From: Deltaproteobacteria bacterium
Lineage (GTDB): Bacteria > Myxococcota > Myxococcia > Myxococcales > 40CM-4-68-19
Assembly: GCA_005879535.1 (NCBI GenBank)
Contig: VBKI01000088.1
Location: 1 to 35,657, forward strand
Direction of reading: 5' to 3'
DNA length: 35,657 nucleotides
Within the stretch, counting starts at the first letter, position 1; each line of letters opens with the position of its first letter. A program made the position numbers and the translations under genes. A model generated the notes under the pieces. It was not told the DNA's origin. It ran no database searches and was given only the letters and a program-made list of their open reading frames with translations. Positions 1 to 35,657 of the stretch are shown one piece after another.

Positions 1-2603
<2,603 letters not shown>

Positions 2604-2615
<12 letters not shown>

Positions 2616-4881
2616 AGCGACGCGCCCGCCGCGGCACGAGATCGTGCCGAGGTTCACCGAAGCGCCGGCGTCGTTCGGAACCGTCAGCGCGAACCTGCAG
2701 GTTCCCTCGCGGAACTCCACTTCGGCCGCGTGCGCTCCGGCGCCGAGATTTCCGAACCAGAATTGCCCTTCGGCGCCGAGCGGGCTCTTCAGCCGCGCGT
2801 CCAGCGTCAGCTCGCCGAACGCCGGCACCGTGGTTCGCCCGTCCAGCTCCACCCGGATCAGCCCCTTCACGCTGGTCACGCGCTGCACGTCGAAGGACAC
2901 CAGCGCGCCGCCGCGGGCAGTGGTGGCGACGACCTTCTCGATGGCGCCGATCTGGTAGTCGATGGGAATGTCGGCGTCGCCGATCCGCAGGCGGTTGCCG
3001 TAGTAGGGCTGCAAGGCGGGGATGAGGAGGTTTCCGCCGCCGTCGGTCCGGCCGATCTCCTGGTTGTTGAGGAAGCCTCGGACTCCCTCGAGCCCCGGAA
3101 CCTGGATCAGCGCGAAGCCTTCCTGGACGGGTCGGCTCGCCATCCAGTTGCCGCCCACCAGGACCAGTGAGCCCGCCGCGGTCGCCGTCGCCCCGTCGCC
3201 CCCACCGATCCGATCGTAGGAGGCCACATAGCTGCCGTACGGCCCCTGGTATTGGACCTGGCCGAGGCCGGAGGTCGGCTGATCGCGATCGAACGTGGAG
3301 CGGAGCTGATAGCCCCAGCCCTCTCCGAGCGGCAGCGACTTCTGCACGCCTGCGGTCGCCGTTCCCGCGTGGCTTCCGGCGCTGCCACCGAGATCTCCGG
3401 TGGTGCTGCTCCCGAAGCTGTACATCAAGGTGGCGAATGCGAGCCATTCCGGCCCCACGCCGGGGCTGCGCAAACGCGATACGCTCAGCGAGAGCGAGAG
3501 CGTGTTCGAAATGTGGACGTCGCTGCGAACGGTGAGCGCGGACGACAGGCCCGTGTCCCGCATCGAATTGAGCTGTCCTTCGAGGACCACGTTGACGCGC
3601 GGGAGCAGGGGCGCGCCGACCGCCCCGCGAAGCTGCAGCAGCGGTCGATCGGCGGCGGCGGGAGTGGCCAGGTTGGAGTAGCCCGGCGTCATGCCCCGCA
3701 CCGAGGCGCCCACGGAGAGACGGCGCGTGAAGACGGTGTAGGACAGCGCTCCCGCGGCGCCGGTCGTCGCTCCGTCCGCGCTGGCGGCAGCATCCAGGTC
3801 GAGCTCTCCCACGGGAAGCGCCAGCGCGAACGTCGGACCGCCGCTCGCCAGGAGCGAGGTCCCATCGCTGCGCTGGAGAGCGGACTCGAAGCGGTACCCG
3901 AGGGTGATCTTGTCGCCGATGCCGAAGCGATGCCGCGCCAGCAGCTCGGGAGGACCGTAGTGAAGCGATTCCTCTCCGAATCCGATCCGGCGGAATCCGA
4001 GGTGGTAGCCATACTCGCTGATGCCGTCGGCGAGAACGCCCGACGCCGAGTAGTACGGCGAGGCGAATTCCTGCGTGCGCCCGAAGGCGTCGCGCACGAC
4101 ATAGCTGACCTGTCCGACCCCACTGCCCACCGGCAGGTTGCGCACCTCGAACGGACCGGGCGCGATCTGCTGCTGCCGCAGGAGGACGCCATTCATGTAC
4201 ACGTCGAGCGTCGAGGGAGTGAGGATGGCGCCGGACAGCTTCGGCAGCGGCTGGCGGACGAAATAGGGATCCAGCGAGAACTCGCGGGTGACGCTGATGC
4301 CACTGAGCTGGGCAGTGCCGCCGAGCTCCGAGGAGAGGCCGATGGCGTCGCCGACCTGCACCCGGCGCATCTCGCCCGGATCGTCGACCAGGAAGTAGGA
4401 GAGACCGCGCACGACCGAATGATCGGGGAGCACGGAGAAACCCGTGAAGCCGAGATTCCCGCGGAAGCTGGCGCCGACCTCGCCCGCCCCGCTCAGCGTG
4501 CCGTGACCGTCAGCGGTCACCGAATAGTTGAGGAACGCGCTGGTGTCCCTCCAGCAGCCCCGGCTGCGCGACAATCCGGACCGCCAGCGCCTGCGGATCG
4601 AAGCGAAACTCGATCTCCGGAGCCAGCGACCGCAGCGAAACGTACTCGCGGCCGTCGTGCAGCTCGCGGGTGCCCCGCAATCCGCGGAGGCCGCCCTTCT
4701 CGAGGTCATCCACTGCGACGAGCGCATCGTCAGGGGTTTCTGCTCCCCGCAGATACACGAGCACCGTGTCGCGGGAGACGTCGTTGACGAACAGCTCCAG
4801 GTACGCGCGCTGGTCGGATCCGGGCTGCGCGAAAAGCGCCGGGGCGCCGAGCAGAAGCAGCGCCGCGGCGCGCGCGCGCAT
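2604..4881 (-). pseudogene. Pilus outer-membrane usher (FimD/PapC family, archaic type), single-base frameshift
   Basis: This is the outer-membrane pore that receives chaperone-pilin complexes and assembles the pilus. Translation from ATG 4881 gives a signal peptide (MRARAAALLLLGAPALFA) and an usher N-terminal domain (YLELFVNDVSRDTVLVYLRG). That frame runs into a stop near 4510. The rest of the usher (from TSAFLNYSVTADGHG through the beta-barrel, plug and C-terminal domains to 2604) is in another frame. The two halves join smoothly if one G is removed from the GGG at 4547-4549, which would read LLEDTSAFLNY. The corrected protein is about 758 residues, normal for spore-coat-U-type ushers. A longer upstream start near 5042 in the downstream frame encodes Arg/Ser-rich sequence overlapping the chaperone gene and is not credible. 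The gene starts 4 nt after the chaperone stop. It is either a real inactivating mutation or a sequence error. Confidence 0.88.
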
Positions 4882-4885
4882 ATCG

Positions 4886-5641
4886 TTAGGTGTGGCAGGC
4901 TCCGCCCGGGGTATCGAGCGGCTCCTGCAACACCTGCTCCTTGTCCGTCTTTACGGACACGACGAGCCGGCGGACCTTCGCACAGGCGTCCTTCGGGACC
5001 TCGAGCTCGTACCGCCTGTGGCCACCGGCGAGCACGTACCAACCTTGCGCCTGTTTCTCGAAGAGCTTCTCTCCCCCCTGGGCAAAACCCTCCAGTCGGA
5101 CGGAATCGACGCGCAAGTGCACGTTGCCGGTGTTCTGCACGTCGACGGCGGCGCCGCCGCCCCCGAGCGACAGCGCGGAGAGCTTGTGGTCCTCGAGGGA
5201 CTTCACCGGCGCGAGAAAGACGGGAATTCCCACGCGCGTCAGGACCCGCACGGTGGACCGGACCTGCGGCTTCTCAGCCGCGGGCAGCTCCTCGAGGAAG
5301 ACCCGATACGTCTTCTCGATAGGCCCGAATGGGACCAGGGACCCTACGCGCAGGCTGCGGGTCTCGCCGACCTTGAGCTCGAGGATGATGGGGAAGACGA
5401 TGATCTCCTCGGTCGGGGCAAGCTTCATCCCCGTCCGCGCGTCCTCGTCCCAGGACATCACCGAGACCTGGTAGCGCTCATCGTCCGGGCCCTCGTTGCG
5501 CAGCGTCAACAGCGACTTCGACGCCTCCGGCGTGAGCCACACCTGCACCGGCGAGATGTTGAGCCCCGAAGCGCGCGCGCGCCCGGCTCCGCAGAGGAGA
5601 CCGAGCGCGAGCGGGATGTACGCCTTGCCGGTCGCGGTCAC
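4886..5641 (-). CDS. Periplasmic pilus chaperone (PapD-like)
   Basis: This is a periplasmic chaperone that would hold unfolded pilins by donor-strand complementation and deliver them to the usher. It has 251 residues: a signal peptide (about 1-25, ending GRARA) and two Ig-like domains. The first domain opens with the family-typical LNISPVQVWLTPEASKSLLTLRN. The next part has the alternating pattern of the G1 strand (TVRVLTRVGIPVFLAP), and the second domain contains AAVDVQNTGNVHLRV. The start is GTG immediately after the TAG of the upstream pilin gene, so translation is likely coupled. The gene order pilin-pilin-chaperone-usher is that of spore-coat-U (archaic, Csu-like) pilus operons. Confidence in the family is high; the pilin partner is inferred from position. 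Confidence 0.9.
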   Translation of the reverse strand: MTATGKAYIPLALGLLCGAGRARASGLNISPVQVWLTPEASKSLLTLRNEGPDDERYQVSVMSWDEDARTGMKLAPTEEIIVFPIILELKVGETRSLRVGSLVPFGPIEKTYRVFLEELPAAEKPQVRSTVRVLTRVGIPVFLAPVKSLEDHKLSALSLGGGGAAVDVQNTGNVHLRVDSVRLEGFAQGGEKLFEKQAQGWYVLAGGHRRYELEVPKDACAKVRRLVVSVKTDKEQVLQEPLDTPGGACHT

Positions 5642-6211
5642 CTAGAAGTTGACCGTGGCGGTGACGCTGTCGGAGTAGTTGATGGCAACGGGCACGTCCT
5701 GGCCCGGGGGAACGATCCCGAAGATGGTGATGGTCTGCGCGTTGATGTTGGGGACGGACGGCGCGAACGTCGAGGTGCCCGAGGTGCCGTCGCCCCAGTA
5801 GGCGGGGCTCGCGCTGGTGGCGCCGGGGCCTCCCACGCCGTTCGGCACGAACAGATCATAGGAGAGGAAGTTGCCCGCTGCGGGGGTACCGTTGTTCATC
5901 GCACGCTTGCCGGCAAGGTTCTGGCCGAAGTTGAGGTTGGCGAGCGACAGGGAGAGCACCGGCGACGCGCCGCGGGTGCAGGTGAGCGTGAAGGTGGTGT
6001 TGCCGGCGAGACCGGTGCTCGCGTTCGCGCTCACCGGGTCGTAACTCCCGAACGCGAGGTCGCCGATGGTGCTCATCACGCACACTGCATCGACGCGCGC
6101 GGTGGCGTTGAAGCTCTGGGTGGCGGACCCCGCTGCCCGCGCCGGAGCATTGGCGAAGAGCAGCACGGCGAACACGGCGGCGGTGAGGAGCTTTACAGAG
6201 TTCCGGGGCAT
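5642..6211 (-). CDS. Spore coat U domain pilin subunit (second in operon)
   Basis: An exported pilin of the spore-coat-U family, 189 residues. The signal peptide is about 1-27 (LLTAAVFAVLLFANAPARAA). The mature N-terminus (GSATQSFNATARVDA) is a beta-strand that could act as donor strand. Then come the paired cysteines C44 and C78, expected to form the conserved disulfide, and the family's closing sequence (INYSDSVTATVNF). The ATG at 6211 is preceded by AAGGAG at a good distance. The gene lies 22 nt downstream of the first pilin and directly abuts the chaperone. It is distinct from the first pilin, so the two are probably different structural subunits rather than a recent tandem duplicate. The exact role in the pilus (major or minor) cannot be read from sequence. 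Confidence 0.9.
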   Translation of the reverse strand: MPRNSVKLLTAAVFAVLLFANAPARAAGSATQSFNATARVDAVCVMSTIGDLAFGSYDPVSANASTGLAGNTTFTLTCTRGASPVLSLSLANLNFGQNLAGKRAMNNGTPAAGNFLSYDLFVPNGVGGPGATSASPAYWGDGTSGTSTFAPSVPNINAQTITIFGIVPPGQDVPVAINYSDSVTATVNF

Positions 6212-6233
6212 CTTCGACTCCTTGTTTGCGGGC

Positions 6234-6752
6234 TTAGAAATTCACCGTGGCGGTGACGGTATCCGTATAGGTGCCGACAGGGACGTCCTGACCGGCGATT
6301 GCGGCGCCGTCCATGTTGAAGGTTCGCGCCGCCTTGCTGGGCGGGGCGGAGGGCACGTACGGGGCGGCGGTGGTCCAGGGCGTCGTCGTGCCCGGCCAGT
6401 AGATGTCGTACCCGAGGTAGTTTGTCGTCGCGGGTAGCCGCATCGCGCGAGGGCCTGCCGAAGCCTGGCCCGCGTTGAGGCCGTTGTCGAGGCCGATGCT
6501 CGGCGCGGACCCCTTGGTGCAGGCGATGGTGACCGTGCCGCCGGTGGCGGCGGCATTCGAGCTGGCGTTAGCCCCGACCGGATCGTAGGTAAAGCTGATT
6601 CCGGTGGTGCTGATCGTGCAAAAGGCCACCACCGTGCCCGTCACTGTGAACGGGGTGCTGGCGCTGCCGGCGTTGGCGCCGGGGGCGAAAACCACCAGCG
6701 CGAGCAGTGCGGCGAGCGTGTGGCGCGGCAAATGATTGCGGCGAGTCGTCAC
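6234..6752 (-). CDS. Spore coat U domain pilin subunit (first in operon, likely major pilin)
   Basis: An exported spore-coat-U family pilin of 172 residues and the first gene of the minus-strand pilus operon. The signal peptide is about 1-28 (TLAALLALVVFAPGANA). A mature N-terminal strand (GSASTPFTVTGTVVAF) precedes C45 and fits a donor strand for the next subunit; the partner cysteine is C78. The C-terminus (TYTDTVTATVNF) is nearly identical to that of the second pilin. The start is GTG at 6752 behind a G-rich ribosome site (AAGGGGGAAG). First position in the operon is typical of the major subunit (compare CsuA/B), but this is inference. A candidate promoter with TTGACG lies 50 nt upstream. 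Confidence 0.88.
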   Translation of the reverse strand: MTTRRNHLPRHTLAALLALVVFAPGANAGSASTPFTVTGTVVAFCTISTTGISFTYDPVGANASSNAAATGGTVTIACTKGSAPSIGLDNGLNAGQASAGPRAMRLPATTNYLGYDIYWPGTTTPWTTAAPYVPSAPPSKAARTFNMDGAAIAGQDVPVGTYTDTVTATVNF

Positions 6753-6778
6753 GGCTTCCCCCTTGGGCTTCGGTAGCC

Positions 6779-6807
6779 AGATTATGAGCCATGCGTTGCG
6801 ACGTCAA
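6779..6807 (-). promoter_or_regulatory. Candidate promoter of the pilus operon
   Basis: On the minus strand, TTGACG (6807-6802) is followed by either CATAAT (6786-6781, 15 nt spacer) or TAATCT (6784-6779, 17 nt spacer). Transcription would start near 6772, about 20 nt before the GTG start at 6752. The region is much richer in A+T than its surroundings. The assignment rests on sigma70-like consensus only. Confidence 0.4.
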
Positions 6808-6820
6808 GAACATGACTATC

Positions 6821-6920
6821 GAAAATTACAGATAAAACGTAGAGATGAATGGCCCTTTGCAGGGCGTCGTGCGCGTTTTGCACACATTTGCTCCCCGGAC
6901 CAGATGGTTTTGTAATTTTT
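6821..6920. repeat. Inverted repeat flanking the divergent pilus promoter region
   Basis: GAAAATTACA at 6821-6830 and TGTAATTTTT at 6911-6920 are reverse complements at 9 of 10 positions, about 80 bp apart, in the AT-rich space between the two divergent pilin transcription units. The right arm contains TGTAAT, a possible -10 for the plus-strand pilin gene. The left arm places TGTAAT on the minus strand, just upstream of the TTGACG promoter. They could be two operator half-sites for one regulator, or simply two matching -10-like elements. The space from 6753 to 6957 holds no gene that I can see. Confidence 0.35.
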
Positions 6921-6957
6921 GTGGAGCCGGAACTCGGAATGGCGCAGGATCACGCGG

Positions 6958-7395
6958 GTGATCCGCCGCCTTGCTGCCGCCGCTCTCGCATTCGCGGCCG
7001 TCGCTGCGCCCTCGGCTCACGCCGCGCCGACTTGCAAGAACATCGCCGTCACCGCGCTCGCCTTCGGAAACTACGACGTCTACAACGCGGTCCCCGCCGA
7101 TTCCGCCGGGACGATCAGCTACGACTGCCCGAATCCGCTCACTCCCACAGTGACCATCGATGCCGGCCTGGCGTTCTCGGGCGGCCGGCGGCGCATGACA
7201 GGCACCCCGGCGACGGATTGGCTCTCCTACGATATCTTCGTCGACGCGGCGCGGACGGTGGTGTGGGCTTCAACGCCGGTTGCGGTACCGGCCGGCATCA
7301 ACCGGACCGTCTCCTACTATGCGCGCGTCTTCGCGCAGCAGGACGCGTCGGTCGGAAGCTATTCCGACACGCTGGTCGTCACGTTCAATTTCTAG
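6958..7395 (+). CDS. Spore coat U domain protein, divergent; lacks donor strand (candidate tip subunit)
   Basis: A small exported spore-coat-U protein. I place the start at GTG 6958 because it gives a clean signal peptide (MIRRLAAAALAFAAVAAPSA, cleavage about residue 22) with a weak GCAGGA ribosome site; a TTG at 6919 in the same frame is possible. The mature protein has C26 and C57, then DWLSYDIFVDAARTVVW and the family ending (SYSDTLVVTFNF). Mature sequence begins APTCKN, so the first cysteine is almost at the N-terminus. Unlike the two operon pilins, it has no N-terminal strand to donate. In chaperone-usher pili the tip subunit is the one that needs no donor strand, so a single-domain tip role is plausible. 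At about 145 residues it is shorter than usual. Its stop shares CTAG with the convergent aminopeptidase stop. Confidence 0.85.
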   Translation: MIRRLAAAALAFAAVAAPSAHAAPTCKNIAVTALAFGNYDVYNAVPADSAGTISYDCPNPLTPTVTIDAGLAFSGGRRRMTGTPATDWLSYDIFVDAARTVVWASTPVAVPAGINRTVSYYARVFAQQDASVGSYSDTLVVTFNF

Positions 7396-9935
7396 ACCCT
7401 CTTCCCCCGCAGGAACGCGGAGAGCTCCGGCAACAGCCTCTCGCGCAAGGCGACGTCCGCCCGCAATCGCTCCAGGGTTTGCGCTACCGCCTGCTTCGCC
7501 GGCGACAGCTCCTGCGCGCCGAGGAACCTCTCGACCTCGTCGAGGTGCCTCCGCTCCGGCAGGTTGCCCAAGGCCTCGATGAGGCGCCGCAGGAGCATCG
7601 GCGAGTCTCCTTTGCGCCGCACTTCTTCCCACCTGCTCTGCACCAGGCGCCAGGTGGCGTCGCGCGCCTCGCGATTTCCCAGCAGGGTTCCCACGTAGCT
7701 GGCGAAGTCCTGCATCTGCACGAAGGGGTCGAGCGCGAGATCGACGGCGCGCTGGACCAGCCCGGGGCGCTCGACCAGCGCGAGCGCGTGCAGGTAGCGC
7801 CGCTTCGCGGCGGGGTCCAGCTCGATTCCGGCGCGTTCGCGCAGCTCCGCGAATCGATCCTCGTCCGCCTCCCGCGCCGCGGCCGCTACCACGATGTCGA
7901 GCAGGTTCGGATCGAGCGTCCCCGGATGCGCGAGGTGCTCATTGAAACGCCCGGTCGCTTCGGCGATGGAAGCCGGATCGCGCGCGACCAGCGCCAGCGC
8001 GCGCAGGACCGCCGCGCGGCGCAGGCGGCGCTCGTCGTCCTCGCCTTTCGCCGGCTCCCAGCCGAGCTCCGCGCCGGCGCCGGCGAAGAGCGAGCGGATC
8101 CAGGCCTGCAACGCGGGCCGGTCGGCCGTTTCGACGCCGCGATGCTCGAGCCAGGCAAGGCGGCTCACCACCTCGTCGAGCACGGTGTGATCCTCTTCCT
8201 TCTTCAGGCTGGCGAGCAGCTGGAGGAAGGCGTCCACTTTCACGGCGTTGGCGCGCACGAGCGCCCACTGATCGGAGACCAGCGCCATGCGCTCCTCGGG
8301 CCGCAGCTCGGCGATCGCGGAGACGAGCCGCCGGAGCAGCTCCGGATCGTATGCGGTCCGATAGAACCCGCGCGCTCCCGCGTTGCCGAGCACCCAGCCG
8401 ATCTTCCCGCCCGTGTCCACCGTGTCGCTGGGCGACTTGAGCAGGGTGCGCCGCTCGCGGCCGTCGACGCGCAGGACGAGCGGCACGAGCCATTGGGTCG
8501 GTTCCGGCGCAGCCTGCGAGTCGGAAAAGAAGCGCCGCTGCGTCACCGTGATCCTGCCGCCTTGCTCGGTCAGGGTGACCAGCGGGTACCCCGTCTGCCG
8601 GATCCAGCCGTTCGCGAGCTCGAGGATCGGCTGCCCGGAAGCTTCCGCGAGCGCGCCCCAGAGATCGTCGGCGGTCGCGTTGCCTTCGCGATGCCGCCGC
8701 ATGTAGAGGCGGATGCCCTCGCGGAACTTCTCCTCGCCGAGATACCCCTCGATCATGCGGAGGATGGCGCCGCCCTTCTCGTAGGTGATGGCGTCGAAGC
8801 TCTCGCCGGCTTCCTCGGCGTTGTGGATCTCGGCGCGGATGGGGTGACTGGACTTGAGAGCATCGAGGTGCAACGCAGCGCCCTTCCCGGCCTCGAAATC
8901 CATCCATACCCGCCACTGCGGCCGCCACTGGTCGACGATCTTGTAGGCCATCCAGGTCGCGAACGCCTCGTTCAGCCAGAGGTCGTCCCACCACACCATC
9001 GTGACCAGGTTGCCGAACCACTGGTGAGAGAGCTCGTGGGTGATCACCTCGGCGACCCGCTTCTGGACGTTGAGAGGCGCGGTCTTCGGATCGAGCAGCA
9101 GCGCCACTTCCCGGTACGTGATGCAGGCCGCGTTCTCCATCGCGCCCGCCTCGAAGTCCGGCACGCCGACCTGGTCGACCTTTCCGTAGGCGTAAGGCTG
9201 GGCGAAATAATCCTCGAGCAGGGGAAGCACCGCGGAGGCCACTTCCTGGCCGAACGCCGTGAGCCCCTGCTTCTGCGGCACCGCCCAGGTCCGCACCGGG
9301 TACGCCCGCACCTTCTGCTCCGGGCTGGAGGCGAGGTCGCCGATACAGATCGCCACCAGATAGCTGCTGAGCGGGGGAGTCTCGGCGAATTGGACGGTGC
9401 GGCCGCCGCCGGGCTCCTTCTGATCCTTGACGACCTGGCCGTTGGAAATGGCGGCGAGCCCCTCGGGCAGACCCACGAGCTGGAGGTTCCATCGCGCCTT
9501 GAACGCGGGCTCGTCGAAGCAGGGGAATACCCGGCGCGCATCGGCGGCCTCGAATTGGGTGACCGCGAGCGGGCCCGCGCGATAGAGGCCGCGAAGCCCT
9601 GGGCTGAACTTTCCGCTCCACGCGAGGTCCAACATCGCGTTGCCGGGCGGCAGATCCTCGTCGAAGCTCAGCGTCAGCGTTTCGCTTTCGGCATCGGCGC
9701 CGACGGCCGCCTTCAGCGCGCGATCCTGGATGCGCGCGCGGGCGCGGGAGACTTCGAGGCCGATGCCGTGGAGATGGATCTCGCGCCGCGGCGCCCGCAG
9801 GCGAATCTCCAGCTCCATGCGGCCCTCGAATGTCCCTTTCTCCAGGTCGGGAGCGAGGTGAGCGCTGTAGCGCAGGGGCTTGCAGTCGGTGGGGAGCCGG
9901 AAATTCTTGCCGAGGGCCACGGGGCGGACCTCCAT
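7392..9935 (-). CDS. M1 family zinc aminopeptidase
   Basis: A zinc aminopeptidase that removes N-terminal residues from peptides, probably cytoplasmic since no signal peptide is visible. From the ATG at 9935 it has about 847 residues. The substrate-binding GAMEN motif is at about 264-268. The zinc motif HELSHQWFGNLVT starts at H300, with H304 and the third ligand E323 in LNEAFATW, giving the HExxH-18-E spacing of the family. The C-terminal half is the helical domain of ERAP1/puromycin-sensitive-type enzymes. A GTG at 9956 would add seven residues; I prefer ATG 9935 because AAGAAGG lies 8 nt upstream. The gene is divergent from the amidotransferase gene, and its stop shares CTAG with the convergent pilin stop. 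It is closer to the Ape2/puromycin-sensitive type than to E. coli PepN, so no symbol is given. Confidence 0.95.
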   Translation of the reverse strand: MEVRPVALGKNFRLPTDCKPLRYSAHLAPDLEKGTFEGRMELEIRLRAPRREIHLHGIGLEVSRARARIQDRALKAAVGADAESETLTLSFDEDLPPGNAMLDLAWSGKFSPGLRGLYRAGPLAVTQFEAADARRVFPCFDEPAFKARWNLQLVGLPEGLAAISNGQVVKDQKEPGGGRTVQFAETPPLSSYLVAICIGDLASSPEQKVRAYPVRTWAVPQKQGLTAFGQEVASAVLPLLEDYFAQPYAYGKVDQVGVPDFEAGAMENAACITYREVALLLDPKTAPLNVQKRVAEVITHELSHQWFGNLVTMVWWDDLWLNEAFATWMAYKIVDQWRPQWRVWMDFEAGKGAALHLDALKSSHPIRAEIHNAEEAGESFDAITYEKGGAILRMIEGYLGEEKFREGIRLYMRRHREGNATADDLWGALAEASGQPILELANGWIRQTGYPLVTLTEQGGRITVTQRRFFSDSQAAPEPTQWLVPLVLRVDGRERRTLLKSPSDTVDTGGKIGWVLGNAGARGFYRTAYDPELLRRLVSAIAELRPEERMALVSDQWALVRANAVKVDAFLQLLASLKKEEDHTVLDEVVSRLAWLEHRGVETADRPALQAWIRSLFAGAGAELGWEPAKGEDDERRLRRAAVLRALALVARDPASIAEATGRFNEHLAHPGTLDPNLLDIVVAAAAREADEDRFAELRERAGIELDPAAKRRYLHALALVERPGLVQRAVDLALDPFVQMQDFASYVGTLLGNREARDATWRLVQSRWEEVRRKGDSPMLLRRLIEALGNLPERRHLDEVERFLGAQELSPAKQAVAQTLERLRADVALRERLLPELSAFLRGKRV

Positions 9936-9994
9936 CAGGAGGGCCTTCTTACGCACAGGTTCCCGCGGCCGTCACCCGTGAAAAGCGCGCGATG

Positions 9995-10000
9995 TATTCT
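9995..10000 (+). promoter_or_regulatory. Candidate -10 element of the amidotransferase gene
   Basis: TATTCT ends 8 nt before the ATG at 10009, and no Shine-Dalgarno sequence is visible between them. If this is the -10 box, transcription starts at or within 2 nt of the start codon and the mRNA is leaderless. No convincing -35 box is seen. Confidence 0.35.
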
Positions 10001-10008
10001 CCGCCCGG

Positions 10009-10677
10009 ATGCTCATCGTCGTGCAGCACGAGCCAGGCGAAGGCCCGGGCAGCCTGAAAGCTTTCCTGGGAGGCGCGCGAATCGTCCGCACCTTCGCGGG
10101 CGAACCGGTGCCCGACGAGTGCGACGCGCTGGTCGTCCTCGGAGGCGGAATGGGCGCATACGAGCAGGACCGGCTCCCTCATCTGCGCGACGAGATCCGC
10201 CTGTTGGGGCGGTGCATCGACCAGGAGAGACCGGTGCTCGGGATCTGCCTGGGCAGCCAGCTGCTCGCGGCCGCGCTGGGCGGGCAGGTCGCGCCGGCGC
10301 CCGCCAAGGAGATCGGCTTCTATCGCGTCCGTCTGACGCCTCAGGCGCGCGAGGATCGTCTGTTCGGCTCGGCGCCAGGGAATTTCGTCGCCTTCCACTG
10401 GCACGGAGACGCATTCACGCTGCCGCGCGGAGCGGTGCCGCTGGCCTCCAGCACGCTGACGCCGCTGCAGGCATTCCGCTTCGGCGCAAGCGCCTGGGGA
10501 ATACAGTTCCACCTCGAGGTCGACGAAGAAGTGCTCTCCGCCATGATGAGCGGCGAGGGGGAGCTGCGCGACGCGGGTGTCGACGTCGATCACTTGCGCG
10601 CGCAGGCAACGCGCGAGCTGCCGCGCCTCCGGGCGGTCGCGGAGGACGTCTTCGCGCGCTGGGCGAAGCTGCTCTGA
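10009..10677 (+). CDS. Class I glutamine amidotransferase (GMP-synthase-like domain protein)
   Basis: A stand-alone class I glutamine amidotransferase domain of 222 residues. The nucleophile elbow is GICLGSQ with Cys80, and the rest of the triad is His168 and Glu170 in GIQFHLEV. LGGGMGAYEQD near residue 44 supplies the oxyanion strand. The domain is of the type found in GMP synthase, but no synthetase domain is attached and none is encoded next to it. The acceptor substrate is therefore unknown: it may hydrolyse glutamine or gamma-glutamyl compounds. It is divergent from the aminopeptidase gene and convergent with sucA, with 2 nt between the stops. Cytoplasmic. The family is certain, the specific role is not. 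Confidence 0.9.
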   Translation: MLIVVQHEPGEGPGSLKAFLGGARIVRTFAGEPVPDECDALVVLGGGMGAYEQDRLPHLRDEIRLLGRCIDQERPVLGICLGSQLLAAALGGQVAPAPAKEIGFYRVRLTPQAREDRLFGSAPGNFVAFHWHGDAFTLPRGAVPLASSTLTPLQAFRFGASAWGIQFHLEVDEEVLSAMMSGEGELRDAGVDVDHLRAQATRELPRLRAVAEDVFARWAKLL

Positions 10678-10679
10678 CC

Positions 10680-13559
10680 TTACTTCCTGGGCACTGCGTC
10701 GCCGAAGGCCTGGTCGACGAGAAGCTGTTGCTCGTACTTGTGGCTCTTCTCGCTGCCGGTGGCGGGGCTCGCGCTCTCCGCGCGAGCGACGGGAATGAGC
10801 CTTCCCTTCCCGACCACCTCCGGCCAGCGTGCCCGCACGTGGTACCAGGCGCCCATGTTGAAGGGCTCCTCCTGGACCCAGATGAGCTCGGCTCCCTTGA
10901 AGGGCTTCACCACCTCCGACAGCGACGCGTCCGACAGCGGGTAGAGCTGCTCGAAGCGCACGATGGCGACGTCGTCCCGCTTCTTCGTTTCGCGCGCCGT
11001 GATCAGGTCGTAGTAGACCTTGCCGCTGCAGAGCAGGACCCGCGTCGCCTGCTTCGCGGGTGGGTCGACGATGATGCGCTGGAACGACCCGCGCGCAAGG
11101 TCACGCAGCGACGAGACCGCGAGCCGGTGCCGCAGCAAGCTCTTCGGCGTCATCACCACCAGCGGCTTGCGCCACGGGCGCACGACCTGCCGGCGGAACA
11201 GGTGGAAGATCTGCGCCGGCGTCGTCGGGTAGCAGACCTGGATGTTGTCCTCGGCGCAGAGCTGGAGGAAGCGCTCCAGCCGCGCCGAGCTGTGCTCCGG
11301 ACCCTGCCCCTCGAACCCGTGGGGGAGGAGCAGGACGATGCCGGAGAGGCGGTTCCACTTGTCTTCGGCCGAGGAGATGAACTGGTCGATCACCACCTGC
11401 CCGCCGTTGGCGAAGTCGCCGAACTGCGCCTCCCAGCAGCAGAGCGCCTCCGGCATGTCGAGGGACCAGCCGTAGTCGAAGCCCATCACGCCGGCCTCGC
11501 TCAGGGGCGAGTCGAAGATGTCGAAGCGGCCCTGTCCCTCACGGAGGTGAGCGAGCGGTGTGTACCGCTTGCCGTCGCGCGCGTCGGCGAGCACTGCGTG
11601 GCGGTGGCTGAAGGTGCCACGCCGCGCGTCCTGGCCGGAGAAGCGGATGGGAGCCCCGTCGTCGAGCAACGTCGCGAACGCGAGGTGCTCGCCCACGCCC
11701 CAGTCGAAAGGCTCGCTGCCGTCGCCCTCGGCGAGCTTGCGCCGGCTCTCGAGCAGCTTCGCCACCTTCTCGTTCGGCGTAAACCCCTGGGGAACCTGTG
11801 AGAGCTTCACCAACAGCTCGCGCAACCTCGGCTCCGGCACGGCCGTTGGAACCTCCGGCGTCGCAGAGTCGGGACCACCCCGGTACTTCGACCACAGGCC
11901 GGCCATGGCGGAGACGGTCCGCTTCGCGCCCTCCTTGCGGGTGCGCTCCAGCTCGGTTTCCAGGCGCGCCATCCGCGTGCGCATCAGCTCGTCGGCCTCG
12001 CCGCCGGTGGCGACGCCTTCTTCGGCAAGGCGCTGGGCGTAGACCGCGCGCGGGGGCTTCTTCTGCCGGATCACCTCGTACATGCGCGGCTGGGTGAAGG
12101 CAGGCTCGTCGCCTTCGTTGTGGCCGTACTTGCGGTAGCTGTAGAGGTCGATGAGCACGTCCTGCTGGAACTGCTGCCGGTAGTCGACGGCGAGCTGCAC
12201 CGCCCACACTACCGCCTCGGGATCCTCGCCGTTGACGTGAAAGACGGGCGCCCGGAGCACGCGGGCGATGTCGGTGGCGTAGGGAGTGGAGCGGGCGTCC
12301 TCGGGATTGGTGGTGAACCCGACCTGGTTGTTGACGATGACGTGGACGGTGCCGCCGGTGGCGTATCCTTCGAGGTTCGCGAGATTGAGCACCTCCGCGA
12401 CGATGCCTTGACCGGCGAAGGCCGCGTCCCCGTGGATGATCACGGGCAGGACCTTGCGCCGCTCCGGATCGCGCGGCGCGGGCTCGCCTTCCCAGTTGAG
12501 CGTGCGATCCTGCTTGGCGCGCACGCGGCCTTCCACGACGGGATCGACGATCTCGAGATGGCTCGGGTTGAAGGCCAGCGAGAGATGCATCGTGCGGCCG
12601 TCGGCCAGCTTGCGGTCGCTGGAATACCCCATGTGGTACTTCACGTCGCCGCGCCCCATCATCGTTTCGACTTCGGTATCCTCGAACTCGGCGAAGAGCT
12701 CGTTGAATCCCTTGCCGAGCGCGTTGACGAGGACGTTGAGGCGGCCGCGGTGCGCCATTCCCATCACGATCTCCTCGCCACCCTGACGGCCGAATTCCTC
12801 GACGAGCCAGTCGAGCAGTGGGATGAGGCTCTCCGCTCCTTCCAGCGAGAACCGCTTCTTGCCGATGTACTTGCGGTGGAGGAACGTCTCCAGCGTCTCG
12901 GCCTCGGTGAGCCGCGCCAGGATGCGCAGCTTCTGCTCGCGGGACAGCGTCGGCGTGTTCTCCGCGGCCTCCATGCGCTCCTGCAGCCAGCGCTTGATGG
13001 CGGGATCCTCGCCGTGCATGTACTCGACGCCGATGGTGCGGCAGTAGGTCCGGCGCAGGCGGGCGAGGATCTCGCGCAGCGTCATCTCGCCCTTGCCACC
13101 GGCGAAGTCGCCGGTCGCGAAGGTCTTGTCGAGATCCGCGTCGGAGAGGCCGAAATGCTCGATCTCCAGCTCCGGCGGCGGCGGCTGGAGGAGCCCGAGC
13201 GGGTCCAGATTGGCGAAGAGGTGGCCGCGGATGCGGTACGCGTTGATCAGCTCGGCGACCTTCTCCTGGAGGATCTCGGCGTGAAGGCGATTCTGCACCT
13301 CCGGAATCGAAATGACGTCGAAGCCGAGGTGCGGCGGAGCCGAGAGGGCAAGATACCCGTTCCCGTCTCCGTCTCCCGCAGGCGTAGCGACTGGCTGCGA
13401 CCAGGCGCTGGCCTGGAAGGGCGGCGCGGTCGGCAACCCGTGGAGGCGGGCGAAGTACTGCTGCCACTCGGGGGAGACGGCGGCGGGGTTGTTGCGCCAC
13501 CGCTCGTACTGATCCTCGACGAAGACCTGGTTGATTCCGAAATCGCGGTCGAAGTCCAT
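10680..13559 (-). CDS. sucA: 2-oxoglutarate dehydrogenase E1 component
   Basis: The thiamine-diphosphate-dependent E1 subunit, which decarboxylates 2-oxoglutarate and passes the succinyl group to lipoyl-E2 in the TCA cycle. At 959 residues it has the usual length and starts with the typical N-terminus (FGINQVFVEDQYERW). Clear signatures include MAHRGRLNVLVNALGK, HGDAAFAGQGIVAEVLNL, VNNQVGFTTNPEDARST and KYGHNEGDEPAFTQP. In the C-terminal half, CWEAQFGDFANGGQVVIDQF and LPHGFEGQGPEHSSAR are present. The ATG at 13559 begins MDFDRDFG. No E2 or E3 gene is in the window; on the 3' side the neighbour is the convergent amidotransferase, so sucA appears to end its own transcript. Cytoplasmic. Confidence 0.98.
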   Translation of the reverse strand: MDFDRDFGINQVFVEDQYERWRNNPAAVSPEWQQYFARLHGLPTAPPFQASAWSQPVATPAGDGDGNGYLALSAPPHLGFDVISIPEVQNRLHAEILQEKVAELINAYRIRGHLFANLDPLGLLQPPPPELEIEHFGLSDADLDKTFATGDFAGGKGEMTLREILARLRRTYCRTIGVEYMHGEDPAIKRWLQERMEAAENTPTLSREQKLRILARLTEAETLETFLHRKYIGKKRFSLEGAESLIPLLDWLVEEFGRQGGEEIVMGMAHRGRLNVLVNALGKGFNELFAEFEDTEVETMMGRGDVKYHMGYSSDRKLADGRTMHLSLAFNPSHLEIVDPVVEGRVRAKQDRTLNWEGEPAPRDPERRKVLPVIIHGDAAFAGQGIVAEVLNLANLEGYATGGTVHVIVNNQVGFTTNPEDARSTPYATDIARVLRAPVFHVNGEDPEAVVWAVQLAVDYRQQFQQDVLIDLYSYRKYGHNEGDEPAFTQPRMYEVIRQKKPPRAVYAQRLAEEGVATGGEADELMRTRMARLETELERTRKEGAKRTVSAMAGLWSKYRGGPDSATPEVPTAVPEPRLRELLVKLSQVPQGFTPNEKVAKLLESRRKLAEGDGSEPFDWGVGEHLAFATLLDDGAPIRFSGQDARRGTFSHRHAVLADARDGKRYTPLAHLREGQGRFDIFDSPLSEAGVMGFDYGWSLDMPEALCCWEAQFGDFANGGQVVIDQFISSAEDKWNRLSGIVLLLPHGFEGQGPEHSSARLERFLQLCAEDNIQVCYPTTPAQIFHLFRRQVVRPWRKPLVVMTPKSLLRHRLAVSSLRDLARGSFQRIIVDPPAKQATRVLLCSGKVYYDLITARETKKRDDVAIVRFEQLYPLSDASLSEVVKPFKGAELIWVQEEPFNMGAWYHVRARWPEVVGKGRLIPVARAESASPATGSEKSHKYEQQLLVDQAFGDAVPRK

Positions 13560-13615
13560 GGGGCGCGGGAAGATAACCGCGCGCCGCGGTAAGATCCAGG
13601 CTGGAGCCGTGCAAT

Positions 13616-13699
13616 GCCCGGGTGGCGGAACGGTAGACGCGGAGCGCTTAAAACGCCCTGAGCCTGAAGCTCGTGCCGGTTCGAGTCCGGCCCCGGGTA
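13616..13699 (+). tRNA. tRNA-Leu (anticodon TAA)
   Basis: The cloverleaf can be drawn by hand. The acceptor stem GCCCGGG (13616-13622) pairs with CCCGGGT (13692-13698), with G-U at the end. The D arm is GCG/CGC, the anticodon loop is CTTAAAA giving TAA, and there is a long class II variable arm (GAGC, loop, GCTC). The T arm is GCCGG-TTCGAGT-CCGGC, and the discriminator is A at 13699. CCA is not encoded. The anticodon stem (GAGCG/CGCCC) has one A-C mismatch at position 28-42. A36-A37-A38 is the sequence recognised by MiaA-type isopentenyl transferases. The gene sits between divergent sucA and convergent DedA. Confidence 0.93.
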
Positions 13700-13704
13700 C
13701 ACTT

Positions 13705-14319
13705 TCACGGCGTCGTCGGGCCTCGGGTCCGTGCCTTCGCGCGCCGCCGCAACAGCCAGATCAGCGCGATGACGAGCGCTACCGCAGCGGCGAGGCCCCA
13801 CTGTACGCGGTGCAGCACCGCCCGGATGTCGTCGAGGTGCTCGCCGCCCTTGAGACCCAGATAGACGACGATCGGCACGGTGACGGCCGCGGAAAGGGCA
13901 TCCGCGAGGAGGAACTTCCAGAGCGGCACCCGCGAGGCGCCGGCGAGGAAGAAGATGGGAGCGCGAAGCATCGGCGTGTGCCGCCCGACGACCACGGTGA
14001 GAAAGCCGTGCCTGGCGTAGTGCATCCGGAGCCTTTCCTGCCGCTCCAGCGAAAGGTGCTTCACCACCATCCGGTGCCGATAGGCGGCGGGACCCAGCCG
14101 CAGGCCCCAGTGGTGGATGAGGACGTCGCCGAGCAGGACGCCGAAGTAGCCGCAGCCGAGCGTGGGCCAGAAGTTGGTGACGCCGCGTGCCGCGAGCCCG
14201 CCGCCCAGGAGCAGGGTCAGGTCCTCGGAGATGGGCACCCCCAGCCCCGCCGCCGTGAGCACGGCAACCATTGCCACGTAGGTGAAGTCCGAAAGGAACT
14301 GCGAGAGCGCGTGCTCCAC
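13705..14319 (-). CDS. DedA family membrane protein
   Basis: An inner-membrane protein of the DedA/VTT family, proteins linked to lipid scrambling (undecaprenyl phosphate or phospholipid recycling) and membrane homeostasis. It has 204 residues. The re-entrant-loop motif near the N-terminus reads GLGVPISEDLTLLLGGG, and the second conserved region is VVVGRHTPMLRAPIFFLAG, with the essential Gly-Arg and later Arg. Hydrophobic segments lie at about 15-40, 53-72, 105-130, 140-160 and 175-193. The C-terminal tail is basic (RRRAKARTRG). The start is GTG at 14319, just behind AGGAAGG. The gene is divergent from ffh and runs toward the tRNA gene. The transported lipid cannot be told from sequence. Confidence 0.88.
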   Translation of the reverse strand: MEHALSQFLSDFTYVAMVAVLTAAGLGVPISEDLTLLLGGGLAARGVTNFWPTLGCGYFGVLLGDVLIHHWGLRLGPAAYRHRMVVKHLSLERQERLRMHYARHGFLTVVVGRHTPMLRAPIFFLAGASRVPLWKFLLADALSAAVTVPIVVYLGLKGGEHLDDIRAVLHRVQWGLAAAVALVIALIWLLRRRAKARTRGPTTP

Positions 14320-14365
14320 GCCTTCCTCTGTATGTTAAAACCCGCCCTCTTTCGAGGAGCATCGC

Positions 14366-15991
14366 ATGCTGGATGCAGTCACCAAGGGCTTCCGTGCCGC
14401 CAAGCACAAGCTGACCGGAAAGGCCGAGCTCACGGAAGCGAACATCGACGACGCCCTGCGCGACATCCGCGTCGCGTTGCTGGAGGCGGACGTCGAGTTC
14501 AACGTCGCCAAGCGCTTTCTCGCCCGCGTCAAGGAGAAGGCGCTCGGCGAGGTGGTGGCGACCGCGGTCACCGACCGCAAGGGCCGCAAGCTGCAGGCGG
14601 CTCCGGGCGATCACTTCATCAAGATCTGCCACGACGAGCTGGAAGCGCTGATGGGTCCGGTCGACACCTCCTTGTCGTTGACGCAGAAAGGCGAGCGGCC
14701 GGCGGGCGTGATGATGGTGGGACTGCAGGGCTCGGGAAAGACCACCACGGTAGCGAAGCTCGCCAACCTCCTGCTCAAGCGCGGCAAGAAGCCGCTGATG
14801 GTCGCCGCCGACATCTACCGGCCCGCAGCGGTGGAGCAGCTCAAGCAGCTCGGGCAGAAGCTCGACATCCCCGTCTTCCACGAGGAGAACGTCAAGCCGC
14901 CGGACATGGCGCAGCACGCGCTCGCGTACGCCGGCCAGAAGAACCGCGACGTCGTCCTCTACGACACCGCCGGCCGGCTCGCCATCGACGAAGAGATGAT
15001 GAGCGAGCTCGAGCAGCTCAAGTCCCGTGTCCAGCCGGAGAACATCCTGCTCGTGGCGGACGCGATGATCGGTCAGGACGCGGTGAAGACGGCGGCGGAG
15101 TTCGATCGCCGCCTGGCCCTCGCCGGCTTCGTGCTCACCAAGCTGGACGGCGACGCCCGTGGAGGCGCCGCGCTCTCCATCAAGGAGGTCACCGGCAAGC
15201 CCATCAAGTTCATCGGCATGGGCGAGGCGATGGACAAGCTGGAGGAGTTCCGTCCGGAAGGCCTCGCGTCCCGGATCCTCGGCTTCGGCGACATCGTCGG
15301 CCTGATGAAGGACTTCGAGGGGGTCGTCGACGAGAAGAAGGCGGAGGAGGACGCGGAGAAGATCCTCACCGGCAACTTCGACCTCCACGACTTCGTCGAG
15401 CAGATCAAGCTGGTGAAGAAGATGGGCAGCGTCAACGAGCTGCTCGAGAAATTCCCGCTGTTCGGCGAGCTGCCCGAGGGAGTCAGCTTCGACGACAAGG
15501 AGCTGCACCGGGTCGAAGCGATCATCTCCTCGATGACGAAGACGGAGCGCAAGAACCCCTCGGTGATCGGCGACGAGCGCATCGTGCGCATCGCGCGCGG
15601 GTCGGGCCAGAAGAAGGAGCACGTCCGCGGTCTTCTCGATCGCTTCTTCGCCATGCAGAAGGTGATGCGCCAGCTCGGCGGCGGTCCCGGTGCTCCCGGA
15701 ATGAACCTCCTGCAGCGTCTTCCCGGCTTCCGCCAGCTCGCGCAGCTCAACCAGCTCAAGGGCATGAATCCGGAGGACCTGGCGAAGCTGTTCGGATTGC
15801 CCAAGGACCTCGGCGCCGGCACGCTGCCGGCAGCAGGCGGCAAGGGATCGCACTCCGCCGCCGTTGCCCGGGCCCGCCTGATGGGAATGGGCGGCGCGCC
15901 GGCGCGGCAGATGACGGACGAAGAGAAGCGCCGCCTGCGCGAGAAGCGCAAGAAGGAGCGGCAGAACAAGAAAAAGAACCGCCGCCGCTAG
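14366..15991 (+). CDS. ffh: Signal recognition particle protein Ffh
   Basis: The SRP GTPase that binds signal sequences and 4.5S RNA and delivers nascent membrane proteins to FtsY. The N domain spans residues 1 to about 95. The GTPase domain has the P-loop GLQGSGKTT at 119-127, DTAGR at 200-204 and TKLDGD at 258-263. A methionine-rich M domain follows (FAMQKVMRQL and PGMNLLQRLPGFRQL). At 541 residues it is about 90 longer than the common form; the extra part is an Ala/Gly-rich linker and a strongly basic tail (KRRLREKRKKERQNKKKNRR). ATG 14366 has GAGGAG 7 nt upstream. It is followed by a convergent gene, so it is not linked here to rpsP-rimM-trmD as in many bacteria. No 4.5S RNA gene was recognised in the window. 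Confidence 0.97.
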   Translation: MLDAVTKGFRAAKHKLTGKAELTEANIDDALRDIRVALLEADVEFNVAKRFLARVKEKALGEVVATAVTDRKGRKLQAAPGDHFIKICHDELEALMGPVDTSLSLTQKGERPAGVMMVGLQGSGKTTTVAKLANLLLKRGKKPLMVAADIYRPAAVEQLKQLGQKLDIPVFHEENVKPPDMAQHALAYAGQKNRDVVLYDTAGRLAIDEEMMSELEQLKSRVQPENILLVADAMIGQDAVKTAAEFDRRLALAGFVLTKLDGDARGGAALSIKEVTGKPIKFIGMGEAMDKLEEFRPEGLASRILGFGDIVGLMKDFEGVVDEKKAEEDAEKILTGNFDLHDFVEQIKLVKKMGSVNELLEKFPLFGELPEGVSFDDKELHRVEAIISSMTKTERKNPSVIGDERIVRIARGSGQKKEHVRGLLDRFFAMQKVMRQLGGGPGAPGMNLLQRLPGFRQLAQLNQLKGMNPEDLAKLFGLPKDLGAGTLPAAGGKGSHSAAVARARLMGMGGAPARQMTDEEKRRLREKRKKERQNKKKNRRR

Positions 15992-16009
15992 AGCGCATCT
16001 CATGCGCTC
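15991..16009. terminator. Perfect 8-bp hairpin between convergent ffh and the PLC-like gene
   Basis: GAGCGCAT and ATGCGCTC form a perfect 8-bp stem with a 3-nt loop, beginning at the last base of the ffh stop codon and ending 4 nt before the stop of the convergent gene. There is no T-run on either side, so it is not a classical intrinsic terminator. Its position suggests a bidirectional end or a 3'-end-stabilising hairpin. Confidence 0.4.
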
Positions 16010-16013
16010 CAGG

Positions 16014-17408
16014 CTACGGCCGCTTCGATCGACGCCGGCGCACGAGCACGGCGGCACCCGCCATCAAGGTGACGACGGCGCCGGGATATCCCCAGGCGAT
16101 GCCCGGGCTCCCCGTCGTCTCCGGCTTGTAGGCGGCGCGCCGCTGCGCCGCGGCGTCGTGATAGGCGACGAGCGCCGGCACCGGATCGTGCGGCTTGCCC
16201 GGGAACCGCCGCTGCCATTCGCGCACCGCCGTGACAGCGCGCTGCAACCCGCGCTCCTGGATGGCGTAGAAGTCGCGGATCGCCTGCTCGGCTTCCGGCG
16301 TGTGCAGGACGTACGCATCGGGATCGTCTCCCTTCGCGCCGTCGTACTCGTGCCCGTACACCCCGTCACGCAGCGTTTCCGACGAGTATCGCCATGCCAG
16401 CCGATAGACTTCCGGCGCTTCCCGGCTGGACCGCTCGATGATGGCGCGCACCAGGTCGGGAGCGGAAGCGATCTCGCGATCCGGGACGTCGATCGCGAGC
16501 GGCAGCTCCCCCAGATGCTTGGCGAACAAGTCCTCGGAGAGCAGGTGATGATTTGCGATCAGGCGGAGCCCGACCTGCTTCAGCGATCGCCGTTCCCCGA
16601 AGACGCCCCCGAGGGTCTTCAGATCGCGCAGCTTCGACTGCAGATAGGCGGTCTCGAAGAACTGGTAGATCCCGACCTGGACGGTGTGGATCTGGTTGCA
16701 GACGTCCTCCAGATGGTGGAACGCCGCTCCGGCGAACGCGCCCTGCAACCACACGGAGGACGGCAGCTTGCTCTGTGCCGCCAGGGCCGCGAGATCGGTA
16801 TAGAGCTGCACGAACTCCGCTCCATACGCGTGTGCGGTCGGCGGCACCGCGAAACGCCAGGGCTCCTTCTTCAGCACTTCCGGGTCGTCGCTGAGCGGAC
16901 CTTCCACCAGGCCGTAGTGGGCGTGTCCCTGGCTGGTCGTGCTGGTGAGGCTGCCGAAGTCGAGCGTCGCGGGGTCATACGGCATCGGGGATCCATCCGC
17001 CGCGCGGACGATCTCGCGCGTGCGCGGGTCGCGCAGATAACGATGCCGGTTGCGCTCGTCGTCGTCGGGCCAGCGGCTCGCGCTCTCGAGCAATCGCGCC
17101 AGCGTTCCCACGTCGTCGTCGGGCGTCAGATCGAACCCGTGCACGCGCGCCGCCGGATCGAGCATCAGGAACTGCTTGAAGTCCCAGGCGCTGAAATCGT
17201 GGATGGTGGGAAAGCGGATCGCGAACGCCTCGTAGGCCGAGGCGCGGATCCAGAACTGCGCGCGAAAGTCGTCCAGATCCTGCTGCGTCGGGGCGGCGAC
17301 CCGCGCGTCGTTCGGCAACGCTCGCCGCGTGATGAAGGCGTGGACGGCCTCGTTGTAGGCCGCGGCCGGCAGCGCGAGCAGCGCAGCGACCAGAAAGGCG
17401 CGCTTCAT
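16014..17408 (-). CDS. Exported zinc-dependent phospholipase C-like protein with C-terminal membrane anchor
   Basis: A 464-residue exported protein that I cannot name with certainty. The ATG at 17408 gives a signal peptide (MKRAFLVAALLALPAAA). The mature protein is rich in helix-borne histidines: H23 in NEAVHAFITRRAL, GHAHYG at about 161-166, the cluster AFHHLEDVCNQIH (H231, H232, D235, H241) and ANHHLLSEDLF (H287, H288). The HxxxD-type cluster followed by His resembles the zinc site of the phospholipase C/S1-P1 nuclease fold, where three zinc ions are bound. A hydrophobic segment at about 437-456 followed by RRRRSKRP looks like a C-terminal anchor. It overlaps the upstream metal-receptor-like gene by ATGA, so the two are translationally coupled. 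Substrate unknown; the fold assignment is inference from motif spacing. Confidence 0.75.
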   Translation of the reverse strand: MKRAFLVAALLALPAAAYNEAVHAFITRRALPNDARVAAPTQQDLDDFRAQFWIRASAYEAFAIRFPTIHDFSAWDFKQFLMLDPAARVHGFDLTPDDDVGTLARLLESASRWPDDDERNRHRYLRDPRTREIVRAADGSPMPYDPATLDFGSLTSTTSQGHAHYGLVEGPLSDDPEVLKKEPWRFAVPPTAHAYGAEFVQLYTDLAALAAQSKLPSSVWLQGAFAGAAFHHLEDVCNQIHTVQVGIYQFFETAYLQSKLRDLKTLGGVFGERRSLKQVGLRLIANHHLLSEDLFAKHLGELPLAIDVPDREIASAPDLVRAIIERSSREAPEVYRLAWRYSSETLRDGVYGHEYDGAKGDDPDAYVLHTPEAEQAIRDFYAIQERGLQRAVTAVREWQRRFPGKPHDPVPALVAYHDAAAQRRAAYKPETTGSPGIAWGYPGAVVTLMAGAAVLVRRRRSKRP

Positions 17409-18259
17409 CGCAGGGAATCGACCAGCGCGCGGAGCCGGGGAACGCCTTCGATGCTCTGCGCGCCATACCAGGAAAAGTCGCGCCCGCCGCACCGCACCAC
17501 CTTGGTGCCGTGGGGAAGCGCGGCGCGGAACACGGCGGCGTCGTCCTCCGAGAAGGGATGCGGCTCGTCCGGGAGCAGCACGATCTGCGGCGCCCGCTGC
17601 ACCACTTCGTCGAGGGCGATGCGCGGATATCGCGTATCGCGCGTCCCGGCCGGCCGTGGAACGGCCTGGCCGAGATCCGCCGCCAGCGGATACATGCGCT
17701 GGCGATCCGCGAAGACGTTCTCCCCGCCGCCGAGCCGCAGGGCGTCGTTCATGAACGTCTGCCCGTTGATCGTCATCAGCGGGTCCATCCAGATGGGCAC
17801 GAAGGCGCGCAGCGCGCGCTGCCTCCCCAGCGCCGCCTCCGCTTCCTGCAGCGCCGCGTACCCGCGCCGCAGAAGCTCGCGCGCGTCCGCCTCGAGGATC
17901 TTCGCCAGGCGGCCGAGATGCGCGATCCCTTCCGCCGCCGTCTTGGGGAACGAGACGAAGACCGGCAGGCCGAGCTGCGCCAGCTGCTCGAGATGAGCTC
18001 GCGAATTCTCCTCCTGGTTTGCCAGGATCAGGTCCGGGAGCAGCCGCGCGATCGCGTCCACGTCCGCGTCCTTCGTACCGCCGACGAGGGCGACCGACTC
18101 CGGCGCCTCGCAGTATCGCGTGCGCCCGACGAGACGGTCGCCGGCCCCGAGGGCGAGCACGTTCAGCGTATCGCTCGGCACCAGCGAGACGATGCGCCTC
18201 GGAGGCCGCAGGAAGATCGATTCGCGCTGGCGGTCGTCGGCGATCCGGAGGGCGGGCAT
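17405..18259 (-). CDS. Metal-receptor (BtuF/FhuD-like) fold protein without signal peptide
   Basis: A helical-backbone metal receptor of the periplasmic binding protein class III type, as in BtuF. From ATG 18259 it has 284 residues. Family features are RRIVSLVPSDTLNVLALG near residue 21, GGTKDADVDAIARLLPDLIL near 60, and the C-terminal lobe (DEVVQRAPQIVLLPDEPHPF). No signal peptide or lipobox is visible, so it may act in the cytoplasm or bind a cofactor rather than serve an ABC importer; no permease or ATPase gene is adjacent. An ATG at 18274 would add five residues but overlaps the likely -10 element. AAGGG stands 7 nt before ATG 18259, which I prefer. Its stop overlaps the start of the PLC-like gene (ATGA). 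Ligand unknown: a corrinoid or metal chelate is likely. Confidence 0.82.
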   Translation of the reverse strand: MPALRIADDRQRESIFLRPPRRIVSLVPSDTLNVLALGAGDRLVGRTRYCEAPESVALVGGTKDADVDAIARLLPDLILANQEENSRAHLEQLAQLGLPVFVSFPKTAAEGIAHLGRLAKILEADARELLRRGYAALQEAEAALGRQRALRAFVPIWMDPLMTINGQTFMNDALRLGGGENVFADRQRMYPLAADLGQAVPRPAGTRDTRYPRIALDEVVQRAPQIVLLPDEPHPFSEDDAAVFRAALPHGTKVVRCGGRDFSWYGAQSIEGVPRLRALVDSLR

Positions 18260-18271
18260 GGGGCAACCCTT

Positions 18272-18279
18272 CATAGTAA
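18272..18279. promoter_or_regulatory. Candidate overlapping divergent -10 elements
   Basis: The sequence CATAGTAA gives CATAGT or TAGTAA on the plus strand, toward the oxidoreductase ATG at 18289, and TACTAT on the minus strand, toward the receptor ATG at 18259. Only 29 nt separate the two start codons, so the two promoters must overlap. Matches to consensus are moderate and no -35 boxes are evident outside coding sequence. Confidence 0.3.
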
Positions 18280-18288
18280 GAGTCGCCC

Positions 18289-19260
18289 ATGCGCGCCATC
18301 GTCGTGAAGCGGCCTGGTGGGCCGGAGGTCCTGAAGCTCGCCGAAGTGCCCGATCCCCAGCCGCGTGAAGGTGACCTGATCGTCCGCGTCCGCGCCGCCG
18401 GCGTGAACCGCGCCGACGTGCTGCAGCGCCTCGGACGATACCCGCCGCCGCCCGGTGAACCCGACATCATCGGCCTCGAGATCTCCGGCGAGGTGGAGCA
18501 TGCCGCCGGACCCTACGGACGCGGCGACCGGGTGATGGCCCTGCTCGCGGGCGGCGGGTACGCCGAGAGCGCTCGCGTGCCCGCGACGCAGGCGATGCCG
18601 ATTCCGGGCCAGCTCTCCTTCGAGCAGGCCGCGGCGATTCCCGAAGCCTTCCTCACCGCGTGGCTGAACCTTGCCACGCTCGGCGCGCTTCAACAGGGCC
18701 ATGTCGTCGTGGTCCATGCCGCCGCCTCGGGGGTGGGCAGCGCCGCGCTTCAGCTCTGCCGCGGCATCGCCAGCGTGGTCCTCGCGACCGCTTCGCCGGG
18801 CAAGCTCGACGCCTGCCGCGAGCTGGGGGCAACGCACCTGCTCGCCCGCGACGAGGTGCCGAAGCGTCTGGCCGAAGCAGTCCGCGCCGCATCGGGTGGG
18901 CGCGGCGCCGACATCATCTTCGACATCGTCGGAGGCGCGTACCTGGAAGCGAACGTCGCGGCGCTCGGGCTCCACGGCCGCCTTTGCTGCATCTCGACCC
19001 TCGCCGGCAGCAAGGGGATGCTCGACATTGGCGCCCTCGTCATGCGCCGCCTCACGGTGCTCGGCTCCACCGTGCGCAGCCGCAGCGCGGAACAGAAGGC
19101 GCGGCTGGTCGCCGACTTCTCCGCCCGCGCCCTGCCGCGGTTCGAGCGGGGAGAGCTTCGCGCCGTGGTTTCGCGGACCTATCCGCTCGCCGAGGCAGCC
19201 CGCGCGCACGAGGATCTGGAAGGCGATCGCGTTGTAGGGAAAATCGTCCTGATTCCGTAG
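18289..19260 (+). CDS. NAD(P)H quinone oxidoreductase, PIG3 family
   Basis: A zinc-independent medium-chain dehydrogenase/reductase of the PIG3/TP53I3 quinone oxidoreductase family, 323 residues, which would reduce quinones or other electrophiles with NADPH. The N-terminal half carries the family signature AGVNRADVLQRLGRYPPPPG. The nucleotide-binding region starts at VVVHAAASGVGSAALQL, near residue 143, and GGRGADIIFDIVGG follows. No catalytic zinc cysteines are present. The C-terminus (RAHEDLEGDRVVGKIVLIP) is complete and typical. The gene is divergent from the metal-receptor-fold gene with a very short shared promoter region. Cytoplasmic and probably a monocistronic housekeeping or detoxification enzyme; the physiological substrate is not known. 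Confidence 0.93.
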   Translation: MRAIVVKRPGGPEVLKLAEVPDPQPREGDLIVRVRAAGVNRADVLQRLGRYPPPPGEPDIIGLEISGEVEHAAGPYGRGDRVMALLAGGGYAESARVPATQAMPIPGQLSFEQAAAIPEAFLTAWLNLATLGALQQGHVVVVHAAASGVGSAALQLCRGIASVVLATASPGKLDACRELGATHLLARDEVPKRLAEAVRAASGGRGADIIFDIVGGAYLEANVAALGLHGRLCCISTLAGSKGMLDIGALVMRRLTVLGSTVRSRSAEQKARLVADFSARALPRFERGELRAVVSRTYPLAEAARAHEDLEGDRVVGKIVLIP

Positions 19261-19347
19261 ATCTGAGCACGACGAGAAGTTTGTCGCCTGCTTTCTCCTC
19301 GCGCAGAATGGCTCGCGATTCACGCTCATTTCCGAGGGGGAAACACG

Positions 19348-19401
19348 TTGCCGCGCACCGTGTTGATCGTCGACGACAGCCCTCTCTGGACTGCGGCGTG
19401 A
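19348..19401 (+). pseudogene. 17-codon remnant of a receiver-domain gene (or leader ORF)
   Basis: A TTG at 19348 preceded by GAGGGGG opens a frame encoding MPRTVLIVDDSPLWTAA and then TGA. The first 12 residues read like the start of a CheY-type receiver (hydrophobic strand followed by the acidic pair and Ser). The next gene begins with its own copy of the same motif (HLLLVDDSEAV). The TGA overlaps the GTG start of that gene (GTGA, 19398-19401). The likeliest reading is that a receiver gene lost its body, leaving the ribosome site and first codons, which may now couple translation to the following gene. The MDR-to-che gap (19261-19347) otherwise shows no gene. Confidence 0.5.
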
Positions 19402-20255
19402 GCCTCCCGCACCTGCTCCTCGTCGACGATTCGGAAGCCGTGCTGGCCTTCGAGAAGGCGGCCCTCTCCGGTCACTACGCGCTCAGCACGGCCACGACCG
19501 GACGCGAGGCTCTGGCCAAGGTCCCGCAGATCGCGCCGGCGGCGATCCTCCTCGATCTCTCGATGCCGGAGATGGACGGCGACGAGGTCCTCGCTCACCT
19601 GCAGGACGATCCCGAGTTCCGCCGCATCCCCGTCATCATCGTCACCAGCGAGCGCGTGCGCGCCGAGGCCTGCCTGCGGAACGGCGCCAAGGCGTTCTTG
19701 CCCAAGCCCATCCGCGCCCAGGAGCTGTTGCCGCTCGTCGAGCGCGTGCTCGAGGAAGCGAGGGCGGCGGCGCGCGCCGGCAACGTGGCCGTGCTGTTCG
19801 TGTCGGTGGGCAGGATCGAGGTGGGGCTGCCGCTGGAGAGCGTCCGCAACGTCCTGCACCAGACCGCGACGCGCCCGCTGCCGCTCGGCCCTTCCTATCT
19901 GACGCAGATGTTCGAGCTGCACGGCGAGCCGGTGGCGGTCCTCGACCTGGCCCGGCGGCTCGGCGTCGAGCACGCGCAGCCGTTGATCGAGCGGAAGCTG
20001 GTGGTGGTGGAGCGCGACGGAGTGCGCGTCGCGCTCTGCGTGGACGACGTGCGCGATCCGGAGGAGCTGGCCGAGGAGGACGTCACGCGGCGCGAGGACC
20101 TGGGCGGATCGCAGCACGGTGCGCTCGGCCATGCGCTGGTGGGCGTGGCGAGGACACCGCGGGGGGCGCTTCCGATCATCGAGCCGCGCGCGCTCATCTC
20201 CCGCGAGCTGCTCCGCAAGCTCGCCTCCGGACTGAGGGCCGAGGCGTCCTCATGA
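19398..20255 (+). CDS. Receiver-CheW fusion protein (CheV-like with reversed domain order)
   Basis: A chemosensory coupling protein with an N-terminal phosphoacceptor. Residues 1 to about 120 are a receiver domain with the acidic pair at D10-D11, phosphoacceptor D53 in AILLDLSMPEMDG, T84 and K103. Residues from about 128 to 280 are a CheW domain (AVLFVSVGRIEVGLPLESVRNVL, cut here to its core, and HGEPVAVLDLARRLG). Classical CheV has CheW first and the receiver second, so the order is reversed. I place the start at GTG 19398, which overlaps the stop of the 17-codon remnant. The gene is the first of a tightly overlapping chemosensory operon. It likely links the receptor array to CheA and may also act as phosphate sink or output in the absence of a separate CheY. 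Confidence 0.85.
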   Translation: MSLPHLLLVDDSEAVLAFEKAALSGHYALSTATTGREALAKVPQIAPAAILLDLSMPEMDGDEVLAHLQDDPEFRRIPVIIVTSERVRAEACLRNGAKAFLPKPIRAQELLPLVERVLEEARAAARAGNVAVLFVSVGRIEVGLPLESVRNVLHQTATRPLPLGPSYLTQMFELHGEPVAVLDLARRLGVEHAQPLIERKLVVVERDGVRVALCVDDVRDPEELAEEDVTRREDLGGSQHGALGHALVGVARTPRGALPIIEPRALISRELLRKLASGLRAEASS

Positions 20256-21427
20256 GGCGCTACGACGATCACGCGCTCGACCAGCTGATCGCGTTCGCCG
20301 CCGAGTGGACGGGATTTTCCCGCGACGCGATCCTGCCCGATGCGGTCCGCCGGGCGGCGGCGGGCCTCGGTGCGCCTGAGGAAGTGCTCCAGCGCGCCGC
20401 CGCGCGCGAAACGGCGGTGGTGCACGCCCTCTGCCAGGCGGTCTCGGTCGGCGAGACGTTCTTCTTCCGCCACCCGGAACACTTCCGCTGGATCGCCTCC
20501 AGCCTGCTGCCGGAGCTGCTGGACGGCGGTCGGCGGTCGATCGACGCCTGGAGCGCGGGGTGCGCCACCGGCGAGGAGGCCTACTCGATCGCGGCGTGCC
20601 TGCTCGATCTGCTGCCCTGGCCGAGGACCGTCTCCGTCGAGGTGCTGGGAACCGATCTCCTCGAGCGCAACCTGGTGGTGGCGCGCACCGGCGAGTACGG
20701 CGCCTGGTCGCGGCGGCCTTCCGGGCCGGTCCTGCATCCCGTCTTCAGCGACGCAGGAAACGGCCGCGTCCGGATCGACGAGGCCATCCGGTCGGCGACG
20801 CACTTCGCCGAACACAACCTGCTCGACGACCCTCCAGGCCGGTTCGATCTGATCCTGTGCCGCAACGTCCTGGTGTACTTCTCGCGGGAGGCCGCGCGCA
20901 GCGTCGTGCGGCACCTCGCGCGCGCGGTAGCCCCGGGCGGCGCCGTGCTCTTCGGATCGATGGACATCTCCGAGCCGCCACCGGGGTTGGTGCGGACGGG
21001 TCCCGCAGAGCTGCAGGTCTACCGCCGACCCGAGGGCAGTCCGGCGGCAAAGGCTCCTGCGGCGCCTCGTCCCCCGCCGCCTGACCCCGCGCCGTATGTC
21101 CCGCTCGTGCGACCGCCGGAGCCGGTGGCGCTGCACCTGCGGGCTCTGGTCCACATCGAGCGGGGCGAAAAGAAGCGCGCCGAGAAGGAGCTGACCGACC
21201 TGGCCCGGCAAATCCCCGACTACGTCCCGGGCATCCTCGAGCGGGCGCTGCTTCACGTTCGCATGGGCGAAAGGAGCGCCGCCACGGCGCTGATGCGCGA
21301 AGTGCTGAAGAAGATCGACAAGCTGCCGGCGGACGAAGTCCTGGCCGGGCCTGAGCCTTTGCCGGTGAGCTTCTACAGGGATTCCGCGCAGACGTACCTG
21401 CGCTCGGCGCGCGGAGGGCTGGAATGA
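20252..21427 (+). CDS. cheR: Chemoreceptor methyltransferase CheR with C-terminal helical repeats
   Basis: An S-adenosylmethionine-dependent methyltransferase that methylates glutamates on the chemoreceptor. It has 391 residues. A small helical N-terminal domain leads to VSVGETFFFRHPEHFRW, then the SAM-binding region (SIDAWSAGCATGEEAYSIA, near residue 95), and FDLILCRNVLVYFSRE near 203. The catalytic domain ends near 260. A Pro/Ala-rich linker (about 265-290) leads to a C-terminal segment of TPR-like helices (ALVHIERGEKKRAEKELTDL and ALLHVRMGERSAATALMREV), often used to recruit CheR to partners. The ATG overlaps the preceding stop (ATGA at 20252-20255) and its own stop overlaps the cheW start, so the operon is translationally coupled. 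Confidence 0.95.
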   Translation: MRRYDDHALDQLIAFAAEWTGFSRDAILPDAVRRAAAGLGAPEEVLQRAAARETAVVHALCQAVSVGETFFFRHPEHFRWIASSLLPELLDGGRRSIDAWSAGCATGEEAYSIAACLLDLLPWPRTVSVEVLGTDLLERNLVVARTGEYGAWSRRPSGPVLHPVFSDAGNGRVRIDEAIRSATHFAEHNLLDDPPGRFDLILCRNVLVYFSREAARSVVRHLARAVAPGGAVLFGSMDISEPPPGLVRTGPAELQVYRRPEGSPAAKAPAAPRPPPPDPAPYVPLVRPPEPVALHLRALVHIERGEKKRAEKELTDLARQIPDYVPGILERALLHVRMGERSAATALMREVLKKIDKLPADEVLAGPEPLPVSFYRDSAQTYLRSARGGLE

Positions 21428-21960
21428 AGCTGCAGCCGCGCGAGCCGAACGACGTCGCGCCCGAGCTGAACGAGCTGCTCGTCCGGCGGGCCGAGCGCGT
21501 CCGGCAGAAGGCGTCCGAGGTCGACGAGGAAAACGTCCTCTGGGTCGCCGAGTTTCCCATCGGAGAGGAGACGTACGCGCTTCCCCTGCAGACGCTGCGC
21601 GCCGCGGTGCCACTGAAGATGGTCACCGCGGTGCCGCTTTCGCCCCCGCACGTGATCGGAATCCTGCGGTTCCAGGGGCAGATCGTCACGGCGCTCTCGC
21701 TGGCGTCGCTGCTGGGCGGCCGGGGATGGCGCGAGGACCCTGCGGTCCTCCTCGTGGTCGATCCGGGATTCGGGCGCCTGATCGCCCTCGACTGCGAGCG
21801 CATTCCCAAGCCGACGGGGCTGCCGCACGCCTTGGTCGAAGAAGCCCGAGCGCGTTCGACCGGTGCCGCCTGCGAGATCACCCTGCCCGGCACACGGCAG
21901 GTGCACCTGCTCGATCTGTTGCGGCTGATGGACCGCCGTCACGGCCAGGACAAGCGCTGA
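21424..21960 (+). CDS. cheW: CheW adaptor protein
   Basis: A scaffold protein joining the chemoreceptor to CheA, 178 residues. After an N-terminal extension of about 40 residues with charged helix character (LNELLVRRAERVRQKASEV), the CheW beta-barrel begins (LWVAEFPIGEETYALPLQTL). It contains the conserved PPHVIGILRFQGQIVTALSL near residue 80, and then the second subdomain to the C-terminus. The ATG overlaps the cheR stop, and its own TGA overlaps the cheA ATG by one base (TGATG). It is the second CheW-type domain in the operon after the Rec-CheW protein, and a third CheW-like domain sits in CheA. Confidence 0.93.
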   Translation: MKLQPREPNDVAPELNELLVRRAERVRQKASEVDEENVLWVAEFPIGEETYALPLQTLRAAVPLKMVTAVPLSPPHVIGILRFQGQIVTALSLASLLGGRGWREDPAVLLVVDPGFGRLIALDCERIPKPTGLPHALVEEARARSTGAACEITLPGTRQVHLLDLLRLMDRRHGQDKR

Positions 21961-24077
21961 TGGATCCGTTGCTCGAACAGCTGCTCGCCGGATTCGTCGA
22001 CGAGGCGCAGGAGATCTACGACCGCGTCACGCGCAGCCTGATGGAGCTGGAGAAATCTCCGGCGCAGGGCCCCAGCTTCGACGAGCTGGCGCGCGGGCTT
22101 CACACGCTGAAGGGCAGCTCGGCCACGCTCGGGCTCGAGGAGCTGGCCGACTTCGCCCACCGCATGGAGGACGTGGTCCTTCCCCTGCGTGGCTCGGCGC
22201 AGCCGCTGCCGGGACCGCTGGCCGACGCGATCCTCAAGTCGCTCGACTGCTGGATGGCGCGGCTCCGCGCGACGGCGGCGAAGGCCGACCTTCCCGACCT
22301 CGCCGCGAGCCATGCGCTGCTCGCGGCAGTGAAGCCCGCGGCGCCGGCGAAGGCTGCCGCGAAGCCTGCGGAGCCTTCCGCGAAGCCTGCCGAGGTGGCC
22401 GTCGATCTTCCCCCCGCGGCCGCCGCGAACGACGACACGCAGACGGACAGCTGGCGCGTCAGCACCCGGCAGGTCATCGCGCTGCTCCACGAAGTGGAAA
22501 GGCTCCGCGAGGTGCGCCTGCGCCTGGACGAGCGCCGCCGCGACCTGGAGAAGGCCGTCCTCCAGCTGGATCGGCTCGGGATCCAGGCGGAGACGGCGGA
22601 AGCGCGCGCGGTCCTGCTCGGTGTTCGGCGCGCGCTGGGCGGCGACGGCGAGGAAGCGGCGGACATCGTCGCTTCGATGGAAGACGGCCTCAAGGCCATC
22701 TCCACCATGCCGGTGCGGACGGTCATCGATCCCCTGCGCCGCGCCGTGCGCGATCTCTGCAAGGCCACCGGAAAGCAGGCGAAGCTGTCCGTGGTCGGCG
22801 CGGAAGTCTCGCTCGATCGCCGCGCGCTCGAGCAGCTCCGCGGCCCCCTCGTGCACCTCGTGCGCAACGCCGTCGACCATGGCCTGGAAATGCCCGATGT
22901 GCGCGAAGCGCGCGGCAAGCATCCCGAAGGCGCTCTCACCATCCGCGTCGAGCAACAGGGCAACATGCTCTTCATCGAGGTGGCGGACGACGGCGCTGGA
23001 CTCGATCTGGAACAGATCCGCGAGGCGGCGCTGCGCCGCGCCCTGGTGCCTCCCCAGGAGCTGGCGAACTTGTCGACCCAGCAGCTCCACCAGCTCGTCT
23101 TCCGGCCGGGCTTCTCGACCAAGACCGAGGCGACGGAGTACTCGGGGCGCGGAGTCGGCCTGGACGTGGTGCGCAACCAGATCCAGGCGCTGCAAGGGCA
23201 CGTCGAGGTGCAGAGCGTCGCCGGACAAGGGGCGCGCTTCGTCCTCACCCTCCCCGCCGACCTGGGCAGCTCGCCGGTCCTCGTCGTCCGCTGCGGCGAG
23301 CACCAACTGGGGATTCCGATGGCGGCGGTGGAATCGTCGCGCGCCGCCCGCGGCGGCGATTTGCGGGTCGGACGTTCCCGGGTGCAGCTCGACCATCGCG
23401 AGCAGCTGATCCCGGTGCAGGATCTGGGCGCGCTGGTCGGCCTCCGTCAGCCGGAAGTTCCTGCCGACGGACAGCCCCTGCTCATCCTGCAGTCGCAGGG
23501 CCGCAGGCTGGCGCTCAGCGTCGACGAAGTGCTGGGGGACCGCGAGCTGGTGATTCGTCCCTTGCCGGTCGAGGTGCGCGATCTGGCGGCCTGGCAAGGA
23601 GCGGCGACGCTCGCTCGCGGGGAGCTGGTGCTCATCCTGCGGCCGGACTTCCTGGTCAGCTCCGATCGCCGCGCCGAGTCCGGCCTCGGGGGCACTCGCC
23701 GTGCGTTGGTGGTCGACGACTCGCTCACCGCGCGAGCGCTGCACCGCACCGCGCTGGAGACGGGCGGTTACCTCGTGCACACCGCCTCCAACGGCCGGCA
23801 GGCCCTCGAGCAGCTCCGGCACAGCGCCTACGACGTCATGGTCTGCGACATCGGCATGGACGAGATGGACGGATACGAGCTGACCGCCGCCATCCGGCAG
23901 CGGACGGAGACCGACTCGATGCCCATCCTGCTCGTCTCCGCGCGGGACTCGGACACCGACCGGCAGCGCGGCACTGCGGTGGGCGCCGACGGGTTCCTCA
24001 CCAAGAAGGACTGCGTCTCCGGCAGGCTCCTCTCCGAGGTTGGCGCGGTGATCGCGCGCCGCAAGGGGGCCGCGTGA
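21960..24077 (+). CDS. cheA: Hybrid chemotaxis histidine kinase CheA-Rec
   Basis: A chemosensory histidine kinase of 705 residues with a fused receiver. HPt domain: H48 in GLHTLKGSSATLGLEELA is the phosphorylation site. An Ala/Pro/Lys-rich linker follows at about 125-160. There is no obvious P2 domain. Dimerisation helices come next, then the HATPase with the N box (PLVHLVRNAVDHGLE), G1 (VADDGAGLD) and G2 (YSGRGVGLDVVRNQI). A CheW-like domain begins near 435 (VLVVRCGEHQLGIPMAAVE). From about 580 a receiver follows (RRALVVDDSLTARAL) with phosphoacceptor D630 in VMVCDIGMDEMDG. The ATG at 21960 overlaps the cheW stop; in-frame codons upstream lie within cheW and are not used. The attached receiver may serve as phosphate sink or output. 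Confidence 0.95.
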   Translation: MDPLLEQLLAGFVDEAQEIYDRVTRSLMELEKSPAQGPSFDELARGLHTLKGSSATLGLEELADFAHRMEDVVLPLRGSAQPLPGPLADAILKSLDCWMARLRATAAKADLPDLAASHALLAAVKPAAPAKAAAKPAEPSAKPAEVAVDLPPAAAANDDTQTDSWRVSTRQVIALLHEVERLREVRLRLDERRRDLEKAVLQLDRLGIQAETAEARAVLLGVRRALGGDGEEAADIVASMEDGLKAISTMPVRTVIDPLRRAVRDLCKATGKQAKLSVVGAEVSLDRRALEQLRGPLVHLVRNAVDHGLEMPDVREARGKHPEGALTIRVEQQGNMLFIEVADDGAGLDLEQIREAALRRALVPPQELANLSTQQLHQLVFRPGFSTKTEATEYSGRGVGLDVVRNQIQALQGHVEVQSVAGQGARFVLTLPADLGSSPVLVVRCGEHQLGIPMAAVESSRAARGGDLRVGRSRVQLDHREQLIPVQDLGALVGLRQPEVPADGQPLLILQSQGRRLALSVDEVLGDRELVIRPLPVEVRDLAAWQGAATLARGELVLILRPDFLVSSDRRAESGLGGTRRALVVDDSLTARALHRTALETGGYLVHTASNGRQALEQLRHSAYDVMVCDIGMDEMDGYELTAAIRQRTETDSMPILLVSARDSDTDRQRGTAVGADGFLTKKDCVSGRLLSEVGAVIARRKGAA

Positions 24078-25105
24078 CCGCCCGGCCCATTCGCGTGCTG
24101 GTGGCCGACGATTCCACCACCCTGCGCACCGCCCTCTGCGCGCTGCTCGCCGAGGACCCCCACCTCGCCATCGTGGGGCAGGCCGCCGACGGCGTCGAGG
24201 CGGTGGAGAAGGCGCGCGCCCTGCGGCCCGACGTGATCACCATGGACGTCAACATGCCGCGCCTGGACGGCCTCGGCGCCACTGCCGCGATCATGGCGGA
24301 AGCACCCGCGCGCGTCCTCGTCATCAGCTCGGTGCGGCAGCATCGCCAGCTCGAGCTCTCCTTCAAGGCGATGGCCGCCGGCGCTCTCGAGCTGATCGCC
24401 AAGCCGGAAGGCGGCCCGGACGAGATGCGCCGCTGGGCCCGCAGGGTGGCGGAGTCCGTCCGGCTGATGGCGGAGGTTCCGGTCGTCCGCCGCCACCGCG
24501 TGAACCGGATCGCCGCGCGCCCGGCCCTGACCCACGGCACGCAGGTGGATGTCGTCGGCATCGTCGCGTCCACGGGCGGCCCGCCGGCCTTCGCGTACGT
24601 GCTCGGATCGCTGCCGCGCGATCTCCCCGTTCCCCTGCTGCTTGCGCAGCACATCGCCCAGGGGTTCACCGGCGGCCTCGTCCGCTGGTTCGGCAGCGTG
24701 TGCAATCTCCGCGTGATCGTCGGCCGCGACGGCGATCTGCCGCTGCCGGGTTCGGTATACCTGGCACCCGATGGTTGCGACCTCGAGCTGGACCGGGAGG
24801 GACACCTGCGCACGCCGCGCTCCAGCGGCCTGCATTGCCCGTCCGGCAACAAGCTGCTCGCCTCGCTCGCGCGCGCGTACGGCGATCGTGCCGCGGGATT
24901 CGTGCTCACCGGGATGGGCGACGACGGCGCGCAGGGCCTGCTCGAGCTGAAGCGGGCCGGGGGCGCCACGTACGCCCAGGACGAGCAGACGTCGATCGTC
25001 TTCGGCATGCCGCACGCGGCTCACGCCTGCGGCGCGGCGCGGGCGCTGCTGGCGCTGGAAAGCATCGCACCGGCGATTCTCGAGCTTTGTAAACGAGGGA
25101 GATAA
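24074..25105 (+). CDS. cheB: Chemoreceptor methylesterase/deamidase CheB
   Basis: The response-regulator methylesterase that removes methyl groups from the receptor and opposes CheR. It has 343 residues. In the receiver, D12-D13 form the acidic pair, D58 in [14 protein letters not shown] is the phosphoacceptor and K110 is conserved. The C-terminal esterase has the full triad: S166 in [10 protein letters not shown]193 in [13 protein letters not shown], and D284 in [10 protein letters not shown]. The start is GTG 24074, overlapping the cheA stop (GTGA). The usual linker motif between the domains is short. Together with CheR it shows that this pathway adapts by receptor methylation. Confidence 0.96.
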
Positions 25106-25106
25106 C

Positions 25107-26645
25107 GTGAAACCGGACTTCAGGGCATTGCGCCGTGGTTGGCCGCTGCAGATCAAGGTCTCGGCGCTCGTCGTCGCGGCACTCGCCTCTCTCGCCTTCG
25201 CGACCGGACTGAGCAACTACCTGTACTTCCGCAGTGTCCTCAAGCAGGAGGCAACCGCGCGGGGAAAGGCCATCTCCGCCACCCTCGCCTCGGCGCTGGT
25301 GGAGATGCCCGACAGCGCTGTCGGCGCGACCATCGCCTCGGTGAAGAAGGACGCGAGCCTGGCGTACGTCGAGGTCGTGGGCCCGAACGGAAGCCTGATC
25401 GCGCACACCTTCGAAGGAAAGCCGCCTCAGCAGAATGCGTCGGTGCTCAAGGAGTCGGAGCGGATCCAGGACGTGATCCTCGACGGCATCCCTTACATCG
25501 ACGTGCCCGCGCCGGTGATCACCGGTGCGACCGTCCACGTCGGCCTCGATCCCGCCGGCGGCAACGCCATGGTGCTGCAGGCGCAGAAGCTGCTCGTGGC
25601 AATCACGCTCGCGGCGCTGGTGCTCGCCGCCTTCGTCGCCCTCGCGCTGGTGGCGCGATTCGTGGCGCCCTTGCGCAGGTTGACGCAGGCCGCGAAGCGG
25701 ATCGCCGACGGCGATCTGACGCAGGCGATCCAGGTCACCGCCCGGGACGAGGTGGGCGAGCTCGCCGAGGCGTTCGTCCAGATGGTGGAAAAGATGAAGG
25801 AGGTGCTCCGCGCCCTGCAGGAGTCGGTACAACTTCTCACCAACGCCGGTGGCGAGCTGAGCCAGAGCACCAACGATCAGAGCCAGACCATCACGCGGCA
25901 GGCCACCGCATTGCAGGAGACGCAGGTCACCGCCCAGGAGATCAAGCAGACCTCGCTGCTCGCGGCGCAGAAGGCGGAGACGGTGCTCAAGCTGACCGAG
26001 AAGGCGGATCAGGTCTCCTCCGAGGGAGAGGCGGCCATCGAGCAGTCGCTGGGGGGTCTCACCGAGATCCGGTCGCAGGTGGACGAGATCGCGCAGAAGA
26101 TCTCCCAGCTCTCGGAGCGCACGCAGCAGATCGGCGGCATCACGCAGACCGTGAAGGACCTCGCCGACCAGTCCAACATGCTCGCCCTGAACGCTGCCAT
26201 CGAGGCGGTGCGCTCCGGCGAGCACGGCAAGGGGTTCGCGGTGGTGGCGCGCGAGATCCGGTCGCTGGCCGACCAGTCGATCCAGGCCACCAATCGGGTC
26301 CGCGAGATCCTCGAGGACATCGGCGGCGCCATCCGCGTCGCCGTCAGCATCACCGAGCGCGGATCGCAGAAGATCGAGGGCGGGCTCCTTCAAGTGAAGC
26401 AGTCCGGCGAGAACCTGCGCGAGCTCTCGAACATCGTCAAGGACAACTCCTCGGCGGTCCGGCAGATCGCCGCGGCCGTGTCGCAGCAGAACGCCGGCAT
26501 CACCCAGATCTTCAGCGCGGTCACCGACCAGACGCGGATGATGGACGAGACGATGCGCCGGCTGGAGACCACGACCCAGGCCGCTTCCACCCTGAAGGAG
26601 CTCTCCCAGCGCGTGTCGGAGGTCGTCGGGCAGTTCCGCGTGTAG
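25107..26645 (+). CDS. Methyl-accepting chemotaxis protein
   Basis: The transmembrane chemoreceptor of this pathway, 512 residues. TM1 is about 16-36 and TM2 about 162-186. Between them lies a periplasmic sensor of only about 120 residues ([19 protein letters not shown]), resembling a single PAS/Cache-like fold. HAMP is at about 187-236 ([20 protein letters not shown]). The cytoplasmic coiled coil includes the signalling tip [20 protein letters not shown], matching the receptor consensus. The start is GTG 25107, 1 nt after the cheB stop, with GAGGGAG upstream. The C-terminus lacks a CheR-tethering pentapeptide (it ends VVGQFRV). The ligand is unknown. Being the last gene of the operon, it is the likely cognate receptor. 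Confidence 0.95.
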
Positions 26646-26654
26646 CCCCAAGGC

Positions 26655-26680
26655 TGGCCGCAGGTTAGCTTGTGCGGCCA
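26655..26680 (+). promoter_or_regulatory. Perfect inverted repeat ending at the ABC ATPase start codon
   Basis: TGGCCGCA (26655-26662) and TGCGGCCA (26673-26680) are perfect reverse complements separated by 10 nt. The last A of the right arm is the A of the ATG. The element lies in the 34-nt gap between the MCP stop and the ABC ATPase start, and no Shine-Dalgarno sequence is visible there. It could be an operator, or an RNA hairpin that controls translation or ends the che transcript; there is no T-run. Confidence 0.45.
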
Positions 26681-27657
26681 TGATCGAAGTCGATCGGCTG
26701 CGCAAGTGGTACCGCGTCCACCGGAGGGCTCCCGGGTTGGCGGCGGCCCTCCGCTCGCTGTTCCATCGCTCCTATGAGGACGTGAAGGCGGTCGAAGACG
26801 TTTCCTTCTCCATCTCCGCCGGCGAGCGCGTCGGCTTTCTCGGACCGAACGGCGCGGGGAAGACGACAACTCTGAAAGTGCTGTCCGGGCTCCTGCATCC
26901 CACCGAAGGTCGGGTCGCGGTGGCGGGCTTCGTCCCCCGGGAGCGCGCCCGCGGGTTCCTCGAGCAGATCACGCTGGTGATGGGACAGAAGCAGCAGCTT
27001 CTCTGGGACCTGCCGCCTTCCGAAACGTTCCTGCTCAACCGCGCCATCTACGACATTCCCCGCAAGCAGTACGACGCGACCGTGGCCGAGCTCACCGAGC
27101 TTTTGGACCTGGCGCCGCTCTTGGGCAAGCCGACGCGGCAGCTCTCTCTGGGCGAGCGGATGAAGTGCGAGCTGGCCGTCGCGCTGTTGCACCGGCCGAA
27201 GGTCCTGTTCCTCGACGAGCCGACCATCGGCCTCGACGTCTCGATGCAGGCCACCGTGCGCGGCTTCGTGCGGGCTTACAACGAGCGCTTCGGCGCGACG
27301 GTGTTGCTCACGTCGCACTACATGGAGGACGTGGCCGCGCTCTGCCCGAGGGTGATGGTGATCGACAAGGGGCGGATGATCTACGACGGAGGCCTTTCCG
27401 ATCTGGTGCGCCGCGTGCGTCCGGACAAGCGGATGCTGCTGCGGCTGTCGCGTCCGGTGGAGAGGCGCGATCTGGAAGCGCTGGGGTCCGTGATCGAGCA
27501 CGGGGACGCGCAGGCGATCATCCAGGTCTCGCAGGACGCGCTCCAGCCGGCGGTGGCGCGCGCCCTCTCTTCCTTGCCGCTCACCGACCTCACCGTCGAG
27601 GACCCGCCGCTCGAGGAAGTGATGCGCGATCTCTTCGCGCAGGGGCGCGCTGCATGA
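26680..27657 (+). CDS. ABC-2 type exporter, ATP-binding subunit
   Basis: The ATPase of an ABC exporter, 325 residues. Walker A is GPNGAGKT at 55-62, the signature is LSLGERMK at 155-162, Walker B with the catalytic Glu is VLFLDEPTIGLD from 175, and the H-loop is H213. A 35-residue N-terminal part (YRVHRRAPGLAAALRSLFHR) before the first core strand and a C-terminal domain of about 90 residues are typical of the COG4586-like family. These ATPases pair with two different six-helix permeases, as here. The gene overlaps the first permease by ATGA. Substrate unknown. It begins 34 nt after the chemosensory operon, so read-through from it is possible. Confidence 0.93.
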   Translation: MIEVDRLRKWYRVHRRAPGLAAALRSLFHRSYEDVKAVEDVSFSISAGERVGFLGPNGAGKTTTLKVLSGLLHPTEGRVAVAGFVPRERARGFLEQITLVMGQKQQLLWDLPPSETFLLNRAIYDIPRKQYDATVAELTELLDLAPLLGKPTRQLSLGERMKCELAVALLHRPKVLFLDEPTIGLDVSMQATVRGFVRAYNERFGATVLLTSHYMEDVAALCPRVMVIDKGRMIYDGGLSDLVRRVRPDKRMLLRLSRPVERRDLEALGSVIEHGDAQAIIQVSQDALQPAVARALSSLPLTDLTVEDPPLEEVMRDLFAQGRAA

Positions 27658-28448
27658 CGCGGCTGCTCCGCCTGTATCCGCAGCTCTTGCGCACCGGATT
27701 CGCCGAGGCGGTCGCCTATCGGGCCGAGTTTCTCATCTGGATGTTCTCCACCAACATGCCGCTGGTGATGCTCGCCATCTGGGCGGCGGCGGCGCGGTCG
27801 GGTCCCGTCGGCGGGTACTCGCAGGAAGGCTTCGCCGCCTACTACCTCGCCGCGCTGCTCGTGCGCCTGATGACGGGCGCATGGGTGGTGTGGGAAATGA
27901 CGATGGAGATCCGGCAAGGCACCCTCGCGCTGAGGCTGCTGCGCCCGATCCATCCGCTCCTGCAATGGTCCGCCGACAATCTCGCCGCCATCCCCATGCG
28001 CGGCGTGGTGGCGATCCCGGTGGTGGCCATCCTGCTGTACGTCGCCCGCGGCCAGCTCTCGCACGACTGGTTCTCCTGGGCGCTGCTCTGTCCCGCTCTC
28101 CTCGGCGCCTGGCTCCTCTACTTCCTCGTCCAGGCGATCATCGGGACGCTGGCGTTGCGATTCGAGAGCGCAGCCTCGCTGTTCGACGCCTGGCTCGGGT
28201 TCTCCAACATCCTCTCCGGATACCTGATTCCGCTCGACCTCTTTCCGCGCGCCGTTCGCGAGCTCGCTCTCGTGTTGCCCTTCCGCTTCCAGCTCTCGTT
28301 TCCCGTCGAGCTGATGCTCGGACGCTGGTCGCGGGCGGAGGCGCTCGAGCTGCTCGCCGCGCAGTGGGCGTACGTGGCGCTGTTCCTGGTCTCGACGAGG
28401 GTCGCGTGGCGGTCCGGACTGCGCCACTACGCGGCGTACGGCGGATGA
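27654..28448 (+). CDS. ABC-2 type exporter, permease subunit 1
   Basis: An inner-membrane permease of 264 residues, similar in layout to the COG4587-type ABC-2 proteins. Hydrophobic segments are at about 22-46, 60-80, 112-132, 140-165, 170-195 and 232-250. The loop VVWEMTMEIRQGTLALRLLRPIHPL, where the third helix meets the cytoplasm, is characteristic of this permease family (core shown: IRQGTLALRLLRP). FSNILSGYLIPLDLFP is another family landmark. The ATG overlaps the ATPase stop, and its TGA overlaps the ATG of permease 2, so the three genes form one coupled unit. It presumably dimerises with permease 2. Substrate unknown. Confidence 0.9.
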   Translation: MTRLLRLYPQLLRTGFAEAVAYRAEFLIWMFSTNMPLVMLAIWAAAARSGPVGGYSQEGFAAYYLAALLVRLMTGAWVVWEMTMEIRQGTLALRLLRPIHPLLQWSADNLAAIPMRGVVAIPVVAILLYVARGQLSHDWFSWALLCPALLGAWLLYFLVQAIIGTLALRFESAASLFDAWLGFSNILSGYLIPLDLFPRAVRELALVLPFRFQLSFPVELMLGRWSRAEALELLAAQWAYVALFLVSTRVAWRSGLRHYAAYGG

Positions 28449-29233
28449 TGCGCGCGCTGCGCGTCGTGCGCGCCCAGCTTCGGGCCTCGGTCGCGGTGGC
28501 GCTGCAATACCGATTCGAGTTCGCCGTGGAAGGGGCGCTGGCGCTGCTCTGGATGGGAGTGACGCTGGTGCCGCTGGTCGTCGTATTCGGCACGCGCGAC
28601 TCGGTCGCCGGCTGGACGTTTCCCGAGATGCTCGTCGTCCTCGGTTGGTTCGTCGCGCTGAAGGGAGTCCTGGAAGGGACGCTCAGCCCGTCGCTGATGC
28701 AGGTCGTCGAGCACGTGCGGAAGGGGACGCTCGACTTCGTGCTCCTCAAGCCCGCCGATGCGCAGCTCCTCGTCTCGTTCTCGAAGATCGAGCCATGGCG
28801 CGTGACGGACTTTGCTGGCGCGGCGGTAATCTTTGCCTTCGCCTTCCAGCGCATCGGCCACGCGCCGGCGCTGATGCACGTGCTGCTGGCGGCGGTGATG
28901 CTCTGCGCCGCGGTGATGGTGTTGTATTCGATCGCCATCCTGGTGGTGGCGATCGCCTTCATCGCCGTGCGCGTGGACAACCTCCTCTATCTCTTCCAGT
29001 CGGTGTTCGACGTCGCTCGCTGGCCCAGCACCGTGTTCCGCGGCACGCTCGCGGTGGTCTTCACTTTCGTGCTTCCGCTGGCGCTGATGACGACCTATCC
29101 GGCGCTGGCGCTGCTCGGCAAGCTGACGCTGCAGACTGCGGTCGGGGCGCTCGTCGGCACCCTGCTCTTCGCGGGGGTTGCCCGCGCGATCTGGATCTCC
29201 TCCATCCGGCGCTACACTTCGGCCAGCTCGTAA
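28445..29233 (+). CDS. ABC-2 type exporter, permease subunit 2
   Basis: The second inner-membrane permease, 262 residues, of the COG3694-like type. The start is the first of two adjacent ATG codons (28445), overlapping the stop of permease 1. Six hydrophobic segments can be seen. Its EHVRKGTLDFVLLKPADAQL is the counterpart of the RQGTLALRLLRP loop in permease 1. AIAFIAVRVDNLLYLFQSVF and DVARWPSTVFRGTLAVVF are conserved-looking landmarks. The C-terminus is short and basic (WISSIRRYTSASS). One ATPase and two related but distinct permeases indicate a heterodimeric transmembrane channel. The gene ends 23 nt before the lower-GC exported protein gene. Confidence 0.9.
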   Translation: MMRALRVVRAQLRASVAVALQYRFEFAVEGALALLWMGVTLVPLVVVFGTRDSVAGWTFPEMLVVLGWFVALKGVLEGTLSPSLMQVVEHVRKGTLDFVLLKPADAQLLVSFSKIEPWRVTDFAGAAVIFAFAFQRIGHAPALMHVLLAAVMLCAAVMVLYSIAILVVAIAFIAVRVDNLLYLFQSVFDVARWPSTVFRGTLAVVFTFVLPLALMTTYPALALLGKLTLQTAVGALVGTLLFAGVARAIWISSIRRYTSASS

Positions 29234-29256
29234 TACGTCACCTCCGAGGAATCAGA

Positions 29257-29967
29257 ATGCGGATTCCGGGCCTGATCGCAGCTCTGATATCTCTGATGCT
29301 CTCGACCGACACGCGACCGGGAGCCGATGCCGATCCGCATCGTCCGACCTGTAGGACAGCCCAGTGCCGGAAAGTGAAGTCTTTTCTGAAGGCGCATTAC
29401 TGCGGCGAGTCTCCTTACGGGAACGGTCCGGCGGACGGGTGCCTGCTCCTCGAGCCGAAGAAGCTCGGCGCCGGCTTCAAGATCACCGCTGACTTCCACT
29501 GCGAGTGGATGGAGCACGAAGAAAAGGCCCAGTGTCAGCAGCGCGGAGAGGTCCGTTCACATGTTAAGGACCTATTGGTCCGGGAGATGAAACGTCTCGG
29601 CGTTCCTGCCGGCGAGGATAAGCAAGTATTGTTTGCCAGCTGGGAATCGAACGTCGCCGACTTCTCCATTGCGAAAGCGGCTTATTCCAGCATTGCAGGA
29701 GCGGAACTGGCAATTTGTGCGGTCGTCCTGCGGATCGACCGGACTGGTCACGTGGTCGTGCTTCGCGAGGTGCCGTTTCACAGAACGGATGTGGATGTAC
29801 CCGACGTAGCGACATGGGCTCTGCTTGACGTCGCCGACGTGGATGGCGACGGCTACCCCGAGGTCATTCTGCACGGAGACGCCTACGAGAATCACTGGCT
29901 GGAAGTCGTCAGCATGCGAAGTGGGGCTGCAAAGACGATCTTTTCCGGTCTTGGTTACTACCTTTGA
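29257..29967 (+). CDS. Exported cysteine-rich protein with a DxDxDG calcium-type motif; lower GC
   Basis: I do not recognise this 236-residue protein. ATG 29257 is well supported (CGAGGA upstream), and MRIPGLIAALISLMLSTDTR is a short signal peptide. The N-terminal part has six cysteines (C32, C37, C49, C62, C82, C93), which suggests disulfides outside the cytoplasm. Near the C-terminus, LLDVADVDGDGYPEVILHGD is the calcium-binding loop of FG-GAP/VCBS-like or EF-hand-like repeats. Base composition differs from the neighbours: 29641-29700 has 32 G+C in 60, against 44 in 60 at 30361-30420 in hrpB. Codon choice is also less GC-biased at third positions. This suggests acquisition from elsewhere. 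It follows the ABC exporter by 23 nt but need not be related to it. Confidence 0.75.
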   Translation: MRIPGLIAALISLMLSTDTRPGADADPHRPTCRTAQCRKVKSFLKAHYCGESPYGNGPADGCLLLEPKKLGAGFKITADFHCEWMEHEEKAQCQQRGEVRSHVKDLLVREMKRLGVPAGEDKQVLFASWESNVADFSIAKAAYSSIAGAELAICAVVLRIDRTGHVVVLREVPFHRTDVDVPDVATWALLDVADVDGDGYPEVILHGDAYENHWLEVVSMRSGAAKTIFSGLGYYL

Positions 29968-30148
29968 GGCCCCGAGTCGTACGCGTCTTCGGATGGACGG
30001 TCCCCAGCGTGGCGTCCACCACCGCGCGATCCTCACGAAGCTCGGTTGCGCGTGCGCGCAGCTTCAGAAGGGCATCGCTGGGCGTCGGGCGCTTCAAGAC
30101 GACGTGGAAGTCCGTTCCTGGCGCGTAAGTGTCCTGGAGGCTCTTCAT
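29909..30148 (-). pseudogene. Remnant of a hotdog-fold (PaaI-like) thioesterase
   Basis: The ATG at 30148 opens a 79-residue frame. Residues 1-10 (MKSLQDTYAP) and 12-48 (TDFHVVLKRPTPSDALL and LRARATELREDRAVVDATL) read like the very beginning and the last third of a PaaI-type acyl-CoA thioesterase. The central part, including the Gly-rich helix and active site, is missing. After residue 48 (about 30005) similarity stops and the frame continues as Arg/Lys/Ser-rich sequence that overlaps the lower-GC gene by 59 bp. So it appears to carry an internal deletion and a lost 3' end. A TATAAA box lies 7 nt before the ATG, so it may still be transcribed. The family call is from memory of related proteins and needs a search. 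Confidence 0.5.
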
Positions 30149-30155
30149 GCGCGCC

Positions 30156-30163
30156 TTTATAGT
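30156..30163. promoter_or_regulatory. Overlapping divergent -10 elements (hrpB / thioesterase remnant)
   Basis: TTTATAGT at 30156-30163 contains TATAGT on the plus strand, 8 nt before the hrpB GTG (30172), and TATAAA on the minus strand, 7 nt before the ATG at 30148. The two boxes overlap by four bases. No Shine-Dalgarno sequence lies between either box and its start, so both transcripts would be leaderless or nearly so. Confidence 0.45.
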
Positions 30164-30171
30164 CGGCCGCC

Positions 30172-32565
30172 GTGAAGGAAGTCCTCCCCATCGACGCCGC
30201 GCTGCCGGAAGTCCTCGAGGCACTGGAGCGACGCTCCATCGTGGTGCTCGAGGCGCCTCCCGGCGCCGGAAAGACGACGCGGGTTCCCCCCGCTCTGCTC
30301 GACCGGGTTCAGGGGGAAGTCGTCGTGTTGGAGCCGCGCCGGCTCGCAGCGCGCATGGCCGCGCGACGCGTCGCGCTCGAGCTCGCCGATCCCGATCTGG
30401 TCGGCTGGCAGGTCCGCTTCGAGCAGTCCGGCTCCCCGCGCACGCGCCTCTGGTACGTCACCGAGGGCATCCTCGCGCGTCGCATCCTCGCGGATCCCAC
30501 GCTGCGAGGGGTGGGCGCGGTGGTGCTGGACGAATTCCACGAGCGACATCTCCCGGGCGATCTCGCGCTTGCGCTCGCCCGACGCTTGCTTCCGCGGATC
30601 AAGCTGATCGTCATGTCTGCCACGCTCGAAGCCACGTCCCTTGCGGAGCACCTGGAGGCCGAGGTCGTCCGCAGCGAGGGGCGGCGCTTCCCGGTGGAGA
30701 TCGAGCATCTGGAAATGGCCGATGATCGGCGCCTTCCGCAACAGGTCGGCGCTGCCGTCCGCCGGTTGACGACTCCCGGAACCGCAGGCGACGTCCTCGT
30801 GTTCCTTCCCGGCGCCGCCGAGATCCGACAGGCCTCGGAAGCCTGCGCCGAGCTCGCGCGGCATCGAGATCTGCTGCTGACCCCGCTGTATGGCGATCTT
30901 CCTGCGACGGAACAGGATCGCGCCGTCACTCCCGCGTCCCGCCGCAAAGTGATCCTCAGCACGAACGTGGCGGAGACGAGCATCACCGTCCCGGGGGTGA
31001 CGTCCGTCGTCGACAGCGGCCTGGCGCGAATCGCCTCGCATTCCCCGTGGTCGGGCCTTCCTGCGCTTGCCGTCGCCAGGATCAGCCGCGCTTCCGCCGC
31101 GCAGCGGGCAGGGCGCGCCGGGCGTCTCGGGCCGGGGCGCGCGCTACGCCTGTACACCCGGCACGACTTCGACTCGCGGCCCGAGCATCATCCTCCCGAG
31201 ATCGAGCGCCTGGATCTCGCGGGTACGGTGCTGGAGCTTTGCGCCTGCGGGCTCGAGCCGGAGTCCCTTCCATGGCTCGATCCGCCGCCGCCTGCCGCGC
31301 TCGAGCTCGCGAAGGAGTTGCTGCGCCGCATCGGTGCGCTCGATACGCGCGGTCAGGCCACGGACCTGGGCCGCGCATGCGCCAGGTTGCCCCTGCATCC
31401 CCGGCTCGCGCGCCTCGCCGTCGAGGCTGCCAGCCGGGGATACCGGCGCGATGGGTGCACCGCAGCGGCGATGCTCAACGAACGCGAGGCGCGCCGGAGT
31501 GCTACCCCCGCTCCCACCGGCCCCTCGGACGTGCTCGATCTCCTCGACCAGCGGCGTTCTGCGCACATCGAACAGGCTCGCGCCCAGCTTCTGCGTCTCG
31601 CTCCGCCGGATGGACCAGCGGCGAGCTCGCGCGACGAGGCAATCAGGATATCGGTGCTCGCCGGATTTCCCGATCGCGTGGCCAAGCGCCGCGGCGAAGA
31701 GGTCCTGCTCGCTTCTGGAGGAGCAGCCCAGCTCGCGCCGGAGAGCGCTGTGCGGGAGGCAGATCTCCTGGTGGCGGTCGATGCGGAGGAGCGCCGTACG
31801 CGCGGCCGATCGCGCGTCGCCGTGCGGATCGCGAGCGCCATCGAACCGGAATGGCTCCTGGATCTGCACCCCGATGCGCTGCGCGAGGAGACCGAGCTCA
31901 TCTGGGAGCCGGCGCGCGAGCGGGTGGAAGCGGCCTCGCGGCTCCTCTACGATCGGCTCGTCCTCGAGGAGACGCGGCGCCGGCCCAGCCCTGAAGAGGC
32001 CGCCGCTGCCGCCCGGATTCTGCTCGACCACGCCGCTGGAACCCCCGATGGAGCGCAGCTGTCGCGGCTCAAGGCTCGCATCGCGCTCGCCGCGGGTCAT
32101 TGTCCCGAGTCCGGCATCGAGCCGCTGAGCGACGCAAGGGTCCGCGCCGTCCTCGAGCACGAGGCGCTCCGCACCGCTTCACTGCGGGAGCTGCGTGAAG
32201 CCGACCTCCTCGGGCCATTGACGCCCAACGGCCTCGACCGGCTTGCGCCCGAGACCGTCGTTCTTCCGGGCGGCCGCAAGGTGCAGATCGAGTACGCCGA
32301 AGGCCAGCCGCCGGCGGTGCGCTCGCGCATGCAGGACTTCTTCGGGCTCGCGCGGGGGCCGTCGATCTGCAACGGGCGCGTCCCACTGACGCTCCATCTG
32401 CTGGCGCCCAGCGGACGCGCCCAGCAGGTGACGCAGGACCTCGCCGGATTCTGGGAACGCCACTATCCGGCGATCCGCCGCGAGCTGATGCGCCGGTACC
32501 CGAAGCACGCCTGGCCCGAAAACGGTGCGACCGCCTCGCCACCTTCAGTGAATCGCCGCCCTTAA
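30172..32565 (+). CDS. hrpB: ATP-dependent RNA helicase HrpB
   Basis: A DEAH-type (DExH) RNA helicase of the HrpB family, 797 residues, near the usual length. Motif I is APPGAGKTTRVPPALL at about 28-43. Motif II appears as VVLDEFHERHLPGDLALALA near 118, motif III as SATLEA near 147, and motif V as VILSTNVAETSITVPGVTSV. Motif VI is AQRAGRAGRLGPGRALRLY. The C-terminal HrpB-specific domain is complete (VQIEYAEGQPPAVRSRMQDF and FWERHYPAIRRELMRRYPKH). The start is GTG 30172, with no ribosome site but a -10-like box 8 nt upstream. The stop shares TTAA with the stop of the frameshifted miaE frame. Cytoplasmic; its physiological RNA target is not well known in bacteria. Confidence 0.95.
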   Translation: MKEVLPIDAALPEVLEALERRSIVVLEAPPGAGKTTRVPPALLDRVQGEVVVLEPRRLAARMAARRVALELADPDLVGWQVRFEQSGSPRTRLWYVTEGILARRILADPTLRGVGAVVLDEFHERHLPGDLALALARRLLPRIKLIVMSATLEATSLAEHLEAEVVRSEGRRFPVEIEHLEMADDRRLPQQVGAAVRRLTTPGTAGDVLVFLPGAAEIRQASEACAELARHRDLLLTPLYGDLPATEQDRAVTPASRRKVILSTNVAETSITVPGVTSVVDSGLARIASHSPWSGLPALAVARISRASAAQRAGRAGRLGPGRALRLYTRHDFDSRPEHHPPEIERLDLAGTVLELCACGLEPESLPWLDPPPPAALELAKELLRRIGALDTRGQATDLGRACARLPLHPRLARLAVEAASRGYRRDGCTAAAMLNEREARRSATPAPTGPSDVLDLLDQRRSAHIEQARAQLLRLAPPDGPAASSRDEAIRISVLAGFPDRVAKRRGEEVLLASGGAAQLAPESAVREADLLVAVDAEERRTRGRSRVAVRIASAIEPEWLLDLHPDALREETELIWEPARERVEAASRLLYDRLVLEETRRRPSPEEAAAAARILLDHAAGTPDGAQLSRLKARIALAAGHCPESGIEPLSDARVRAVLEHEALRTASLRELREADLLGPLTPNGLDRLAPETVVLPGGRKVQIEYAEGQPPAVRSRMQDFFGLARGPSICNGRVPLTLHLLAPSGRAQQVTQDLAGFWERHYPAIRRELMRRYPKHAWPENGATASPPSVNRRP

Positions 32566-33104
32566 CGGCAACTCGCGCACGAGCTTCGCCTCCGCACCGC
32601 GGACTTCCGCGAGCCGCGCGTCGAATCCCTCGCAGCGCGCGGCGAGCCGAAGGAACAGCTCCCCGTGCCCTTCTCCGCGCTCGCCAGACGCCCGTAAAAC
32701 CCGCGCAGCTCGGGATCCCGCAGGTGCGCGGCGAGAAGCCGCAGGCGCTCTTCGCTCCTCGCCTCGATGGCCGCCGAAATGAGCAAGCGATCGAGCAGGC
32801 GCTCCCGGACGGGCTGGCGCACCATGGCCTGGAGTCCCTGTGCGTAAGGGTCACCAAGGTCGCGGCCCAGGGAAAGGCCGCGCTTCTCGACGAACGCCAG
32901 GACCTGCGCGAGATGTCCCGATTCCTCGCGGGCGAGCCGCGCCATCGCGCGGGCCAGGCCGGGGACGGATGGAAACGCCGCGAGCAGGGAAAGCGCGCTG
33001 GCCGCGGCTTTCTTCTCGCAATGAGCGTGGTCGACGAGCACTTCGTCGAACCGGTCGATCGCCAATTCCACCCACGCCCGCGGCGTCTCGCAGAGAAGCT
33101 CCAT
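32545..33104 (-). pseudogene. miaE: tRNA-(ms2io6A37) hydroxylase MiaE, single-base frameshift near the C-terminus
   Basis: A di-iron monooxygenase that hydroxylates the isopentenyl group of ms2i6A37 in tRNAs reading U-starting codons. From ATG 33104 the ferritin-like fold is clear: E30 in DHAHCEKKAAASALSLLA, the first ExxH pair E61-H64 (EESGHLAQVL), and E114 in ISAAIEARSEERLRLLA. The second ExxH pair should follow E144. The sequence reads AEKG and then shifts frame, ending in Arg/Ser-rich residues at 32562. Adding one base near 32667 gives AEKGHGELFLRLAARCEGF and a natural C-terminus ending at 32545. The missing base thus removes the final iron ligand (H147). Either the enzyme is inactivated or the sequence has an error. 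It is divergent from the YfcE-type gene; the ends overlap hrpB. Confidence 0.85.
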
Positions 33105-33111
33105 CGCCGGC

Positions 33112-33119
33112 CTTATACT
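33112..33119. promoter_or_regulatory. Overlapping divergent -10 elements (miaE / phosphodiesterase)
   Basis: CTTATACT at 33112-33119 contains TATACT on the plus strand, 6 nt before the ATG at 33126, and TATAAG on the minus strand, 7 nt before the miaE ATG at 33104. The start codons are only 21 nt apart, so any promoters upstream of them must be this shared element. No Shine-Dalgarno sequence fits either gene, pointing to leaderless mRNAs in both directions. Confidence 0.5.
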
Positions 33120-33125
33120 GCAGGC

Positions 33126-33578
33126 ATGCGCATCGGCGTCATCTCCGACACCCATGGTCTCGTGCGCCCGCAGGTCCGGGTCGCGTTCGACGGGGTCGAT
33201 CACATCCTTCACGCCGGTGACATCGGCGGCGAGGAAGTGCTGGCGGAGCTCGGAACCATCGCCGAGGTGACGGCCTGCGCCGGCAACAACGACGGCTGGC
33301 GGTGCGGGCCCGCCGGGAAGACCGCGCGCATCTCGCTGGGCGGGCTCCACTTCCTGCTCGTTCACGTCCGCGACGACGCCGCGGGCGAGCTGCGCCGCGC
33401 GCCGGCAGACGTGGTCGTGTTCGGGCACAGCCACAAGCCCGCCGACGAGCGGAGCGGCGGCATCTGGTGGTTCAACCCCGGGAGCGCCGGGCCGCGGCGC
33501 TTCTCCCTGCCGGTCTGCGTCGGCCTCTTCGAGCAGGTGCGCGGAAAGTGGCGCGCGCGCCACGTCGCGCTTCAGTAA
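33126..33578 (+). CDS. YfcE/MJ0936-type metallophosphodiesterase
   Basis: A small calcineurin-like metallophosphoesterase of 150 residues, a family that cleaves phosphodiesters with a two-metal centre. All metal ligands are visible: D8 and H10 in ISDTHG, D32 in HAGDIGG, N54 in CAGNNDGW, H80, and H101 and H103 in VVFGHSHKP. The C-terminus (WWFNPGSAGPRRFSLP) is the standard family ending. The start is ATG 33126, since it opens directly with the first strand (MRIGVISDTHG). In-frame sequence upstream belongs to the antisense of miaE. The stop overlaps the convergent outer-membrane protein gene by 7 bp. Cytoplasmic; the natural substrate is unknown. Confidence 0.94.
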   Translation: MRIGVISDTHGLVRPQVRVAFDGVDHILHAGDIGGEEVLAELGTIAEVTACAGNNDGWRCGPAGKTARISLGGLHFLLVHVRDDAAGELRRAPADVVVFGHSHKPADERSGGIWWFNPGSAGPRRFSLPVCVGLFEQVRGKWRARHVALQ

Positions 33579-34081
33579 TAGACCAGCGAGAGCTCGAGCC
33601 CGATGGTCTGGAGGCGCTCGCTCACCCCGCGGGCGCTCAGATTCGCATTCCGGTAGAACAGCTCCGGAGCGAGGAACAGGTTGGGAGCCACCGCAATCTC
33701 CACGCCAAGCCCACCTCCTGCCGCCAGCCCCGCGGCGGTCGCGCCTGGCGTCACGTCGTTGGACAGGCTCGCTCCGATACCCGCCCGCCCGTAGACCATC
33801 ACCGCCGGTTTCACCAGCAGGTGATACTGGACGAAAGCCAGAACCTGTTCCGAGCGGAAGTGCCCGGTCGAGAAGGTACCGCCGTCGACGCTTCCGGAGA
33901 GATAGAGCTGGAGCATCGGGTTGAAGCTGTAGCCGACCCGGAGCTCGGCGTCGTACCCGAAGGTGTTGTCGCCCGGAACGATGAGGAGGCTGCCGCCCCC
34001 TCCAATCGCTGCGTAGAGACCTTCGAGGCTCGGCTCCGGAGCGGCAGCCAGCAGGACGGCCGCGAAGAGGGCGTGGATCAT
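33572..34081 (-). CDS. Small outer-membrane beta-barrel protein
   Basis: An exported protein of 169 residues that looks like an eight-stranded OmpA/OmpX-type barrel. ATG 34081 gives a short signal peptide (MIHALFAAVLLAAAPEP). The mature chain alternates polar and hydrophobic residues in strands separated by Gly-rich turns: AAIGGGGSLLIVPG, AELRVGYSFNPMLQLYLSGS, VMVYGRAGIGASLS and AAGGGLGVEIAVAPNLFLAP. It ends in LELSLVYY, an aromatic C-terminus as used for outer-membrane insertion. The gene starts 14 nt after the glycerate kinase stop on the same strand and may share its transcript. No specific family is recognised; a porin-like or structural role is only inference. Confidence 0.82.
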   Translation of the reverse strand: MIHALFAAVLLAAAPEPSLEGLYAAIGGGGSLLIVPGDNTFGYDAELRVGYSFNPMLQLYLSGSVDGGTFSTGHFRSEQVLAFVQYHLLVKPAVMVYGRAGIGASLSNDVTPGATAAGLAAGGGLGVEIAVAPNLFLAPELFYRNANLSARGVSERLQTIGLELSLVYY

Positions 34082-34095
34082 CCGCGGACCATATC

Positions 34096-35271
34096 TCAAC
34101 GGCGCAGCAGGAACAGGTCGCCCGCGTGGGCGCCCGTGTGGCGTTCCGGAATCAGTAGGCCGAGAGCGCCGAGCACCCGCGCGGCGTCGAACTCCGCCAA
34201 GGCGCGCGCGGGATGAAGTCCGCGGCGCTCCGCCTCCTCCCAGGTGAAGCCATCGACCATCGCGCCGGCGGCGGCCGTCGGTCCATCCCGGCCATCGGTG
34301 CCTGCGGCGAGAAAAGCGGCTCCGCCGTCGCCGCGCAGGTTGCGCGCCATGAGCAGCGCCAGGTGCTGGTCGCGGCCGCCGGGCGGCGCGTTCCGGGGGA
34401 CGCGAACCTCCAGCTCCCCGCTGGCGCAGACGAACCCCCGCTCCGTCCCCAGCGCCTCCGCGAATGCCTCGACCTCGCCGTGAACCGGCGAGTCCAGCAT
34501 GCGCAGGCCCCGGCGCCGCGCCGCTTCCTGCGCCGGCGAGCGGAGATCGCAGAGCGCCTCGTGCTCGATGAAGTCGGCGGGCTCGCCGGGCTTGAGTGTC
34601 TCGCGCACGCGCGCCGCCGCTCCGGGCAGCGAGTACTTGCGCACGAGGGCGAGGGCATCGGCGCAGGTGGTCGAGTCCGCGATCGCCGGGCCGCTGGACA
34701 CCGCCCGAACGCCGCCGATCGGCACGTCCACTGCCACCAGCGCTCGAGCCCGCGTGACGCCCCTGGCATGCAAGGCGCGGGCGAGCCCGCCCCCCTTCAA
34801 GCGGGAGAGGTGCGCACGGACGCAGTTCATCTCCTCGATGGGAGCACCCGAGTTGAGCAGCGCCTCGTTCACCGCCCGCACGTCCTCCAGCGAGAGGTCG
34901 GCATGCGGCGCCTCCGCAAGAGCCGAACCGCCTCCGGAAATGAGCAGGAGCGCTGCGTCGTGCCGTCCCAGCGCGCCGGCCGCGGCGAGCAGCGCCTCGC
35001 CGGAAGCGAGCGAATCGGCGTCGGGAAGAGGATGGCTCCCGCGAAGTACCGTCGCTCGGGCGGGCGCCGGCGCATCCTTGGGAACGACGAGGAGCGCCTC
35101 GCCGCCGTCCCGCACGCCTTCGTACAGCTCGGCCGCGACCTTGCCGAGCCCGAGGATAGCCAGACGACCCCCGGGTCCCGGCCGCGGCGCCTTGGCTGCG
35201 GCTGCCCGTGCGAGCGCGCGCGCGTCGAGCGCGTGGACGACCTCGTCGTAGAGGGCGAGGAGCTGCCGCAT
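34096..35271 (-). CDS. Glycerate kinase (GckA/MOFRL family)
   Basis: A glycerate 2-kinase of the MOFRL type, phosphorylating D-glycerate to 2-phosphoglycerate. It has 391 residues, slightly short of the 420-440 common in the family. ATG 35271 begins MRQLLALYDEVVHALD. Family landmarks are ILGLGKVAAELYEGV, LLLISGGGSALAEAP (the glycine-rich loop), NCVRAHLSRLKGGGLA with the conserved Lys, and GTDGRDGPTAAAGAMVDG near the C-terminus. The usual GGRNQELAL reads GGRDQHLAL here, two changes in a conserved segment that may affect activity. The start overlaps the upstream sirtuin stop by ATGA, so the two are co-translated. Cytoplasmic. Confidence 0.92.
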   Translation of the reverse strand: MRQLLALYDEVVHALDARALARAAAAKAPRPGPGGRLAILGLGKVAAELYEGVRDGGEALLVVPKDAPAPARATVLRGSHPLPDADSLASGEALLAAAGALGRHDAALLLISGGGSALAEAPHADLSLEDVRAVNEALLNSGAPIEEMNCVRAHLSRLKGGGLARALHARGVTRARALVAVDVPIGGVRAVSSGPAIADSTTCADALALVRKYSLPGAAARVRETLKPGEPADFIEHEALCDLRSPAQEAARRRGLRMLDSPVHGEVEAFAEALGTERGFVCASGELEVRVPRNAPPGGRDQHLALLMARNLRGDGGAAFLAAGTDGRDGPTAAAGAMVDGFTWEEAERRGLHPARALAEFDAARVLGALGLLIPERHTGAHAGDLFLLRR

Positions 35272-35657
35272 CAGCGCGCGACCGCGAACAGCGCCGGCAG
35301 CAGCGCCCCGGCCTTGCCCAGGCGGCACTCGTCGAACGAATGCGCGTTCTCCGGACGCTCGAGCCCCAGGTAGACGCAGCGGGCGAACCGCCCACGTGAA
35401 TTCGGGTTGTGCCGCAGATGCGAGACGAATCCCGCAGCCGGATACACCGCTCCCGAGCTGCCGACGGTGACGAACAGATCGCACTCGTTCAGCTCCTCGA
35501 AGATCCGGTCCATGCCGAACGGCACCTCTCCGAACCAGACCACGTGCGGACGCAATCGGCCTCCACACCGATCGCAGCCTGGCGGAACGCCGTCGTATCC
35601 GCGCTCGTCGGCGAACGGCGCGCGATCGCAGGCATCGCAGCGCGTCTTCAAGAGCTC
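35271..35657 (-). CDS. cobB: Sir2 family NAD-dependent deacylase, CobB type (5' end missing)
   Basis: The C-terminal part of an NAD-dependent protein deacylase (sirtuin). About 128 residues are present and the frame is open at the window edge, so the start lies beyond 35657. Two CxxC pairs of the zinc site are visible (TRCDAC near the edge and GCDRCGG). They are followed by the class III/CobB landmark RLRPHVVWFGEVPFGMD, then DLFVTVGSSGAVYPAAGFV, which contacts NAD. The C-terminus reads AHSFDECRLGKAGALLPALF. The catalytic His lies outside the window. The stop overlaps the glycerate kinase start (ATGA), suggesting an operon of sirtuin, glycerate kinase and perhaps the outer-membrane protein. 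Confidence 0.93.
   Translation of the reverse strand, partial: ELLKTRCDACDRAPFADERGYDGVPPGCDRCGGRLRPHVVWFGEVPFGMDRIFEELNECDLFVTVGSSGAVYPAAGFVSHLRHNPNSRGRFARCVYLGLERPENAHSFDECRLGKAGALLPALFAVAR

Follow-up and report, generated by a model that had tools for sequence, protein, structure and literature searches.

A donorless single-domain SCPU protein as the probable tip of an archaic chaperone-usher pilus in Myxococcota

Introduction

No chaperone-usher fibres are more widespread than archaic pili, whose tip is known only as a two-domain protein, described for CsuE of Acinetobacter (PMC9452303) and CupE6 of Pseudomonas (PMC10104325). In both, an N-terminal adhesin domain precedes an SCPU/Csu pilin domain that has no donor strand of its own. 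The major archaic pilins, CsuA/B and CupE1, do possess an N-terminal donor strand and polymerise. Polymerisation of CsuA/B is lost when its first 12 residues are replaced or the three hydrophobic ones are mutated, and CsuE itself does not polymerise (PMC4654587). The cupE genes are ordered pilin-chaperone-usher-tip, with the usher and tip (cupE6) genes overlapping, and archaic pili have no known chain terminators (PMC10104325). One-domain caps without an N-terminal extension have been described for AAF pili, where AggB, AafB and HdaB serve as minor caps (PMC5029526).

Here, we analyse an archaic pilus locus in a window of 35,657 nucleotides, meaning the whole stretch of DNA under study, which is contig 88 of a 5.16-Mb genome in 118 contigs. 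A sequence-only reading of the window had suggested a minimal archaic pilus with a one-domain tip, encoded by a gene at 6958-7395.

Results

The locus combines SCPU subunits, a PapD-like chaperone and an usher, and is thus an archaic (sigma) chaperone-usher locus (Table 1). The candidate tip gene is transcribed divergently from the minus-strand chaperone-usher genes, and the flanking genes, encoding a trehalose synthase/maltokinase-like enzyme and an M1 aminopeptidase, are unrelated. Genome-wide, there are 3 SCPU domains, every one at this locus, and 1 usher. As the sequence-only reading had it, a two-domain adhesin is absent: no two-domain SCPU protein was found in the genome, and the operons of close relatives have none linked to them. 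A scan of positions 6753-6957 found neither a sigma-70 consensus nor a terminator, and neither Rfam nor a short-peptide plasmid search returned a match.

Table 1. Features of the archaic pilus locus in the window
Feature	Position	Strand	Basis
Candidate gene for a one-domain pilus tip; single SCPU domain, donorless	6958..7395	+	GTG start, 145 aa; PF05229 93 bits; orthologues
Signal peptide MIRRLAAAALAFAAVAAPSAHA, predicted cut after AHA	6958..7023	+	Rule-based; orthologues show the same pattern
Mature tip domain from APTC; incomplete Ig fold without donor strand	7024..7392	+	AlphaFold, Foldseek
Pilin A, a donor-bearing SCPU protein	6234..6752	-	84.9 bits; model pLDDT 92.6
Pilin A donor strand GSASTPFTVTGTVVAF	6621..6668	-	Sequence; alternating pattern conserved; no strand assigned in monomer model
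Pilin B, a donor-bearing SCPU protein	5642..6211	-	63.3 bits
Pilin B donor strand AGSATQSFNATARVDAV	6083..6133	-	Sequence, alternating pattern
Periplasmic chaperone (PapD_N)	4886..5641	-	PF00345 35 bits
Usher; compared with L018, a 56-nt deletion near 4548 shifts the frame	2604..4881	-	Profile match, comparison with L018
Divergent intergenic region between pilin A and tip gene	6753..6957	.	205 bases; partly conserved in genus

The candidate tip protein matches PF05229 (SCPU) with 93.1 bits against a gathering score of 22.4, over residues 19-142. SCPU is its only family match, and the family search revealed no homology of the AfaD/DraD type. Its single mature domain, of about 123 residues, leaves no place for the adhesin-plus-pilin layout of CsuE and CupE6. 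Two conserved cysteines, a Sec-type signal and an intact C-terminal strand are all present. With the cleavage site called by rule and by eye, 3 residues precede the first cysteine of the mature protein, compared to 16 in pilin A (mature GSASTPFTVTGTVVAF-C) and 17 in pilin B (AGSATQSFNATARVDAV-C), close to the figure of about 15 proposed from sequence for the operon pilins, whose extensions display the alternating donor-strand patterns FTVTGTV and FNATARV, respectively. Were the cut placed earlier, for instance before PSAHAAPTC, the mature protein would gain just 5 residues with no strand pattern, and none of the plausible earlier cuts would leave a donor strand. The protein is therefore a donorless SCPU member, lacking the donor strand of the polymerising members of the family. 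The absence of a donor strand in the pilin domain is shared with the CsuE and CupE6 tips, and the possession of one Ig domain without an N-terminal extension with the AAF/Afa-type caps. With dN/dS values of about 0.24 and 0.07, the gene is under purifying selection.

AlphaFold models of single chains, computed for the window protein together with its relatives, agree with this picture. The tip model (pLDDT 89, compared to 92.6 for pilin A) is an open, incomplete Ig fold of seven strand elements, the first of which begins at residue 5. The pilin A model has the same incomplete Ig fold; it starts with 16 unassigned residues and continues with the same strand order, so that a free N-terminal extension is found in the pilin A model only. 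Among solved structures, Foldseek matched the tip model best to CupE1, CsuA/B and CsuE, whereas the match to DraD (2axw) was weak (E 4e-3). The possibility that the one-domain protein corresponds to the N-terminal adhesin domain of CsuE was considered but not adopted: the tip profile matched the pilin domain (CsuE residues 180-312, i-Evalue 2e-11), and its match to the N-domain was short and non-significant (i-Evalue 71). Thus, sequence, orthologues and model agree that the mature protein, starting at APTC, has no donor strand.

PF05229 is present in 48 of the 145 genomes of the order Myxococcales and in 51 of the 195 genomes of the phylum sample; loci were taken from most of the positive genomes and each SCPU frame in them was classified. 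A donorless one-domain SCPU gene accompanies donor-bearing pilins, a chaperone and an usher at 40 Myxococcota loci, the window included, although a few of these loci have parts beyond contig ends. The same-genus orthologues are 74-78% identical to the window protein and their mature form starts at APSC. The short N-terminus is common to all 41 donorless Myxococcota proteins, and its retention in these and in the orthologues indicates that it did not arise by chance. Automatic calls of the signal cleavage site proved too crude and were replaced by reading of the sequences and by the spacing between the n-region and the first cysteine, which is about 15-30 residues in donorless proteins and 31-40 in pilins (three measurement artefacts aside). 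In the Myxococcota set, a simple donor-strand pattern was recognised in 51 of 53 pilins and in none of the 41 donorless proteins.

The position of the gene varies. Half of the 40 loci (20, in families f1, f2 and f3) share the placement seen in the window, with the donorless gene either upstream of the chaperone-usher genes or divergent from them, and in the other 20 it lies immediately 3' of the usher, frequently overlapping it. The adjacency to the operon emphasised by the sequence-only reading is thus kept in relatives, but the divergent orientation is not general, the gene following the usher in most other lineages. Loci of the Myxococcaceae have the order pilin, chaperone, usher, donorless SCPU gene, and are presumably comparable to the Mcu system of Myxococcus xanthus. 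Orphan donor-bearing SCPU pilins, with no chaperone or usher nearby, occur in three loci of this family (L070, L085 and L086).

Several loci depart from the common arrangement. G178 (L092) has a genuine two-domain tip encoded downstream of the usher, the only such Myxococcota locus among those classified, and its detection demonstrates that the method is able to see such tips. In G080 (L074), a pilin, a chaperone and a complete usher have no recognisable tip gene adjoining them, and the genome has 1 SCPU gene. The locus of G002 (L023) is interrupted by a contig end; its usher (1803-4494, + strand) contains a partial N-terminal tandem duplication, with query residues 71-233 represented twice, which is possibly an assembly artefact. 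G188 (L093) alone among the 40 loci has two donorless one-domain SCPU genes, arranged in tandem after one usher (5140-5715 and 5857-6393, both on the - strand), which perhaps encode alternative tips.

Named genomes were also scanned with four tip sequences, a tight set used because the 16-member alignment was too diverse, and this yielded 30 loci. In 24 of the 30, a donorless SCPU gene of one domain comes directly after the usher, although the query selects for tips and the counts, biased outside Myxococcota, are not frequencies. Many of the 24 belong to other phyla: they include Acidobacteria, Nitrospira, Gallionella, Chromatiales, Moraxellaceae, Lysobacter, Parasulfuritortus, Tepidicaulis and a Rhodobiaceae genome, alongside further Myxococcales and Deltaproteobacteria. 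In the remaining loci, the gene is upstream on the same strand (L100) or divergent (4 loci), and L123 (Bradyrhizobium) encodes a two-domain protein. With 40 Myxococcota loci and 24 after-usher loci from the scan, the one-domain arrangement is a widespread class rather than a local feature. We take the order pilin-chaperone-usher-tip to be ancestral and the divergent order of the window to be derived.

Six loci encode shortened SCPU-like proteins beside the archaic pilus genes: L091 8760-9110 (-), L093 10378-10794 (-), L096 8421-8768 (+), L102 7447-7818 (-), L112 7528-7947 (+) and L114 7501-7947 (+). These have a signal peptide, a donor-strand pattern and a C-terminal strand, but the middle of the domain is short or degenerate. 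Such proteins would be able to donate a strand and hardly to accept one, and all six could therefore be chain terminators of archaic pili.

Everything N-terminal to the first cysteine was removed before tree building, leaving 134 columns. The 40 donorless and 52 donor-bearing proteins fall on opposite sides of the tree. The donorless and donor-bearing labels change twice along it, compared to a mean of about 30 for shuffled labels, with the qualification that the main split is moderately supported (89/70), the columns are few and the labels themselves were read from the N-terminus. Since the separation persists without the N-terminus, the donorless proteins most likely constitute an old, distinct lineage rather than pilins that lost the strand locally. 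The N-domain of the G178 protein was placed among the tips, yet on a branch 1.85 long.

The usher of the window differs from that of the same-genus locus L018 by the absence of 56 bases near 4548 (window 4510-4570). Beyond residue 112 of its L018 counterpart the frame is shifted, and the upstream frame ends at 4510, so the usher is not intact in this assembly; in both L018 and L021 it is one open frame. Either the pilus is recently dead in this strain or the sequence assembly is wrong, and pilus assembly may accordingly be absent in this genome. The comparative argument for a one-domain tip is untouched by the deletion.

Discussion

Collectively, these results indicate that the 6958-7395 product is very probably a one-domain tip, the subunit with which an archaic (sigma) chaperone-usher pilus would begin its assembly. 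The minimal pilus proposed by the sequence-only reading gains support from the near-universal presence of the donorless class at Myxococcota operons. We infer the distal location from donor-strand logic: having no strand to insert into a preceding subunit, the protein could enter only at the distal end, once per pilus. Presumably, the chaperone would hold the donorless protein in the periplasm and hand it to the usher first; the donor strand of a pilin would then insert into its groove, and further pilins would be added below. Because there is no separate adhesin domain, adhesion, if any, would be through the loops of the tip protein itself.

An alternative is that the donorless protein acts outside the fibre, as a chaperone-bound regulator or assembly inhibitor working on the chaperone or the usher. 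Divergent transcription in the window lineage would permit separate control, and a protein with no strand to donate could stall the usher. However, in most lineages the donorless gene is the final gene of the operon, the site of tip adhesins (PMC10104325), and the fold positions and C-terminal strand of the protein are conserved, which makes such a role improbable. More improbable still is that the protein is secreted freely or belongs to the spore coat, has no part in fibre assembly and completes its own fold by another route: neither sequence nor model has an extra strand at either end, and linkage to the usher, chaperone and pilins is constant over the 40 Myxococcota loci. What speaks for this reading is that the family is named after the Myxococcus spore coat protein U. 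An ordinary pilin deprived of its donor strand by decay, or by misreading of the start site or signal, is the least credible possibility, despite the frameshifted usher of the same locus, given the donorless N-terminus of all 41 Myxococcota proteins and of the loci of the collection scan, the separate side of the tree and the purifying selection.

Among known systems, the one-domain tip is best read as a variant of the CsuE/CupE6 tip. In most lineages, the donorless gene matches cupE6-type tip genes in being the final gene after the usher, and a matching tip role is predicted here; the difference lies in the number of domains. CsuA/B and CupE1 have the fold of the tip candidate and are its nearest matches in both sequence and fold, but they bear the donor strand that it lacks. 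The AAF caps and the related AfaD and DraD resemble it in being one Ig domain without N-terminal extension, but they belong to the classical FGL chaperone system, another branch, whereas the tip candidate is an SCPU protein. The open-access papers searched neither describe a one-domain tip for archaic pili nor state that the product of the last Mcu gene is a donorless tip.

Finally, we lean towards the view that a single donorless SCPU domain, with no adhesin domain, forms the tip of many archaic (sigma) pili in Myxococcota, Acidobacteria, Nitrospira and several classes of Proteobacteria. This would be a second tip architecture in addition to that of CsuE, and could be the more ancient of the two. 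If so, archaic fibres would be able to start and to be capped without an adhesin domain, which would raise the question of whether the rod or the tip loops mediate adhesion. A system consisting of a pilin, a chaperone, an usher and a tip would then offer a minimal setting for testing the onset of assembly.
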